Source of the DNA: Yoonia sp. GPGPB17
Lineage (GTDB): Bacteria > Pseudomonadota > Alphaproteobacteria > Rhodobacterales > Rhodobacteraceae
Reading direction: 5' to 3'
DNA length: 64,000 bases
Assembly: GCF_037892195.1 (NCBI RefSeq)
Contig: NZ_JATACI010000002.1
Location: 3,224,001 to 3,288,000, forward strand
In this document: positions 1-64,000 of the stretch, piece after piece
Position numbering within the stretch: the first letter of the stretch is position 1
Layout: the number at the start of each line of letters is the position of its first letter
The notes under the pieces: model-generated
Database searches by the model: none
Told to the model about the DNA's origin: nothing
What the model saw: the letters and a program-made list of their open reading frames with translations, nothing else
Translations under genes and position numbers: made by a program

Positions 1-28
1 AGGCCCCCGCCGTGATCGCGCTTTTTGC

Positions 29-403
29 TCATTCGTCTTTTGGCAGTGGCGGATGACGGGTCACAAAGTGCCCTTTCACGGCCTGCGGCCATTCACGGTA
101 CGGCACTTGCCCGGTGTCAGATCCGGCATGGGCCATCGCATAGGCGACGATACCACTTGCCGCCTCGGTCGTGGGTTCAAATTCGCCCAAGGTGTAGTTC
201 AGCTTGCCTGCGCCCTGAATCGCGACATTGCAGGCCTTCTTGCAGCCCATCAGGCAAGACACCCGCCGGGTTTTGACCTCGTTCAGCCCCGTTGCGGCAG
301 CCTCGATCAAGCTGGCAAGCGCCTCGCCATCGGTTTGAGACATATCGCCAGAATCCCACCCTTCCTGTTTGCAGGTGTCGCAAATCGTGATCCAGGTTGT
401 CAT
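29..403 (-). CDS. DUF1636 family metal-binding protein
   Basis: A 124-residue protein that starts with a CDTC motif (residues 8-11) and has a second cysteine cluster, CLMGCKKAC, near the middle. This pattern matches DUF1636, a small family of probable metal-binding proteins that commonly sits in alphaproteobacterial cobalamin or cobW/cobN gene clusters. That fits the cobalamin genes starting about 1.8 kb downstream on the other strand. The paired cysteines suggest binding of a metal or an Fe-S centre, but no enzymatic reaction is established. The gene reads towards the left edge of the window, where cobW or cobN would be expected but cannot be seen. The family call is from sequence pattern; the role is inference from context. 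Confidence 0.8.
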   Translation of the reverse strand: MTTWITICDTCKQEGWDSGDMSQTDGEALASLIEAAATGLNEVKTRRVSCLMGCKKACNVAIQGAGKLNYTLGEFEPTTEAASGIVAYAMAHAGSDTGQVPYREWPQAVKGHFVTRHPPLPKDE

Positions 404-602
404 GGGAATATGCCTCGCTTCTACACGCGCTTTTCAAGCGGATTTTTGCCTCAAGTACAAGTCCATCGGCGATATCCTGTTCTTTAGAGCAAGCGCGGGC
501 GCGCGTTAACTATTCGTTAACGATTTGGGCGCTCCGTTGTTCATACTTGGTCAAGATTCTGTTTCGCAACGCCGTTGGCAGCGCGAGATTTCGGGGGAAA
601 AA

Positions 603-1001
603 ATGCGCGCACTGATAGTCCATAGGGATTCTGAATTGGGTAACCGTTGGCGACGTCACTTGAGCCGTCTTGAGGTTGATGTGACGTTAGTCAACAACGC
701 AGCATCTGCGTTGGATGTTATTGAAGACATTTCGTTTGATGTGATCGTATTGGACCTTGTCATGGCCGAAGGCAGCGCCTTTGCTGTTGCAGACCTTGCG
801 CGGTTCCGCCAACCGGATGCCAATGTCGTTTTTGTCACTGACACGAGCTTTTTCTCAGATGGGTCGATTTTCAGCCATGCCGCCAACGCCCGTGCCTTGA
901 TCCGAACCGCGACGCCGCCCAAAGACCTGGCCGCGATTGTGCATCACTATGGGATCAGCCGCCCCGGCCGTGCGGGGCATCATAGTCTAGTTCCGGGTTG
1001 A
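603..1001 (+). CDS. single-domain receiver-like protein
   Basis: A 132-residue protein with the fold pattern of a response-regulator receiver and nothing else: a first strand (ALIVHRD), the phosphoacceptor-type strand FDVIVLDLVM with its aspartate, and a VFVTDTS strand. The acidic pair usually found after the first strand is reduced to HRD, and the conserved C-terminal lysine is not where expected, so phosphorylation may be abnormal or absent. I chose the ATG at 603 over an upstream ATG at 525 because it follows a GGGGGAAA ribosome site and gives the receiver start directly. Its 3' end overlaps the convergent hydroquinone reductase gene by 47 bases. The partner kinase is unknown. Confidence 0.75.
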   Translation: MRALIVHRDSELGNRWRRHLSRLEVDVTLVNNAASALDVIEDISFDVIVLDLVMAEGSAFAVADLARFRQPDANVVFVTDTSFFSDGSIFSHAANARALIRTATPPKDLAAIVHHYGISRPGRAGHHSLVPG

Positions 1002-1932
1002 TCGGGATAATCCGGTGCGGGTTAATGGTTTCGTGGCTGAAGTGATAGTGGCGCACGATATGGGCCATGTTCACCGTCTCCGCGATGCCGGGCATCTGAT
1101 AGAGTTCGCGCATATAGCCTGAAAGATTCGGATAGTCGGCGATCCGCTTGCGGTTGCATTTGAAATGCAGGTGATAGACCGGGTCAAAGCGCACCAAAGT
1201 GGTCCAAAGTCGCCAGTCCGCCTCGGTCAATCGGTCGCCCATCAGGTAACGTTTTGTGCTTAGCCGCTCTTCCAGCCAGTCCAGTGTCTCGAAAAGTGGG
1301 TGTACGGCCTTGTCATAAGCTTCTTGTGAAGTCGCGAACCCTGATTTGTAGACACCATTATTGAGGGTGTCGTAGATGCGGTCGTTCACGGGGGCGATCT
1401 CCTCGCGCAGTTCTTTTGGCCAATAGTCATCGGTGTTTCCGGTGATCTCGTTGAAGGCCGTGTTGAACATGCGGATAATCTCAGAGCTTTCGTTTGAGAC
1501 AATCTTGCCTTGTTTCTTATCCCAGAGGATTGGCACAGTGACGCGGCCGTTCATATCCGGCAGCGCCTTGATGTAGACTTCGCGGGCAAAGGACAGTCCG
1601 AAAAGCGTGTCGCCCGTCGCCCCATGTTCATCTGTCTCGAAGGTCCAGCCATCGGACAGCATATCAGGGTGCACCGCAGATATGGCGATGTGATCGGTCA
1701 GCTCTTTGAGTTGCCGAAAGACCAGCGTGCGATGCGCCCATGGGCAGGCATAAGAGACATAAAGGTGATAGCGCCCGCTTTCGGCCTTGAAACCGCCTGT
1801 CCCCGAGGGGCCTGCGGACCCATCCGAGGTGATCCAGTTCCGAAACTGCGCGTCTTTGCGGACGAATGCCCCGCCCGTTTTTTTGGTCTCATACCAAACG
1901 TCATGCCATACGCCGTCAACCAACTGGCCCAT
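955..1932 (-). CDS. glutathionyl-hydroquinone reductase (YqjG/PcpF-type GST)
   Basis: A 325-residue glutathione transferase of the Xi class. The active-site motif CPWAHR is seen about residue 63, after the YVSYA strand, and the C-terminal helical GST domain (FETLDWLEERLS, TEADWRLWTTLVRFDPVY) is complete. Family members use glutathione to reduce S-glutathionyl-(hydro)quinones, a clean-up reaction in the cytoplasm. The length is normal for the family. The gene is alone on the minus strand and converges on the receiver gene with a 47-base overlap. No linked aromatic catabolism gene is visible, so the physiological quinone is unknown. Confidence 0.88.
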   Translation of the reverse strand: MGQLVDGVWHDVWYETKKTGGAFVRKDAQFRNWITSDGSAGPSGTGGFKAESGRYHLYVSYACPWAHRTLVFRQLKELTDHIAISAVHPDMLSDGWTFETDEHGATGDTLFGLSFAREVYIKALPDMNGRVTVPILWDKKQGKIVSNESSEIIRMFNTAFNEITGNTDDYWPKELREEIAPVNDRIYDTLNNGVYKSGFATSQEAYDKAVHPLFETLDWLEERLSTKRYLMGDRLTEADWRLWTTLVRFDPVYHLHFKCNRKRIADYPNLSGYMRELYQMPGIAETVNMAHIVRHYHFSHETINPHRIIPINPELDYDAPHGRGG

Positions 1933-2246
1933 CTGAATTGTCCTTCAATTACTCAGGTTGAAGACCTAGCGCTTTTGCATGCGTGAACCAACCAGCGTAA
2001 AGGCGCAACTGCGGTGCACCAGTGCACATGATCGTTTGACCTTCCGTTGCCGCCCCTTGGTGCATTTACGTCGCTTAAGCGTTTGCTCTGCCTCGTGCGT
2101 CCGATTATATGTTGGCGCGACGAAGCCAATGCAATGGCCAGAGAGGTTGGAGACTGCACGGTTGACCCAAAACGGGGACGGTGCATCTCGTCGTCAAAAC
2201 CCGGCAAACGGGCTCTCTGGTAGTGCGATCATGAAGGAGGACACCC
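1933..2246 (+). promoter_or_regulatory. structured leader upstream of the cbiX-cob operon
   Basis: This 314-base gap has no convincing gene. Its second half folds on paper. A hairpin TTGGC/GCCAA lies at 2112-2129. An 8-bp outer stem CCAGAGAG (2138-2145) pairs with CTCTCTGG (2213-2220) and encloses two inner stems, TGCAC/GTGCA (2155-2159 with 2181-2185) and CCCG/CGGG (2200-2203 with 2209-2212, loop GCAAA). The second inner stem abuts the outer one, giving a three-way junction just before the AAGGAGG ribosome site of the next gene. The conserved boxes of the cobalamin riboswitch are not recognisable. A perfect palindrome CGCTTAAGCG is at 2072-2081. A regulatory role is inference from pairing and position. 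Confidence 0.4.
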
Positions 2247-2462
2247 ATGCGGGGGTTACTGACAATTCTGCTTATCTGTGCTGGATCATCGGCGATGGCA
2301 CATCCCGGCCACTGGGCCGAAGCTGCCGGTCATGATCACTGGGCGGCAGGTATTGCAATTGGTCTGGCCGGACTTGCCGCTATTTGGGGTGCCGTGAAGG
2401 GCAAGAAAAATAAAGAGCCCGAAGCGGAGGTGGAAGACACCTTGGAAGAGGAAAGCGCATGA
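2247..2462 (+). CDS. small secreted or membrane His-rich protein of the cobalamin operon
   Basis: A 71-residue protein with an N-terminal signal-like hydrophobic stretch ending at MAHPGHW, then a His-rich turn (GHWAEAAGHDHW), one hydrophobic segment (GIAIGLAGLAAIW) and an acidic tail. An AAGGAGG ribosome site precedes the ATG. It overlaps the cbiX start by four bases, so the two are translationally coupled. Small proteins with this layout recur beside rhodobacterial cbiX/cob genes; I recall them as a domain of unknown function but cannot verify the number. Histidines exposed on the outside of the membrane would suit capture of cobalt or nickel. That role is inference. Confidence 0.65.
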   Translation: MRGLLTILLICAGSSAMAHPGHWAEAAGHDHWAAGIAIGLAGLAAIWGAVKGKKNKEPEAEVEDTLEEESA

Positions 2463-3670
2463 AAACTGGTGTCATGATCTGCGGTCACGGGTCGCGCAGC
2501 CAATCCGCCGTCGATGAATTTGCAACTCTGGCAGACAAGCTGCCAGCCTATCTGCCAGATGACTGGATGACAGACTATGGTTATCTTGAGTTTGCGAACC
2601 CTGTCATTCGTGACGGTTTGGACAAACTGCGCGAGGCAGGGTGCGAGCGGATTTTGGCCGTACCCGGCATGCTTTTTGCGGCGATGCACGCCAAGAATGA
2701 TATTCCGACGGTTTTGAACACCTATGCGGCAAAACACGATATGACCATCCAGTACGGTCGTGAACTGGGCGTTGATCCCAAGATGATCGCTGCCGCTGCA
2801 GGCCGCATTCAAGATGCGGTGGATCAGGCGAATGTGACACATGGCGAGATACCACTGACCGAGACCTGCCTAGTGGTCATTGGCCGAGGCGCCTCTGACC
2901 CCGATGCCAACGGCAACGTGGCAAAAATCGCGCGCATGCTTCAGGAAGGTATGGGCTTTGGCTGGTGCGAAGTCGGCTATTCCGGGGTCACATTTCCGCT
3001 GGTCGAACCCTGCCTGCAACACGTCGCGCGCCTGCCATACAAACGCGTCATCGTCTTCCCGTACTTCCTGTTCTCGGGCATCCTGATCGACCGGATTTAC
3101 GGTTTCACCGATCAAGTCGCGGCGGAGCATACTGATATCCAATTCATCAAAGCGGGCTATCTGGGCGACCACCCGAAGGTGCTGGAAACCTTTGCCGAGC
3201 GGATTATGGAACAGGTTAGTGATACGCCCCCACCAAATTGCGGTATCTGTGGCTATCGCAGTCAGGTGCTGGCGCTGGAAGAAGGCACGCATCATCATAT
3301 TAGTGCAGAAGACCGTGCGCATCCCGCCTTTGGTGCGGTCCCGCCCCCAACTTGTGTACTGTGCAAGTACCGCACCGCTGTGCTGGGTTTTGAAGGCGAG
3401 GTGGGTGCGGTTCAGGAAAGCCACCACCATCATGTTGAAGGGCAGGGCGCGAATGCGCCGGGGTCCAACGTGGCAGACTGCAAGCTTTGCGATACATTCT
3501 GCACCGGTATGTGCCGTTTGGAGGCTACAGACCACCACCACCATCACCACGATCATCACCACCATGGCCATGATCACCATCATCATGATCACGACCATCA
3601 CCATGCCCCGTACCCCCATGCCAAACACCCGCATGGACCGGAAAGCGCGCGTAAGGCTAAAGTAAGCTAA
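2459..3670 (+). CDS. cbiX: sirohydrochlorin cobaltochelatase CbiX with Cys/His-rich tail
   Basis: A 403-residue protein. The first half is a CbiX-type chelatase (GVMICGHGSRS at residues 4-14, then AVPGMLFAAMHAKNDIP), and a second chelatase-like half follows (LVVIGRGASDPDAN and VIVFPYFLFSGIL), so two class II chelatase lobes are fused. These enzymes insert cobalt into sirohydrochlorin or a related precorrin. From about residue 255 the tail carries three cysteine pairs (CGIC, CVLC, CKLC), each followed after a short stretch by a histidine run, and ends in a very His-rich block. Long CbiX enzymes with an Fe-S centre and His-rich tail are known in bacilli; here the cysteine and histidine units are repeated. 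Coupled to the small protein upstream and to cobH downstream. Confidence 0.9.
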   Translation: MKTGVMICGHGSRSQSAVDEFATLADKLPAYLPDDWMTDYGYLEFANPVIRDGLDKLREAGCERILAVPGMLFAAMHAKNDIPTVLNTYAAKHDMTIQYGRELGVDPKMIAAAAGRIQDAVDQANVTHGEIPLTETCLVVIGRGASDPDANGNVAKIARMLQEGMGFGWCEVGYSGVTFPLVEPCLQHVARLPYKRVIVFPYFLFSGILIDRIYGFTDQVAAEHTDIQFIKAGYLGDHPKVLETFAERIMEQVSDTPPPNCGICGYRSQVLALEEGTHHHISAEDRAHPAFGAVPPPTCVLCKYRTAVLGFEGEVGAVQESHHHHVEGQGANAPGSNVADCKLCDTFCTGMCRLEATDHHHHHHDHHHHGHDHHHHDHDHHHAPYPHAKHPHGPESARKAKVS

Positions 3671-3675
3671 TCATC

Positions 3676-4371
3676 TTGACCCTAAAACGTCCGCCGTTGG
3701 CTTTGGCGGTTGCCACCTCAGACAAAGGCTTGCCTGTGCGCCCCTACGAAACAGACCCATCAGCGATCTATGCGCAAAGCTTTGCGACCGTGCGTGCCGA
3801 GGCACGGCTTGAACGGTTCGCACCCGCGATGCAGCCTGTGATTACCCGGCTTATCCATGCCTGCGGCATGGTCGAGGTTGCAGATCGGCTAGCGTTCTCG
3901 GAAGAGGCCGCAGAAGCGGGGCATGTGGCGCTCATGTCCGGTGCACCAATTCTTTGCGATTGTGAAATGGTCGGCGCCGGGATCATCCGCCGCTACCTTC
4001 CGGCAGGGAACGAAGTGATTGTCACGCTGAACGAATCTTCGGTTCCGACGCGCGCGCAAGAGATCGGCAACACACGCTCAGCCGCAGCGGTAGAGCTTTG
4101 GCAGCATCACATCGCAGGCGCGGTGGTGGCCATCGGCAACGCACCGACCGCGTTGTTTCATTTGCTTGAGCTGTTGGACGCAGGTTGGCCAAAACCGGCT
4201 GTGATTCTGGGCTTTCCGGTCGGCTTCGTCGGCGCTGCGGAAAGCAAAGCCGAACTGGCCGCCAATCCGCGTGGCTGTGACTATGTTGCACTGCGCGGAC
4301 GGCGTGGCGGATCGGCTATGGCATCGGCCGCTGTGAATGCTTTGGCGGCGGGGTTGCCGGAAGATGGCTGA
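3676..4371 (+). CDS. cobH: precorrin-8X methylmutase CobH
   Basis: CobH moves a methyl group from C11 to C12 of precorrin-8X to give hydrogenobyrinate, the last step of corrin ring formation. The family pattern is clear: YETDPSAIYAQSFATVRAEA near the start, the histidine-containing IHACGMVEVAD, and GAPILCDCEMVGAGI. The annotated start is TTG at 3676, five bases after cbiX; in-frame TTG (3730) or GTG (3736) would give a length nearer the usual 210 residues, so the first 20 residues are uncertain. The 3' end overlaps cobL by eight bases, showing one operon. Confidence 0.92.
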   Translation: MTLKRPPLALAVATSDKGLPVRPYETDPSAIYAQSFATVRAEARLERFAPAMQPVITRLIHACGMVEVADRLAFSEEAAEAGHVALMSGAPILCDCEMVGAGIIRRYLPAGNEVIVTLNESSVPTRAQEIGNTRSAAAVELWQHHIAGAVVAIGNAPTALFHLLELLDAGWPKPAVILGFPVGFVGAAESKAELAANPRGCDYVALRGRRGGSAMASAAVNALAAGLPEDG

Positions 4372-5566
4372 TCCGTGGCTCCATATCGTCGGGATCGGTG
4401 AAGACGGCATGGATGGGTTGGTGCCCGCAACACGTGCCGTTGTTGAAGCCGCCGAGATTATTATCGGCGGCGACAGACATCACACGCTGACTGAAAACCT
4501 GACGGCCAAGCGTATGGCATGGCCAAGCCCCTTTGATGCGCTGATTTCGACAATCGAGGGCCTGCGGGGCAAACGCGTGGTCATATTGGCAACCGGCGAC
4601 CCGCTGTGGTTTTCCGTAGGTGCCCGGATCGGCCGCGCAATCGACCCCGGCGAGATCATCTATCATCCCCAGCTTTCGGCTTTTCAACTGGCAGCCGCCC
4701 GTATGGGCTGGTCGCTACCCGATGTTGAGACGCTGACCGTGCATGGCCGCCCGGTGCAGCAAATGATCGCTTTCATCCAACCGGATGCGCAGTTGTTGGT
4801 CCTGACCACGGGTGCCGAAACCCCTGCCCAGATCGCAGCGTTTTTGACGGAACGTGGCTTTGGACAATCCAAAATGACCGTGCTGGCCGCGATGGGCGGC
4901 AAGGATGAGGCGCGTTTTGATGGGCTGGCAGAAAGCTGGGATCACACGGTGCCTGCATTCAATACGCTCGCCGTGCATTGTGTCGCGGCCCCCGATGCAG
5001 CGCTCCTGCCGCGCGTGCCGGGGTTGGCGGACGATCTGTTCCAATCTGATGGCACAATGACCAAGCAAGAGGTCCGCGCAGCGACGGTCGCCAAACTGAT
5101 GCCGATGCGCGGTGCGCTGCTATGGGACATCGGCTGTGGTTGCGGTTCGGTTGCGATCGAATGGATGCGCGCGGCCCGCTATGCCCGAGCCGTAGGGATC
5201 GAGCCGCGCGCAGACAGGCGCGCGATGGCAGCCGCCAATGCATTGGCATTGGGCGTGCCAAAGCTGGCCTTGGTCGAAGGTGTGGTGCCAGACGCGCTGG
5301 ATGGGTTAGAGGCGCCGGATGCGATTTTCATCGGCGGCGGGTTGAGCCGCGAGACATTTGATGCGGCATGGGATGCGTTGCGCCCGTTGGGCCGTTTGGT
5401 GGCAAATGCCGTCACACTGGAAAGCGAGGCGGAACTGATCGCCCTGCACAAGGCGCATGGCGGCGATCTGGTGAAACTGTCAGTCCATCGCGCGGAACCC
5501 GTTGGCCGTCTGACAGGCTGGCGTCCGCTGATGCCGGTCACACAGTGGAGCCTTGTAAAGCGATGA
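4364..5566 (+). CDS. cobL: precorrin-6Y C5,15-methyltransferase (decarboxylating) CobL
   Basis: A 400-residue bifunctional enzyme. The N-terminal CbiE half (about residues 1-200) has the tetrapyrrole methyltransferase start HIVGIGEDGMDG and the GDPLWFSVGAR motif. The C-terminal CbiT half (about 220-400) has the SAM-binding strand LLWDIGCGCGSVAIEW. Together they methylate C5 and C15 of precorrin-6B and decarboxylate the acetate side chain. The ATG at 4364 sits inside the cobH stop region and its own stop overlaps the cobI start as ATGA, so the genes are coupled. Confidence 0.93.
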   Translation: MADPWLHIVGIGEDGMDGLVPATRAVVEAAEIIIGGDRHHTLTENLTAKRMAWPSPFDALISTIEGLRGKRVVILATGDPLWFSVGARIGRAIDPGEIIYHPQLSAFQLAAARMGWSLPDVETLTVHGRPVQQMIAFIQPDAQLLVLTTGAETPAQIAAFLTERGFGQSKMTVLAAMGGKDEARFDGLAESWDHTVPAFNTLAVHCVAAPDAALLPRVPGLADDLFQSDGTMTKQEVRAATVAKLMPMRGALLWDIGCGCGSVAIEWMRAARYARAVGIEPRADRRAMAAANALALGVPKLALVEGVVPDALDGLEAPDAIFIGGGLSRETFDAAWDALRPLGRLVANAVTLESEAELIALHKAHGGDLVKLSVHRAEPVGRLTGWRPLMPVTQWSLVKR

Positions 5567-6264
5567 CAGGGATACTCTACGGTGTTGGTTTAGGGCCCGG
5601 CGCACCCGATCTGATCACGCTGCGCGCGGCACGGCTGGTTGAGGGCGCCTCGGTTGTGGCCTATCCGACGCTGGCGGGTGCAGCCAGCTTTGCGCGTTCT
5701 ATTGCGGCTGAGCTGATTGCGCCGGGGGTGCAAGAGATCGTGATGGATGTGCCTATGTCGGTCGAACGCGCGCCCGCGCAAGACGCCTATGATAAGGGTG
5801 CGGCAGAGATCGCGGCGGCGTTGGACGCGGGACATGATGTCATCTGTTTGTGCGAGGGTGATCCGTTCTTTTACGGCTCTTTCATGTATCTTTTTGCGCG
5901 GCTTTCGGCGGACTATCAGGTCGAAGTTGTGCCCGGCGTGACATCTGTGACCGCCTGCGCTGCGGGTGCAGGCATGCCGCTGGCGGCGCGTAATGAGCGC
6001 TTAACGGTGCTGCCGGGGCCGTTGCCCGAAGATGAACTGCGTGCGCGGATCGCCGGTGCAGAGAGCGTTGCGATCATGAAAGTTGGGCGGCATCTGACCA
6101 AGATCCGTGGCGTTATCGATGACCTTGGGTTAACCGCAGACGCTGTCTATGTCGAACGCGCAACCCTGCCTGAAGAAATCGTGCAGCCTTTGGCAGACGC
6201 GCCCGAGAAAGCGCCGTATTTCTCGATGATCTTGTTGACGAAAGGGGCCGATCCTTGGCTTTGA
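5563..6264 (+). CDS. cobI: precorrin-2 C20-methyltransferase CobI
   Basis: A 233-residue SAM-dependent methyltransferase that converts precorrin-2 into precorrin-3A, the entry into the corrin branch. It shows the GVGLGPGAPDLITLRA start, the CEGDPFFYGSFMYL motif and the VVPGVTSVTACAA loop typical of CobI/CbiL. The start ATG overlaps the cobL stop by four bases. The end overlaps the following cbiG-cobJ gene by about ten bases if its TTG start is right. Length is normal. Confidence 0.93.
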   Translation: MTGILYGVGLGPGAPDLITLRAARLVEGASVVAYPTLAGAASFARSIAAELIAPGVQEIVMDVPMSVERAPAQDAYDKGAAEIAAALDAGHDVICLCEGDPFFYGSFMYLFARLSADYQVEVVPGVTSVTACAAGAGMPLAARNERLTVLPGPLPEDELRARIAGAESVAIMKVGRHLTKIRGVIDDLGLTADAVYVERATLPEEIVQPLADAPEKAPYFSMILLTKGADPWL

Positions 6265-8063
6265 AACCTATTGTTCTGGCGCTGTCGCGCTCTGGTGAGG
6301 CGACCGCGCATCGTGTCGCGGCCACCCTTGGCGCGCAGGTACATGGCCGTGAGGGCCGGGTTGATCGGGCTGATGCGTTCTTTGCCAATGCGCTGGACCA
6401 CGCGCGGGATTTGTTCGCCGCAGGCGTGCCGATTGTGGGCGTTTGTGCCTCAGGTATCCTGATCCGAGCTGTGGCCCCGTTGCTGGCTGATAAGACAACC
6501 GAGCCGCCGGTCATTTCTATATCTGATGATGGTGCCGTCGTTGTGCCGTTATTGGGCGGACACCGAGGAGCCAACAAACTGTCGGCGCAGATATCCGAGG
6601 CATTGGGTGCTGTATCGGCGATTACAACAGCGGGTGATGTGGCGTTGGGTATGGCGTTGGATGAGCCGCCTGGCGGATGGCAACTGGTCAATCGTATTGA
6701 TGCAAAGGCTGCAATGGCGGGGTTACTTGCTGGTGGTGGGGCAAAGGTGGTTGGCGATGCGCCCTGGTTGGCCGCGTTGCCGAAGGGCGACGCCGTTCGC
6801 TTGTCCTGCACGATGGCGCGGCAGGATGATCTGGGTGCGGCCCATTTGCAGTTTGCGCCGCAGCGGCTGACCGTAGGTGTTGGGTGCGCGCGGAACTGCC
6901 CGACTGATGAACTGGCAGCTTTGGTCACGGATGTTTTGAATGAGGCGGGGGTTGCGCCGGAAGCCGTGCATTCGGTGAATACGATTTCGCTGAAGGCGGA
7001 TGAGCCCGGGATCATTGCTTTGGCGGCAGACTTAGGCGTGCCGCTACGTTTGTTTGAAGCAGAAGAGTTGGAGGCACAGACGCCGCGGTTGCAGAATCCG
7101 TCGGATGTGGTCTTTGCCGAAGTGGGCACCCATGGGGTGTCCGAAGCGGCGGCCTTGGTGCAGGCGGGTGATGCGGGTGAGTTTTTGGTCGCCAAGCGTA
7201 AAACCGCAAATGCGACCTGCGCGCTGGTTGTAACGCCTGAACCGATCGTGACCTTACGTGGCCGCGCGCGTGGCAGATTGTCGGTTGTTGGTATTGGGCC
7301 GGGGCAGGCGGCTTGGCGTACACCGGAGGTGTCGCGCTTGGTGTCAGATGCAGAAGAGCTGGTCGGTTATGGTCTCTACATAGATTTGCTGGGGCCTTTG
7401 GCTTTGGGCAAGACGCGATCTGACTTTCCGCTGGGTGGCGAGGAAGAGCGCTGCCGCTATGCGTTGGAGCAGGCAGGGCAGGGCAAGAACGTGGCGTTGG
7501 TCTGCTCGGGTGATGCGGGCATTTATGCGATGGCGGCTTTGGTGTTTGAGTTACTGGACCGCGGCCCGGATCAGATGGGTGTTTCGGATGCGGCGCGCCG
7601 GGTTGAGGTTGTGTGTTCGCCGGGGGTGAGTGCATTGCAAGGGGCAGCGGCACGGGCCGGGGCGCCGTTGGGGCATGATTTCTGTGCGATTTCCTTATCA
7701 GACTTGCTGACGCCGCGTGAAGATATCGTGAAGCGGTTGAAAGCAGCGGCACAGGGCGACTTTGTGATCGCGTTCTATAATCCGGTATCGATGCGGCGGC
7801 GGACTTTGTTGGCAGAGGCGCGCGATATTCTGTTACAGCACCGTCCGGCTGACACGCCCGTTATGCTGGCGTCTTCTCTGGGGCGTCCAGAGGAACATGT
7901 GCGCTATCGCAGGTTGGATGAGCTGGAAGTGGATGAGGTTGATATGTTGACCGTTGTGCTGGTCGGATCGTCGCATTCACGTTTGGCCGCTCTTGGGGAA
8001 GGGCCGCGCATGTATACGCCGCGCGGCTATGCCCGTAAGATTGATGGGGATTTGGCGGGATGA
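6255..8063 (+). CDS. cobJ: CbiG/CobE-CobJ fusion: cobalamin biosynthesis protein and precorrin-3B C17-methyltransferase
   Basis: A 602-residue fusion. Residues 1 to about 335 match CbiG: the N-terminal domain with GVCASGILIRAVAPLL and PLLGGHRGANKL, then a CobE-like domain (VGVGCARNCPTDEL). From about residue 339 a complete CobJ methyltransferase begins (RLSVVGIGPGQ; CSGDAGIYAMA; VVCSPGVSALQ; DFVIAFYNPVSMRR). CobJ methylates C17 and contracts the ring of precorrin-3B; CbiG opens the lactone in the anaerobic route, and CobE-like domains also occur in aerobic clusters. The start is TTG at 6255 overlapping cobI; a second TTG lies at 6261. It ends 91 bases before cobM. Confidence 0.9.
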   Translation: MALKPIVLALSRSGEATAHRVAATLGAQVHGREGRVDRADAFFANALDHARDLFAAGVPIVGVCASGILIRAVAPLLADKTTEPPVISISDDGAVVVPLLGGHRGANKLSAQISEALGAVSAITTAGDVALGMALDEPPGGWQLVNRIDAKAAMAGLLAGGGAKVVGDAPWLAALPKGDAVRLSCTMARQDDLGAAHLQFAPQRLTVGVGCARNCPTDELAALVTDVLNEAGVAPEAVHSVNTISLKADEPGIIALAADLGVPLRLFEAEELEAQTPRLQNPSDVVFAEVGTHGVSEAAALVQAGDAGEFLVAKRKTANATCALVVTPEPIVTLRGRARGRLSVVGIGPGQAAWRTPEVSRLVSDAEELVGYGLYIDLLGPLALGKTRSDFPLGGEEERCRYALEQAGQGKNVALVCSGDAGIYAMAALVFELLDRGPDQMGVSDAARRVEVVCSPGVSALQGAAARAGAPLGHDFCAISLSDLLTPREDIVKRLKAAAQGDFVIAFYNPVSMRRRTLLAEARDILLQHRPADTPVMLASSLGRPEEHVRYRRLDELEVDEVDMLTVVLVGSSHSRLAALGEGPRMYTPRGYARKIDGDLAG

Positions 8064-8068
8064 CGCTG

Positions 8069-8150
8069 TTTGGCTGGCGCCAAATGCGCCCCACCCGCCT
8101 TCCCATGGCCTTCGGCGAAGGTTTGAATATACGAAGAAAGATGAGGGTCG
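8069..8150 (+). repeat. intergenic hairpin element ahead of cobM
   Basis: The 91-base gap before cobM holds a hairpin TTTGGC/GCCAAA (8069-8084) and a second one, CCTTC-GGC-GAAGG (8109-8121), followed by an AT-rich stretch and GAAGAAAGATGAGGG. The second half resembles the element at 17411-17450 (CCTCC-GGC-GGAGG then GAAGAAGGAAG). Both end in a purine run that can serve as the ribosome site of the next gene. I read this as a dispersed short intergenic repeat of the kind common in Roseobacter genomes. Confidence 0.5.
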
Positions 8151-8154
8151 AGCG

Positions 8155-8835
8155 ATGACCGTTTACTTTATTGGTGCCGGGCCCGGTGACCCCGAACTAC
8201 TGACTTTGAAGGCCGCGCGGATCATTGGGGGCTGCCCGGTTTGTCTTTACGCGGGCTCACTTGTGCCCGCCGAGGTTGTGGCTTGCGCGCCAGAGGGTGC
8301 TTTGGTCATGGACACCGCACCGATGACGCTGGATGATACGCACGGCGAGATTGTGAAGGCGCATGCGCAAGGACAGGATGTGGCTCGCGTGCATTCGGGC
8401 GATCCGTCACTTTATGGTGCGATTGCCGAGCAGATCCGGCGCTTGAAGGCGGATGGAATCGACTATCAGATCGTGCCGGGCGTGCCTGCCTATGCCGCTG
8501 CTGCGGCGGCTTTGGGGACTGAATTAACCGTCCCGGAGGTGGCGCAGTCGATCATCCTGACCCGCATGTCGATGAAATCGACAGGGATGCCGGAAGGTGA
8601 GACGCTTGAGAATTTTGCGCGGACGGGGGCGACCCTGGCGATCCATCTGGGTATTCGGGCGCTACGCGAGATTGAGCGGCAGCTGGCCCCATTCTATGGC
8701 GAAGATTGTCCGGTGGCAGTGATTTACCGCGTTGGTTGGCCGGATCAGATGATCATTCGGGGTACACTGAAGGATGTGCGTGAAAAGGTACGTGCCGCGA
8801 AGATCACCCGCACAGCACTGATCCTTGTGGGGTAA
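8155..8835 (+). CDS. cobM: precorrin-4 C11-methyltransferase CobM, interrupted near its C-terminus
   Basis: CobM methylates C11 of precorrin-4. The 226 residues before the stop show the family start VYFIGAGPGDPELLT, the HSGDPSLYGAIAEQ motif, and the loop IVPGVPAYAAAAAALG. The TAA at 8833-8835 falls just after the ALILVG strand. Reading on in the same frame gives 28 more residues, including DSALYDAAKPHVLRP, ending at a TAA at 8920-8922; this is the normal CobM tail. So one in-frame stop separates the tail from the enzyme. The catalytic core is intact, so the short form could still work, or the stop may be a sequence error. Confidence 0.88.
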   Translation: MTVYFIGAGPGDPELLTLKAARIIGGCPVCLYAGSLVPAEVVACAPEGALVMDTAPMTLDDTHGEIVKAHAQGQDVARVHSGDPSLYGAIAEQIRRLKADGIDYQIVPGVPAYAAAAAALGTELTVPEVAQSIILTRMSMKSTGMPEGETLENFARTGATLAIHLGIRALREIERQLAPFYGEDCPVAVIYRVGWPDQMIIRGTLKDVREKVRAAKITRTALILVG

Positions 8836-9011
8836 GCCCTGGCCGATCTGCACGGGTTTCCCGACTCTGCACTTTATGATGCGGCGAAACCGCATGTGTT
8901 GCGGCCACGTGTGAAGGCTTAAAACTAAGGCGTTGCTGCACCGCGGCGGATTTTGTCATTTGATTTTTACTTTTCTGAGGGCATCTTCTGCACAGTCTGG
9001 AGGGGCTTGGT

Positions 9012-9359
9012 ATGTATACGTTTTTGCCTGACGCGGTACGTCAGGGTATTGAAGAAGCACGCAAAGCTGCGCTGAAGCGCAAGGATCGCTTGTCGGTCCA
9101 TGATGGTGATGACACTTATCGCATCCGCAGATTTTGGGATGGCGGTTTCGCACTGGACCTTGAAGGGTCAGAGCGTCTGCGTGGCCACATCGACATCTAT
9201 GATGGGCCCAAGCACCTTTATACCTGCCTTGTCGTATCCTCGATTGATGAAGATGATGAGCGGGTGTTTGAGTTTAAGTGGGCCACCCCAGTCGCCACCG
9301 CACCTGCTGCGGATTTTGTGCGGCCCGACTTTGTGCCAGCCGGGCTGATCAGCCGCTAA
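9012..9359 (+). CDS. conserved hypothetical protein
   Basis: A 115-residue acidic protein with no signal peptide or membrane segment. It contains a short basic helix (IEEARKAALKRKDRL), then beta-rich stretches (YRIRRFWDGGFALDL, RGHIDIYDGPKHLYTCLVV) and ends in a proline-rich tail. I do not recognise a family with known function; similar small proteins seem to occur in related genomes. It stands alone between cobM and the convergent lyase gene. The ATG follows GGAGGGG at about ten bases, so translation is likely. Confidence 0.7.
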   Translation: MYTFLPDAVRQGIEEARKAALKRKDRLSVHDGDDTYRIRRFWDGGFALDLEGSERLRGHIDIYDGPKHLYTCLVVSSIDEDDERVFEFKWATPVATAPAADFVRPDFVPAGLISR

Positions 9360-9370
9360 GCCTTATATTG

Positions 9371-10540
9371 CTATTGCAAGTCTGCGAAGGCGTGCTGCAT
9401 GCGGCGGACGGCATCTTCGATCTGTGACCTGGGCGCGGCAAGGTTGAACCGCAGGAAGCTGTTGCCGCCTTTGCCGAAGGTCGGCCCGTGGTTTGCAGCG
9501 ATTTTGGCTTTGTCCTGGACGCGTGCGGTAAATTCTTCGCGTGACATCCCGGTATTGGCGAAATCGACCCAGGCAAGGTAGGTGGCTTCAAGGTTCATCG
9601 AAGCGAGGCCCGGAATGGCGTTGATACCTGTATCAAAAACCTTGCGGTTTTGGTCAAGGTAGTCGCGCAACGCATCCACCCATGCGGCCCCTTCCGGCGA
9701 ATAGGCGGCTGTTGCCATGAATAGGCCGAAACTGTTGGCTGAAAGTCCCAACGCCGCCATGCGTTTGGCAAAACGCGCGCGCAGGTCGGGGTCTTCGATG
9801 ATGACATTGCCCGAGTGGCTGCCTGCGATGTTGAAGGTCTTGGTTGTTGCCGTCATCATCACTAGCCGGTCGGCGATGCCGTCGATATGCGCCATTGGGA
9901 TGTGGGTCTGGCCGGGCATAGTCAGATCATGGTGGATTTCATCTGAAACAAGAATGAGTTCATGGCGTTTGGCAAAGGCGGCAACGGCCTGCAATTCGGC
10001 CTTGCTCCAGACGCGCCCGCCGGGGTTATGGGGCGAACAGAGGATGAGCATACGTTCATTGCCTGTCATCTGCGCGTCATATGCAGTGAAATCCATTTCA
10101 TAGCGGCCATTGTTGTTGACCAATTCACATTCAACGACCTGCCTGTCGGAGGCGTGAATGACACGGGCGAAGGCATGGTAGACCGGGGTGAAAAGTACGA
10201 CGCCATCACCGGGATTCGTAAAGGCATCGACGCACATAGCGGTGCCGTTTACCAGGCCATGTGTGGTGAAAATCCATGCCGGATCAATCACCCAGTTATG
10301 GCGCGTCTCCATCCACCACTGAATCGCTGCCTTGTATTTGCTGTCATCGCCGAAATAGCCGTAGACGCCGTGATCGACCATGCGCTGCACGGCTTTCTGG
10401 ATGCAGGGCGCGGCTGCGAATTCCATATCCGCGACCCACATTGAAATCCCGTCATCGGGGCTGACACCATACAGCGCCTCCATGCTGTCCCATTTGACGC
10501 AGTGGGTGTTCCGGCGATCTGGGGTGTGGTCGAATGTCAT
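9371..10540 (-). CDS. MalY/PatB-type PLP enzyme (cystathionine beta-lyase family)
   Basis: A 389-residue fold type I aminotransferase-like protein. The N-terminal signature SMWVADMEFAAAPCIQKAV, the substrate region CSPHNPGGRVWSKAEL, and the PLP lysine in TATTKTFNIAGSHSG mark the MalY/PatB branch, which usually cleaves C-S bonds of cystathionine or cysteine conjugates. The ATG at 10540 (MTFDHTPDRR) was preferred over an ATG nine codons upstream because it matches the usual family start. No partner gene is linked, so the true substrate (cystathionine or another thioether) is open. Confidence 0.88.
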   Translation of the reverse strand: MTFDHTPDRRNTHCVKWDSMEALYGVSPDDGISMWVADMEFAAAPCIQKAVQRMVDHGVYGYFGDDSKYKAAIQWWMETRHNWVIDPAWIFTTHGLVNGTAMCVDAFTNPGDGVVLFTPVYHAFARVIHASDRQVVECELVNNNGRYEMDFTAYDAQMTGNERMLILCSPHNPGGRVWSKAELQAVAAFAKRHELILVSDEIHHDLTMPGQTHIPMAHIDGIADRLVMMTATTKTFNIAGSHSGNVIIEDPDLRARFAKRMAALGLSANSFGLFMATAAYSPEGAAWVDALRDYLDQNRKVFDTGINAIPGLASMNLEATYLAWVDFANTGMSREEFTARVQDKAKIAANHGPTFGKGGNSFLRFNLAAPRSQIEDAVRRMQHAFADLQ

Positions 10541-10596
10541 GGCGTGCTCCTGTCTTCGCCGCGCCAAGCTACGCGGGAGACTGCGGAGTGCAAGCG

Positions 10597-10803
10597 CTAT
10601 TCTGGCAGTTCAAACAGATCATGCACGCTGCAATCCAACTCATCCGCAAGTGTCAATGCCAGTGTCGTTGACGGGGTGAAGACGCCATTCTCGATTGTAT
10701 TGATCGTCTTGCGCGAGACGCCGACCAAATCGGCCAGTTCGGCCTGTGTCAGTTTGGCCTGCGCGCGGTGCGCGCGCAGGTGAACAATCAGTTTGGTTGT
10801 CAT
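10597..10803 (-). CDS. XRE-family helix-turn-helix regulator
   Basis: A 68-residue protein that is little more than a Cro/CI-type helix-turn-helix: LTQAELADLVGVSRKTINTIENG, followed by TTLALTLADELDCSVHDLFEL. This is the short YozG-like type often found with a small membrane protein. It overlaps the upstream membrane gene by four bases (ATGA), so the pair is one operon. Two 16-base dyads in the promoter of the pair (11227-11274) are the likely binding sites, suggesting autoregulation. That last point is inference. Confidence 0.88.
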   Translation of the reverse strand: MTTKLIVHLRAHRAQAKLTQAELADLVGVSRKTINTIENGVFTPSTTLALTLADELDCSVHDLFELPE

Positions 10804-11207
10804 TCGGCGCGACCGCGTATCACCGAGACAACATAATGCGCAGGTGGTACCGCCCCCAGCACGGGACCCAGCCAGTAAAATGCCATCGCCGGGTCCATCC
10901 GTCCTGTGAGGCTGAGTGCCAGAAATACGAGGAAAACCCAGAGCACCGCCCAAAACCCGAAGATCAAACTGTCGCGATGTGCGACTGTATTCTGTTCGTC
11001 CCATGCGGCATCCGCTGCATCAGGATATCGAAGCTGGAGGACGAAGGATAAGGCGGCGTAGCCTATTGCGATGGTGCCAATGATACCGGCCCAGACAAGA
11101 CCCGATGGTCCGATGGACAGAAACGCAGCGGTCAATGCGGCCAGCGTTGTGATGACAAGGGCCACACTTCCAAAAAGGCGGGCGCGGCTGATCGGGTTTG
11201 CAGACAT
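10800..11207 (-). CDS. four-helix membrane protein paired with XRE regulator
   Basis: A 135-residue membrane protein with about four hydrophobic segments: SVALVITTLAALTAAFL, GLVWAGIIGTIAIGYAAL, FGFWAVLWVFLVFLAL and AFYWLGPVLGAVPPAHYVV. The pairing of a small integral membrane protein with a short XRE regulator, overlapping by four bases, is common in bacteria, where the membrane protein may control the regulator. No enzymatic motif is seen. Its function is unknown. Confidence 0.78.
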   Translation of the reverse strand: MSANPISRARLFGSVALVITTLAALTAAFLSIGPSGLVWAGIIGTIAIGYAALSFVLQLRYPDAADAAWDEQNTVAHRDSLIFGFWAVLWVFLVFLALSLTGRMDPAMAFYWLGPVLGAVPPAHYVVSVIRGRAE

Positions 11208-11226
11208 GACTGCTCCTTCTTTTTAA

Positions 11227-11274
11227 GTAACCTTTGGGTTACATAGTGATCGCGTTTTGTAACGTCAAGGTTAC
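11227..11274. promoter_or_regulatory. two GTAACC-N4-GGTTAC dyads, probable XRE operator
   Basis: Two 16-base inverted repeats, GTAACCTTTGGGTTAC at 11227-11242 (perfect 6-4-6) and GTAACGTCAAGGTTAC at 11259-11274 (one mismatch), lie 20 bases upstream of the membrane/XRE operon start. Their centres are 32 bases apart, close to three helical turns, so both face the same side of the DNA. The deformylase gene is divergent from here (start 11323). Binding by the XRE protein is inferred. Confidence 0.6.
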
Positions 11275-11322
11275 ATTTTCGCTGAGTTTGCATTTCGTCT
11301 GTTTGCGGCCTAAATCACCGGT

Positions 11323-11844
11323 ATGGCTTTGCGAAATATTCTTATTCATCCTGATCCCCGTCTCAAGAAAGTGGCGACGCCTGTGGCGTCTGTAAACGAC
11401 GACCTGCGTCGTCTTGCCGATGATATGCTTGAGACAATGTACGATGCGCCCGGCATCGGGCTGGCCGCGCCGCAGATCGCGGTGATGAGCCGGATGCTGG
11501 TCATGGATTGCGCCAAGGAAGATGACGCGACGCCCGAACCGATGGTATTGATTAATCCCGAAGTGGTTTGGACATCGGAAGAACAAAACGTCTATGAAGA
11601 AGGCTGCCTGTCAATTCCCGAACAATACGCCGAAGTGGAGCGCCCGTCCGAGGTGGAAGTCACGTGGACCGATCTTGATGGTCGGGCCCGGCGCGAACGC
11701 TTTGACGGGCTGTGGGCGACCTGCGTGCAGCACGAGATTGACCATTTGGATGGCAGGCTGTTCATCGACTACCTGAAGCCGCTCAAGCGCCAGATGATCA
11801 CGCGTAAGATGCAAAAACTGAAACGCGAAATGGCGCGGAGCTGA
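11323..11844 (+). CDS. def: peptide deformylase, canonical copy
   Basis: A 173-residue deformylase that removes the formyl group from nascent proteins. All three family motifs are intact: GIGLAAPQ, EGCLSIPE with the metal-binding cysteine, and QHEIDHLDG with the two metal histidines and the catalytic glutamate. The first of three tandem paralogues, followed by fmt, whose product puts the formyl group on initiator tRNA. The next copy starts three bases after its stop. Confidence 0.95.
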   Translation: MALRNILIHPDPRLKKVATPVASVNDDLRRLADDMLETMYDAPGIGLAAPQIAVMSRMLVMDCAKEDDATPEPMVLINPEVVWTSEEQNVYEEGCLSIPEQYAEVERPSEVEVTWTDLDGRARRERFDGLWATCVQHEIDHLDGRLFIDYLKPLKRQMITRKMQKLKREMARS

Positions 11845-11847
11845 GCT

Positions 11848-12309
11848 TTGGCGGTTCTTGCGCTCCGCTTTGAGGGTGACCCAGTCTTATTGGAAATGGC
11901 TCCGGTGGTGGAACGGTTCGATGAGGGCCTCGCCAAACTGATCCGCGACATGTTTGAAACGATGTACGCCGCACCGGGTCGCGGCTTGGCGGCACCGCAA
12001 GTCGGCGTTAGCCGCCGCGTGTTTGTGGTGGATACGGAGTGGAAAGACGCAGACCCTGCGCCGATGATCTTTATAAATCCGCAGATATTGAATCATTCGG
12101 AAGAAAAGTTGACTGGGACAGAGGCGTGTCTTTCCATTCCCGACAAAAGCTATGCGGTCAGCCGTCCCTCTTGGGTTGTGATGACGTGGCAGGATTTGGA
12201 TGGCAATCAGCATGAGGGCCGTTTTGAAGGCGTTCAGGCTATTTGCATCTGTCACGAGCTTGACCATCTGAACGGCCTTTTGATTTCGCAGACGGGAACC
12301 CTGCAATGA
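11848..12309 (+). CDS. peptide deformylase paralogue 2
   Basis: A 153-residue deformylase-like protein. The motifs are GRGLAAPQ (arginine in place of the usual isoleucine), EACLSIPD with the metal cysteine, and CHELDHLNG with both histidines and the glutamate. The metal site and catalytic glutamate therefore remain, but the glycine before the cysteine is an alanine and the protein lacks the basic C-terminal helix of the first copy. It starts at TTG, three bases after copy 1, and overlaps copy 3 by four bases. It may be active with altered specificity. Confidence 0.88.
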   Translation: MAVLALRFEGDPVLLEMAPVVERFDEGLAKLIRDMFETMYAAPGRGLAAPQVGVSRRVFVVDTEWKDADPAPMIFINPQILNHSEEKLTGTEACLSIPDKSYAVSRPSWVVMTWQDLDGNQHEGRFEGVQAICICHELDHLNGLLISQTGTLQ

Positions 12310-12806
12310 CCCACCGGCCCTTTGTCATGTGGCCGCATCCGGCATTGCGCACCCCTGCGACCCCAGTTGATGCGATTACCGATGAGGTGCGTGCGATCTG
12401 GGATGAGATGATCATGGCAATGGACCGGATGCCGGGTGTTGGGCTGGCCGCGCCGCAGTTGGGCCTTAGCATGGCTTTGGCTGTTGTTGATGCCTCGCAA
12501 GAGCGGGGTCAGGCGATCCGCATGGCGAACCCATCGGTGTTGCACAGCAGTGTTGAGCCGCGCGTGCATGAAGAAGGGTCCCCCAATTTGCCAGGCGTCT
12601 GGGCCAAAGTGACCCGCCCGCGGGCTGTCACCGTGCGTTTTCTGAATGTGGATGGGCAGTGGGACCGGCAGGACTTTGTTGGCTTGTGGGCAACGTCGGT
12701 GCAGCATCAGATTGATCATCTTGCCGGTAAGATGTTCTTTGACCATCTGACACGTGTGAAGCGGGACATGTTGATTAAGAAATCGGCCAAGGCGCGGCGT
12801 AGTTGA
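12306..12806 (+). CDS. peptide deformylase paralogue 3, probably inactive
   Basis: A 166-residue protein clearly of the deformylase family (GVGLAAPQLGLS; C-terminal FFDHLTRVKRDMLIKK), but its active site is altered. The EGCLSIP motif reads EGSPNLP, so the metal-binding cysteine is a serine, and the HEIDH motif reads HQIDH, so the catalytic glutamate is a glutamine. Both changes are expected to abolish normal deformylase activity. Its retention in the array between def and fmt suggests a regulatory or structural role, which is inference. Confidence 0.88.
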   Translation: MTHRPFVMWPHPALRTPATPVDAITDEVRAIWDEMIMAMDRMPGVGLAAPQLGLSMALAVVDASQERGQAIRMANPSVLHSSVEPRVHEEGSPNLPGVWAKVTRPRAVTVRFLNVDGQWDRQDFVGLWATSVQHQIDHLAGKMFFDHLTRVKRDMLIKKSAKARRS

Positions 12807-12856
12807 TGTTGGGATGCTTCCGGCGGAAATTTGGTTGGAAATAGAAAGTCTGGGCG

Positions 12857-13756
12857 ATGCGAATAGTCTTTATGGGGACACCTGATTTTCCGGTGCCAGT
12901 ACTTGAGGCCCTTGTTGACGCAGGTCATGAGATCGCTGCCGTTTACTGTCAGCCGCCGCGACCCGCCGGACGTGGTAAGAAGGATCGGCCATCGCCAGTG
13001 CAGCTACGCGCAGAGGCATTGGGGTTGGAGGTGCGCTATCCTGCGTCTTTAAAGGGAGACGCGGAGCAGGCCGCGTTCGCAGCGTTAGAGGCTGATGTCG
13101 CGGTTGTGGTCGCTTATGGTCTGATCCTACCGCAGGCGATTTTGGATGCACCGAGGGCGGGATGCTTGAACATTCATGCGTCTCTTTTGCCGCGTTGGCG
13201 CGGGGCGGCCCCTATTCACCGTGCGATTATGGCAGGCGATGCGGAGACGGGTGTGTGCATCATGCAGATGGAGGCTGGTCTGGATACCGGACCGGTTCTG
13301 TTGCGCGAAGCTACTGCAATTGGATCGGAAGAAACCACTGGCAGCCTGCATGACAGGCTCTCGCAAATGGGTGCTGCGCTGGTTGTGACAGCGCTGGCGG
13401 CGTTGCCAAATCTGACGCCCGAGGCGCAGCCCGAGGAAGGCGTGACCTATGCTTCAAAGATCGACAAGGCTGAGGCGCGTGTGGATTGGTCTGCGCCAGC
13501 GCTGGAGGTTAGCCAGCTAATCCGCGGTCTGTCACCTTTTCCCGGCGCATGGTGTGACGTGGCTGGCGAGCGTGTCAAACTACTGGGCGCGCGTGTTGTG
13601 GATGGTCAGGGCCAGCCGGGGCAGGTTTTGTCAGGGTTCACCATTGCCTGTGGTGATGGTGCCGTCAAAGTGACGCGGGCGCAGCGCGCGGGCAAGAAGG
13701 CGATGTCGGCGGATGACGTGCTTAAAGGGCTTACACTTGGGGTGTCGATCGGGTAA
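12857..13756 (+). CDS. fmt: methionyl-tRNA formyltransferase
   Basis: A 299-residue enzyme that formylates Met-tRNA(fMet) with 10-formyl-THF. It shows the Rossmann start [17 protein letters not shown] and the catalytic block [20 protein letters not shown] with GLDTGP, containing the conserved Asn, His and Asp. The C-terminal OB-like domain ([11 protein letters not shown]) is present. It follows the three deformylase genes in the same direction, the usual def-fmt linkage. Length is normal. Confidence 0.95.
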
Positions 13757-13879
13757 CGCGCGGTTGCATTGACCCGATTGTCACGATTTGATCAACATTT
13801 GCGAAAACCCGCTTGGGGGCCATTTTGTCCTGCCCGTTCACGGTGTTATGAGGGGATTCGGAATTTCTAGGGTGCATTT

Positions 13880-14674
13880 ATGCCGTCTGTCACAAATCTA
13901 AGCCGCCGTTCTTTTGCCGCCATGGCGCTGGCCAGTACCGCTGCCGCTTGCGCGCCGCGTGTGCCTGCCACGGAGATTGAACCGCCTGCGCCCGTTTCGT
14001 TTGTCGAAGGCTATGGCCCCATCGAAGATGCGGGATACATCCTGCCCGGTATTCCGTCTGAGTACCTGCAGGGCGTAAACCGCCGTAGGTCCGGGATCTA
14101 CAATGGCGAAGCAGACCCCAACACGCTGGATGTCGATCCTTACGCCAAGTTTCTGTACCACGTCCGTGAGGATGGCACGACAACGCGCTATCCTGTTGGG
14201 GTGGGGCGCGCGGGCCGGTCGATCCGTGGAACGACGACGATGAAGTTTATGCGCCAATGGCCCGGTTGGACGCCGACGCAGAACATGCTGCGCACCGAGC
14301 CAGAGGTTTATGGCCCGTTCCGTGCGGGTATCCCCGGCGGTTTGCGCAGCCCCTTGGGCGCGCGCGCACTCTATCTGTTCCGGGGGAGCCGCGATACCCA
14401 CTACCGCATTCACGGTACCAACGATTTGGAGTCGATCGGGAATTCTGGCTCGGCGGGCTGCATCCGCATGTTCAATCAGGATGTGATCCACCTGTATAAT
14501 CAGATTGAAGCGCCAATGAAGGTGGTGATCCGGTCGCCCGAGGAGTCCATGCGTGTTGATCCCGAGAACTTTGACCGTGGCATTGAACTGCCGCCCAAAA
14601 TCATCTCTGCCGAAGAGTTGCTGGGTGAAGAAGCGATCGCAAATGACCGCCCGCCACAGTTTGACGACGCATAA
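13880..14674 (+). CDS. L,D-transpeptidase (YkuD domain), exported
   Basis: A 264-residue exported protein. The N-terminus SRRSFAAMALASTAAACAP looks like a twin-arginine signal whose end also resembles a lipobox (cysteine 24), so it may be a lipoprotein. The YkuD domain (about residues 85-220) ends with the histidine in RIHGTN and the catalytic cysteine motif SAGCIRM. Such enzymes form 3-3 cross-links in peptidoglycan or attach lipoproteins to it. It is followed after 129 bases by the coiled-coil/AAA+ cluster, but a shared role is not shown. Confidence 0.9.
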   Translation: MPSVTNLSRRSFAAMALASTAAACAPRVPATEIEPPAPVSFVEGYGPIEDAGYILPGIPSEYLQGVNRRRSGIYNGEADPNTLDVDPYAKFLYHVREDGTTTRYPVGVGRAGRSIRGTTTMKFMRQWPGWTPTQNMLRTEPEVYGPFRAGIPGGLRSPLGARALYLFRGSRDTHYRIHGTNDLESIGNSGSAGCIRMFNQDVIHLYNQIEAPMKVVIRSPEESMRVDPENFDRGIELPPKIISAEELLGEEAIANDRPPQFDDA

Positions 14675-14803
14675 ACCCTTTTCTTTATGATGATTGGCGT
14701 TCAGACTTGCGCTTGAGATGGCCGGTCCTGCCGCGCCGATTATTGAAAATTGCGACAGCAGTGCTTACGTATCTGTTATCAAAGAAAAAATGAGGGATAG
14801 TAT

Positions 14804-15883
14804 ATGGCGAATTTCGAGACGCAGATTAAGGACAGCCAGGCACAGGTGGCCGAGGCACAAAGCAAGATTTCAGAGCTGACCAGCCGGATTGAGATTGCAC
14901 GGACAAAAATGGCAGAAGGCACTGATATCTCTGTCGATATCGAGAACGCCAGTCTTGAGGACGTGCATGCCCATACCGAGCTGATGAACGCCAATATTGC
15001 TGAATTGATCATGGGTCTTGATGACGTCACATCCGCCTTTTCCAAAGATTTTGACGAAATGCGGTCGAAGACCGGGATGGAAAGCTTCATCGGCATCTTC
15101 AGCAAAGGTAAGGCCGACAGCATGCGGCAGGAACGCATGCGCACGGCATCGATTGATGACAAGCTGCAGGATCTGATCAGTAAGTCCGATGTGATCATGC
15201 AGTTGTTGGAAGGTCAGTTGACGGTGCTCAACGAGCAAAAGGTCAGCGTAGAAAGGAACCTTGGTGGCACGCTGGAAGAGCGTGAAGCGACCGTGGGTGA
15301 GTTGGAAGCCTTGCGGGCCGATATCCTTGGGATGGACCCGAAGATTATCGAGCTTGAGAACAAGATTTCGGTTGAACAGGACGCCGCGGCTCGCACCAAG
15401 CTGGAAACCGAATTAGCTGCCCTGAATGGCCAGTACAACGAGATGGTCCAGAACGAACAGGTCCAGCTGGCCAAGAGCCAGACGCTTGAGCGCTACATTG
15501 AAAAGGGCAAGACCTGGATCGACAGTTTGCAGAACCAGGCGGCCACGCAGATGGTGCTGATCAACAAATTGCAGACGGACACCAAGCAGCGCGTCGTGCT
15601 GTATGATGCTTTGTCAAAGTCGTTGAAGACAGCGCAACAGCAGGACGTGGCCCACCAGATCAACGAGATTGGCGTGAAGACGGACCAGGAAGCACAGTCT
15701 GCCATGGCCGCAATTGGCTCGGCCACGAACGCGCGGATGGCCGACATGCTGGAAGCGCATGAAGATCATATGGTCTTTGCCCGCGAGGTGCTGGAGGCCA
15801 AAGCGAAGGCGGACGAGCGCTTTGTGCGCCGGTTCCAGGAGATCGTGAAGAAGCATGACAGCAATCAGTATGGGGCTGAGTAA
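14804..15883 (+). CDS. cytoplasmic coiled-coil protein of the AAA+ cluster
   Basis: A 359-residue acidic, almost entirely helical protein without signal peptide or membrane segment. Heptad-rich coiled coils cover about residues 1-40 and 135-290 (for example LEEREATVGELEALRADI). The C-terminal part, with MVLINKLQTDTKQRVVLYDALSKSL, faintly recalls the C-terminal region of TelA-type toxic-anion resistance proteins, but I would not assign it. The next gene starts three bases after the stop. It is the first gene of a run that includes an AAA+ ATPase and several membrane proteins, so it may be an adaptor or scaffold. Confidence 0.72.
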   Translation: MANFETQIKDSQAQVAEAQSKISELTSRIEIARTKMAEGTDISVDIENASLEDVHAHTELMNANIAELIMGLDDVTSAFSKDFDEMRSKTGMESFIGIFSKGKADSMRQERMRTASIDDKLQDLISKSDVIMQLLEGQLTVLNEQKVSVERNLGGTLEEREATVGELEALRADILGMDPKIIELENKISVEQDAAARTKLETELAALNGQYNEMVQNEQVQLAKSQTLERYIEKGKTWIDSLQNQAATQMVLINKLQTDTKQRVVLYDALSKSLKTAQQQDVAHQINEIGVKTDQEAQSAMAAIGSATNARMADMLEAHEDHMVFAREVLEAKAKADERFVRRFQEIVKKHDSNQYGAE

Positions 15884-15886
15884 CGC

Positions 15887-16225
15887 TTGCAACTGCCGCA
15901 ATTTTTAGTTCCGGACCCAACGCGTCGGTCGGGTAAAGCATTGCGTGTTTACGCAGCGTTCGTTTTCGTTCTGTTGACTGTTTGTTTGACGGTCGAGCTC
16001 TATAGCGATGGTGTAATGTCGGGCGCGCGGCTGACGTCTAGCGGTCCGCAAATCGCGATAAGTCTCGTGACAGATTGCGATAGCTGTACGAGATTGTGGG
16101 TGCCCGCAAGCTGGCCGCAGTTTATCTGGGAATTGGCAAAGTATCTCGTTTTTGTACCAGTCGGAGCGTCATTTGCTCTGCTTGCGTACTGGCACGCGTG
16201 GGAAGTTAGAAATGCCAGAAACTAA
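15887..16225 (+). CDS. two-helix membrane protein of the AAA+ cluster
   Basis: A 112-residue protein with two hydrophobic helices, VYAAFVFVLLTVCLTVEL (about residues 20-40) and LAKYLVFVPVGASFALLAYW (about 83-105), joined by a loop with a cysteine pair (CDSC). It begins with TTG three bases after the coiled-coil gene and overlaps the next gene by 14 bases. I do not recognise a family. The tight packing supports that it is real and co-translated. Confidence 0.6.
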   Translation: MQLPQFLVPDPTRRSGKALRVYAAFVFVLLTVCLTVELYSDGVMSGARLTSSGPQIAISLVTDCDSCTRLWVPASWPQFIWELAKYLVFVPVGASFALLAYWHAWEVRNARN

Positions 16226-17333
16226 CCTCCAAGCCGATCACATGAAACTGGAAGATACTCGCGTCACCCGCCGGTATTTTGATAAGTTCGCGCGGATCAC
16301 GGGCTATCTGACCAAGGTTGCTGCCACGATGGAGGCGGAGGGCCGCTTTGATCGCAAAGAGATCGAGGTCATGGCGCGTTATCTGGTGGGTCTCAACTGG
16401 ACCTTCACAGCGCTGGCGCACAAGTACCATTTTGCGGGGCGCTTTACGCACTCCGGCAAGCTGACCTTTGACCGACGCGAGAGTGGCTTTCCTGTCTATC
16501 AGGAGCTGCTGGAGATGGCGAATGATGCCCAGCAGGCGGACCGGCATCTGGAGTCCCAACCGGGTGTGGGCGATCTGAAAGACCAGATGGTGCGGGTTAT
16601 TCTGAGCGATCAGGAGATACCGACGAAGCTGCAATATGCGTTGTCGCAGCGGCTTTACTATGAAGAGCTGTCGCGCGGGGATCAGTTCTGGGCGCGCAAT
16701 GATCCCCAGTGTTTGTGGTTGGGGAATGAAGGCGACCGACGCCGGTTCTTGGTGCACTGGGCCGTTTACGACAGCCAGGTGAACCTGCCCACGATCTACC
16801 TGATGGAGTTGGAGGATACCGGGCGCACCGGGTTGCCAAAGGATGAGCATCGCTGGCCTGAGGCACAGGCGCATCTCATGGCACAGTCGCTGGCGCATCT
16901 GAAGCTTCTGACCATTGCGAAGGGGTTTGATGAGGATTTTAAGGACCTGCATCCGACCCGCATGCGCCGGTTTCATATCGGCCCGATGTATAGCAACGCA
17001 TTTACCCGTCAGGCGGGGCCATTGCGCGATGTCTTGAGGGATGCGAATGCGCCGGCGGGCGAAGATTGGGCCTTGGTGTGGACGGAAGAAGAACTCGTGT
17101 CGGAGCGGGTAGAGAACATCAAATCGGGTTGGTTTGGATCGGTGGAGCGGCAAATCTTTGCGCTTGATCCCTTCGAAGGTGGGGGAGCCGAGACCGGCGC
17201 GAGCCGGATGGAGCGGTCTTTGATTATGCCCGAGCGCCCTTATCAGGCTTTGGCCGAGCGCAATCCCGCGGGTTTTCGCGATGTGCGTAAATTCGTGGTC
17301 AGCGATAGCGGGCGGGTGTTGAGTTACAGGTAG
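16212..17333 (+). CDS. unknown 373-residue protein of the AAA+ cluster
   Basis: A soluble protein rich in charged and aromatic residues, with no signal peptide, membrane helix or catalytic motif I recognise. The first 80 residues are helical (RRYFDKFARITGYLTKVAATM), and the middle has alternating strands (RRRFLVHWAVYDSQVNLPTIYLMEL). I chose ATG 16212, which has GGAAG six bases upstream; ATG 16242 is the alternative. It overlaps the preceding gene by 14 bases. Its place just before the AAA+ ATPase suggests a partner or substrate-recognition subunit, which is inference. Confidence 0.7.
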   Translation: MPETNLQADHMKLEDTRVTRRYFDKFARITGYLTKVAATMEAEGRFDRKEIEVMARYLVGLNWTFTALAHKYHFAGRFTHSGKLTFDRRESGFPVYQELLEMANDAQQADRHLESQPGVGDLKDQMVRVILSDQEIPTKLQYALSQRLYYEELSRGDQFWARNDPQCLWLGNEGDRRRFLVHWAVYDSQVNLPTIYLMELEDTGRTGLPKDEHRWPEAQAHLMAQSLAHLKLLTIAKGFDEDFKDLHPTRMRRFHIGPMYSNAFTRQAGPLRDVLRDANAPAGEDWALVWTEEELVSERVENIKSGWFGSVERQIFALDPFEGGGAETGASRMERSLIMPERPYQALAERNPAGFRDVRKFVVSDSGRVLSYR

Positions 17334-17351
17334 GGTGGGTCAAGACCCACC
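17334..17351. repeat. GGTGGGT-CAAG-ACCCACC hairpin
   Basis: Immediately after the stop of the preceding gene is a perfect 7-bp inverted repeat with a CAAG loop. Hairpins of this exact type are common intergenic elements in Roseobacter genomes. There is no T-run after it, so it is not a standard terminator, and it may stabilise the upstream message. Confidence 0.5.
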
Positions 17352-17410
17352 TTACGGACGGCGCTGCCAGAGACCCTGTGGCAGATGTTGGGTTTTTTGA
17401 GGGAACAGAT

Positions 17411-17450
17411 GCCTCCGGCGGAGGTGTTTGGGAACATGAGAAGAAGGAAG
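17411..17450 (+). repeat. CCTCC-GGC-GGAGG element supplying a ribosome site
   Basis: A 13-base inverted repeat (17412-17424) followed by TGTTTGGGAACATGAGAAGAAGGAAG. It resembles the element before cobM (8109-8150): a CCTYC-GGC-GRAGG hairpin, a T-rich stretch, then a GAAGAA purine run. The AAGGAAG at its end is the likely ribosome site of the AAA+ gene at 17455. Confidence 0.5.
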
Positions 17451-17454
17451 TGGC

Positions 17455-19401
17455 ATGAGCCAGTCAAGCGACCAAATGGAACTGCGGGAAGAAGACATCC
17501 GTAAACACTATATTCCTGCGGCTGAGATGCTGATGCGTCTGGATCACAGCCCGCGTTTGGCGACTGCACGGTTGTCACTTGAGGCACCAGAGAAGTCACC
17601 GGATGTGGCCGCCACTCGCCGTCGTTTTCGCTCGACCACGCCAGGGCTGTTATCGCGTACATCGGCGCCCTCTGGTGGGGTGCGCTTGTTGGACCGGATT
17701 GCGGAAACGGATAATGATGATCCGTTGACATCGCCCGCCCAGGCATCCGTTGCCCATGCTTTGCGGCGCGCATTGTCGATTGCTTTGACTGTCGCCGATC
17801 AGTTTTCGGATCAGACTGCGCTGACCGAACTGAAGCGTATCAATCTGGAGGGGCGTTTGCCGCAGGATCGCTCGGTTGAGTTTACCGAATATCTGACGGC
17901 CGAGTCGCTGGTGGCGCTCTACACTTTTGCGAATGCCACGTCGTTTTTGTTGGCCACGCAGGCAGGCGAACAGAGCGTGGATGTGGGTAGTGTCGATGAA
18001 GTTTTGACCGACAATGCACCGTTGGCGCTGCATGGCGCGATTTGGGAGCTGGATCAGAAGCTGGGTCAATTTGCCAAAGATGAGCCGACGTTGATTGCCA
18101 CGATGCTTGCCTATTCGGAACAGTTGATGGAAAAAGTCACGTTACGTGCATCGACTGCTGGGCGCTTGGCGTCGTTCAATGCCGCGTCCTGGCGGGTTGA
18201 GGCCGATGACTTTGTGGTGCAGGGCTTTACGCCTGCGCGCAAGGCCAAGGGTTCGACGCTCACGATGACCTTCAAGAAGCCGAATGAGGTCGTTGGCAAC
18301 CACATTGCCAAGTATCAGGCGATGAAGCTCAGCAAGATGCTGATGGCTTATGACTTTGACCGCAAGCTGAACCCCTTTGCCGAATTGGGCGGGTTTATCT
18401 TTACCTTCATGGGGGATGGTGCACCGGGGACGGGTAAGACGACGCTGATTCAGATGATGGCCGGGCTGGTGAATGAGTATTGCCAGACGGCGGGCTATCC
18501 GTTCCGCTATCAGAATCTGAGCACCGATAACATTGACAGCTATCAGGGTAAGTCGGGCCAGAACGCGAAGGCGTTTATCAACAATGTGCTTGATCCCGGT
18601 GTGATCGGCTTTGGCACGATTGATGATATTGACCAGTTGGCTGGTAAGCGGGGGGACCGCCAATCATCGGCGGGCCAGTTGGAGATTACGGCTGTGCTGA
18701 TGGAAAGCTTTGCCGGGGCCAACACCGTCGTGCGCGGGAATTGTACCTTTGGGATGTTCTCGAACTACCCTGAGAATGTGGACGATGCGCTGCGCCAGCG
18801 GGCTGGTGCGCGCTTCCTTGTGGATGGGCCGCAGACGCGCGAAGACTACATCGACATTCTGTACCTCTTGATGGGCAAGAACCACGACATTCCCGTGGGT
18901 GCGCATGAGGTGTTCAGCGCCCAAGAGATCAAGAAGGCAGTTGCCGCAAGTTTCGAAAGCCATGCGCGCCCGCATGAAGAAGGCTTGCAACGGGTATTTG
19001 AGCGAGTGCACGGCCAGATTGGTGATCTGGACACAATTGCGAAGCTGGGCACCTATTTGAAGGGCATTCAGGAGGCGGATGCGCGCTTTACCGGCCGTGC
19101 AATCAAGAACATTACCGATGCGGTGAAGGTTCGGGCGATGGATTTCGAGCTGCCCGATGAGTGGATGGAGGAACCCGATCTGTTCTTGTTCAAGGACTAT
19201 GATACGAAGAAGGGCATGATCTCGGAACTGCGCCAACCGATCACAGTTGAGATGGTAATCCAGGAAATCAACCGCTACGCCGACAGTGAATTCCGTTATG
19301 CGGATAAGTCAGATGAGGTGGCGATTGAGAACATGGTGCGTGACTTTGGCCGACAGGAGATTGCCAAGAAACGGTATCTGGAGGGGAAGGCTGGTTCGTG
19401 A
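17455..19401 (+). CDS. AAA+ family ATPase
   Basis: A 648-residue protein. An N-terminal region of about 300 residues, largely helical and unlike any domain I know, is followed by one AAA+ module. Walker A is GAPGTGKT at residues 322-329, Walker B is GFGTIDDID with aspartates 390 and 391, and a likely arginine-finger segment is DDALRQRAGAR. After the lid there is a further helical region to the C-terminus. This looks like a ring-forming remodelling ATPase with a novel N-domain. It follows a 121-base gap, so it may have its own promoter. Downstream genes overlap or abut it. Substrate unknown. Confidence 0.85.
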   Translation: MSQSSDQMELREEDIRKHYIPAAEMLMRLDHSPRLATARLSLEAPEKSPDVAATRRRFRSTTPGLLSRTSAPSGGVRLLDRIAETDNDDPLTSPAQASVAHALRRALSIALTVADQFSDQTALTELKRINLEGRLPQDRSVEFTEYLTAESLVALYTFANATSFLLATQAGEQSVDVGSVDEVLTDNAPLALHGAIWELDQKLGQFAKDEPTLIATMLAYSEQLMEKVTLRASTAGRLASFNAASWRVEADDFVVQGFTPARKAKGSTLTMTFKKPNEVVGNHIAKYQAMKLSKMLMAYDFDRKLNPFAELGGFIFTFMGDGAPGTGKTTLIQMMAGLVNEYCQTAGYPFRYQNLSTDNIDSYQGKSGQNAKAFINNVLDPGVIGFGTIDDIDQLAGKRGDRQSSAGQLEITAVLMESFAGANTVVRGNCTFGMFSNYPENVDDALRQRAGARFLVDGPQTREDYIDILYLLMGKNHDIPVGAHEVFSAQEIKKAVAASFESHARPHEEGLQRVFERVHGQIGDLDTIAKLGTYLKGIQEADARFTGRAIKNITDAVKVRAMDFELPDEWMEEPDLFLFKDYDTKKGMISELRQPITVEMVIQEINRYADSEFRYADKSDEVAIENMVRDFGRQEIAKKRYLEGKAGS

Positions 19402-19744
19402 GCGCGCTCTTTTCAGACGCATTGTTTCTGCTTAGGCGCTTGTGCTTGGGTTTCTTGCCTTTGTGGTCCCGCGCACCTTGGCCCGGACGTTGCCGGAAGG
19501 GGTCAAGCCCCTGATGCTGAATGCCTTCCTATCGACCATTCTGCTATTCGTCTTGTCTGCGCTGTTCTTCTTTTGCCTGTACCTCTGGCAAGGGGTGAAT
19601 GCTGCTGAGATTGCGAAATCTGGCCTGACCGCAAACGTCTTGTTCTTTGGTAGGCTGGGGTTGATTGCGGCCCTGATCTGGGCGCCAATCATGATACTGT
19701 CCGTGGCGGGCTTGCCGCGCAAATGGGTGAGGGAGACGTGGTAG
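19398..19744 (+). CDS. small membrane protein of the AAA+ cluster, reading frame broken near its start
   Basis: The obvious open frame starts at GTG 19442 and gives 100 residues with hydrophobic segments LGFLAFVVP, AFLSTILLFVLSALFFFCLYLW and ANVLFFGRLGLIAALIWAPIMI. In another frame, a GTG at 19398 overlaps the ATPase stop by four bases and reads MSALFSDALFLL before a shift at CTTAG (19431-19435). Joining the two gives a continuous first membrane helix, and the length 19398-19744 is two bases over a multiple of three. I therefore think the native start is 19398 and the frame is broken here. No family recognised. Confidence 0.6.
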
Positions 19745-19745
19745 A

Positions 19746-21098
19746 ATGCACCGATTGATCGAAAAGGGCCTTATGTTCGGGAACCTGATCCGGGTGGATT
19801 CTCCTGTTTTGGTAGAGCGATACAATCGTGCGCTAAAGCACCTTATGGGGCGCGAAACATCACTGGATGTGTTCCATATTGATATCTCCGGATACTCACC
19901 AGAGATTGGTGATGAGTTCGAAGATGCCCTCTATCTGAATCACAAAGGCGTCAACCGGCAGTTTATTCTGCTAACGACGGAACAGGCGACGGCCCCGCTT
20001 TTGAATGCAAAATTCTCGACCTCGCGTGGTATCCTGCGGCAGTTTATCGAAGAAAACCGGTCGGAGTTGTTCGCGCTGACAGCCCGCGACGCGGTTGCGG
20101 GGGAATTGGTGAATTCGGTCTTTCTGGCGGATACCCCGGCCAAACTGTTTGATATCCGCAAGATCGCGATCGAGGCGGACACGACCAGCGGAACGGTCGC
20201 CGAAGCCGCCAAGCTGGGCGAAATGATCGACCGCTTTAAGACAGAGCCGGGCGGCTGGTACGATGATGTCTTGATTGCTGACATGATCGGGATGGCCAAG
20301 CGAACGGGGGATGTGGTGCGCAACCCGGTTGCGTTGCGGCAGATGTCCTTTGGGCAAGAGAATTTTTGGACGGATCATTTTGGCGGCATGTATCTGTTTC
20401 GCGGGGTCGCGCATCCGGCGGCCATTGTCGCCAAGAAGAAAGAAGGCTTTGACGACCTGCCGATCCCTTTCGTTTTTGATTTTGAGGACCGTTCTGCGAT
20501 TGCCAAGTTTTTGACGCTGAATGACCTGGTGGAACCGATCATGGAGGCACGCGGCGTCGATTCTGCGGCCATCCTGCATCAGAAGATGGATTTCATCGTG
20601 GCCTCCGTCGCCGCAGAGATGCAAGAGGACCTTGCAGGTGCCACGCGTCGCGATCTGCGCCGGTTGGGCCGCCAGTATGCAGACCGGTTGCCAGAGGCTT
20701 GGCAGGGGTTGGCAGCACTATTGCGGTGGGCCGAAGAGGATGGTCCGTGGCCGACGATTACGTCAGAACACCCCGCCTATTTCTATACATTGCGGGCCAA
20801 GGCGCATGTCGATGCGGACCTTGTGAATATGCTGTTGGCAGAGCTGACCCCACTGGATATCCGCCAACTTTTCATCTGCCATAAAGAGGTATTCTACCGC
20901 ACCTATGCGGGCTGGCCGGATGAAAAGCGCGCTTATGTCGTTGATTTTCTTGACCGGGAGTACCAAGTCGATAAGGCTGGGACGCGCGAGGCGCTCTTTG
21001 GTCATGAGGCCCCGATGACGGAGATGCCGCGGGTCCGGCAGCCTGATCTGATATCGCGCGTGGGACCGTGGGGTGCGGTCGCAAGAGGGAGACGCTGA
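19746..21098 (+). CDS. unknown 450-residue protein of the AAA+ cluster
   Basis: A soluble protein beginning LIEKGLMFGNLIRVDSP, with a repeated preference for acidic and aromatic residues and no signal peptide or membrane helix. I recall close relatives in rhodobacterial genomes listed only as a domain of unknown function. No nucleotide-binding or metal motif is visible; the conserved-looking segments are VFHIDISGYSPEIGDE, VNRQFILLTTEQ and FYRTYAGWPDEKRAY. It begins one base after the preceding stop and overlaps the next start by one base, so it is part of the same transcript. Function unknown. Confidence 0.75.
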   Translation: MHRLIEKGLMFGNLIRVDSPVLVERYNRALKHLMGRETSLDVFHIDISGYSPEIGDEFEDALYLNHKGVNRQFILLTTEQATAPLLNAKFSTSRGILRQFIEENRSELFALTARDAVAGELVNSVFLADTPAKLFDIRKIAIEADTTSGTVAEAAKLGEMIDRFKTEPGGWYDDVLIADMIGMAKRTGDVVRNPVALRQMSFGQENFWTDHFGGMYLFRGVAHPAAIVAKKKEGFDDLPIPFVFDFEDRSAIAKFLTLNDLVEPIMEARGVDSAAILHQKMDFIVASVAAEMQEDLAGATRRDLRRLGRQYADRLPEAWQGLAALLRWAEEDGPWPTITSEHPAYFYTLRAKAHVDADLVNMLLAELTPLDIRQLFICHKEVFYRTYAGWPDEKRAYVVDFLDREYQVDKAGTREALFGHEAPMTEMPRVRQPDLISRVGPWGAVARGRR

Positions 21099-21373
21099 TG
21101 GGTTTTATCAAACTTGTGATCTTTGGCTTTATTGGGCTGACCGTCATCTATTTTTCGGTTTCCATCTATTCGCGGTCCGTGCGCAAGGAACGGCTGGAAG
21201 ATGAATTTGATGCCAATCACCCTGACGGCGGTGCGCCCGGCGCACGCGATGCCTTTGTATCCGAAGGGTTGCAAACCTATGATAGCTCGATCCGGCCGAA
21301 ACTCATTGGACTGGTCTATGTGGTCCCGACTGTCGTACTCGGGACGATCGTCTATATGATTAACGCCAACTGA
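21098..21373 (+). CDS. two-helix membrane protein of the AAA+ cluster
   Basis: A 91-residue protein with two membrane helices, LVIFGFIGLTVIYFSVSIY near the N-terminus and LIGLVYVVPTVVLGTIVYMI near the C-terminus, separated by an acidic loop of about 35 residues. The ATG overlaps the preceding stop as TGATG, a typical coupling signal. A longer version from an ATG at 21068 is possible but unlikely. It is 12 bases before the DUF1523 gene. No known family. Confidence 0.72.
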   Translation: MGFIKLVIFGFIGLTVIYFSVSIYSRSVRKERLEDEFDANHPDGGAPGARDAFVSEGLQTYDSSIRPKLIGLVYVVPTVVLGTIVYMINAN

Positions 21374-21385
21374 AGGACGGACAAT

Positions 21386-22084
21386 ATGCGTAGGATCAAA
21401 ATCACTTTTCGTGTTCTTGTCTTTTTGGTGGTCGGCAGTCTGCTGCACTACGCGCTGCCGCAGCATGATGTTGTCCGGGTGGTGAATACCTATCAGGAAC
21501 GGCAGGACCTGAATGACTGGACACGCATCTTCTGGGCGCGTCCTGATGATCAGTCGGCGACACTGGTCAATCGCGATGTGCAGTTCATTCAGACCGTCAA
21601 AAAGCGCACTTGGCTTTTGGGTTTTGTCCCGCGCGACACTACCGAAGTGATGGTGTACCGTAATGAAGATACCGGTTGGGGATGGCCATTCTATTTCAAG
21701 TTTGACACTGCAAATCTGCAAACAGAGGCCGATGACCTAGTGTCAACAGCCGAAGCCCCGAAATGGGCGGTTGTGACCCATTATGGCTGGCGCAATGAGT
21801 ATGTCTCTGCCTTTCCCAACGCGATTGCGATCCGCCCGGTCGAAGGGCCAAACGTCACGATCATTCCGTGGTTCAACATCTTCTTCTTCATCTTCATGAT
21901 GGCAGCGATCTTGTTTATTCGCGCCATGTGGCGGCAGTTCCGGGAGCGTTCTGTTGATCCGCTGTTGGATGCAGCAGGCCATCAGATTGATGAGGTGCAG
22001 GCAGACGTTGCTGAGCGCAAAGGGCGCCTATCCCGCTGGCTCGGCACATGGCGCGACAAAAACAAGAACCGACCTATCGACTGA
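21386..22084 (+). CDS. DUF1523 family membrane protein
   Basis: A 232-residue protein matching DUF1523: an N-terminal membrane anchor (VLVFLVVGSLLHYALPQHDVVRVVNTYQ region), an extracytoplasmic domain (DWTRIFWARPDDQ, GWGWPFYFKFDTANLQ), and a second helix (IPWFNIFFFIFMMAAILFI) followed by a basic cytoplasmic tail. The family is widespread in Rhodobacterales and has no assigned function. It closes the AAA+ cluster; 15 bases later the convergent aldehyde dehydrogenase gene ends. Confidence 0.82.
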   Translation: MRRIKITFRVLVFLVVGSLLHYALPQHDVVRVVNTYQERQDLNDWTRIFWARPDDQSATLVNRDVQFIQTVKKRTWLLGFVPRDTTEVMVYRNEDTGWGWPFYFKFDTANLQTEADDLVSTAEAPKWAVVTHYGWRNEYVSAFPNAIAIRPVEGPNVTIIPWFNIFFFIFMMAAILFIRAMWRQFRERSVDPLLDAAGHQIDEVQADVAERKGRLSRWLGTWRDKNKNRPID

Positions 22085-22099
22085 TCGTTTCATGGGGGC

Positions 22100-24418
22100 T
22101 TATTCGCCGTATGGGATCCAGATATTTTTGACTTCCGTACTCGCGGCGAGGTAATCCGCTGTTGATGGCATCATTGCGGTACCGTTGTTCACCCATGTGC
22201 GTTTGAGATTGCCTGCACTGCCTTTTTCGATCTCCGCGCTGAGGTCTGTGCTGGAGAAGGACCAGACTGCATCAATGTCGAGATGTTTGGCAAGCGTCGG
22301 GGCAAGCTCTGCGTGGCTGCCGGTGAGGATGTTTACGACGCCTGCGGGTATATCGGACGTTTCGAGCACTTGATAGAAATCGGTCGCCGCCAACGGGAAG
22401 GGTTCGCTTGCCGTCAGGATCACGCGGTTACCCATGGCGATGGCGGGGGCCATGGCGTTGATCAGCCCGGCAAGGGGGGCCACATCGTCGCAGAGAATGC
22501 CGATGTTGCCGACCGGTTCTTTCATTGCCAGTGCCACGCCCCGGATGGGGACGCCGTGCGCCTGCCCATCGTATTTGTCGGCCCAAGCGGCATAGGTAAA
22601 GAGCGTACGGATCGCGGTTTCGACCTCATCTGTGCCGCTGCGCCCGCCGGTCAACTGGTTGATGCGCGTGGCGAATTCATCGGCGCGGGCTGACAGGTTT
22701 TCGGCGATGTAGTAGAGGATCTGTGCGCGCAAGTGGCCTGTGGTTTTTGACCAGCCCTTAGCCGCATTGCAGGCCTCGACCGCGTTGCGGATGTCTTTGC
22801 GGTTGGCAACTGATGCATGGCCCAGTAGTTTGCCTCGCGGACTGTAAACCGGATTGGAATACCCGCCGTCGGGCCGTGCTTGTTTGCCACCAATGTAGAG
22901 TTTCGCTGTGCGGTCCAGTGGGTCGGCAGGATGGCCGTCCTCGGTCGTGAATGCTTCGCTTCTCTTCAGCGGTTTGGTCGTGCCTTTGGGTTTGGTGTAG
23001 CCCGCCAGCCCCTCCCAGCCGCCTTCGCGCCCAAAGCCGCTTTCGCGCACGCCACCAAAACCGGCAGCGGCGTCCATCATGTTGGTGCCATTGACCCAAA
23101 CGATGCCAGCGGCAAGTTTCGGTGCGATATCAAGAGCGAGGTTGATATTCTCCGACCAGACGGATGCCGCCAGCCCGTAACGGGTGTTGTTGGCGATTTC
23201 GACGGCCTCAACCGGGGTGCGGAAGGTTGTCGCGGCCAGAACCGGACCAAAGATCTCTTCCTGCATCAGCGTCGATGCTGGCGACAGGCCAGTAATGAGC
23301 GTTGGCGGATAAAAACAGCCCTCTGGTGCGCTGGTCTGATAGGTTTCGCCTTCGGTGTTCGCGCCTACCATTTTGGTGATCAGGTCCAATTGGACAGGGT
23401 CTACGATAGCACCCACATCGATGCATTTGTCAAGCGGGTCACCGATCCGCAACCCATCCATGCGCGCCTTGAGTTTGGTGTAGAACCGATCAGCGATACC
23501 TTCTTGCACCAACAAGCGTGATCCAGCGCAGCAAACCTGGCCTTGGTTGAACCAGATAGCGTCAACCAAACCTTCGACGGCGCTATCAAGGTCTGCATCT
23601 TCAAAGACAATGTAGGGGGATTTGCCGCCAAGCTCCAAAGACAGAGCTTTGCCGGACCCGGCAGTGGCTTCGCGAATTTTGCGGCCCACTTCGGTGGAGC
23701 CGGTAAAGGCGATCTTGTCGACGGCGGCATTTACCAACGCGGCACCTGTTTCACCGTCGCCCGTAACGATGTTCACGACACCTGGCGGCACACCCGCCTC
23801 GGTGCAAATCTCGGCAAAGATCATCGCGGTGAGTGAGGTGTATTCCGCCGGTTTCAGCACAACGGTGTTGCCCATTGCCAAGGCGGGGGCGATTTTCCAC
23901 GCTAGCATCAGCAGGGGGAAGTTCCATGGGATGATCTGGCCGCAGACGCCCAATGCCTCGCGTTCGGGCAGTTCGGCCTTCATCAGCTGAGCAAAGCCAG
24001 CATGGTGATAGAAATGCCGAATGGCGAGGGGCACGTCGATATCTCGGCTTTCCCGGATCGGTTTACCGTTATCCAGCGTCTCCATCACCGCCAGAAGGCG
24101 GCTGTGTTTTTGCATCAGTCGCGCGATGGCATAGAGGACGCGGGCGCGTTTGTGGCCTGATTTGGCCCACGCGGGCTGTGCTTTGCGTGCGGCGGTGACG
24201 GCGGCGTCGATTTCTTCGGCGGTACCTTTGGTCACCCCGGCGAGTTTTTCTCCTGTTGCAGGATTGTTTGATGCGAAGTCATCGCGGATCGGACCCCATT
24301 TGCCATTGATGTAATGGCCCGCGATGCCGCCCCGATCCGCCAGCCATTTCAGCGCCTCCGCGCTGCTTTCCGGGGCCGGGCCATAATCCATGGTGTCGAA
24401 GATTTCTTTAATGGTCAT
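22100..24418 (-). CDS. aldehyde dehydrogenase with a second, partial ALDH domain
   Basis: A 772-residue protein. Residues 1 to about 480 form a complete NAD(P)-dependent aldehyde dehydrogenase with the glutamate motif LELGGKSPYIV, the catalytic cysteine in NQGQVCCAGSR, and the C-terminal motif FGGVRESGFGREGG. After a linker, residues about 500-772 are a second ALDH-like domain (LYIGGKQARPDGGYS; ALAMKEPVGNIGILC) that lacks the cysteine motif. Double proteins of this kind occur beside deoC in Rhodobacterales. The deoC product acetaldehyde would be its natural substrate. It starts three bases after the restored deoC stop. Confidence 0.88.
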   Translation of the reverse strand: MTIKEIFDTMDYGPAPESSAEALKWLADRGGIAGHYINGKWGPIRDDFASNNPATGEKLAGVTKGTAEEIDAAVTAARKAQPAWAKSGHKRARVLYAIARLMQKHSRLLAVMETLDNGKPIRESRDIDVPLAIRHFYHHAGFAQLMKAELPEREALGVCGQIIPWNFPLLMLAWKIAPALAMGNTVVLKPAEYTSLTAMIFAEICTEAGVPPGVVNIVTGDGETGAALVNAAVDKIAFTGSTEVGRKIREATAGSGKALSLELGGKSPYIVFEDADLDSAVEGLVDAIWFNQGQVCCAGSRLLVQEGIADRFYTKLKARMDGLRIGDPLDKCIDVGAIVDPVQLDLITKMVGANTEGETYQTSAPEGCFYPPTLITGLSPASTLMQEEIFGPVLAATTFRTPVEAVEIANNTRYGLAASVWSENINLALDIAPKLAAGIVWVNGTNMMDAAAGFGGVRESGFGREGGWEGLAGYTKPKGTTKPLKRSEAFTTEDGHPADPLDRTAKLYIGGKQARPDGGYSNPVYSPRGKLLGHASVANRKDIRNAVEACNAAKGWSKTTGHLRAQILYYIAENLSARADEFATRINQLTGGRSGTDEVETAIRTLFTYAAWADKYDGQAHGVPIRGVALAMKEPVGNIGILCDDVAPLAGLINAMAPAIAMGNRVILTASEPFPLAATDFYQVLETSDIPAGVVNILTGSHAELAPTLAKHLDIDAVWSFSSTDLSAEIEKGSAGNLKRTWVNNGTAMMPSTADYLAASTEVKNIWIPYGE

Positions 24419-24421
24419 GGG

Positions 24422-25418
24422 TTATCCAATCGCGTGCCGCCACGACGCCGAATAGGCCCCGGTGACGTGATGTTCGAGTTGCCGCTCGATGTCGCCCAGC
24501 AGGCTGGAAGCACCAAAGCGGAAAAGGTCAGGTTGTAGCCAGCGGTCACCAAGTTCGTCTTTGATCATGCTCAGATAGACCAAGGCATCTTTGGCTTTGC
24601 TGATCCCGCTTAGCGGGTTTGTAGCCGACTTTCACGCCAGTCCGGTCCTCGTAATCGCGGATCGCACGGATCATGGTGAGGGTAACAGGGAGCGTGGCGT
24701 TGACAGGCTCTTTGCCGGTTGAGGTTTTGATGAAGTCGGCCCCGGCCATCATGCAGACTAATGACGCACGCGCCACGTTGCGCAGCGTACCGAGCTCGCC
24801 GGTGGCGAGGATGGCTTTGACATGAGCATCGCCACAGGCGGCGCGCATTTCTTTCATTTCATCATAAAGCGCCTGCCAGTTGCCAGTCAGCACATGGCGG
24901 CGGCTGATTACGATGTCGATCTCTGCAGCGCCCGCCGCGACGCTTTCGCCGATTTCAGCGATGCGCAGGTGAAACGGGGAGAGACCCGCCGGGAAGCCGG
25001 TCGAGACCGCGGCGACCGGAATATTCGTCCCTTGTAGGGCGTCAACGGCCGTAGGCACCATGTCGTGATAGACACAGATGGCACCGGTGGTCAGGCCTTC
25101 CATGCCAAGCGCTTCGAGGATGGGTTTTGCAACGGGTTGCCGCGCTTTGGCGCAGAGACGGCGCACGCGGCCTTCGCTGTCGTCGCCGGACAATGTGGTC
25201 AGGTCCATCAAGCTGATTGCCTTGCAGAGCCATGCGGCCTGATAATCTTTCTTCACACTACGCCGCCCCGGCAGTGTCTTTGCCCGCCGTTCTATGGCCG
25301 ACGTATTCGCCTGCACCGCCATGACCCAATCAAGGTCCAGCGGCATGCCTTCGTTGCGAGGTAAATGGACTTGCGGCAGCTGTGTGGCTGTCAAAGTTGG
25401 GGATTGCGTCGTCTGCAA
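24422..25418 (-). pseudogene. deoC: deoxyribose-phosphate aldolase deoC, frameshifted
   Basis: DeoC splits deoxyribose 5-phosphate into glyceraldehyde 3-phosphate and acetaldehyde. The barrel is intact to VKVGYKPA, with the Schiff-base lysine in ADFIKTSTGK. There the open frame runs into unrelated residues and stops at 24546. In another frame the normal ending follows: SKAKDALVYLSMIKDELGD, then FRFGASSLLGDIERQL, stopping at 24422, three bases before the aldehyde dehydrogenase. The shift is at CTTAG (24608-24612), net one extra base, inside the conserved KPAGG loop. I chose the TTG at 25418 as start because AGGAGG lies five bases upstream. It may be a real pseudogene or a sequence error. Confidence 0.85.
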
Positions 25419-25493
25419 GGTGGCCTCCTGCGGTGCCGGATGAGGGTGGCACTTTGCGGCACTCTTGGCAAGTTTTGACCATCCGGTCAAATA

Positions 25494-26326
25494 CTATGTG
25501 GGTTGGACAACCTGCCGTTGGAACTTTTGCCGATATTGCAGCGGGGTGATCCCATGCGCTTCGCGAAAGAGTTTGTGAAAATGCGACATGTTGGGAATGC
25601 CACAATTAGCAGCGATCTCGCTGATTGCTTCGCTGTCGGTGGTCAGCGCGCGTGCTGCGTGCTGCATGCGGATGTTGTTGACGTAGTCCGAGGGCGTCTG
25701 CCCCAAATGCTTGCGCATCATACGACTGACATGAGGGTGCGCCTTTAAGCAATCGCGACCAACCCGGCAGAGCCGTCGCGGAAGACTTCAGGCGATTTGG
25801 CGGCGGTGCAGGCATTGGTCAGCCAACGGGGTGTATCGTCGGCAAATGCCTCTGCCGTCAGTTCGGCGCAAAGCGGCAGTAGAAAGGCCTCGGCGGCCAG
25901 CGTATCGCAGGCGCTGTTTTCCAATTGGACTGCAGCATGGTTGAGTGCGGCCAACTGCCGGATATCGCGGTGGGTTTGCACCGGGCTGCCTTTGGACCAG
26001 AACAGATGTCCCTTCACGCTGGGGTGCCGTTTGGCGAGGGCTTTTATCGTGTCCGGATGGATGCAGAGTGAGACGACCAACGCGTGCTCCCCACGACCTT
26101 GAAGCGCATGCAAATGGCCAGGGCGCAGGAAGACGACGTCACCTTCGCTGAGGGTTGCCGTGTTCTCAGGCAGGTGATGCCGGACACGTCCATTCTGCAC
26201 CCAGAACAGCTCGTAAAAGTCGTGATCGTGCAAGGCGCGCGGCCGCGTCGGCGCCAGCGTCGCGCGAGTCAGGCGGATTTGCGTGCCTTCGGTTAGAATT
26301 TCTGCGTGGTGGAGTGTCTGTGTCAT
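25494..26326 (-). pseudogene. AraC-family regulator, frameshifted
   Basis: The N-terminal part (from 26326, 193 residues) has a cupin sensor (LHDHDFYELFWVQNGR; SEGDVVFLRPGHLHAL). It stops at a TAA at 25745-25747. The C-terminal helix-turn-helix continues in another frame from AHPHVSRMMRKHLGQTPSDY through AISEIAANCGIPNMSHFHKLF to 25494. One base is missing, or two are extra, at TTTAA (25744-25748). The whole would be about 277 residues, normal for AraC proteins. Its position upstream of deoC and the aldehyde dehydrogenase, same strand, suggests it regulates them. Confidence 0.82.
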
Positions 26327-26540
26327 AAAATCAAAATAACACAGTCATTGCTGCGGTGCAGCACGAAAATTAGCGGAGCCTTGATTAGGCAGTGTTTCAT
26401 GGCGATTTCTTGCCGCATGTCACGGTAGGCCGGATCGGCACCGAGTTTTCATCCCGCCGCTTTCGAATCGCAACAGATTGGCGTGACAATCCGCCCATCG
26501 CAAGTTATGGCCTCATCAAACGAACCAAATGAGGTGTCTC

Positions 26541-27224
26541 ATGGCTTTTGACCGCTCCATCAAGATCGCCCCGTCTATCCTATCCGCCGATTTCGCGAAC
26601 TTCGGTGCGGAATGCGAGGCTATTGAAGCGCAGGGTGCTGATTGGGTGCATGTTGATGTCATGGACGGGCATTTCGTACCCAATATCACCTTCGGTCCGG
26701 CAACCTGTGCAGCCATTCGCCCTCACATCAAGGGCGTGATGGACGTTCACCTGATGATTGCGCCTGTTGATCCATACATCGAAGGCTTTGCCAATGCTGG
26801 CGCTGATATCATCACCGCCCATGTCGAGGCCGGACCGCATATTCACCGCACGTTGCAAGCGATCCGTGGGGCGGGGGCGAAAGCCGGTGTGGCCCTGAAC
26901 CCGGGTACGCCTGCCGCTGCCGTTGAGATGCTGCTCGATCTGGTTGATCTGGTCTGTGTAATGACAGTGAATCCCGGCTTTGGCGGCCAGAAGTTCATTC
27001 ACAGTCAGGTCGAGAAGGTGCGCGCATTGCGCGCGATGATCGGCGACCGTCCCATCCATATTGAGATTGACGGCGGTGTTGACCCAACAACCGCGCCTTT
27101 GGTTGCGGCGGCGGGGGCTGACGTGCTTGTCGCGGGCTCTGCGGTGTTCCGTGGCGGGTCTGTGAGTGATCCAGCGCCCTATGGCGAGAACATCCGCGCC
27201 ATTCGGGCTGCCGCTGCCGGGTAA
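26541..27224 (+). CDS. rpe: ribulose-phosphate 3-epimerase
   Basis: A 227-residue TIM-barrel enzyme interconverting ribulose 5-phosphate and xylulose 5-phosphate. Family signatures are [14 protein letters not shown] at the start, [17 protein letters not shown] with metal and catalytic residues, [13 protein letters not shown], and the phosphate-binding [14 protein letters not shown] 26541 was chosen over an ATG four codons upstream because it gives the usual family N-terminus. It stands alone; the 200 bases upstream contain no other feature that I can identify. Confidence 0.95.
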
Positions 27225-27313
27225 GCCCGTCTGCACAAAACCTGCACATTTGCCTAAGTGTCTTTGCACGGGGCGTCCCTAGACCTTTCTGAAAAGAGCA
27301 GAAAGGGACAGAT

Positions 27314-28749
27314 ATGGTTGTGCGAGGTGTGCCGCATCGGATTGCGAAAGATGCGTGGTGGTTAGATGATGCTGATCCACCGCAGGGCGTGCGGGCTGGG
27401 CCGGTCTTCGTCGCCGCGATACTCTTGGCGGATGTCCTGATCTGGGGTTTTCGGCCGGGTGCGGGCCTCGCTGTCTGGATGATGTTGTTGGGTGGGGCGG
27501 TCGCCCTGACCGTTGCAAGACGGCTGGTTCTTGATCGTGCTTTAAAATCCTTCACCGTGCTTATCTTGGCCGTGCTGCCAATGGCCGAAGTGGTCCAGTT
27601 CGGCACAGTGATGATAGCCTTGTTGGGGCTGTTTGTTTTTGGAGTGATGATCACAAGCGACCGTTGGGATGGCGCGATCCCTTGGCGTGCCGTTGCGCGC
27701 ATCCCGGGTTATGGTTTGGTCCAGACAGTCCGTGATGCCCTTGCAATGCGCATTGCTGTCCCGTCAAAAGGCAGCTTTCGCGGTCTTCTATTTGATTGGG
27801 CTCTGCCAGTTGGATTTGGGGGCATTTTCCTTGTATTGTTCGCCGCGGCAAATCCGCTTGTTGACCAGTGGCTGCTTGTCTTTGCCGACATAGACCCCAG
27901 CTTTCTTCCGCGAATTGAACGGGTGTTCTTCTGGGGGGCTTGGCCATTGTGGTCTGGCCGCTGTTGCGGCTGACAACGATGATGCCCGCCTTGAGCCGCA
28001 GCAAACCGCGCCGGATGCGGAGCTTGCGATCAGGTTTCTTGAACGAAAGGTCCGTTAGTCGTGCGCTGATCACATTCAACCTGATCTTCCTGATCCAGAC
28101 CACGCTTGATCTTGGATATTTGTGGGGTGGTGTGGCGCTGCCAGACGGTATGACCTATGCCGCATACGCGCATCGCGGGGCCTATCCGCTGCTTGCCACG
28201 GCATTGCTTGCCGGTGTTTTTGCCTTGCTGGCGCAGCCGTATCTGGGCGCGGGACCTGCTGTGCGGCGGTTGCTCTATCTCTGGATCGCGCAAAACGTTG
28301 TATTGGTTATCTCGTCCATCCTGCGTCTTGATCTTTACATCGACGTTTATGGGCTGACCCGACTGCGCTTTGCCGCATTTGTCTGGATGATCTTAGTGGC
28401 GTTGGGATTGGTTCTGATGATCATGCAATTGGCTGGGCGTCAGACAGTTGGATGGTTTATGCAACGGGCCTTTGGCCTTGGGTTGCTGGCGATCTATATC
28501 TGCAATCTGGTCAGTATCGACGGATATATCGCACGCCATAACCTCGCCGATGACCGTGATAACGACTATTACCTTTGCCAACTCAGCGAGGGCGCAGCCC
28601 CCGCCATCCATGCCCATGAAGCGAAAACGGGCGTGGCGCTTTGCTATAGTTATCGCCCCTATCTGTCCCAGCGGAATGATTGGCGCGAATGGGGCTACCG
28701 AAACACGCGCTTGCACCGTAGTTTGGCCGCAATGGAGATCGAACAATGA
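27314..28749 (+). pseudogene. DUF4173/DUF4153-like membrane protein, frameshifted
   Basis: A polytopic membrane protein of about 478 residues read in two frames. The first frame (to 27973) has several hydrophobic helices (AILLADVLIWGF; FTVLILAVLPMAEVVQFG) and breaks in RVFFWG at a run of six G (27933-27938); one extra base restores FWGGLAIVVWPLLRL and the second frame to 28749 (ALITFNLIFLIQTTLDLGYLW; LGLVLMIMQLAGRQTVGW). The overall pattern fits the DUF4173/DUF4153 family, of unknown function. Its stop overlaps the response regulator start as ATGA, so it belongs to the two-component operon and may act in sensing. Confidence 0.75.
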
Positions 28750-29426
28750 TTTTGGTGGCAGATGACGACGCGCAAATCCGCGATGTCGTGCGGATCGCAC
28801 TGACCCAAGCGGGGCTTGGGGTCGCTGAGGCGGGTGACGGCCACACCGCGCTTGAAAAGGCCGAAAGCCTGCGCCCTGATCTGATCATCCTTGATATCGG
28901 GATGCCAGAGATGGACGGGTTGGAGGTCTGTCGGGCATTGCGCAAGACCTCTGAGGTGCCCATCCTGTTTTTGACGGCCCGTGCGGATGAGATTGACCGC
29001 GTCGTCGGGCTGGAACTTGGGGCGGATGACTATGTGTCCAAACCGTTTTCGCCGCGGGAATTGGTGGCCCGCGTGCGGGCTATCCTGAAACGCAGCCAGG
29101 GCGAGGTGGCAGCACGGGTTGTCATGCGCCGCGGTGTGATCAGCGTCGATCCGGCACGCCACCTTTGCCATGTGCATGATGCGGCAGTGCCGCTGACCTC
29201 ACGCGAAATGGATTTGTTGGAGCGTTTGATCGCGCGCCCTGATCACGTGATGTCGCGCCCACAACTCGTGGATGCGATCTACGGTACCAACGTCAATGTC
29301 AGTGACAGGACCATGGACAGCCATCTGCGCAACCTGCGCAGTAAGCTGGACAAGGCCGGATGTGCCGACGCGATTGAAACCGTGCATGGTGTGGGGATCA
29401 GGATGGGCGCGTGCCGCGGCGCGTAA
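28746..29426 (+). CDS. OmpR/PhoB-family response regulator
   Basis: A 226-residue regulator. The receiver (residues 1-115) has the acidic pair DDD near the start, phosphoacceptor D51-like aspartate in LIILDIGMPEMDG, the threonine in LFLTARAD and the lysine in YVSKPFSPRE. The C-terminal winged helix (EMDLLERLIARPDHVMSRPQL; VSDRTMDSHLRNLRSKL) is complete. It overlaps the membrane gene upstream by four bases and the kinase downstream by 16, so the three are co-translated. The stimulus is unknown. Confidence 0.93.
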   Translation: MILVADDDAQIRDVVRIALTQAGLGVAEAGDGHTALEKAESLRPDLIILDIGMPEMDGLEVCRALRKTSEVPILFLTARADEIDRVVGLELGADDYVSKPFSPRELVARVRAILKRSQGEVAARVVMRRGVISVDPARHLCHVHDAAVPLTSREMDLLERLIARPDHVMSRPQLVDAIYGTNVNVSDRTMDSHLRNLRSKLDKAGCADAIETVHGVGIRMGACRGA

Positions 29427-30337
29427 TCCGCAAATGGCGTCCGCCTTTGGCGCTGGTGCTTGGCGGTACGCTGGCAACCGTGTTCTTTCTGCCGATTGTG
29501 GGGATTGGTTACTTTCGGGTGGCTGGTGGGGTTTTGGGCTGGGCGGAAACGACCTGGATGATCGGCTGGATGGCGTTTGTTGCGACCGTGATCCTCGGTG
29601 CGCTGCTATGGCGGCTGGTGCTTCGGCCTGTGCATGCTCTCACTGCATACGCTGAAAGCGAAGGTGCGACGGAAGCGCCAACACATTTCGGCACACCTGA
29701 ATTCTCAAAACTGGGGCAGGCCGTGCTTGAGATGACTTCGGCTTTGCGTGGGCGTGAGACCGTTCTGCGATCTTACGCAGATCATGTGACACATGAGTTG
29801 AAGTCACCCTTGACCGTCATTCAGGGGGCGGCAGAATTGCTCGAGAACCCTGATCTGAGTGATGCGGATCGCGTGAAATTATTGCGTGGGATCACGGATA
29901 ACACCCGCCGTATGGAAGCGCTGCTGGACGGGCAGCGTGCGCTGGCGCGGGCGCAAGAGGTTGTTCCGGCGGGTACCTGTCGTTTGTCAGAGGTGTTGGC
30001 GCATGTGGAGGGTGTTGCGCTAGGCGCTGACGGCGATATCCCACTGCCGCAGGATGTGATGGAGATAGTCGTCACCCATCTTGTCAGCAACGCGATGGCA
30101 CATGGGGCCAACGAGGTGCGTTTTGATCTTCAAAATGCGCGACTCTTGGTTGAGGACAATGGTGTAAGCATCAGCGCCGGTAACAGAGACAGGGTTTTTG
30201 ATCCCTTTTTCACCACGCGTCGTGAAGATGGCGGAACGGGTATGGGGTTGGCGATTGTCCGGCGTATGTTGCAGGCCCAAGGTGCTGATATCAGGTTGCT
30301 GAACAAACCAGGGGCAGCATTTGAGATCTTATTCTAA
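29411..30337 (+). CDS. sensor histidine kinase
   Basis: A 308-residue membrane kinase starting at GTG inside the end of the regulator gene. Two N-terminal helices (LALVLGGTLATVFFLPIVGIG; MIGWMAFVATVILGALLW) flank a very short external loop, so the signal may be sensed in the membrane or through the upstream membrane protein. The H-box is HVTHELKSPLTVIQ; the N-box is LVSNAMAHGA; the G-boxes are VEDNGVSI and GTGMGLAIVRRM. A CreC/BaeS-like arrangement. Followed by a terminator. Confidence 0.92.
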   Translation: MPRRVIRKWRPPLALVLGGTLATVFFLPIVGIGYFRVAGGVLGWAETTWMIGWMAFVATVILGALLWRLVLRPVHALTAYAESEGATEAPTHFGTPEFSKLGQAVLEMTSALRGRETVLRSYADHVTHELKSPLTVIQGAAELLENPDLSDADRVKLLRGITDNTRRMEALLDGQRALARAQEVVPAGTCRLSEVLAHVEGVALGADGDIPLPQDVMEIVVTHLVSNAMAHGANEVRFDLQNARLLVEDNGVSISAGNRDRVFDPFFTTRREDGGTGMGLAIVRRMLQAQGADIRLLNKPGAAFEILF

Positions 30338-30351
30338 GTCGCAAGAACAAA

Positions 30352-30382
30352 AAAGCCTCCGCCCTTGAAGGGCAGAAGCTTT
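30352..30382. terminator. bidirectional terminator between kinase and bhcD
   Basis: An inverted repeat: outer arms AAAGC (30352-30356) and GCTTT (30378-30382), inner stem GCCCTT/AAGGGC. An A-run precedes it, which is a T-run for the leftward bhc operon. It lies between two convergent genes, so it can end both transcripts. Confidence 0.6.
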
Positions 30383-30402
30383 CCGTCGCCGGTGAGTGAG
30401 CT

Positions 30403-31368
30403 TTAGAAATCGACGATTGTTGCAATACCTTTTTCAACAGCCAAATCAACAACCGACGCTGCGACGGCAAGATCCTGCAAACCCACGCCAGTGCCATCAA
30501 AGAGCGTGATTTCGTCATCTGACGTCCGCCCCGGATGTGTGCCGTTGATTACCGCACCCAGTTCGTTCACGTCGCTTTCCGCGATCAGCCCTTCGGCAAT
30601 GGCGTGCTGCGCTTCACCGATGCTGATAGATTGCGCAACCTCATCCGTGAAGACGGTCGTTTGGGCAAGCAAAGCCGCCTCGATTTCCTGCTTGCCTTTG
30701 GTGTCGGTCCCCATGCAAGCGATATGTGTGCCGGTGCCGATATGCCCTGCCATGATCGTTGGCGCAAAGGTTGAGGTGATCGAAATCACAACATCAGCTT
30801 CGACCATGCCCTCAAGCTCAACCGCTTCGAACGGGACGCCTGCTTCATCAGCGACCTTTTCAATGTTGGGCAGCATCTCGGGGTGGTAGTTCCAGCCGAT
30901 CACTTTCTCAAAGTCGCGCTGCTCCAGTGCGGCCCGCAGTTGGAACGTCGCTTGATGGTAAGCGCCGACCATACCCATGACCTTCGCATCCTTGCGGGCC
31001 AAGTGTTTGATCGAAACCGATGACGCCGCAGCAGTCCGAAGCGCTGTGAGGAGGTTGCCGCCCACCATGGCCTTGACCATTCCGGTATCAGGATCGAACA
31101 GGAACACTGTCGACTGGTGGTTGATATGCCCGTGCTTTTCAAGGTTGTTGGGCCAATAGCCACCGGCCTTGAGGCCCAGTGCCATACCCGCCTTGTCAAA
31201 GCCGCCCTTGAAGCCATAGAGCGCATCCTCGTGGCCGATCGCCTCGCGGATCACAGGAAAGTTGTAAGCGCTGCCTTTGGACATCGAGGCAAATACATTC
31301 TCGACCGCAGTAAAGGCGTCGGCACGGTTCAGCAGCCCTGCCATCTCTTTTTCAGGAACGATAATCAT
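30403..31368 (-). CDS. bhcD: iminosuccinate reductase BhcD (ornithine cyclodeaminase fold)
   Basis: A 321-residue member of the ornithine cyclodeaminase/mu-crystallin family, with FKGGFDKAGMALGLKAGG near the start, the dinucleotide-binding strand VMGMVGAYHQATFQLRAAL, and ADVVISITSTFAP. In the beta-hydroxyaspartate cycle BhcD reduces iminosuccinate to L-aspartate with NADH. The assignment rests on its place as the fourth gene of a bhcA-B-C-D set with divergent bhcR; by sequence alone it could be called an ornithine cyclodeaminase-like protein. It starts 84 bases after bhcC. Confidence 0.9.
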   Translation of the reverse strand: MIIVPEKEMAGLLNRADAFTAVENVFASMSKGSAYNFPVIREAIGHEDALYGFKGGFDKAGMALGLKAGGYWPNNLEKHGHINHQSTVFLFDPDTGMVKAMVGGNLLTALRTAAASSVSIKHLARKDAKVMGMVGAYHQATFQLRAALEQRDFEKVIGWNYHPEMLPNIEKVADEAGVPFEAVELEGMVEADVVISITSTFAPTIMAGHIGTGTHIACMGTDTKGKQEIEAALLAQTTVFTDEVAQSISIGEAQHAIAEGLIAESDVNELGAVINGTHPGRTSDDEITLFDGTGVGLQDLAVAASVVDLAVEKGIATIVDF

Positions 31369-31451
31369 GGGTATTCTTTCTTTGTCGGTCGCTCATCCAG
31401 CCCGTCCGGGCTGTCTTCGCGATGAGCGACCGTGAGGGAGGGATGAGCGCG

Positions 31452-32615
31452 TCAGTAAGCTTTGCCACGTGCAGAGACGGGCCACAGTGTCTCCACCTTG
31501 CCGTCACGCACGCCGACGTACCAATCATGCACATTGCACGTCGGGTCACAGTGACCCGGCACCAGCTTGAGCTTATCATTGACCTTCAGGACACCGTCGG
31601 GGTCTGCAACAACACCGTGCTCATCCGAACACTTGACGTATTCCACGTCCGTGCGGCCAAAGATGGTTGGCAAGCCACTGTCCACCGACTGCGCTTTCAG
31701 ACCCGCATCAACGATGGCTTTATCTGCTTTGGCATGGCTCATGACGGACGTCAGAATGAACAAGGCGTTTTCCCACTCACCACGGTCAATGCGGTTGCCG
31801 TCCTTGTCGAGGATGCGGCCATAGTCCGCGTCCATGAAGGCATAAGATCCACATTGCAATTCGTTAAACACGCCAGAGGCGCTTTCAAAATAGTATGAAC
31901 CTGTGCCCCCGCCGCCAACGATATCGCTTTCGATCCCTTCGGCTTTCAGCATCTCTAGGGTCTCGGCGACCTGATCAATTGCGATTTGGGTTTTGCCCTG
32001 ACGATCTTCATATGAATCAAGGTGCTGCATCGCGCCCTGATAAGCCTGAATGCCTGCGTATTTGAGGCCATCTGCCGCGTCGATGGCTTTCGCCAGATCA
32101 ACGACCGGCTGACCGTATTGCACACCGCAGCGGCCTGCGCCGACGTCGATTTCCACGAGGCATTCAATCTGGGTGCCGTGTTTCATCGCCGCCGCAGACA
32201 GATCAGCCACATTATCGATGTCGTCCACACAGCAGATCGCGCGGGCGCCCAGTTTTGGTAGACGGACCAGACGGTCAATCTTTTCTGGCTGGCGGACCTG
32301 GTTTGAAACCAGGACATCCTTGATGCCGCCACGGGCGAAGACTTCGGCCTCAGAGACCTTCTGACAGCAGACGCCGACAGACCCACCCAGCTTTTCCTGC
32401 AACAAGGCCACATCAACGGATTTGTGCATCTTGCCGTGTACGCGGTGGCGCATGCCATGCGATTTCGCAAAGTCGCCCATCTTTTTGATGTTCCGCTCCA
32501 GCGCGTCCAGATCCAGCACCAGGCAGGGTGTCTGGATGTCGGCCTCATCCATGCCGGGCAGGGCGGGGACGTCGTAGCCGACTTCGAGGTTTTTGAGGTT
32601 GCTCATATCGTTCAT
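31452..32615 (-). CDS. bhcC: beta-hydroxyaspartate aldolase BhcC
   Basis: A 387-residue PLP enzyme of the D-threonine aldolase/alanine racemase fold (type III). The PLP lysine is in VHGKMHKS (residue 62), preceded by the substrate strand TPCLVLDLDALERN. The C-terminal metal-site region has DEHGVV and PGHCDPTCN. BhcC joins glycine and glyoxylate into (2R,3S)-beta-hydroxyaspartate, the first step of the cycle. It lies 12 bases after bhcB in the same direction. Complete and of normal length. Confidence 0.93.
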   Translation of the reverse strand: MNDMSNLKNLEVGYDVPALPGMDEADIQTPCLVLDLDALERNIKKMGDFAKSHGMRHRVHGKMHKSVDVALLQEKLGGSVGVCCQKVSEAEVFARGGIKDVLVSNQVRQPEKIDRLVRLPKLGARAICCVDDIDNVADLSAAAMKHGTQIECLVEIDVGAGRCGVQYGQPVVDLAKAIDAADGLKYAGIQAYQGAMQHLDSYEDRQGKTQIAIDQVAETLEMLKAEGIESDIVGGGGTGSYYFESASGVFNELQCGSYAFMDADYGRILDKDGNRIDRGEWENALFILTSVMSHAKADKAIVDAGLKAQSVDSGLPTIFGRTDVEYVKCSDEHGVVADPDGVLKVNDKLKLVPGHCDPTCNVHDWYVGVRDGKVETLWPVSARGKAY

Positions 32616-32627
32616 GGTTCTTCTCCC

Positions 32628-33614
32628 TTAACCCTGCATCCAAGGTAGTTTGTCGAGGTCTACATTTCCGCCAGTGACAACAACACCGACGCGTTTGCCT
32701 TTGAAAAAGTCTTTGTTCTTTATGATGACGGCGAGGGGCACGGCACAGCTGGGTTCCATCACGATCTTCATGCGCTGCCACGTCAGTTTCATCGCGTCGA
32801 TGATCTCCTGCTCAGAGGCGGTGAAAATCTCGGACACGTGGTTGCTCACAAAATGCCATGTCAAGTCTTTCAAGGGCACTTTCAAACCATCGGCGACCGT
32901 TACTGGCGCGTCATCAGCAATAATGTGGCCAGCTTTGAAACTGCGATAGGCGTCGTCGGCTTGTTCCGGCTCAGCGGCGATTATCTGCACGTCAGGTGCG
33001 ATGTTGGAGAGCGTCAGGCAGGTGCCGGAAATCATGCCGCCGCCGCCGATAGGTGCGACCACCATGTCAAGTGCGCCACCATGCTCTTCCTGCATCTGCT
33101 CCATCAGTTCTTTGCTGCAAGTTCCCTGACCCGCGACAACCCGTGGGTCATTATAAGGGTGTACGAAGTCCCCCCCTGTTTCAGCCTGCACACCAGCAAA
33201 AACTGCTTCGCGGGAGCTTGTGGAGGGTTCGCATTCTGTGATGATTCCACCATAACCTTTTACTGCGTCTTTCTTCGCTTGTGGCGCGGTGCGTGGCATC
33301 ACCACATTGCAAGGGATGCCCCTGCGGCCTGCTGCATAAGACAGCGATAGCGCGTGGTTCCCTGACGAATGTGTGCAGACACCTTTTTCCGCAGCTTCGT
33401 CAGATAGTCCAAATACGGCATTTGAGGCACCGCGGACCTTGAAAGCACCGGCTTTTTGAAAGTTTTCACACTTAAAGAACAGTTCGGCTCCGGTGAGGTT
33501 GTTGAAATACTCCGATGTCAAAACCGGAGTGCGATGAATGTAAGGCTTGATGCGCTCATGTGCGTCCAACACGTCTTGGTAGGTTGGAATATGCATATCC
33601 TTGTGGTCTTTCAT
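32628..33614 (-). CDS. bhcB: beta-hydroxyaspartate dehydratase BhcB
   Basis: A 328-residue fold type II PLP enzyme of the serine/threonine dehydratase family. The PLP lysine is residue 59 in AGAFKVRGASNA, the SSGNHALSLSYAA loop is conserved, and the phosphate-binding glycine loop is PIGGGGMISG. BhcB removes water from beta-hydroxyaspartate to give iminosuccinate. I kept the ATG at 33614 because it overlaps the bhcA stop as TAATG with AAGGA upstream; ATG 33596 (MHIPTYQDV) is a weaker alternative that matches the shorter family start. Confidence 0.93.
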   Translation of the reverse strand: MKDHKDMHIPTYQDVLDAHERIKPYIHRTPVLTSEYFNNLTGAELFFKCENFQKAGAFKVRGASNAVFGLSDEAAEKGVCTHSSGNHALSLSYAAGRRGIPCNVVMPRTAPQAKKDAVKGYGGIITECEPSTSSREAVFAGVQAETGGDFVHPYNDPRVVAGQGTCSKELMEQMQEEHGGALDMVVAPIGGGGMISGTCLTLSNIAPDVQIIAAEPEQADDAYRSFKAGHIIADDAPVTVADGLKVPLKDLTWHFVSNHVSEIFTASEQEIIDAMKLTWQRMKIVMEPSCAVPLAVIIKNKDFFKGKRVGVVVTGGNVDLDKLPWMQG

Positions 33615-34804
33615 TACGCTGCATCCTTGAGGCTCAGGCCGGTTGTGCCACGGTAGTATTCTTGCGCTGCCGCAACGCCGGACCCCACTTTGATATCAAG
33701 ACCCAGGTCAGCCATGCACATCTCGGCCGTGGCGATCCCTGACAGGGCCATAACATCCGTCATGCTGCCCAGGTGGCCAATGCGAAACACTTTACCGGCA
33801 ACTTCGCCGAGCCCAACACCAAAGGCCACGCCATATTTGTCGGCAGCATGTGTGACGATGTCAGTTGCGTTGAAGCCCTCGGGTGTTTTGATGGCGCTTA
33901 CCGTATCAGAGTAAACTTCCGGTGTCGCGGCGCAAAGGTCCAGACCCCAAGCCCCTACCGCAGCGCGCACACCTGACGCAATGCGCGTGTGTCGTGCAAA
34001 GACGTTTTCAAGACCTTCTTTCAACAACGTCTCGGTTGCGAGCAGAAGGCCGTTCATCAGGCCGACAGCAGGAGTGTAAGGGTATGCGTTTGCAGCGTAG
34101 CCCTTGGTCATATCAGCGATATCAAAGAACGTGCGCGGCAGCTGCGCCAGTTTGCTGGCATCCAACGCCTTTTGGCTGAAGCCAACGATGGCAAGACCAG
34201 CGGGCAGCATAAAGCCTTTCTGCGAACCGGTGACCGCAACATCGACACCCCACTCATCAAACCGGAAATCCATTGAGCCGATTGAACTGACGCCGTCAAC
34301 AAACAACAGTGCAGGGTGGTTCGCCGCGTCGAGTGCTTTGCGGACAGCAGAAATGTCTGATTTCACACCAGTTGCCGTCTCATTGTGCGTTGCCAGAACC
34401 GCTTTGATTTTGTGGCTGGTGTCGGCCATGAGGATCTCAGCATAACGATCAGCCGGGATGCCGCGCCCCCACGGTGTTTCAACGATTTTCACGTTCAACT
34501 CGTGTCGCAAGCACATGTCAATCCAGCGGTGGCTGAACATACCGTTGCGTGCCGCCAGAACGGTGTCGCCTGCGGAAAGCGTGTTTGTCAGCGCAGTTTC
34601 CCAGCCGCCAGTGCCGGTGGATGGAAAGATAAAGACTTCGGCAGATTCAGATTTCAGAACTTCCTGAACTCCGGCGCGGGCGGGATGAAGGATTTGTCCA
34701 AACAGCGGCGACCTGTGGTCAATTGTGGGCATGTCGCAAGCCTTGCGAATAGCCTCGGGCATATTCGTTGGGCCGGGAATAAATACTGGGTTTTGAAAGC
34801 TCAT
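33614..34804 (-). CDS. bhcA: aspartate-glyoxylate aminotransferase BhcA
   Basis: A 396-residue class V aminotransferase. The start FQNPVFIPGPTNMPEAIR, the FPSTGTGGWETALTN cofactor loop, the FVDGVSSIGSMDFRFDEWGVD block and the PLP lysine 196 in TGSQKGFMLP are all present. BhcA moves the amino group of aspartate to glyoxylate, giving oxaloacetate and regenerating glycine, thus closing the cycle. It is the first gene of the leftward operon. The ATG at 34804 matches the family start; longer in-frame versions (34819, 34882) run into the promoter. Confidence 0.94.
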   Translation of the reverse strand: MSFQNPVFIPGPTNMPEAIRKACDMPTIDHRSPLFGQILHPARAGVQEVLKSESAEVFIFPSTGTGGWETALTNTLSAGDTVLAARNGMFSHRWIDMCLRHELNVKIVETPWGRGIPADRYAEILMADTSHKIKAVLATHNETATGVKSDISAVRKALDAANHPALLFVDGVSSIGSMDFRFDEWGVDVAVTGSQKGFMLPAGLAIVGFSQKALDASKLAQLPRTFFDIADMTKGYAANAYPYTPAVGLMNGLLLATETLLKEGLENVFARHTRIASGVRAAVGAWGLDLCAATPEVYSDTVSAIKTPEGFNATDIVTHAADKYGVAFGVGLGEVAGKVFRIGHLGSMTDVMALSGIATAEMCMADLGLDIKVGSGVAAAQEYYRGTTGLSLKDAA

Positions 34805-34863
34805 CGTCCAATCCTCCATTGGGTTGATGGTGTTTTGCCAGAGCTGGCTGTGCTTGCATATTT

Positions 34864-34952
34864 TTTTGAAATTATTTTTCAAAATGGATCTTAGAGATAA
34901 AATTGTTTGTTGTCAGAGAGTTGTATTTTTCATAAGGTGAAATTAATTTTCA
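34864..34952. promoter_or_regulatory. paired dyads between bhcR and bhcA, probable BhcR operators
   Basis: The 163-base divergent promoter region is AT-rich and holds two nearly identical 15-base inverted repeats: TGAAATTATTTTTCA at 34867-34881 (within a longer 8-5-8 dyad, TTTTGAAA to TTTCAAAA, 34864-34884) and TGAAATTAATTTTCA at 34938-34952. They differ at one base and their centres are 71 bases apart. One lies beside each divergent gene. BhcR-type regulators are known to bind this intergenic region and respond to glyoxylate; that these dyads are the sites is inference. Confidence 0.65.
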
Positions 34953-34967
34953 GAAGCGAGAAAAGAT

Positions 34968-35801
34968 ATGCAGGATGACGTCAAAAGAGGCCGTGGTCGA
35001 CCCAGAGCATGGGATGACAAGGGTGCCCAGAACACCATCAAATCACTTGATCGCGCGTTAGAGGTGCTGGTCGAACTTGGTGAAATGCAGGGCGGTACTT
35101 TGTCAGAGATTGCCGGTGCCTTGGATCAGTCTCCTGCCACGGTTTACCGTGTACTCACGACATTCCAGGGGCGCGGTTTTGCTGATTTTGACGACCAAAG
35201 CCAGACTTGGAGCATAGGCCCGGCCGCCTTCCTGACGGGATCGCATTTCCTGCGCCGCACTTCTTTGGTTGAACGGGCGCGCCCTATCATGCGTGATCTG
35301 ATGGAGGCCACGGGCGAGACAGCAAACCTTGGGATTGAGCGTGATGGTAAGGTGCTGTTCCTTGGTCAGGTAGAAACGCAGGCAACAATACGCGCCTTCT
35401 TTCCGCCGGGAACAGCGGCGGACATGCATTCTTCCGGCATTGGCAAGGCCTTATTGTCCCGGATGGATGATAAACGGCAGCGCGAAGTCCTCGCTGCCAG
35501 TAAGCTAGAGCAATATACGCCCTTCACCCTGACCGACCCCGAGGCCATGATCGCCGACCTTCACGCAACCAAGGCGCGGGGCTATGCCATCGACGGCGAA
35601 GAACGCAACCTCGGGATGCGCTGTATCGCGGCCCCTGTGTACAACGTGTTTGGCGAAGCGGTCGCAGGGATATCTGTCTCTGGCCCAACCTCGCGCATTT
35701 CCGAAGACAGGATCGAAGACCTGGCAACGTCGGTCATGGATGCTGCCGCCAAATTGACCCGCGCAATCGGTGGCAACAACCGCCCGGCAGCTAGCGTTTA
35801 G
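34968..35801 (+). CDS. bhcR: IclR-family regulator BhcR
   Basis: A 277-residue IclR regulator divergent from bhcA. The winged helix is at about residues 25-75 (LVELGEMQGGTLSEIAGALDQ; ATVYRVLTTFQGRGF), and the effector domain follows (GIERDGKVLFLGQVETQA; HSSGIGKALLSRM; AGISVSGPTSRI). In studied relatives BhcR controls the beta-hydroxyaspartate cycle genes and releases DNA on binding glyoxylate. The divergent position supports that role here. It ends 11 bases into a convergent small gene. Confidence 0.93.
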   Translation: MQDDVKRGRGRPRAWDDKGAQNTIKSLDRALEVLVELGEMQGGTLSEIAGALDQSPATVYRVLTTFQGRGFADFDDQSQTWSIGPAAFLTGSHFLRRTSLVERARPIMRDLMEATGETANLGIERDGKVLFLGQVETQATIRAFFPPGTAADMHSSGIGKALLSRMDDKRQREVLAASKLEQYTPFTLTDPEAMIADLHATKARGYAIDGEERNLGMRCIAAPVYNVFGEAVAGISVSGPTSRISEDRIEDLATSVMDAAAKLTRAIGGNNRPAASV

Positions 35802-35994
35802 TGGATCGAATAGCGCTGTCGCGATAATTGGGATCATCGCGGAAGGGCGTGTCACCGGATGGGTCGATGGATGTATCCTCGATCGGCGCCGGGCGTTGTG
35901 TCAGCTTTTGCCACAGCCTACGGGCGAAAAATTGCGCGATAACGACCAGCACCATGAAGGCGCCAAAGGCCGTCAGAATCGACGCCGTACTCAT
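35791..35994 (-). CDS. small single-helix membrane protein
   Basis: A 67-residue protein: MSTASILTAFGAFMVLVVIAQFFARR forms one N-terminal membrane helix, followed by a short basic stretch and a hydrophilic, proline- and acid-rich cytoplasmic tail. No known family. It converges with bhcR and overlaps its end by 11 bases. I started at ATG 35994, which gives the helix at the N-terminus; a longer version from 36069 is possible. Role unknown, moderate support only. Confidence 0.55.
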   Translation of the reverse strand: MSTASILTAFGAFMVLVVIAQFFARRLWQKLTQRPAPIEDTSIDPSGDTPFRDDPNYRDSAIRSTKR

Positions 35995-36229
35995 CTCTAT
36001 GCAAGCACCATCTGCACCAAACACAATGGCATAGAGGATGCTGACCGTCTCTGCGCAATTGCCGAACATCGCTGCGGACCCTTCTGTGTGTTTATCAGTC
36101 TAGTGGTATCGTGTTCGAACAGCAAATTCGACGCATTTGAGAAAATCTGATCCGGCTTTGCATTCTGCATGACTTTTTGAGAAACGCTTCTTAGGGTCTT
36201 CTTTGGAACACGCAGAACGGAGCCCGCGC

Positions 36230-37392
36230 ATGCAGTTTGGCCTGACCGATGAACAGCAGATGATCGTGGATACGGTCCGGTCCTTTGTCGAGCATGAGAT
36301 TTACCCCCATGAAGATGCGGTAGAGCGCAGTGGTGAAGTCCCCCAAGAGATTGCGGACGAGATTAGGCGCAAGACAATTGAACTGGGTTTCTACGCCTGC
36401 AACTTCCCCGAAGAGGTGGGTTGTGCCGGGCTCAGTCATGTTGATTTTGCGCTGGTCGAGCGAGAGTTGGGACGGGGATCAATGGCGCTCAACCACTTTT
36501 TTGGGCGACCGCAGAATATCCTGATGGCCTGTGAGGGTGACCAAAAGGAACGATATTTGATGCCTGCTGTGCGCGGCGAACGTATGGACGCGCTCGCGAT
36601 GACAGAACCGGATGCGGGTTCCGATGTGCGCGGTATGAAATGCAGTGCTGTGCGCGATGGCGGTGATTGGGTTCTGAACGGTTCCAAGCACTTTATTTCG
36701 GGCGCGGATCGCGCAGATTTCTTTATTGTATTTGTCGCGACTGGCGTGGACGAAACCCCGCGTGGACCCAAGAAACGCATCACGACGTTTCTTGTTGATC
36801 GTGGCACGCCCGGGTTTGACGTCCGTGATGGCTATGCATCAGTCAGCCACCGGGGCTACAAAAACTGCATCCTTGATTTCGACAATTGCCGTCTGCCCGA
36901 TACACAGGTGCTGGGTGATGTCGACGGTGGTTTTGCCGTAATGAACGAATGGCTGTATGCGACACGAATTACGGTCGCCACCATGTCCGTTGGGCGTGCG
37001 CGCCGTTGCTTTGACTACGCTCTCAGCTATGCGGCAGAGCGTGAGCAATTCGGTCAACCCATTGGCAAATTCCAAGGCGTCAGTTTTCAGATTGCAGATA
37101 TGATTACCGAGATCGACGCAGCCGATATGCTCACCCTGTCTGCTGCTTGGCGTCTGGATGAAGGGCTGCTTAAGCAAACCGTGAAATTGCGTCCGCCAAG
37201 GTCTATGCCACCGAGATGCTGGCCCGTGTCACCGATGCAACCCTGCAGATTTACGGTGGTATGGGGTTGATGAGTGATTTTCCAATTGAGCGGTTCTGGC
37301 GCGACGCCCGCGTTGAACGCATTTGGGATGGGACATCCGAAATCCAACGCCACATCATCAGCCGTGAGCTGCTGCGCCCCTTGGGGGCCTGA
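36230..37392 (+). pseudogene. acyl-CoA dehydrogenase, frameshifted
   Basis: The first frame (MQFGLTDEQQMIVDTVRSF to about 37168) has the FAD/acyl-CoA motifs DALAMTEPDAGSDVRGM and GSKHFISGADRADFF, and AEREQFGQPIGKFQGV. At CTTAA (37169-37173) it leaves the family pattern. In the +2 frame the family continues as ANREIASAKVYATEMLARV, IYGGMGLMSDFPIERFWRD and DGTSEIQRHIISRELL to 37392. The usual segment is GLPANREIASAK, so a proline codon appears replaced by five bases. Restored, it is about 387 residues and its stop overlaps the next start. Linked to an acyl-CoA synthetase and caiD, so it resembles a CaiA-like enzyme. Confidence 0.85.
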
Positions 37393-39423
37393 TGGACCGG
37401 CTTACTCGGCTTTTTAACCCGCGTTCAATTGCGGTTATTGGTGGCGGTGCCTGGGGCAGTGAGGTGATCCGTCAATGCCAGAAGATTGGCTTTGCAGGAG
37501 ATATCTGGGTCGTCCATCCAACCAAGGATGACATCGCCGGGCTTGCGCCTTTCCGTGCGATAGAGGATCTACCAGCGCCACCGGATGCCGTTTTTATTGG
37601 CGTCAACAGGCATGCAACAGTCGACGCAGTACGTTCGCTGTCAAGTATTGGCGCAGGTGGTGCGATCTGTTTTGCGTCGGGCTTTCGCGAAGCAGTGCAT
37701 GAGGTCGGTGACGGGGCCGATCTACAGGATGCGATGCTGTCCGCGGCCGGTGACATGCCGATCATTGGTCCAAACTGCTATGGTTTCCTGAACTATCTTG
37801 ATGGGATCACGCTTTGGCCTGATCAACACGGTGGGGTGCCAACGGACAGCGGCGTTGCCATCATTGCGCAGTCTTCAAATGTTGCCATCAATCTGACGAT
37901 GCAAACGCGCGGTTTGCCGGTGGCTTACGTTGTGACCGTTGGGAATCAGGCGCAAACGGGATTGTCCGAAATCGGCCAATCGCTTTTGGCCAACCCGAAG
38001 GTGACGGCACTTGGGCTTTACATCGAAGGGGTTGATGATCTTGAAGCTTTGGTGGCGCTGGCGGAGACGGCGCGAGACCTTGGAAAACCCATTGTCGCTT
38101 TAAAGACGGGGCAGTCCGAACAGGCGCAGCGAGCCGCGATTTCGCATACCGCATCACTTGCAGGAAGCGACGCTGGGGCGGGCGCGCTGTTTGATCGGTT
38201 GGGCATTGGACGGGTAACTTCGCTTTCCGCATTCCTTGAAACGCTCAAATTGCTGCATGTGGTTGGCCTACTCGATGCGCCGCGCATCGCGTCGATGTCG
38301 TGCTCGGGCGGCGAAGCAAGCTTGATGGCGGATATGGCGCATGGGAGCGACGTGACGTTTCCGCCGCTCACTCAGGATCAGCGTGATGTGCTGCGCGAAA
38401 CACTGGGCCCGATTGTGACTCTTTCGAATCCGTTGGACTATCACACCTTTATCTGGGGTGACGAAACGGCGATGACAGCGACCTTCGCAGCCATGATGTC
38501 GGATCAGGTTGCGCTGGGTGTCGTCGTGCTCGATTTCCCGCGGCAGGACCGTTGCGCTTCCCCTGATTGGGACCTCGCACTTCGTGCCGTGGCCCATGCA
38601 CAAAAGACGTCGGGCTTAGCCAATCGCTGTACTGAGTTCACTGGTTGAGAATATGCCCGAGGCTGTGGCGCATCAGCTGGTCTCACAAGGTGTTTTGCCT
38701 CTTTGTGGGATGCCCGAGGCTGTTGAGGCGATTGAGGTTGCGGCCAGAGTTGGCAAGCAGACCATTTGCAATGTGCTGATCCCACCGAAGATCACTGCTT
38801 CAACGGTGTTGTCCGAGGTGCGGGCCAAGCAAGCTCTGACTCAACATGGCTTGCGCCTGCCAAAATCGCAGAGAGCGGATGGAACCGAAATGCTTGCCGA
38901 ATCTGCAAGAGAGTTAGGCTTTCCCGTTGTGTTGAAGGGCGAGGGCGTTGCCCACAAGACCGAAGCGGGTGCGGTCGTCACCGGGATCACGGATGAGCAG
39001 CAGCTGTTTGCTGCTGCGAAGGCTATGCCTGTCGACAGTTTCCTGGTCGAGCAGATGATCACGGGTACGACGGTCGAGCTTTTGATCGGCGTCGTTCTCG
39101 ATCCTGCACATGGGTATGTTTTGACCTTGGCTGCAGGCGGCACACTGACCGAGATATTGGCCGACAGCACCAGTATGATCTTGCCGGTGCAATCCGAGGA
39201 TGTGCGCAATGCGCTTCGCAAGCTGCGCGTTGCCCCGCTGCTTGACGGATATCGCGGGGCGCCCCCGGCCAACATGGGCGCTATCGTCGACGCGGTGTTG
39301 GCACTACAGTCCTATGTCATCGCCGAGATGCCCTTTGAGATCGAAATCAATCCGCTGATGTGTGGCCCGGACGGGGCCATTGCAGCGGATGCCCTTATCA
39401 CCACAGGAGAGTGCCATGACTGA
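37392..39423 (+). pseudogene. acyl-CoA synthetase (NDP-forming type), frameshifted
   Basis: The first frame has an N-terminal CoA-binding domain (LFNPRSIAVIGGGAWGSEV) and two succinyl-CoA-ligase-like domains (PIIGPNCYGFLNYLDG; AAISHTASLAGSDAGAGALFD). It breaks after KTSGL at CTTAG (38615-38619). The second frame continues IAVLSSLVENMPEAVAHQL and then an ATP-grasp domain (AKQALTQHGLRLPKSQ; FPVVLKGEGVAHKTEAGAVV; FEIEINPLM) to 39423. The total would be about 677 residues, normal for fused enzymes of this type. They join CoA to a carboxylic acid using ATP or GTP. It overlaps both neighbours. Confidence 0.85.
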
Positions 39424-40201
39424 CGGCCCCATCAAAACCAAACGCGACGGGCATGTTTTGGAGGTCACGCTGGACCGGCCCAAGGCCAATGCAATTGATT
39501 TAGCGACCAGCCGGATCATGGGCGATGTGTTTGCGGATTTCCGGGATGATCCGGAACTGCGGGTCGCCATCGTCACAGGCGCGGGTGAAAAATTCTTTTG
39601 CCCGGGTTGGGACCTCAAAGCGGCGGCGGACGGTGATGCTGTCGATGGCGACTATGGCGTCGGTGGTTTTGGCGGGCTGCAGGAACTGCCACGTATGAAC
39701 AAGCCGGTGATTATGGCGGTCAACGGGATTTGTTGTGGGGGCGGGCTGGAATTGGCGCTGTCGGGTGACATTTTGCTCGCGGCAGAGCACGCGAGTTTTG
39801 CTTTGCCGGAAATCCGGTCAGGGACTGTTGCCGATGCGGCCTCGGTCAAACTGCCCAAGCGCATCCCTTATCACATCGCAATGGAGATGCTTCTGACCGG
39901 GCGTTGGGTCGATGCGGAAGAGGCTGCCCGTTGGGGTTTGATCAATCGTGTTGTACCTGCTGATCAACTGATGAACGAAGCGCGCAAGATGGCCGCGCTG
40001 ATCGCGTCAGGCCCGCCATTGGTTTACGCAGCCCTGAAAGAGGTCGTGCGCGAAGCAGAGGACATGAAGTTTCAGGATGCTATGAACCGCATCACGAAAA
40101 GCCAATTCGCAACGGTTGAAACGCTTTATACGTCGGAAGATCAAATGGAAGGTGCGCGTGCCTTCGCCGAGAAACGCGACCCCGTTTGGAAGGGCAAATA
40201 G
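39416..40201 (+). CDS. caiD: CaiD-like crotonobetainyl-CoA hydratase (enoyl-CoA hydratase family)
   Basis: A 261-residue crotonase. It is strikingly close to CaiD over its whole length: EVTLDRPKANAIDLATS, the oxyanion-hole segment VAIVTGAGEKFFCPGWDLKAAA, GGGLELALSGDILLAAEHASFALPE split over the active site, and the terminal AFAEKRDPVWKGK. CaiD hydrates crotonobetainyl-CoA to carnitinyl-CoA. The ATG overlaps the synthetase stop by eight bases. With the adjoining dehydrogenase and synthetase it may handle carnitine or a similar acid; the substrate is inference, as no CaiB is visible. Confidence 0.85.
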   Translation: MTDGPIKTKRDGHVLEVTLDRPKANAIDLATSRIMGDVFADFRDDPELRVAIVTGAGEKFFCPGWDLKAAADGDAVDGDYGVGGFGGLQELPRMNKPVIMAVNGICCGGGLELALSGDILLAAEHASFALPEIRSGTVADAASVKLPKRIPYHIAMEMLLTGRWVDAEEAARWGLINRVVPADQLMNEARKMAALIASGPPLVYAALKEVVREAEDMKFQDAMNRITKSQFATVETLYTSEDQMEGARAFAEKRDPVWKGK

Positions 40202-40217
40202 GTTCCCTATCCCGCAG

Positions 40218-41885
40218 TCACGCCCGACCAGTGCCGATGCGTCGGCACAATAGAATGACGGGGATCAACCCGATTGCTGCAATAACAAGGCTGGGTACAG
40301 CCGCCCCTTCCAGCCGTTCATCCGAAGCCAGCCGATAGGCCTGCACGGCCAGCGTGTCATAGTTGAACGGCCGCATGATCAGGGTCGCGGGTAGCTCTTT
40401 CATCACATCAACGAAGACGATCAATCCGGCCGTTAACAGGCTGGTCCGCAGCAAAGGCATATGGATGCGCCGCACCAAACCCGGCATGTCCTGGCCCAAT
40501 GTGCGCGCCGCGGCGTCCATGTTTGGCGCCACTGATGCGATCCCACCTTCATAGGCCCCAATTGCCGCCGCCAGAAACCGGATCAGATAGGCCGAAATCA
40601 GAAGCCAGATTGACCCGGTGAACAAAAGCCCCGTCGAGATATCAAAGGTGCTGCGCATCCAGGCATCCAGCGCATTGTCAAAAGCGGCGAAGGGCACCAG
40701 AAGGCCTACAGCGATCACACCCCCGGGCACGGCATAGCCGATCCGCGCAAGATAAAGCGATGTACCAGTCAGACGGCTGGTACTGACGCGATGCAAAGTG
40801 CCGAGGATGAGGGCCGCGAGGACGGTCAAGACGGCTGCGATGCTGGCCAGTGTCAGGGAGTTGCGGATAAAGCCAAGATAGCGGGGGCTGAGCAGGTCTT
40901 GCTCTGATCCCAATGCCATGACGCCGAGTGCGATGACCGGTAACACGACCCCCAGCAAAACGGGTGTCAGGCAAAAGGCCATGGCCCCGATTTTCTGCCC
41001 TTTGGTCAGCGTCAGCCTTTGCAGCGGCGCATTGCGTCTTCCGCTGGCGTATTTGGCATCCCCCCTGCTGTAGCGTTCCAGCATAACCAGCAAAAGTGCA
41101 AAGCTGAGCAATCCAAGAGCCAGTTGCGCGGCCGCCGCCCGGTCCGCCAGGGTGAACCAGCTTGTGTAAATCCCCACAGCAAAGGTCTGCACCCCGAAAT
41201 AGGCGACCGTGCCGAAATCTGCGATTGTCTCCATCGCGACCAACATGACACCAGAGGCGATTGCGGGGCGGGCCATCGGCAGCGAGACATGCATGAATGC
41301 GGCAAATGGTGAACGGCCGAGTACGCGGGCCGCCAGAAACGTGCTGGCCCCTTGGGCCGCAAAAGCAGCGCGCGCCAGCAGGTAGACGTAAGGGTAAAGC
41401 ACCAGCGTCAACATCATCGCAGCACCACCCAATGACCTGATCTCTGGGAACCAATAGTCCCGAGGTCCCCAACCCGTCAGGTCGCGCAACAGCGTTTGAA
41501 CGATACCGGGGTGATCCAGCACGTGCGTATAGCCATAGGCCAGTACGTAAGCTGGAAAAGCAAGCGGCAGTGCCAGTGCGATCTCGACCCAACGCCGTCC
41601 GGGGAATTCTGTCATCGTCACCAACCAGGCGGCCCCAGCGCCGATGAACGCGCTTCCTGCCATCACTGTGGTAACAAGGATCAGAGTCGTGAACGTGTAA
41701 CGGGCAAGGACCGTGTCGGCGAGGCTGGCAAGCGTTTCAAATGATCCCGAAAAGGCGGCGGCCAGCACACCCAGATAAGGGATGATGCAAACAATCATCA
41801 CAAAAACGGCCACGGCTTTAAAACCCATGCTCATGGTAGGCCTGCGTGACTTTTGTGGCGAAAGGCGTTGCTCCATAAGTTGCAC
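40218..41885 (-). CDS. iron(III) ABC transporter permease (FbpB/AfuB-like)
   Basis: A 555-residue inner-membrane permease with about twelve helices, made of two homologous permease halves. Each half has the EAA-type loop facing the ATPase: AARVLGRSPFAAFMHVSLPMARPAI and AARTLGQDMPGLVRRIHMPLLRTS. The first half contains ALPLAFPAYVLAYGYTHVLD, typical of FbpB-type iron uptake. The solute-binding and ATPase genes are not adjacent. The start could be ATG 41885 or 41876. It diverges from the DsbA-like gene. Confidence 0.87.
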   Translation of the reverse strand: MQLMEQRLSPQKSRRPTMSMGFKAVAVFVMIVCIIPYLGVLAAAFSGSFETLASLADTVLARYTFTTLILVTTVMAGSAFIGAGAAWLVTMTEFPGRRWVEIALALPLAFPAYVLAYGYTHVLDHPGIVQTLLRDLTGWGPRDYWFPEIRSLGGAAMMLTLVLYPYVYLLARAAFAAQGASTFLAARVLGRSPFAAFMHVSLPMARPAIASGVMLVAMETIADFGTVAYFGVQTFAVGIYTSWFTLADRAAAAQLALGLLSFALLLVMLERYSRGDAKYASGRRNAPLQRLTLTKGQKIGAMAFCLTPVLLGVVLPVIALGVMALGSEQDLLSPRYLGFIRNSLTLASIAAVLTVLAALILGTLHRVSTSRLTGTSLYLARIGYAVPGGVIAVGLLVPFAAFDNALDAWMRSTFDISTGLLFTGSIWLLISAYLIRFLAAAIGAYEGGIASVAPNMDAAARTLGQDMPGLVRRIHMPLLRTSLLTAGLIVFVDVMKELPATLIMRPFNYDTLAVQAYRLASDERLEGAAVPSLVIAAIGLIPVILLCRRIGTGRA

Positions 41886-42076
41886 CTAATCGAAACCGGG
41901 GCGGGGGGGCAAGCAGCAGGACCACTTGTCGGCACAGCAGAGCTGTTAAGTGCGTTATGCGCGGGTTCTGGCGCGTCCTTGCGTCGCAGATATTACGCAG
42001 ATGTGTGTGGTCATTGCGGGCCCAAAGTGTTTCACTATAACTGATTTTGAACCGAACACGATGATATGGATAACAC

Positions 42077-42796
42077 ATGCGCAAATTGATCGCCGCGGCC
42101 CTGATGACCCTGCTGCCCTTTGGTGCGGTAGCGCAGGACTTGTCTGAAGATGAAGTAAAACAGCTTGCGTTAGAGGCGATCCTGGAGAACCCGCAGATCA
42201 TCATGGATGCCCTCGCGATCCTTGAAGAGCAGCGCAATGAAGCGCAGGCTTTGGCGCGGGCTGATCTGCTTCTCAGAGAGCGGGCGTCTTTGGAGGGTGA
42301 TCCGAATGCACCGTTCATAGGTAATGCGGATGGGCAAGCCGTTGTGGTCGAGTTCTTTGACTACAACTGCCCTTACTGCAAACGCGCCGCCGACAACATT
42401 AAGGCGCTGATCGCCGCTGATGAGGATGTGCGCGTTGTGTACCGGGAATGGCCCATCCTTGGTGAAGGCTCTGTTTTTGCGGCCCGCGCGGCCTTGGCGG
42501 CGCGTGCGCAGGGCAAATATGAAGAAATGCACTGGGGTCTCATGGAAATGCGCGGTCGCGCCGAAGAGGCTTCGGTTCTGGCACTGGCCCGCTCAATCGG
42601 GTTGGACATGGATCAATTGGTTGCTGACATGCAAAGCGAAGCGGTTGACAGCCATATCAACACCTCGCGCCAGCTGGCCCAAAGCCTTGGTTTCACCGGC
42701 ACACCTGCCTTCGTGATTGGCGATGCTCTGGTGCCAGGTGCGGTGCCGCTGGCGGATTTGCAGGGATACATCGCACAGGCCCGTGGTGAGGGATAA
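42077..42796 (+). CDS. DsbA-family periplasmic thioredoxin-like protein
   Basis: A 239-residue protein with a signal peptide (MRKLIAAALMTLLPFGAVAQ) and a DsbA-type thioredoxin fold. The redox motif is FFDYNCPYCK, with CPYC, and the cis-proline is in GFTGTPAFVIGD. The N-terminal LSEDEVKQLALEAILENPQIIMDAL segment is that of the ScsC/DsbA-like group in alphaproteobacteria. It probably oxidises or isomerises disulfides in the periplasm. The copper ATPase follows, and ScsC-type proteins are often linked to copper tolerance, but the operator lies between them, so they are separately controlled. Confidence 0.88.
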   Translation: MRKLIAAALMTLLPFGAVAQDLSEDEVKQLALEAILENPQIIMDALAILEEQRNEAQALARADLLLRERASLEGDPNAPFIGNADGQAVVVEFFDYNCPYCKRAADNIKALIAADEDVRVVYREWPILGEGSVFAARAALAARAQGKYEEMHWGLMEMRGRAEEASVLALARSIGLDMDQLVADMQSEAVDSHINTSRQLAQSLGFTGTPAFVIGDALVPGAVPLADLQGYIAQARGEG

Positions 42797-42808
42797 GGCA
42801 ATAAGGTC

Positions 42809-42839
42809 TTGACCTTCCAGTGAGTGGAAGGCCTATCTA
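42809..42839 (+). promoter_or_regulatory. MerR/CueR-type promoter of copA
   Basis: A -35 box TTGACC (42809-42814) and a -10 box TATCTA (42834-42839) are separated by 19 bases, the over-long spacer typical of MerR-family targets. The spacer is filled by a perfect dyad CCTTCCA-GTGAG-TGGAAGG (42813-42831), which matches the CueR/HmrR operator type. The regulator gene is at the end of the same transcript. Copper-bound regulator would twist this DNA to allow transcription. Confidence 0.85.
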
Positions 42840-42865
42840 GAGCGTGTTCCAAAGGTGGCCCACGC

Positions 42866-45360
42866 ATGTCCAAGACGTCTATTGCTTTTCACATCACAAA
42901 ACTTTCATGCGGCTCATGTGCCGCGCGTGCCGACAAGGCGTTGCGCAATGTGGACGGCGTGATCGACGTGACAGTCAATCTTGCTGCTGAAACAGCCAAA
43001 GTGGATTTTGACGCACCAGCAACGCCAACCCAATTGACAGATGCGCTGGTGCAAGCCGGATATCCGGCGCGCAGCGATCACATCACGCTTGATATCGCGG
43101 GTATGAACTGTGGTTCTTGTGTGGGGCGGGTAGAAAAAGCTTTGGCGTCTGCATCGGCGGTCACCGAGGTGTCCGTCAATCTGGCGGCTGAAACGGCGCG
43201 GGTCAGCTATGTGGCAGGCGTGACGTCGCCAGCGGCGATTGCGCAGGCCGCCACAGATGCAGGCTACCCGGCGCAGTTGCGCAGTACGACCGATATGCAG
43301 CCAGAGCAGAAAGACAATCGCATTGATGCGCTGCGCCGCCAGCTAGTGGTTGCGGCCATCTTAACGGCCCCGGTATTTGTTCTGGAAATGGGTAGTCATT
43401 TTGTGCGGGGGATGCATGCCTGGGTCCATCAAACCATCGGCATGCAAACCAGTTGGTTATTTCAGTTTGTCCTTGTCACCCTTGTTCTGGCGGGCCCGGG
43501 GCGTATGTTTTTCACTCAAGGCATTCCGGCCTTGTTCAAAGGTGCGCCTGATATGAATGCGCTGGTTGCCATCGGAACCGGCGCGGCATGGGTGTTTTCA
43601 ACGGTGGCGACCTTCTTTCCAGCGGTGCTGCCAGCGGGCACGCGTGCGGTCTACTTTGAAGCCGCTGCGGTGATTGTCACATTGATTCTGCTGGGTCGTT
43701 TCCTTGAGGCGCGGGCGAAAGGCAAAACCGGAGAAGCGATCCGCCGATTGGTTGGTTTGCAACCGCGGACGGCCACGGTGCTGCGCGATGGGGTGGCGGC
43801 TGAAGTCGCCATAGCGGATATTGTTGTGGGCAATGTTCTACGCGTGCGCCCCGGCGAAAAAATCGCTGTCGATGGTGTTGTGTTGGAGGGGGCCGCCTTT
43901 GTTGATGAAAGCATGATCACCGGCGAGCCTTTGCCAGCAGAGAAAGATGTCGGTGATGTTGTCACCGGTGGCACCGTGAATGGCGCTGGTTCATTCACAT
44001 TTCGTGTCACACAGGTGGGTGCTGATACGATGCTCGCCCAGATCATTCGCATGGTCGAGGACGCGCAGGGTGCAAAGCTGCCGATTCAAGACCTGGTCAA
44101 CAAGATCACACTCTGGTTTGTCCCGATTGTTTTGCTAATCGCGGCGCTTACAATCGCCGGTTGGTTGCTTTTTGGCCCTGATCCAGCGCTCAGTTTTGCA
44201 TTGGTGGCTGGCGTGGCGGTACTGATCGTGGCTTGCCCTTGCGCCATGGGCCTTGCGACGCCGACATCCATTATGGTGGGCACCGGCCGGGCGGCAGACC
44301 TCGGTGTTCTTTTCCGCAAGGGTGATGCTTTGCAGGCGTTGCGCTCTGTTGCTGTTGTTGCTTTTGACAAGACTGGCACGCTGACCCAAGGACGGCCAGA
44401 GGTGACAGCAGTGTCTTTTGTGTCGGGCACGGACAAGTCCGAGGTACTGGGCCTGATTGCAAGTGTTGAAGCGCTGTCCGAACACCCGATTGCAGCCGCA
44501 ATTGTGCGTATGGCACAAGCCCGTGGCTATGCCATGCAGGATGTTGATAACTTCAGCGTTGAAACTGGTTTCGGCGTCAGCGGCACAGTCGCGGGTCGTG
44601 GCATTCTGGTCGGGGCAGACAGGTTCATGCACCGCGAGGGCGTTGCAATTGATGCCTTTGCAACCCGCGCAGCGGACATTGCCGGGAAAGGGCAGACCCC
44701 CTTCTATGCGGCCATTGATGGGCAGCTTGTCGGTTTGATCGGAATCTCCGACCCGATCAAGCCGACAACCCCTGCTGTAATCCGCGCCTTGCACCAGATG
44801 GGGTAAGGCGCACAGCGCTGATTACCGGCGACAATGAAAGAACCGCGCAAGCAATTGCGGCAGAGCTCGGTATTGATACGGTCGTGGCCGAGGTTCTGCC
44901 GGATGGAAAGGTCGCCGCTTTGCGCAATCTGGCGCAAAACGGCGAAGAAATTGCCTTTGTCGGGGACGGGATCAATGATGCCCCGGCCCTGGCTGCCGCT
45001 GATGTCGGGATTGCCATCGGAACAGGTACGGATGTGGCGATTGAAAGTGCGGATGTCGTTCTGATGTCGGGAGACATCACCGGTGTTTGCAATGCCTTTG
45101 AGATCAGCCAACGCACCATGCGCAACATCCAGCAAAACCTCTTTTGGGCCTTTGCCTATAATACTGCGCTTATTCCGGTTGCGGCAGGTGTGCTCTATCT
45201 CTTTGGTGGGCCGCTATTGTCGCCGATGTTAGCCGCAGGCGCGATGGCGCTGTCGAGCGTGTTCGTCCTGTCAAATGCGCTGCGTTTGCGGTGGGTTGCA
45301 CCAGCGCAGCAGGCAATGCCTGACGTGCGTCCAACCCCTTATCAAGAGGTGACACCGTGA
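42866..45360 (+). pseudogene. copA: copper-translocating P-type ATPase CopA, frameshifted
   Basis: A P1B-type ATPase of about 831 residues in two frames. It has two N-terminal heavy-metal domains ([20 protein letters not shown]), the phosphatase-loop TGEPLPAEK, the membrane metal site [10 protein letters not shown], the phosphorylation motif DKTGTLTQG and the SEHPIA motif. The first frame stops after ALHQMG at TAAGG (44804-44808). The second frame continues TALITGDN and then [17 protein letters not shown], the last two membrane helices and the C-terminus at 45360. It exports copper(I) from the cytoplasm. The stop overlaps the regulator start as GTGA. Confidence 0.9.
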
Positions 45361-45746
45361 ACATTGGACAAGCCGCAGAGCAATCTGGTCTGCCACCAAA
45401 GACAATCCGCTACTACGAAGATATCGGGCTGGTCAAACCTGGGCGCGACACAAACGGCTACCGCGCCTTTGTGGATGCGGATATTCACAAGCTGACCTTT
45501 TTGGCGCGCGCACGGGCTCTGGGTTTTTCAATCGAGGATTGCCGCGACCTGTTGGCACTTTGGGAAGACACCGCACGGGCCAGCGCAGATGTCCGCCGGA
45601 TTGCCAAAGAGCATCTGGCACGGATTGAAACGAAAATTGCAGATCTGCGCCAGATGCATGACACGCTAGGTGTACTGGTACGTGATTGTGCCGGGGATGA
45701 TCGACCTGACTGCCCAATTCTACAGTCGCTGGGCGACAAGGGTTGA
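45357..45746 (+). CDS. cueR: CueR/HmrR-type copper-responsive MerR regulator
   Basis: A 129-residue MerR regulator. The N-terminal helix-turn-helix is [24 protein letters not shown], the dimerisation helix follows, and the metal-binding loop has cysteines 111 and 119 (CAGDDRPDC), matching the two cysteines of CueR that bind Cu(I). It starts with GTG overlapping the copA stop, so copA and its regulator are one operon under the dyad promoter at 42809. Length is normal. Confidence 0.92.
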
Positions 45747-45829
45747 TGCAGCCAAATTGCCTTTGCAGTCACTGTTTGGCCCGTTAGGGTCGTGGCACGT
45801 ATCGACCAATACAAACACGCCCGGTAAGA

Positions 45830-46621
45830 ATGACAGCGACAGTTCCGATTTCCTATGAGATGCGTCCCGTTCCGGCCGCGCTTCAACCCTTTATACGTCG
45901 CATCATGTTGGCCCGTCACAGCGCGGATACGGCTGTGACTGTCCCGGCACGGCCGACGGGTTATTGCTATATCGGTTGGGTGCCGGCGGGCCAAGCTTCG
46001 GCCCGGGCAAATGCCGCCCAATTCACCATCACCCCGCAGGAGTATCACCTGTCAGGTCAGCTAACGACCTTTGATGCAGAGTATACCTTGCATGGTCCGT
46101 CCTGCCATTTTTTGGCCGAATGTACGGCCACCGGTGCGTTCCAGCTGGCGAAGCAAGACCTTGGTGCGCTGCGCAATCAGATAGCGACCTTTCCTTTCGC
46201 GCAAGACGGGGCCGAACCGGAGGCCGCTTTTGTAAACCATCTTCTGCATTTAGCTGGGCGCGCGGGCACGGTCGATTCGGTTGTCGCCAAAGCTGCGCAG
46301 CAGATCGAAGCGGCAAACGGCAATGTCAGTATTCGTGCGCTCGCCGCTGAGTGCGGTTTGAGCGAACGACAGTTGCACCGCCAGTTCAGCAAGGTTGTCG
46401 GTTTGCCACCCAAGGCCTTTGCCATGATCCAGCGGGTGCTGTTTGCCTTGCAACGCCTGACTGGTGACAACCCGCCCGATATCGCAGATGTCGCAATTGA
46501 GGCGGGATTTACCGATCAGGCCCATCTGACCAAATATTTTGGTCAGTTCATGCGCACTACACCGGCACAGCTTGAGCTGACCGATGATGGGGTGCTGCGC
46601 ACCATTGTGGCGCAGGTCTGA
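45830..46621 (+). CDS. AraC-family transcriptional regulator
   Basis: A 263-residue regulator with an N-terminal domain of the DUF6597-like type (RPTGYCYIGWVPAGQ; LSGQLTTFDAEYTLHGPSCHF) and a C-terminal pair of helix-turn-helix motifs (VSIRALAAECGLSERQLHRQFSKVVG; IADVAIEAGFTDQAHLTKYFGQ). No target gene is adjacent in an informative way: the next gene is a small secreted protein of unknown function. The domain name for the N-terminal half is from memory. Confidence 0.85.
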   Translation: MTATVPISYEMRPVPAALQPFIRRIMLARHSADTAVTVPARPTGYCYIGWVPAGQASARANAAQFTITPQEYHLSGQLTTFDAEYTLHGPSCHFLAECTATGAFQLAKQDLGALRNQIATFPFAQDGAEPEAAFVNHLLHLAGRAGTVDSVVAKAAQQIEAANGNVSIRALAAECGLSERQLHRQFSKVVGLPPKAFAMIQRVLFALQRLTGDNPPDIADVAIEAGFTDQAHLTKYFGQFMRTTPAQLELTDDGVLRTIVAQV

Positions 46622-46696
46622 GCGCAACCTGTCCGAAACCTACAAGCGCCTTTTGTCATGTGTATGTTAGGTCGAAGGGGCAAAGAAAGGTGCCAT

Positions 46697-47119
46697 ATGC
46701 GTTCATTCCTGCTCACCACTGCCTTGATCGCAGTGCCTGGTTTGGCCAGCGCAGAACGGTGTGCGGAAATTGCGCCCGATCCACTCGCCGGTTTTACCCC
46801 GCTTGACGCCATGATCTATCTTGATTTGTCTGACCCCGAGACAACACGCGCTGTGACAACAGTGGAAAATACCTTCGTCTCGCTGGTCGTGGCAGGTGAG
46901 ATTGACAGCTTTACCAAACGATGGTGTCAGATCGGGATCAGGCACTTCATCGTCGATTTTGAAGTGCCGATGATGGATGATGCCGTGGCCGCCCAAATCA
47001 CGCGGGTGATCTATGAATGGAATGCCGCCGAAGACCCTGTAGGATGGCAGATCAGCCAAATGGGCGCTCGGTTCCGATGCGCGCGGGGGGATGACCCATT
47101 TGCGCCGATATGCCCCTAG
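46697..47119 (+). CDS. small secreted hypothetical protein
   Basis: A 140-residue protein with a clear signal peptide (MRSFLLTTALIAVPGLASA) and a mature part of about 120 residues containing cysteines at both ends (ERCAEI; FRCARGDD; PICP), suggesting periplasmic disulfides. The body has no motif I recognise. ATG 46697 was chosen because it gives the signal peptide directly and follows AAAGAAAGG. A strong hairpin terminator follows the gene. Confidence 0.7.
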   Translation: MRSFLLTTALIAVPGLASAERCAEIAPDPLAGFTPLDAMIYLDLSDPETTRAVTTVENTFVSLVVAGEIDSFTKRWCQIGIRHFIVDFEVPMMDDAVAAQITRVIYEWNAAEDPVGWQISQMGARFRCARGDDPFAPICP

Positions 47120-47143
47120 CTGGCGCTGCATCCCGGCAAAGAA

Positions 47144-47175
47144 AAACCCCCGCCTGATCACGCAGCCGGGGGTTT
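47144..47175. terminator. bidirectional terminator before rpsU
   Basis: A 9-bp perfect stem, AAACCCCCG (47144-47152) with CGGGGGTTT (47167-47175), separated by 14 bases. It lies between the secreted protein gene and the convergent rpsU gene and is flanked by A and T runs on the two sides, so it can work in both directions. Confidence 0.75.
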
Positions 47176-47201
47176 CTTGATCGTAACGCCGAAGGATCGC
47201 C

Positions 47202-47408
47202 CTAGAGCATACCTTCGCGCTGGAGCTTCTTACGTGCCAGTTTACGCTGACGACGGATCGCTTCCGCTTTCTCGCGCGCTTTACGCACGGACGGCTTTTC
47301 GAAATGCTGCTTAAGCTTCATTTCACGAAAAACGCCCTCACGCTGAAGTTTCTTCTTCAGAGCACGCAACGCCTGATCGACGTTGTTATCACGAACACTA
47401 ACCTGCAT
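47202..47408 (-). CDS. rpsU: 30S ribosomal protein S21
   Basis: A 68-residue, very basic protein with the S21 pattern: [42 protein letters not shown] and a C-terminal [13 protein letters not shown]21 sits on the platform of the small subunit and helps initiation. It is divergent from the COQ9 gene, with the intervening region containing a T-rich stretch. Length is typical. Confidence 0.96.
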
Positions 47409-47515
47409 GTGGTTTACACCACCTTTCTAAGTTGGATTTGCAAAAATTGCAGGAAGTGGGCAGATAGCAAAGGTGAGCTAGTTTGTCTAGTGTGCACCGG
47501 CCGCAGGAGATGACC

Positions 47516-48214
47516 ATGACGAATGCCCGCATTGACCCGACTTTGAACCGACTCTTGGACGCAGCGCTGCCACATGTGGCCTTTGATGGCTGGTCGCCTG
47601 TCACCTTCAATGCCGCTGTCGTGGATGCGGAAATAGACCCGGCGGTTGCCAAAGCGAGCTGCCCGCGCGGTGTGGTCGATCTGGCAATAGCCTACCACCT
47701 GCGCGGGGATGCGGCGATGGTGGCCGCTCTACAAGACGCGGATCTGAGCGCCATGCGTTTTCGCGACAAGGTTGCCCATGCCCTTCGCCTGCGTTTGCAG
47801 GTCATTGATGATAAGGAGGCTGTACGTCGCGGTACCACGCTTTTTGCATTGCCCCATATGGCAGGGGACGGCGCAAAGCTGATTTGGGGCACAGCTGATG
47901 CAATCTGGAATGCGCTGGGCGACACATCACAGGATGTGAATTGGTACACCAAGCGGATGACGCTTTCTGGGGTATACAGTTCCGTGGTGCTCTATTGGTT
48001 GGGGGACGACAGTGTCGACATTCAGGCAACTGACGCCTTCATCGACCGCCGCATCGACAATGTGATGCAGTTTGAGAAGTTCAAGGCACAAGCCAAGGCG
48101 AACCCCTTGCTCAGGCCGCTAACCGGCACGCTGGAACGTATGATGGCGGGGATCAAAGCACCCGGGGCGGTCGCTGATCCGAATTTGCCGGGCGTCTGGC
48201 GCGATCCTCAGTAA
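47516..48214 (+). CDS. COQ9-family ubiquinone biosynthesis protein
   Basis: A 232-residue protein with the COQ9 pattern: an N-terminal TetR-like helical domain (LDAALPHVAFDGWSPVTF) and the C-terminal region WYTKRMTLSGVYSSVVLYWLGDDS followed by FIDRRIDNVMQFEKFK. COQ9 binds lipid and presents ubiquinone precursors to the hydroxylase. I chose ATG 47516, whose AGGAG is spaced six bases upstream; ATG 47510 is too close to it. It converges with a membrane gene, overlapping by seven bases. Confidence 0.9.
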   Translation: MTNARIDPTLNRLLDAALPHVAFDGWSPVTFNAAVVDAEIDPAVAKASCPRGVVDLAIAYHLRGDAAMVAALQDADLSAMRFRDKVAHALRLRLQVIDDKEAVRRGTTLFALPHMAGDGAKLIWGTADAIWNALGDTSQDVNWYTKRMTLSGVYSSVVLYWLGDDSVDIQATDAFIDRRIDNVMQFEKFKAQAKANPLLRPLTGTLERMMAGIKAPGAVADPNLPGVWRDPQ

Positions 48215-48561
48215 ATAAGGGATGCCAACGTGATCGCGTGAAATGCTGCGATAACAAGATTGGCTTGGACAACTGGGTTGCGGGGGCCAACGGTGAATGC
48301 GGACAATGCTTTGTATGCGATTTGCACCGGTAAGACCGTCAGTGCCGCAGCGCCGGCCCAATCCTGTCCGCTCGCGACTGCCCCGAGTACGACAACGCTA
48401 ACGGTAAAAATCGCGACGTAGAATGCCAAAACAATGTCACGCGCGGGTGTAGGAGGGCCGTAGGCCAACACCATTGCAGGTGTGTTGCGCCAGATGGCTG
48501 GAACAACCAGACCAAGCACGGCGAGGTTGATCAGCATTGAAATTGTCAAAAGCACAGTCAT
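48208..48561 (-). CDS. four-helix membrane protein, unknown
   Basis: A 117-residue membrane protein with hydrophobic segments LLTISMLINLAVLGLVVPAI, IVLAFYVAIFTVSVVVLGAV, AGAAALTVLPVQIAYKALSAF and VQANLVIAAFHAITLASLIY. No catalytic motif. It overlaps the convergent COQ9 gene by seven bases and is divergent from the oxidoreductase gene. Unknown function. Confidence 0.72.
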   Translation of the reverse strand: MTVLLTISMLINLAVLGLVVPAIWRNTPAMVLAYGPPTPARDIVLAFYVAIFTVSVVVLGAVASGQDWAGAAALTVLPVQIAYKALSAFTVGPRNPVVQANLVIAAFHAITLASLIY

Positions 48562-48598
48562 GCCTCATAGCTAGGGTGACGAAGTGAAGGGGCCAGCC

Positions 48599-49570
48599 AT
48601 GCGCGCAATCGAGATTTCTCAACCCGGTGGACCAGAGGTGCTGACCTTGACTGACCTGCCAATCCCAGAACCTGAATACGATCAGGTTGTCATCAAAGTC
48701 GCCTATGCTGGGGTGAACCGCCCGGACGCCTTGCAGCGTGCGGGGCTGTACAATCCGCCCAAGGGTGCTAGTGATCTGCCTGGGCTGGAGGCCGCGGGCG
48801 AGGTTGTCGCTTGCGGCGCGGGTGTCGCGGGGCTGAAACCCGGCGATCAGGTTTGCGCGCTTCTTCCCGGTGGTGGCTACGCTGAATACGTGGCGACGCC
48901 TGCGGCCCATTGCTTGCCCATTCCGGGCGGTCTGTCCATAAAGCAAGCGGCCTGTCTGCCGGAGACCTTCTTCACTGTATGGTCCAATGTTTTCATGCGT
49001 GGCGGCCTGCGCGCCGGACAGCGGTTTTTGGTGCATGGCGGCAGTTCGGGGATTGGCACGACAGCGATTCAATTGGCCAAGGCTTTTGGCGCACGCGTAT
49101 TTGCGACGGCCGGATCGGCAGAGAAATGCGCGACCTGTGTCGCGCTGGGCGCAGAGGCGGCGTTCAACTATCGTGATACGGATTTTGTTGACGAAATGCG
49201 TGCGCTGGGCGGCGCAGACCTGATCCTTGATATGGTCGGAGGGTCTTATACTCAACGTAACCTCAAGGCGCTCGCTGATGATGGAACACTGGTGCAGATC
49301 GCTTTCCTGCAAGGGCCGAAGATGGAGCTGAACCTCGTCCAACTGATGACACGGCGGCTGACGATCACGGGCTCAACCTTGCGGCCGCAATCTGACTTGG
49401 CGAAGGCGCGTATCGCTGATGAACTGCGCAAGCATGTCTGGCCGCTGATCATCGCGGGCAAGGTGGCACCGGTAATGGATCAGGAATTCGCGCTCGAAGA
49501 GGCGTCTGCCGCTCATGCGCGCATGGAAAGCAGCGCACATATTGGCAAGATTGTTCTGAAGGTTGGATGA
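48599..49570 (+). CDS. NAD(P)H quinone oxidoreductase (zinc-less MDR, PIG3 type)
   Basis: A 323-residue medium-chain reductase. The start MRAIEISQPGGPEVLTLTDLPIP, the AGVNRPDALQRAGLYNPPKG segment (split by family conservation), and the NADPH loop FLVHGGSSGIGTTAIQLAKAFG identify the quinone oxidoreductase branch; zinc ligands are absent. PIG3-type enzymes reduce quinones one electron at a time. ATG 48599 was chosen over 48584. The gene is monocistronic. Confidence 0.9.
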   Translation: MRAIEISQPGGPEVLTLTDLPIPEPEYDQVVIKVAYAGVNRPDALQRAGLYNPPKGASDLPGLEAAGEVVACGAGVAGLKPGDQVCALLPGGGYAEYVATPAAHCLPIPGGLSIKQAACLPETFFTVWSNVFMRGGLRAGQRFLVHGGSSGIGTTAIQLAKAFGARVFATAGSAEKCATCVALGAEAAFNYRDTDFVDEMRALGGADLILDMVGGSYTQRNLKALADDGTLVQIAFLQGPKMELNLVQLMTRRLTITGSTLRPQSDLAKARIADELRKHVWPLIIAGKVAPVMDQEFALEEASAAHARMESSAHIGKIVLKVG

Positions 49571-49576
49571 ATGAGC

Positions 49577-50284
49577 TTAGGTCCTTGCCTTCTCAAACGC
49601 AGCCCAAGCTTCTAACAACTTATCCAGGTCAAAATCAGGTTCTTTTGCGGGCCCAAGGATAATCTGCTCGCCCGCCCACATCTTTTCAATCGCGGCCTTC
49701 AGGTTGGGGATCACCTCTGGTGGGATAACCAATCCGCCGTGCTGATCAGCGTGCACCAGATCACCCTGACTAACGGTCATACCCATGACATTCACCGGTG
49801 TGCCCAATTCGCGTACATGCACAAAGGCATGGCTTGGCCCGATGGACCCGGCCACCACCGGAAAGCCCTCTGCCAAATCCCCCAAATCGCGCATCACGCC
49901 GTTGGTCAACGCGCCGTTCAACCCCAGCCCCTTATGCACATTGGTGTGGACCTCGCCCCACCACGCGCTGACGCAGTGTGGATAATCGACATCTTCCAGC
50001 ACGGCGATGGCAGGACGAGGACCGCCAGCCATGTTGCGGAAGTAATCAAGACGGCGGGCGCGGATCACATCCGGCGCTTCTGTCGGTGCCTCGCGCCCTG
50101 CAATCTTGGCCGTGCGGGCAAAGCCGACCATGGACTGCCCGGGGGCTGAGCATTGCATTGTGCCCTTTGTGTAAGCGTCAAAGCCGCGTTTGCCTTGGGC
50201 CACCTCAATGGCATTGCAGACCGTGGGTGTGTCGACCCGTTGCAAAAGGGCAAGCAGATCAGCGGGGATTACTGGTTCAGCCAT
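49577..50284 (-). CDS. RraA-like / 4-hydroxy-4-methyl-2-oxoglutarate aldolase family protein
   Basis: A 235-residue RraA-fold protein: VDTPTVCNAIEVAQGKRGF at the start, the AWWGEVHTNVHKGLGLNGALTNG loop region containing the ligand site (read in two pieces) and HADQHGGLVIPPEV. Some members are class II pyruvate aldolases, others bind RNase E; this one has the enzyme-like G-x-x-x-[ND]G-x(2)-RD pattern (ALTNGVMRDLGD). Substrate unknown. It overlaps the hydrolase gene upstream by 16 bases, so they are co-transcribed. Confidence 0.83.
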   Translation of the reverse strand: MAEPVIPADLLALLQRVDTPTVCNAIEVAQGKRGFDAYTKGTMQCSAPGQSMVGFARTAKIAGREAPTEAPDVIRARRLDYFRNMAGGPRPAIAVLEDVDYPHCVSAWWGEVHTNVHKGLGLNGALTNGVMRDLGDLAEGFPVVAGSIGPSHAFVHVRELGTPVNVMGMTVSQGDLVHADQHGGLVIPPEVIPNLKAAIEKMWAGEQIILGPAKEPDFDLDKLLEAWAAFEKART

Positions 50285-50964
50285 TGTGCCAAAGCCTCAT
50301 TCGTTGCCTGGGGTTGTTCGAGCGTTGGCAGATGGCCAGCGCTCTTGATGATCGTCAGAGTCGACCCGGGGATCAGGTCGTGCATCAATTCGTGACGGTG
50401 GATGGGGCAGAGCGCATCATCCTCACCGCACAGGATCAAGGTGGGGACGGTGACTTTTTTTAAAGTCTTCTGCTGGTCTGGGCGCGATTGCAGGGCCCGG
50501 GATTGGTTGATGAAGGCGTCTGGCCCAAGCGTTTCGGCCATCGCCATACATAGATCGAGGATTCGTCCCGTATGTGGGCCGTCAGTCAGGTAGTGCGGCT
50601 TCATCTCATCGCGCATGACGGCGCGCAGATGCCCGTCGCGAACCTTTTGCATCTGCGGTTCGCGGCGCTCAGCAATCGCCGCAGCCTCGGCCTTGGGGTT
50701 GGTATCAAGCAAGGCGAGCCGGGTAACGCGATCTGGGGCTTGGCGAAACACCTCCATCGCGACGATCCCGCCCATCGAGAGGCCCGCGAGCGCAAATTGC
50801 TGAGGGGCGGTGTCGAGGATGTCGCGCGCCAAAGCCTCGACACTGTCATGCTCGTTGAGCGGTGCGGTCAAGATGGTTCGTTCATATGAAAACGCTTCGA
50901 TCTGCGGACTATAGAGTCGGGCATCGCACATCATACCCGGCAACAGCAAAAGAGGTTCGTTCAT
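50269..50964 (-). CDS. alpha/beta hydrolase
   Basis: A 231-residue hydrolase with the nucleophile elbow GLSMGG, an oxyanion region [15 protein letters not shown], the acid in [12 protein letters not shown] and the histidine in [12 protein letters not shown], so the catalytic triad is complete. Substrate unknown. It overlaps rnhA by four bases upstream and the RraA-like gene by 16 bases downstream, forming a compact minus-strand run. Confidence 0.88.
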
Positions 50965-51413
50965 GGCTTGAAAGGCTCCATTCCCGCGCGCGCCAATTCG
51001 TCAGCTTTTTCGTTTTCGGGGTGTCCGGCATGGCCTTTCACCCATTCCCACGTCACATCATGGCGTTGTGTCGCCTCTTCAAGGCGCCGCCAAAGATCTT
51101 CGTTCTTTACCGGCTTCTTGGCCGCTGTTTTCCATCCGCGTGCTTTCCATCCGTGAATCCACTTTGTAATGCCATCTTTGACATACGAACTGTCCGTGAC
51201 AATGGTCAGTGTGGTTGGCCTATCCAGCGTTTCAAGCGCGGTAATGGCGGCCAACAGCTCCATACGATTGTTTGTCGTCTCAGCCTCGCCGCCGCATAAT
51301 TCGCGTTCTTTCAGAACAGTGTTACCGTCACGCGCAACAAGCAAAGCGCCCCAGCCTCCGGGGCCGGGGTTGCCCGAGCAGGCACCATCGGTATAGGCGA
51401 AGAGGTCTGGCAT
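50961..51413 (-). CDS. rnhA: ribonuclease HI
   Basis: A 150-residue enzyme that cuts the RNA strand of RNA-DNA hybrids. All four acidic catalytic residues are seen in context: [36 protein letters not shown] and NEKADELAR. The handle region ([19 protein letters not shown]) is present. Length is normal. It sits directly after the methyltransferase gene, one base apart. Confidence 0.96.
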
Positions 51414-51414
51414 T

Positions 51415-52005
51415 TTATGGCTTCTTTCCGCGCATGATTACGAAGGGATCAATAGTGCCAGCAAGGCCCGCTTCCTTACCTTCTTTGACGTGAGTAACCT
51501 CAAAACCCGCATCGGTGAACAGCTCTGAGAGCTCATTTGTTGTGACATAGGTATAAAGCCTGTTGATCGCGTCACGCCCCATACCGGCCCCTGTTTTCAT
51601 ACCAACATGAAAAACCCCGCCTGGTTCTGTCGCCTTAAAGAGTGCGTTGAAATGGCGTGGCAGGTCACCCCGGGGGGCATGTAGAAGGCTGAAGTTAGCC
51701 CAAACGCCAGCGTAAATCTCAGCACCGTCAATATCGTCGAAACTGCCCAACCGTGCGTTCAACCTGAACCTATCGTGTGCAATGGCAATCATGCCTTCCG
51801 AGGCGTCTATTGGGTCAGGCACAAGGCCCGCGCGCTGCATATGAAAGGATGCAGCCCCCGGGCCGCAGCCCAAGTCCAGAACCGTCCCGCCCTTCGGGAT
51901 AAGATCAATGAAGCTCTGCAGGCTTTCATCAGGCGTATCCTGTGCGACGATCCGGGCGTATTCCTGCGCCTTTTCGTTGTAGGTCGCGATGGTGCGTGCA
52001 TCCAT
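51415..52005 (-). CDS. SAM-dependent methyltransferase
   Basis: A 196-residue class I methyltransferase. The SAM-binding glycine motif is [14 protein letters not shown], followed by [11 protein letters not shown] and the post-motif strand [11 protein letters not shown]. The substrate is not evident. I used ATG 52005, which starts the protein at [16 protein letters not shown]; a much longer open frame upstream is only the shadow of the neighbouring gene. It is in the same direction as rnhA. Confidence 0.88.
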
Positions 52006-52007
52006 TG

Positions 52008-52457
52008 TCAGAACACCAAGGGCAAAAACGTGAGGATGACAATCGCGGTCAGAAGCCCGCGCAAGTGCATCCACCACGGTGGCGCAAGACCAAGCCGCCA
52101 GAAATGCCAATCTAGTAAGAGCAGTCCAAGAAAACCGACGATGAGGTTGATGGCTGCCGTTGTCGGCCCGCCGCCGGTCATGAAGAAAGCCCAGAGTGCG
52201 GGGATGACAGAGAGGATGTAACTGGCCGTCGCGATCTGCCCCGTGGCTTTGGTCGCAAATCCCCAAAGGACACCTGACATGAATGACAGGATGACAGCGC
52301 CATAGAAAAGCTGAATATGTGGGCCAATAAACCGGCCACTCAGGTTCATTTGGCCCCACAGCGCCAGATTGGGCAGCAAAATTGTCGTTGCCCCCCATAG
52401 AAACGGGATGAGCCCGGCAAGGCCAAGGAAAAGTGCGGAGCGTGGGATTGTATTCAT
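52008..52457 (-). CDS. DUF3429 family membrane protein
   Basis: A 149-residue protein with about five membrane helices: ALFLGLAGLIPFLWGATTILL, IQLFYGAVILSFMSGVLWGF, TASYILSVIPALWAFFM, AAINLIVGFLGLLLLDWHFW and LRGLLTAIVILTFLPLVF. The pattern fits DUF3429, which has no known function. It lies two bases before the methyltransferase and overlaps the LysE-type gene by four bases, so the three form an operon. Confidence 0.83.
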   Translation of the reverse strand: MNTIPRSALFLGLAGLIPFLWGATTILLPNLALWGQMNLSGRFIGPHIQLFYGAVILSFMSGVLWGFATKATGQIATASYILSVIPALWAFFMTGGGPTTAAINLIVGFLGLLLLDWHFWRLGLAPPWWMHLRGLLTAIVILTFLPLVF

Positions 52458-53068
52458 GCTTTTTCGAATGCCAATCGCAGGCCAAGTGTTGCGAAGATAC
52501 CTGCGAACGTGCGGCTGAGCCATTTCATGACTGTTTCGCTTTGCAGTAACCAATCGCGGGCGAGTGCAGCAAAAACACCATAAAGGATAAAGATCACAAA
52601 GGTCAGCGCCATGAATATCCCACCCAGTATCACCATTTCTGCCGTCGCGGCTGTAGGGTCGCCCGACAGGAAAGGCGGAAGCAACGCGAGAAAAAAGATC
52701 GACAGCTTGGGGTTCAGGATGTTGATCAGGGCTCCGCGTCGGGCAATCTTGAACATTGGCTGGGCTGCCGCATCTGGACGGATCGTCAAAGCGCCATCAG
52801 ATTTGAGTGCCTGCCACGCCAGATAAAGCAGATAGGCCACGCCTGCAAATTTGACGATCTGGAAGAGCAGTGCACTGGTATGCAACAGAGCAGCAAGGCC
52901 CAATGTGGCTGCTGCAAGGTGTGGCACAATCCCCAACGTACAGCCTGCCGCCGCCGCAATCGCGGCCCGTCGTCCCTGACCCAGACCAAGGGCCAGCGTA
53001 TAGATCACACCTGTGCCCGGTGCGATGCAAACCACAATGGCTGTCAGCACGAATTGTAAGCTGATCAT
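52454..53068 (-). CDS. LysE/RhtB family amino-acid exporter
   Basis: A 204-residue membrane protein with six helices and the family signature near the N-terminus (VCIAPGTGVIYTLALGLGQGRRAAI, in two pieces), and NPKLSIFFLALLPPF in the middle. These exporters release homoserine, threonine or related compounds. ATG 53068 (MISLQFVLTAI) was chosen because it begins the first helix; the substrate is not predictable. Confidence 0.88.
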   Translation of the reverse strand: MISLQFVLTAIVVCIAPGTGVIYTLALGLGQGRRAAIAAAAGCTLGIVPHLAAATLGLAALLHTSALLFQIVKFAGVAYLLYLAWQALKSDGALTIRPDAAAQPMFKIARRGALINILNPKLSIFFLALLPPFLSGDPTAATAEMVILGGIFMALTFVIFILYGVFAALARDWLLQSETVMKWLSRTFAGIFATLGLRLAFEKA

Positions 53069-53102
53069 AGTGCCCGTCCCTTTGTCCGCGAAAAGACCCG
53101 TT

Positions 53103-53559
53103 TCATGGCAATTCCGCAATCATCTTTGCAATCCTCTTGGCGCGTGTTTCGGCCTGTTTGGCTGTTGTTACGCCATGTAAAAGACCGCGCTGCTTGCCGG
53201 GCGTCAAGCCGTTCCATCGTACGGTCGCTTCGGCCTGACGCAAGGCGAGCAGGACATCGTCGGGTATCTCAACTTGATTGGGGTCGGCTTTGCGCAGGCG
53301 CACGTCAAAGATGTCTCCTGGGGTGATACCAATTTCGTCCAACAGGGATTTGCTAGGCCCAAAGGAAGACACCCTCGATCACAGATGCCTTGGTCAGCGC
53401 GAGGTTGACGGGGTGATCGTTGATTTCGCCTTCGACCCGTTTTGCGCCCTGTGATGCTAAAACTTCCGCCACATCATCAGGCAGCCGTAAAATCGTATAG
53501 ACTGACTTGCCCCATTCCAGCGGCTCCACCTGAGCTTCGAATGACAGATAGTCATCCAT
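53103..53559 (-). pseudogene. DUF1905/YdeI-like protein, frameshifted
   Basis: A protein of about 152 residues in two frames. The first (from 53559) is a DUF1905-like domain (FEAQVEPLEWGKSVYTILRL; GAKRVEGEINDHPVNLAL) and stops after EGVFLWA at a TAG within CTAG (53353-53356). The second frame continues SLLDEIGITPGDIFDVRL and a YdeI/OmdA-type domain (GKQRGLLHGVTTAKQAETRAK) to 53103. The expected junction is WAGKSLLDEIG, so a GGC codon appears replaced by four bases. Function of the family is poorly known. Confidence 0.8.
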
Positions 53560-53565
53560 GTCGAT

Positions 53566-54516
53566 TTAAGCTGGTTCTCGCAAGACACGCGGAACCTTAA
53601 ACTCTACGTTTTCTTCTGCGGTGACGACCATCTCAATTGTGGTATCAAAGCGATCTTTGAATGCATCAATCACTTCAGTGATCAAGATCTCGGGGGCCGA
53701 TGCGCTTACTGTTATGCCCATGGAGGTGATCCCTTCCAGCGCGCGCCAGTCGATATCGGTCGCCCGCTGCACCAGTTGCGCATAATTGCAGCCAGCGCGG
53801 GCGCCAACTTCGACCAGGCGTTTGGAGTTCGACGAGTTGGGCGCACCGACCACCAGCATGGCATCGCATTTCGGCGCCATTGCTTTGACGGCTTCCTGCC
53901 TGTTGGTTGTGGCGTAGCAGATGTCTTCTTTGTGGGGGCCGACAATCTTGGGGAAACGATCGTAGAGTGCGGCAACAATATCGGCGGTATCATCGACAGA
54001 CAGCGTGGTTTGGGTCACGAAAGCAAGGTTATCGGGGTCGCGTACACCAACGGTGGCCACATCCGCGACGGTTTCAACCAAGAGCACTTCGCCCTCAGGC
54101 AGTTGCCCCATCGTGCCCACGGTTTCGGGGTGGCCATCGTGGCCGATCATGATCATTTGCAGGCCGTTGTCGGCATGGCGCTGTGCTTCGATATGAACCT
54201 TGCTGACAAGAGGGCAGGTCGCGTCCACAAAGACCATCTCGCGTTTGGCTGCTGCGGCTGGCACCGATTTTGGCACGCCATGGGCCGAGAAAATCACTGG
54301 CCGATCATCAGGACATTCGTCCAGTTCTTCGACAAACACGGCGCCTTGATCACGCAATGCATCAACAACGAATTTATTGTGCACGATTTCATGACGCACA
54401 TAAACGGGCGCGCCCCATTTCTCTAAGGCCATCTCAACGATCTTGATGGCACGGTCAACACCTGCACAGAACCCACGCGGCGCGGCCAGATAAAGGGTGA
54501 GAGGTGGTTTCGTCAT
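53566..54516 (-). CDS. ispH: 4-hydroxy-3-methylbut-2-enyl diphosphate reductase
   Basis: A 316-residue iron-sulfur enzyme, the last step of the MEP isoprenoid route. The three cluster cysteines are in [22 protein letters not shown] and [10 protein letters not shown]. Substrate residues are in [21 protein letters not shown] and [12 protein letters not shown]. Complete, normal length. It is the first gene of this leftward run on this side, with about 100 bases before it containing no obvious gene. Confidence 0.96.
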
Positions 54517-54619
54517 CTTTTGCTCCGGTTACACCACCAGAGGTAAGGGTTTGGCGCAGGCAGGTCCAGCGCCAGTTGTTGCGACAGATTGAGGCGCGCT
54601 CGGCGCGGGCGCAATCAGA

Positions 54620-55201
54620 TCAGGTTTCCTGCGTGACTTCGTCTTGCTGTTGCTGTGGCTCTGCGCGGGGTTCGCGCGTTGGGCGACCGACGACATCACG
54701 CAACTCATCCAACTCGATAAAGTTGTCAGCCTGACGCCGCAGCTCATCCGCGATCATGGGTGGTTGGCTGCGAATCGTCGAGACGACCGACACACGCACG
54801 CCTTTGCGTTGCAGGGCCTCGACCAGTGGCCGGAAATCGCCGTCGCCCGAGAATAATACCACGTGATCAACATGTGGCGCGAGTTCCATGGCATCGACCG
54901 TCAGTTCGATGTCCATATTGCCCTTCACCTTACGGCGACCCATGCTGTCTGTGTATTCTTTGGCAGGCTTCGTGACCATCGTGAAGCCGTTGTAGTTCAA
55001 CCAATCGACCAGCGGACGAATCGGTGAGTACTCGTCGTTTTCAAGCAAGGCAGTGTAATAGAATGCTCGAAGCATCTTTCCGCGACGCATAAATTCCTGC
55101 CGCAGGAGTTTGTAGTCGATGTCAAAGCCGAGCGACTTGGCCGCTGCATATAGGTTTGATCCATCGATGAAGAGCGCCAATCGCTCGTCCCGATAAAACA
55201 T
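54620..55201 (-). CDS. NYN domain protein (LabA/DUF88 type)
   Basis: A 193-residue protein with a PIN-like NYN nuclease fold. The acidic residues are in LALFIDGSNLYAAAKSLGF, VKGNMDIELTVDAM and VVLFSGDGDFRPLVEAL, a full set for metal binding. A glutamine- and glutamate-rich tail follows. NYN proteins are thought to cut structured RNA; the target is unknown. I used ATG 55201 (MFYRDERLALFID). It is divergent from folK. Confidence 0.9.
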   Translation of the reverse strand: MFYRDERLALFIDGSNLYAAAKSLGFDIDYKLLRQEFMRRGKMLRAFYYTALLENDEYSPIRPLVDWLNYNGFTMVTKPAKEYTDSMGRRKVKGNMDIELTVDAMELAPHVDHVVLFSGDGDFRPLVEALQRKGVRVSVVSTIRSQPPMIADELRRQADNFIELDELRDVVGRPTREPRAEPQQQQDEVTQET

Positions 55202-55305
55202 GGGTCGTCCTTCCAAATATGGTCTTGCCAGTAATTTGCGTTCGTGAGTGATATGAAGCTGCAAGACTGAAAGTGATGTAAAGGTTTTCAAGCTTGAGAC
55301 AAGAG

Positions 55306-55899
55306 ATGAATGTACCTCAATTCGGCCAACTCGCGCTTATCGCCCTTGGCAGCAACGAAAATTCAGTTTGGGGTGACGCAAGGGAAACTGTACAAAAGGC
55401 TATGCTTTTGGCCGCCGCAATTGCCCCATCGGCAGCGCGCGCGAGCGGACTATTTGCCACACCTGCGTTTCCGGTGGGCGCTGGCCCGGACTATGTGAAC
55501 GCCGCAATGGCGATCGAGACAACGCTTTCTGCCCGGGATCTGTTGGGTGCGTTGCATGATATCGAGGCGCAAGCTGGGCGCAAACGCGCGCAGCGTTGGG
55601 GCCAGCGCACGCTTGATCTGGACCTGATTGCGCTTGGCGATGTCGTGATGCCCGACGTCACCGAACATCAAAAGTGGCGCGACCTGTCGTTGTCTGATCA
55701 GCAACGCATGACCCCCCAAGAGCTGATCCTGCCACATCCCCGCCTTCAGGATCGTGCCTTTGTGTTAGTACCGCTATTGGATGTTGCACCAGACTGGCAA
55801 CATCCGCTTCTCCGCCGCAGCATTGCACAATTCTGCGCAGATATACCCGTTGATCTGCGTGCTGAGGTGACCCGAATAAGTGATCCGACGACCCTTTAG
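55306..55899 (+). CDS. folK: 2-amino-4-hydroxy-6-hydroxymethyldihydropteridine pyrophosphokinase
   Basis: A 197-residue enzyme of folate biosynthesis. It has the start LIALGSNENSVWGDARE, the FPVGAGPDYVNAAMAIET strand, the catalytic RWGQRTLDLDLIALGD and the HPRLQDRAFVLVPLLDVAP segment. The ATP-magnesium aspartates DLDLD are present. It precedes rpoZ and rel in the order usual for Rhodobacterales. ATG 55306 lies just after AGACAAGAG. Confidence 0.94.
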   Translation: MNVPQFGQLALIALGSNENSVWGDARETVQKAMLLAAAIAPSAARASGLFATPAFPVGAGPDYVNAAMAIETTLSARDLLGALHDIEAQAGRKRAQRWGQRTLDLDLIALGDVVMPDVTEHQKWRDLSLSDQQRMTPQELILPHPRLQDRAFVLVPLLDVAPDWQHPLLRRSIAQFCADIPVDLRAEVTRISDPTTL

Positions 55900-55998
55900 A
55901 AAACTGCACATCCGCGCGTCTCAAGCCCTTGTCAATCTGGCTTGAAGCCTCTAAGTAAGCGGCTTCTTATGCCCCTATGACCCGACTGGAGTACGCCA

Positions 55999-56352
55999 AT
56001 GGCCCGCGTCACCGTAGAAGATTGCGTCGATAAAGTTCCAAACCGTTTTGAGCTTGTGATGCTCGCGGCACATCGTGCCCGCGAAATATCCTCTGGCGCG
56101 CCGATCACAGTGAACCGTGACAATGACAAGAATCCGGTCGTTTCGCTGCGTGAGATCGCTGAAGAAACGCAGCAGGCCGCTGATCTGCGCGAGCGCATGA
56201 TCGAAGCGAACCAGACGCAGATTGAAGTGGATGAGCCGGAAGAGGACAGCATGTCCCTTCTGATGGGTGCTGAGACCGACAAGCCAGCTGAAGATGATAT
56301 GTCAGAAGAGAAATTGCTGCGCGCATTGATGGATGCGCAAGGGCAGCGTTAA
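55999..56352 (+). CDS. rpoZ: RNA polymerase omega subunit
   Basis: A 117-residue protein with the omega pattern: [21 protein letters not shown], then [12 protein letters not shown] and [11 protein letters not shown]. The alphaproteobacterial acidic C-terminal tail is present. Omega helps assemble the beta-prime subunit and takes part in the ppGpp response, which suits its place directly before the rel gene. Confidence 0.96.
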
Positions 56353-56392
56353 GGCCGCTCTACCGGCCTTACATGGATAGGCGCGGGACCAG

Positions 56393-58543
56393 ATGACGAC
56401 AGCTGATGATCTGATTGCACTGGTCCGCACCTACAACCCCAATTCCAATCAGGCGCTGTTGCGCGATGCTTTTGCCTTTGGTGCTGAAATGCACGAGGGG
56501 CAATTTCGCCATTCTGGTGAACCCTATTTCACCCACCCTGTCGCCGTCGCCAGCATTCTGGCCGAACAGCAGATGGATGATGCGACCCTTGTCACCGCTT
56601 TGCTGCATGACACGATTGAAGACACTAAGGCGTCCTTTGCTGCTGTCGAAGAACGATTTGGCCGTGAAATCGCCGAGCTGGTGGATGGCGTAACCAAGCT
56701 GACAAATTTGCAGCTGACCTCGACACAAACCAAGCAGGCCGAGAATTTTCGCAAACTGTTCATGGCCACATCACGGGATTTGCGCGTGACCTTGGTCAAA
56801 CTCGCCGATCGTTTGCACAATATGCGGACGATCAAATCCATGCGCCCCGAAAAACAGGCCCAAAAGGCCCGTGAGACGATGGATATCTTTGCGCCGCTCG
56901 CGGGCCGCATGGGTATGCAATGGATGCGGGAAGAGCTTGAGGACCTGTCTTTCCGTGTACTCAACCCGGAGGGCCGGAATTCGATCATCCGCCGCTTTAT
57001 CACGCTCCAACGCGAAACTGGTGACGTGATCCAGAAGATCACGGCCGATATGCGCGTTGAAATGGAGAAGGCCGGTATCACAGCCGACGTCGTCGGTCGC
57101 GCGAAAAAACCCTATTCGATCTGGCGTAAAATGCAGGAAAAAGAACAGGGTTTCAGCCGTCTTGCAGATATCTACGGCTTCCGCATCATTGTCGCGACAG
57201 AGGCTGATTGCTATCGGGTGCTCGGGGCGATTCATCAGCGCTGGCGCGCAGTGCCGGGGCGATTCAAAGACTACATCAGCCAGCCTAAGTCCAACGGCTA
57301 TCGCTCGATCCACACAACCGTGTCCGGTCGCGACGGCAAACAAGTTGAGGTGCAGATCCGGACCCGCGAAATGCACGAGGTAGCTGAAACAGGTGTAGCG
57401 GCGCATTGGTCTTACAAGAATGGCGAGCGGGTCGAGAACCGCTTTGCCGTCGACCCGGTGAAATGGATTTCGTCGCTGACCGAACGGCTGGACGAAGATC
57501 AGGACCACGATGAATTCCTCGAAGCCGTCAAGCTTGAGATGTATCTGGATCAGGTGTTCTGCTTCACCCCCAAGGGCGATGTGATCAAACTGCCGCGCGG
57601 GGCGACACCGATTGATTTTGCTTATGCGATCCACACGCGAATTGGGTCTGCTTGTGTGGGGGCAAAGGTTGATGGGCTGCGTGTGCCGCTTTGGACCCGT
57701 CTCAAGAATGGTCAATCGGTTGAGGTTATTACGGCTGAGGGTCAGACACCTCAGGCCACTTGGATCGACATTGCCGTCACCGGTCGCGCCAAGACGGCGA
57801 TCCGCAGATCCTTGCGTGAAGAGGACCGCGAGCGGTTTGTCCGGCTTGGGCGGGAGTTGGCGCGTGTCGCATTCGAGAATGTCGGCAAAAAAAGTACCGA
57901 AAAGGCGCTGGGCACAGCGGCCAAGGCACTGGCGATCGATGGTGTAGATGAACTGCTTGCCCGTCTTGGCAGCGCCGAGATTACCGGGCGCAAGGTCGTG
58001 ACGGCCATTTATCCTGAGCTTGAGCACGCGCAAGGCGAAGAGATCGATCAGGGCCGTGCAGTCGTCGGTTTGGCGCCTGATCAGGTGCAGCAGCGTGGGG
58101 CCTGCTGCCAACCGGTACCGGGGGAGCGCATACTCGGCATCGCATTTCGCGGCCAAGGTGTTGTGGTCCATGCCATCGATTGCGCGGCGTTGGCCGACTA
58201 TGAGGATCAGCCAGAGCGCTGGATCGATCTGCATTGGCAAGAGGGCACGCATGGCGCCGTGAATACTGTCACCTTTGACGCTACGATTGCGAATGATTCT
58301 GGCGTATTGGGACGTATTTGCACATTAATTGGCGAACAGAACGCCAATATCTCTGACCTCAAATTCATTGACCGGAAACCAGACTATTTTAGATTATTGA
58401 TTGACGTAGATCTGCGCGACGCGGAGCATTTGCACCGCATTCAGACCGCGCTTGAGGCAGAAAGCAATGTGTCGTCGATTGTGCGGCACAAAGATCCGGG
58501 GCTTTCGGCTCTGGGCGCGGGGACACCTCGCAGGGAAGGATGA
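56393..58543 (+). CDS. bifunctional (p)ppGpp synthetase/hydrolase (Rel/SpoT)
   Basis: A 716-residue long RSH protein. The HD hydrolase domain has RHSGEPYFTHPVAVASIL and the HD pair in ALLHDTIEDT. The synthetase domain has RIIVATEADCYRVLGAIH and KSNGYRSIHTTVSG. The TGS domain follows (FCFTPKGDVIKLPRGATPID), then a conserved zinc-finger-like region with RGACCQPVPGERI, and a C-terminal ACT domain (ANISDLKFIDRKPD). Both activities look intact, as expected for the single RSH of alphaproteobacteria. Confidence 0.96.
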   Translation: MTTADDLIALVRTYNPNSNQALLRDAFAFGAEMHEGQFRHSGEPYFTHPVAVASILAEQQMDDATLVTALLHDTIEDTKASFAAVEERFGREIAELVDGVTKLTNLQLTSTQTKQAENFRKLFMATSRDLRVTLVKLADRLHNMRTIKSMRPEKQAQKARETMDIFAPLAGRMGMQWMREELEDLSFRVLNPEGRNSIIRRFITLQRETGDVIQKITADMRVEMEKAGITADVVGRAKKPYSIWRKMQEKEQGFSRLADIYGFRIIVATEADCYRVLGAIHQRWRAVPGRFKDYISQPKSNGYRSIHTTVSGRDGKQVEVQIRTREMHEVAETGVAAHWSYKNGERVENRFAVDPVKWISSLTERLDEDQDHDEFLEAVKLEMYLDQVFCFTPKGDVIKLPRGATPIDFAYAIHTRIGSACVGAKVDGLRVPLWTRLKNGQSVEVITAEGQTPQATWIDIAVTGRAKTAIRRSLREEDRERFVRLGRELARVAFENVGKKSTEKALGTAAKALAIDGVDELLARLGSAEITGRKVVTAIYPELEHAQGEEIDQGRAVVGLAPDQVQQRGACCQPVPGERILGIAFRGQGVVVHAIDCAALADYEDQPERWIDLHWQEGTHGAVNTVTFDATIANDSGVLGRICTLIGEQNANISDLKFIDRKPDYFRLLIDVDLRDAEHLHRIQTALEAESNVSSIVRHKDPGLSALGAGTPRREG

Positions 58544-58549
58544 TGAGTA

Positions 58550-59197
58550 TTGGTCTTCAAACGCAGGGATAGACGCGCGATCTGGCAGGTCGTGTTGGAT
58601 TTCTTCTATCCCCGCGGTGGCTGGACCCGTGCCTTTGAGTACGTCAAACACCGTGTGCGGCGGCTGCCAGATACACCGCAAAAGATCAGCCGCGGCATCT
58701 GGGCGGGCGTGTTCATCTGTTTCACACCGCTTTTTGGTCTGCACTTTGTGTTTGCGGCCATCGTCGCACGCCTCATGCGGGGTAATATCCTTGCGGCTCT
58801 GATGGCAACATTTTTTGGCAATCCGCTGACTTTCCCTGCGATTGGCTACCTGTCGATCAGTTTGGGGTCATGGATGCTGGGCCTTCCGCCCGGGCGCAAT
58901 GATCACCTTGGTCAGAAATTCGCCGATGCCAGTTATGATCTGTGGAACAACATCGTTGCGATCTTTACGCCGGACCGGATCAATTGGCGTGGTTTGCAGG
59001 TGTTTTATGACGATGTTTTCTTTCCCTACCTTGTCGGCGGGATCATTCCGGGCCTGATCATTGCGACCATTGCTTATTATTTGTCAGTGCCCGTCATCGG
59101 TGCTTATCAAAAGCGCCGTAAAAAAGCATTGCTGGCAAAGCTTGACCAGTTGAAGAAAAAGACATCACCTAGCGATGAGGTTAATCGCTCGAGCTAA
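58550..59197 (+). CDS. DUF2062 membrane protein
   Basis: A 215-residue protein with the DUF2062 pattern: GIWAGVFICFTPLFGLHFVFAA and LMATFFGNPLTFPAIGYLSISLG, about three membrane helices, and a basic C-terminal tail. It begins with TTG at 58550 six bases after the rel stop, preceded by GGGAAGGA. The family is of unknown function but is constantly found between rel and pdxJ in these bacteria. Confidence 0.87.
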   Translation: MVFKRRDRRAIWQVVLDFFYPRGGWTRAFEYVKHRVRRLPDTPQKISRGIWAGVFICFTPLFGLHFVFAAIVARLMRGNILAALMATFFGNPLTFPAIGYLSISLGSWMLGLPPGRNDHLGQKFADASYDLWNNIVAIFTPDRINWRGLQVFYDDVFFPYLVGGIIPGLIIATIAYYLSVPVIGAYQKRRKKALLAKLDQLKKKTSPSDEVNRSS

Positions 59198-59218
59198 GGT
59201 ATTGAAGGACTACCGAAG

Positions 59219-59963
59219 ATGACACAGAGACTGCGCCTTGGCGTGAACATCGACCACGTCGCGACTGTAAGGAATGCGCGCGGTGGTACAGTGCCCGATC
59301 CGATCCGCGCGGCCGTCATTGCAGAGGAAGCTGGCGCTGATGGCATCACCGCCCATCTGCGCGAAGATCGCAGACATATCTCGGACGTTGATATCGAAGG
59401 TTTGATGGCTGCCCTGAAAGGCCCGCTGAACTTTGAGATGGCAGCGACTGAAGAAATGCAAGCCATTGCTCTTAGGCATAAACCACATGCGGTTTGTATC
59501 GTGCCAGAGAAACGTGAGGAACGCACCACCGAAGGCGGACTTGAGGTGGCCCGCGAGGAAAACGCCTTGGCGCACTACATCGCACCATTGCGCGATGCGG
59601 GATGCCGTGTGTCGATCTTCATTGCTGCCGACCAGCGCCAGATCGAAGCGGCACACCGGATCGGGGCGGAAGTGATCGAACTGCATACGGGGGCTTATTG
59701 CGACGCGCATGCTGAAGGCCGCTTTGACATGCGGGATGAGGAACTGCGCAAGCTGACCGACATGGCCGCGTTTGCGGATGATCTGGGACTTGAAGTCCAT
59801 GCCGGGCATGGGTTGACATATGATTGCGTCAGACCGATTGCAGCGCTGCCACAGGTGGTCGAGCTCAATATTGGCCATTTCATCATTGGCGAGGCGATTT
59901 TTCGCGGGCTCGCGCTTAGCCATTGAAGAAATGCGGCATATCATGGATGAGGCCCGCAAATGA
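59219..59963 (+). pseudogene. pdxJ: pyridoxine 5'-phosphate synthase PdxJ, frameshifted at its end
   Basis: PdxJ closes the pyridoxine ring in vitamin B6 synthesis. The barrel is intact: [47 protein letters not shown] and [12 protein letters not shown], up to [11 protein letters not shown]. The frame then ends after LSH. In the other frame the usual final helix follows as [13 protein letters not shown], with a stop at 59961-59963 that overlaps the next ATG by four bases. The shift is at CTTAG (59915-59919), net one extra base. The main active-site residues precede the break. Confidence 0.9.
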
Positions 59964-60274
59964 TCAAGCATATCGTTTTGCTTGATCTTGATCCTGATTA
60001 CAATCCGGCGGAATTGACCGCGATCATGGAAGGCCTTGATGACCTGCGTCATAGGCTTGATGGTTTTCAGGTGCTCGAACACGGTCCCAACAAAGACTTT
60101 GAAGGCATGTCAACGGACTGCACATACGCCTTTATCTGTCACTTTGCTGATGAAGACACGTCACGGAGGTATATCCTCAATCCAGAACACAATGAGCTTG
60201 GTCAGCGTTTGGTGAGAATCTGTCGCGGTGGCGTCAACGGTATTTCCGTGATCGATATGGCTGTCACCTCATGA
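59960..60274 (+). CDS. Dabb-domain (stress-responsive A/B barrel) protein
   Basis: A 104-residue protein with the Dabb pattern: [18 protein letters not shown] at the start, [19 protein letters not shown] in the middle and the [12 protein letters not shown] segment. These small dimeric barrels have varied or unknown roles. Its ATG overlaps the restored pdxJ stop, and its own end overlaps acpS by four bases, so it is embedded in the operon. Confidence 0.85.
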
Positions 60275-60672
60275 TCCTTGGTGTCGGCACAGATCTGGCA
60301 AATATCGAACGGATAGCCGGAACGCTTGATCGGTTCGGCGATCGTTTTCGCAATCGTGTCTTTACCGATATCGAACAGCGCAAAGCCGAGCGGCGCAAAG
60401 ACGTCGCCGGGACCTACGCCAAACGCTGGGCCGCCAAAGAGGCGTGCTCTAAAGCGCTGGGCACCGGCCTGCGGATGGGCATTTCGTGGAAGGACATGGC
60501 CGTGTCCAATCTGCGCACGGGCCAACCAGTGATGGCGGTTACTGGATGGGCCAAAGAACGGCTGGATCAAATGACCCCACCGGGGCATGAGGCCATTATT
60601 CACGTGACTTTGACCGATGATCACCCTTGGGCACAGGCCTTTGTGGTCATCGAAGCGCGGCCCATCGCTTGA
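60271..60672 (+). CDS. acpS: holo-[acyl-carrier-protein] synthase
   Basis: A 133-residue enzyme that attaches phosphopantetheine to acyl carrier protein. The magnesium aspartate is in [14 protein letters not shown], and the conserved [12 protein letters not shown] and [18 protein letters not shown] blocks are complete. It overlaps the Dabb gene by four bases and is followed by lepB 52 bases later, in the common order acpS-lepB-rnc-era. Confidence 0.95.
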
Positions 60673-60724
60673 CAGCATCAGCCCACACCCTCATGTAGCC
60701 TCAAACCACATCAAGGATCAGGCA

Positions 60725-61570
60725 ATGGCCGAAAAAGCTGAGAACACAGGATTTGTTGCCTGGCTCGTCGAAACCGTGAAAACGGTGTTCTGGGCGCTGG
60801 TCATTGCAGGGATTTTCCGCACGGTCTTCTTTCAGCCATTCTGGATTCCGTCCGGATCAATGAAGGACACGCTTCTGATCGGTGATTTCTTGTTCGTCAA
60901 CAAAATGGCTTACGGGTATTCCTACGCATCTTGCCCATCGATCCGCATCCAGCGGCTTGGTATTGATATTGGCGCCGATGATTTTTGTGGCTTCATTGAA
61001 GACCGCGAAGATCGTATTTTTGGGGCCGACCCGGAGCGCGGCGATATCGTTGTGTTCCGCCATCCCGTCGACGGGCGCGATTTTATCAAACGTCTGATCG
61101 GCGTCCCTGGTGACCGCATTCAGATGATTGACGGTGTGCTGCAGATCAACGACGAACCCGTGCAGGTCGAGGCTGCTGGAACCTTCAATGAAATCATGGA
61201 ACCGCAAGGCCCGCTTGGTTTGCGCCCGCAGTGCGCCAATGGTGCTGTTGGATTTGGGGCGGTGTGCGAGAAACAGCGGTTCATTGAAATACTGCCAAAT
61301 GGGGTCAGCCACGCAATCCTTGATATCGCGCCGCGGCCCACGGACAACACCGGTGTCTTCACCGTACCTGAAGGTCAGTTTTTCTTCATGGGTGACAACC
61401 GTGACAACTCTACCGATAGTCGTGTTGCGCAAGCGGCCCGTGGCGTGGGTTTTGTCGAACGCAAGGATATCGTTGGCAGGGCGGACCGCGTGATGTTCTC
61501 ATCTGCAGGCAGGTCCATGTTCGCCTTCTGGACATGGCGGTCTGATCGTTTCTTCAAGGCGCTCGATTGA
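60725..61570 (+). CDS. lepB: signal peptidase I
   Basis: A 281-residue membrane peptidase. One N-terminal helix ([16 protein letters not shown]) is followed by the catalytic serine 45 in [11 protein letters not shown] and the catalytic lysine in [16 protein letters not shown]. The C-terminal [12 protein letters not shown] box is complete. It cleaves signal peptides on the outer face of the inner membrane. ATG 60725 was chosen because the longer open frame runs into acpS. Confidence 0.95.
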
Positions 61571-62247
61571 AGCTCTCAGCAGAACTCAACGCCTTTTCCC
61601 AAAGGCTGGGGCATAGTTTTGCTAAGCCCGAGGTCTTGATCCGCGCGGTCACGCATTCTTCGATTGTCAGCCCGCACCGTGACGACAATCAGCGGCTCGA
61701 ATTTTTGGGTGATCGCGTTTTGGGGCTGGTGATGGCGGAAGCCTTGCTCGCGGCCGATCCGTCCGCTCCTGAAGGTCTACTTGCTCCTCGCTACAACGCT
61801 CTTGTGCGCCGTGAGGCTTGCGCGGATGTCGCCCGTCAAATTGATTTGGGGGCTGTTCTCAAGCTTGGCCGCTCTGAGATGAAGTCGGGCGGTCGTCGCA
61901 AAGAGGCTTTGCTGGCGGATGCGATGGAGGCTGTGATTGCGGCGGTCTATCAAGACGGTGGTTTTGATGCCGCCCGCGCGGCGATCCTGCGCTTGTGGGG
62001 CGACCGTATTCACAATGTTGCCGCTGATGCACGTGACGCCAAGACAGCGCTGCAGGAATGGGCACAGGCGCGGGGCGAAGTTCCGCCACAATACGTAGAG
62101 GTGGCGCGCACTGGACCTGATCACCAGCCAGTGTTTACGATTGAGGTGCGTTTGGCCTCGGGCCTGTCCGAGAAAGCCACGGCGGGTTCCAAACGGCATG
62201 CTGAACAGGCTGCGGCTGCGGCCCTCTTAGAGAAAGTCGACACATGA
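61567..62247 (+). CDS. rnc: ribonuclease III
   Basis: A 226-residue enzyme that cuts double-stranded RNA. The catalytic signature is [18 protein letters not shown], the second acidic site is [18 protein letters not shown], and a C-terminal double-stranded RNA-binding domain follows ([29 protein letters not shown]). The start is TTG at 61567, overlapping the lepB stop. It overlaps era by four bases. Confidence 0.94.
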
Positions 62248-63162
62248 CCGACGCGCCAACCAAAGCTGGCTTTGTGGCCCTAATTGGTGAACCAAATGCA
62301 GGTAAATCGACGCTGCTGAACCGGATGGTCGGGGCGAAAGTGTCAATCGTCACACATAAAGTGCAGACAACGCGCGCGCGGATTCTGTGGTGTGGCAATG
62401 GCAGAGAATGCGCAGTTGATCTTCATTGACACACCGGGGCTGTTCAAACCACGTCGTCGTCTGGACCGGGCGATGGTTGCCGCCGCATGGGGCGGTGCGG
62501 CCGACGCCGATGTTGTGGTCCTGATGATCGAGGCACATCGTGGGATCACGGATGGTGTAAAGGCGATCCTTGAGACGCTGGCGGAGCGGGCAGGCACATC
62601 ACCCGTCGCTTTGGCGATCAACAAGATCGACAAGGTGAAGTCTGAGGTTCTCTTGGCGCTGACAAAAGAGATGAACGAGGCTTTCGCCTTTGCCGAAACC
62701 TTCATGATATCGGCCGAGCGCGGACACGGCTGCGACGCCTTGCGCGATTGGCTGACAACCCAAGTACCTGAGGGACCTTTCCTGTACCCTGAAGACCAGA
62801 TTGCCGATCTGTCGATGCGGATGATCGCGGCAGAGATGACGCGCGAAAAGCTAACCCTGCGCCTTCATCAGGAACTGCCCTATGAGCTGACAGTCGAGAC
62901 GGAGAACTGGGAAGAGCGCCCGGATGGTTCTGCCCGTATTGATCAGTTGATTTATGTTGCCCGTGACGGCCACAAGGGTATCGTCTTGGGCAAAGGCGGC
63001 GAGACGGTCAAGGCGATCAGCCAGGCGTCACGGCTTGAGCTGGAGGAGTTCCTTGGTCGCCGTGTGCACTTGTTTGTCAAGGTGAAGGTACGCCCCAACT
63101 GGCTGGAAGAATCCGAACGTTACTCGGAGATGGGCCTCGATTTCAAAGACGGTAACGCTTGA
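62244..63162 (+). pseudogene. era: GTPase Era, frameshifted
   Basis: Era binds 16S rRNA and is needed for 30S assembly. The first frame has the P-loop [16 protein letters not shown] and the switch region [15 protein letters not shown]. It then leaves the family pattern and stops at 62429. The second frame continues [19 protein letters not shown] (G3), INKIDKV (G4) and the KH domain with VLGKGGETVKAISQASR to 63162. One extra base near 62383-62387 (ATTCTG for the expected ATTCG) separates them. As Era is usually essential, a sequencing or assembly error is the most likely cause. Confidence 0.9.
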
Positions 63163-63485
63163 GGCTAACGGCGGACATCTGGGTTGCGGCCTATCTGACC
63201 CGTCTGCGCCTGATCGACGTGCCTGCCTTCATCGTACAGCGTGGCGACAGTACGGCAGGGGCCGTACTCATCAAACTGAACACGCTGGATGGCAAGGCCT
63301 GTTGCTATCAGCGCAGCTTTGATCTGATGACCGGTGACCGCAAATGGGTGGTTCTGGTTGAGGGCGACGAGGCAGAGGTCGACGTATCCGTGGCCAAACA
63401 ACGCAGCTTTGATCCCGATCTTTGGGTTATAGAGGTTGAGGACAGACTTGGCCGTCATTTGCTGGATGAACCCGGGCTTGATTGA
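63159..63485 (+). CDS. DUF1491 family protein
   Basis: A 108-residue protein with the DUF1491 pattern: LTADIWVAAYLTRLRL at the start, AGAVLIKLNTLDGKACCYQ in the middle and DPDLWVIEVEDRLGRHLLDE at the end. The family is common between era and recO in alphaproteobacteria and has no assigned role. It begins with TTG overlapping the era stop by four bases. Confidence 0.88.
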   Translation: MRLTADIWVAAYLTRLRLIDVPAFIVQRGDSTAGAVLIKLNTLDGKACCYQRSFDLMTGDRKWVVLVEGDEAEVDVSVAKQRSFDPDLWVIEVEDRLGRHLLDEPGLD

Positions 63486-63552
63486 CTTTTGTGCCTGTTG
63501 CCGGAGTTTATGTGCCAAGATGACGAGCAGTATCAAAGACAGAGACCCGGTC

Positions 63553-64000
63553 AGATGATCGCATGGCAGGATGAAGCCGCGTTGCTTTCTTCGCGTCCGT
63601 TTGGCGAAACCTCGGTGATTGTTGAGGTGTTTAGTGCTGAACATGGGCGCCATGCAGGTGTTGTGCGTGGCGGGACCAGTCGCAAACTTGCCCCGGTGCT
63701 GCAACCCGGCGCACAAGTAGCGGTCACTTGGAAGGCGCGGCTGGATAGCCATCTTGGCAGCTTTACAGTTGAACCGATCCGCAGCCGTGCCGCCGCCGCG
63801 ATGGGGGACAGGCTCGCTTTGGCGGGGCTGAATGCGGTTTGCAGTCTACTGGCAATGGTGCTGCCAGAGCGTGAGGCCCACGCGCCGCTCTATGAGCGGA
63901 CAGTAGCTTTGCTTGATCTTTTGGGGCAGTCGGATGTCTGGCCCCTGGCATATTTGCGATGGGAGCAGGCGTTGTTAGAGGAAATGGGGTTTGGGTTGGA
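63553..64000 (+). CDS. recO: DNA repair protein RecO, 3' end outside window
   Basis: The first 149 codons of RecO are visible and open to the window end. The N-terminal OB domain shows [33 protein letters not shown] and [15 protein letters not shown], typical of RecO. RecO helps load RecA on single-stranded DNA. It starts at ATG 63553 after the DUF1491 gene, in the usual era-DUF1491-recO order. Confidence 0.92.

Follow-up and report, generated by a model that had tools for sequence, protein, structure and literature searches.

A linked four-gene AAA ATPase module interleaved with membrane-protein genes in Yoonia sp. GPGPB17

Closest described systems and the layout of the locus

Among the described systems closest to the locus considered here is Vps4/ESCRT-III, whose ATPase is a classical AAA ATPase like the product of g4 (Table 1). 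In bacteria, gene associations between PspA/Snf7 proteins and classical AAA ATPases are described in PMC11237479; in these a helical protein is encoded beside the ATPase, as g1 and g4 are here. The present locus differs from both Vps4 and PspA systems in that this genome's PspA is separate from g1, and in that the module includes two additional partners, g3 and g6. TRIP13/Pch2, which acts with HORMA proteins, has a AAA domain similar to that of g4. A further point of comparison is TelA, known with XpaC from systems of the tellurite-resistance type: it too is helical and looks soluble, is about 400 aa long and occurs in the same genomes; TelA and g1 are nonetheless separate genes, TelA being present in 147/149 genomes of the order and the module in 89.

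Our starting point was a sequence-only reading of the window (the whole 64,000-nt stretch analysed), which placed eight plus-strand ORFs at 14804–22084; all lie where it put them. It also described them as tightly packed, which holds for most junctions – successive gaps from g1 to g8 are 3, −14, 121, 40, 1, −31 and 12 nt – but not for g3–g4 or g4–g5, whose gaps of 121 and 40 nt are not tight. For g7 the ATG at 21098, which overlaps the g6 stop, is a more likely start than the GTG at 21068. No described machine matching the AAA cluster was found, in agreement with that reading. As to characterised members of the module, none was found in the literature searched, which included PMC11237479 and PMC7824862; SMc02733, a locus tag that may or may not belong to the module, stands in one table of PMC3687685.

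Table 1. Genes and sequence features of the cluster (positions in the window).
Feature	Positions	Strand	Description
g1, core	14804..15883	+	359-aa helical protein, no predicted TM
g2, not core	15887..16225	+	112-aa two-TM ORF, TTG start, slot 1
g3, core	16212..17333	+	373-aa alpha/beta protein
Palindromic repeat, g3–g4 gap	17331..17351	+	wider pattern: 2 copies in genome
g4, core	17455..19401	+	648-aa classical AAA ATPase
Walker A GAPGTGKT, g4 residues 322-329	18418..18441	+	
SYQGKS, g4 residues 362-367	18538..18555	+	putative pore loop 1
Walker B GTIDDID, g4	18613..18633	+	aspartates 390-391
ALRQRAGAR, g4	18787..18813	+	putative arginine-finger segment
g5, not core	19442..19744	+	100-aa two-TM protein of DUF1523 neighbourhood, slot 2
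g6, core	19746..21098	+	450-aa DUF6638 protein, no predicted TM
g7, not core	21068..21373	+	101-aa two-TM protein, usually adjoining DUF1523
g8, not core	21386..22084	+	232-aa DUF1523 membrane protein

Module membership and the membrane genes around it

The eight genes had been taken as a single unit. Comparison of neighbourhoods upholds this for g1, g3, g4 and g6, which are inherited jointly, but not for the other four. Among 149 genomes of the order – relatives of one another and not independent cases – each of these four genes hits 89, the same 89 throughout; in a phylum sample whose counts cover g4 and g6, both genes were found in the same 26/398 genomes. A genome of the same genus lacks exactly g1, g3, g4 and g6 and retains the surrounding genes, including g5, which in the window lies between g4 and g6. 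Gene order within the module is identical in rhizobia and Vibrio, and the module genes have decayed jointly in one case. The genome sequence of G123, still in draft form with some 140 contigs, may contain assembly errors. In one locus, L081, g6 is outside the stretch and g4 is 1.6 kb away from g3. A g4 match in L186, a locus lacking the module, coincides with deoC and was set aside as spurious. The four genes thus appear to be a linked module, kept or lost jointly in the bacteria sampled, and the eight genes are not one system.

By their substitution pattern, the four large ORFs are real genes under purifying selection: dN/dS was 0.015–0.09 in 23/24 comparisons, those with finite dS, while in the remaining one (g1 against L045) synonymous sites were saturated. 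Pairwise distances among the four genes correlate (r 0.77–0.86), but hardly more than they do with a neighbouring ALDH (r 0.75–0.82; 28–29 loci), which indicates that the genes mostly follow the species.

The remaining genes have a different history. The product of g8 had been read as a DUF1523 protein, and PF07509 bears this out (E 1.9e-66). DUF1523 is present in 143/149 genomes of the order, with or without the module, and g7 lies beside it in 20/24 genomes that lack the module. In our reading g5, g7 and g8 are a set of their own, a resident DUF1523 group among whose genes those of the module are interspersed; the usual Rhodobacterales neighbourhood is g1-g3-g4-slot-g6-g7-g8. At the places of g2 and g5, the small membrane ORFs vary from one species to another, and their proteins are not conserved: at least two TM segments are predicted in 45/59 and 52/75 slots, against 3/85 of the other gaps that served as control. 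The two genes thus occupy two slots of the Rhodobacterales version, the content of which turns over. The g2 ORF, whose CDSC loop is present as described, found no match by tblastn (E 1e-3) in 80 related loci and none by blastn of its DNA; g5 and its relative in L037 differ by 2 nt in length near the start, which puts the start used in L037 (GTG, at 19398 in the window) in a different reading frame from g5.

These observations bear on the proposal that all eight genes encode a membrane-tethered remodelling complex, in which the two-TM proteins and DUF1523 would tie a AAA ring to the inner membrane and the whole would serve to maintain the envelope. The usual neighbourhood does include g7 and g8 (74/80 loci), slot ORFs encode membrane proteins far more often than control gaps do, and DUF2333, with two TM in L002, is carried by 5/6 rhizobia-like loci examined. 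Yet DUF1523 and g7 persist without the module, the slot proteins are not conserved, and nine loci examined outside the order show no membrane ORF between core genes, although only six of the nine have a gap of at least 120 nt (seven such gaps altogether). Nor do g1, g3, g4 and g6 have any predicted membrane helix, which tells against tethering, and the supposed anchors belong to the separate set or to the hypervariable slots. Envelope maintenance had been suggested by an L,D-transpeptidase gene just upstream; with that enzyme within the stretch in just 28/80 related loci, there is no firm envelope link, and an envelope role for the module is unsupported. We consider the eight-gene complex unlikely.

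The same slots invite a second proposal, namely that the locus serves defence or competition, with the four conserved proteins driving membrane effectors that are encoded in the slots and can be exchanged. Patchy presence, joint loss and decay of the core, and small hypervariable membrane ORFs at fixed places all speak for it, as does a match of the PADLOC TRIP13 model to the AAA domain of g4 (1.7e-5). That match is partial, however, and those of g1 (3.7e-5 and 2.4e-4) are probably compositional; only 1/49 slot proteins matched PADLOC, at 0.008, and no PADLOC model of a known anti-phage system matched a full protein. The named neighbours resemble housekeeping genes, the module mostly tracks species, and in the loci examined outside Rhodobacterales the slots contained no TM ORF. 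A pattern scan gave 160 matches in viral contigs, none of them a relative, and a viral origin was rejected. PHROGs profiles match the AAA part of g4 (phrog_168, a clamp loader, 4e-6; phrog_3757, of unknown function, 3.9e-5, and 9e-14 against the Vibrio protein), and at 0.01 matched none of the other proteins scanned. A defence role is, in our view, quite improbable.

The ATPase and its candidate partners

The AAA domain of g4 is secure by sequence (PF00004: E 4e-11, 43.9 bits against a Pfam cut-off of 21.2), and the predicted model shows an ordinary AAA fold, preceded by a mostly helical N-domain (about residues 1–260) and followed by a long C-terminal helix. The Walker A and Walker B residues lie exactly where they had been placed. 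G322, P324–T329, D390 and D391 are invariant across 96 aligned rows, and the two patterns recur in 79/80 and 80/80 loci, respectively. Most AAA proteins carry Asp-Glu in Walker B; in g4 an aspartate replaces the usual catalytic glutamate in 96/96 rows. Lacking the glutamate that would follow the Walker B aspartate, g4 is not a fully canonical classical AAA unfoldase, and its hydrolysis may be weak. SYQGKS is a putative pore loop 1 and ALRQRAGAR a putative arginine-finger segment. A MIT domain found no Pfam match in g4 at E 1, and a PDB sequence search matched the AAA domain alone. That domain also dominates the Foldseek rows, which are headed by a Vps4 chain.

A TRIP13/Pch2-like role – remodelling of a conformational-switch protein, g3 or g6, rather than a helical protein – was considered on several grounds. 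FTGRA at the sensor-2 place of g4 presumably resembles TRIP13-type ATPases (possibly as a GR sensor-2 motif), the PADLOC match points the same way, and TRIP13 itself (5vqa) is found at rank 41 of the Foldseek rows. Against this, g4 differs from TRIP13/Pch2 in its Walker B aspartate and in its mostly helical N-domain of some 260 residues, and g3, whose gene adjoins that of the ATPase, gave no HORMA match in Pfam or among the structural matches listed. So far no HORMA partner has been found here, g3 having been examined, and we regard a TRIP13-like role as very unlikely.

For g3, nothing in Pfam or NCBIfam exceeded cut-off, a PDB sequence search gave no match, comparison with g6 rejected homology, and the AlphaFold2 model, though confident, had no convincing match among PDB structures; in a viral fold library the best match (E 0.0068, probability 0.23) was unconvincing. 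Residues 176–305 or so of the model run strand-strand-helix-helix-strand-strand with one extra helix, which but for that helix is what we take to be the T-fold order, as in urate oxidase, dihydroneopterin aldolase and GTP cyclohydrolase. The VIA rows of the structure search for g3 are mostly T-fold proteins, the matches being weak.

Best conserved of the module is g1, with a mean pairwise identity of 0.80 (79 loci); its sequence and composition suggest that it is probably a coiled coil. Its best E in a PDB sequence search was only 0.81. TelA, plausible by eye, was rejected: PF05816 does not match g1 at E 0.1 and has a single match in the same genome, a different gene at C2:1468340, and hhalign against a shallow TelA profile gave a probability of 0.4%. 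So too was PspA/ESCRT-III (hhalign probability 1.6% against PspA_IM30, with shallow profiles), and PF04012 was absent among the best 25 of 45 families for 16 g1 members. Judged by these profiles, g1 has no detectable similarity to either TelA or PspA. The remaining partner, g6, belongs to DUF6638 (PF20343: E 1.5e-234, 779.1 bits, cut-off 27); a PDB sequence search reached a best E of 1, and no literature was found under the name DUF6638.

A possible remodelling machine and its implications

The reading we favour, although we judge it just as apt to prove wrong as right, is that g1, g3, g4 and g6 together make up a single AAA machine of the cytosol. Its basis is co-occurrence, gene order, joint decay, purifying selection and ATPase motifs, together with the AAA fold predicted for g4. 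As its AAA domain suggests, g4 would form an ATPase ring; the substrate would most likely be g1, assemblies of which may be threaded or dismantled, while g3 and g6 could act as adaptors that couple substrate to ring, the whole operating in the cytosol. A bolder version, which we think quite a long shot, is a new remodelling class: the ring would handle g1 as a conserved helical polymer via two adaptors, g3 would be a T-fold protein that forms rings of its own, lacks catalytic activity and docks onto the AAA ring, and Rhodobacterales would have added exchangeable two-TM proteins. If true, one conserved motor would be equipped with swappable membrane outputs that change from species to species.

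Eight unlabelled genes have thus given way to a sharp, testable unit of four, carried by 89/149 sampled genomes of the order and found also in rhizobia and Vibrio, with G104 and G123 as natural comparisons. DUF1523 is taken out of the system, and DUF6638 gains three constant partners. Hypervariable small membrane ORFs at fixed positions within a conserved cluster are, moreover, an unusual arrangement.

Four core genes are inherited jointly

The sequence-only reading described eight ORFs, one of them encoding a DUF1523 protein; all eight are present as given (table), and Pfam identifies g8 as DUF1523. Pfam further assigns g6 to DUF6638 and g4 to AAA, while g1, g2, g3, g5 and g7 have no Pfam match above cut-off, and none of the eight receives an NCBIfam name above cut-off. 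From g1 to g8 successive genes are separated by 3, -14, 121, 40, 1, -31 and 12 nt, and the true start of g7 probably lies 30 nt downstream of the one listed. A hydropathy window predicts two membrane helices (TM) each in g2, g5, g7 and g8, and none in g1, g3, g4 or g6.

In a fixed order sample of 149 genomes – all listed members being of the window's family, with 40 match-less genomes unlisted – g1, g3, g4 and g6 were each found in 89, and the listed genomes are identical for all four. A search of the phylum sample with g4 and g6 alone returned the same 26 of 398 genomes for both. These four genes are inherited jointly. One rival explanation, suggested in the earlier reading, unites all eight genes in a single envelope complex. 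Joint travel of all eight is not supported: DUF1523 occurs in 143 of the 149 genomes (in some as two copies), and among 80 loci g5 is found in 24 and g2 in none. These loci are the best 80 of 530 confirmed, drawn from named records, and are therefore a sample of close relatives; g3 and g4 are present in all 80, g1 in 79, g6 in 77, and g7 and g8 in 74 each. Absences of the core genes, g7 and g8 fall at contig ends, the exception being a Frigidibacter locus (L081) in which the stretch lacks g6, g7 and g8 and g3 lies 1.6 kb from g4.

Genomes without an intact module offer natural comparisons. One member of the window's genus (G104) retains fmt, the L,D-transpeptidase gene, g5, g7, g8, aldehyde dehydrogenase and deoC in the order seen in the window; g1, g3, g4 and g6 are all absent, even though g5 lies between g4 and g6 in the window. 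Since all 13 other listed members of the genus, the window genome included, possess the module, loss is favoured over ancestral absence. A second genome (G123) carries g1, g3, g4 and g6 as fragments on one contig, with g7 and an intact DUF1523 gene on another. In 24 of 60 module-less genomes, selected for possessing DUF1523, g7 adjoins that gene in 20 and g5 in six. We found no role described in open-licence papers for DUF1523, usually accompanied by its two-TM partner g7.

Features of the window and of one related locus
Feature	Coordinates	Observation
g1 to g8	window 14804..22084	eight ORFs, plus strand
ORFs before fmt	window 11323-12806	two to three consecutive ORFs, presumably deformylase-like
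Slot ORFs	window 15887-16225, 19442-19744	small, hypervariable membrane ORFs in the window and in loci L037-L116; several have Gly/Asp-rich tails
g3-g4 gap	window 17331-17355	palindrome; searched pattern has 2 copies genome-wide; similar palindromes in gaps of related loci
g5 start region	window 19398-19450	2-nt length difference from g5 relative in related locus L037; the L037 start therefore falls out of frame in the window genome
ATPase-DUF6638 interval, Sinorhizobium (L002)	L002 10918-13046	IS4-like element and endonuclease-domain gene

Predicted membrane proteins between the core genes

Two gaps within the module are hypervariable. In the g1-g3 gap, at least 120 nt long in 59 loci (window included), 55 carry an ORF with a predicted TM and 45 one with at least two, against 9% and 0.25% in shuffles and 3% and 2% on the reverse strand. 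For the g4-g6 gap the corresponding counts are 59 and 52 of 75, with backgrounds of 22% and 1.5% (shuffles) and 12% and 0% (reverse strand). As a control, 85 further co-directional gaps (120-800 nt) elsewhere in these loci yielded a TM in 10 cases and at least two in 3; the match is imperfect, given that a simple gene finder counted ORFs > 130 aa as genes (recovering g4 in 78 of 80 loci) and that some slots exceed 800 nt. The best ORFs, one per slot, are diverse: 55 proteins of the first slot form 36 clusters, and 59 of the second form 18, with 23 belonging to the resident g5 family. When 49 slot proteins were scanned at 0.01, six Pfam, three NCBIfam and one PADLOC family were matched, each by a single protein. 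A rival reading of the module is a conflict system whose membrane effectors would be exchangeable. In nine loci outside the order, which include seven gaps ≥ 120 nt, no TM ORF lies between core genes. Two divergent family members differ: L152 has a two-TM ORF in the second slot, whereas L154 lacks one. The slots appear to be a feature of Rhodobacterales and to lie outside the core.

The module beyond the Rhodobacterales

The order g1-g3-g4-g6 recurs in six rhizobial or rhizobia-like loci (L143, L144 and L145 being judged rhizobia-like by identity), with DUF2333 next after the module in five (L002, L004, L143, L144, L145; not in L005). In two Vibrio loci (L003, L006) the same order directly precedes mfd, and two unknown genes lie upstream. 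Further named matches to a Vibrio query came from Psychromonas, Neptuniibacter, Spartinivicinus, Hellea and Mesorhizobium. A genome of another family in the same phylum (G198, locus L142) has g1-g3-g4-g6-g7-g8; this order, with core identities of 56-70%, suggests gain by transfer, perhaps from a Rhodobacterales-like donor. Protein searches matched at least 3094 sequences for g3 and at least 4057 for g4 (120 listed each), the latter count possibly taking in other AAA proteins. A pattern scan of viral contigs revealed no module relative.

The ATPase and a proposed machine

Across 96 diverse rows of g4, G322, P324-T329, Q364, D390, D391, N437, R447, R449 and R453 are invariant – the Asp-Asp Walker B thus appearing in 96 of 96 – and conservation reaches at least 90% at Y363, G365 and S367; we take conserved residues to represent pore loop, sensor and arginine finger. 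An AlphaFold2 model (pLDDT 82.7, pTM 0.57) places N-domain helices at 94-243 and another helix at 598-646. The AAA domain groups with p97, FtsH and proteasomal Rpt by both Foldseek and VIA, and with Vps4 by Foldseek; the VIA rows cover residues 265-611, C-terminal to the N-domain. The ATPase motor itself belongs to a familiar type.

The nearest published idea that we found is the association of bacterial PspA/Snf7 proteins with classical AAA ATPases (PMC11237479); the partners in the window's module differ, as far as tested. We found no description of the g1, g3 and g6 families, or of their linkage, in open-licence papers. A TRIP13-like remodeller of a switch protein is a further rival. The best-supported explanation is a four-protein cytosolic AAA machine, in which g4 would form the ATPase ring, the helical protein g1 would be its substrate, and g3 and g6 may serve as adaptors.
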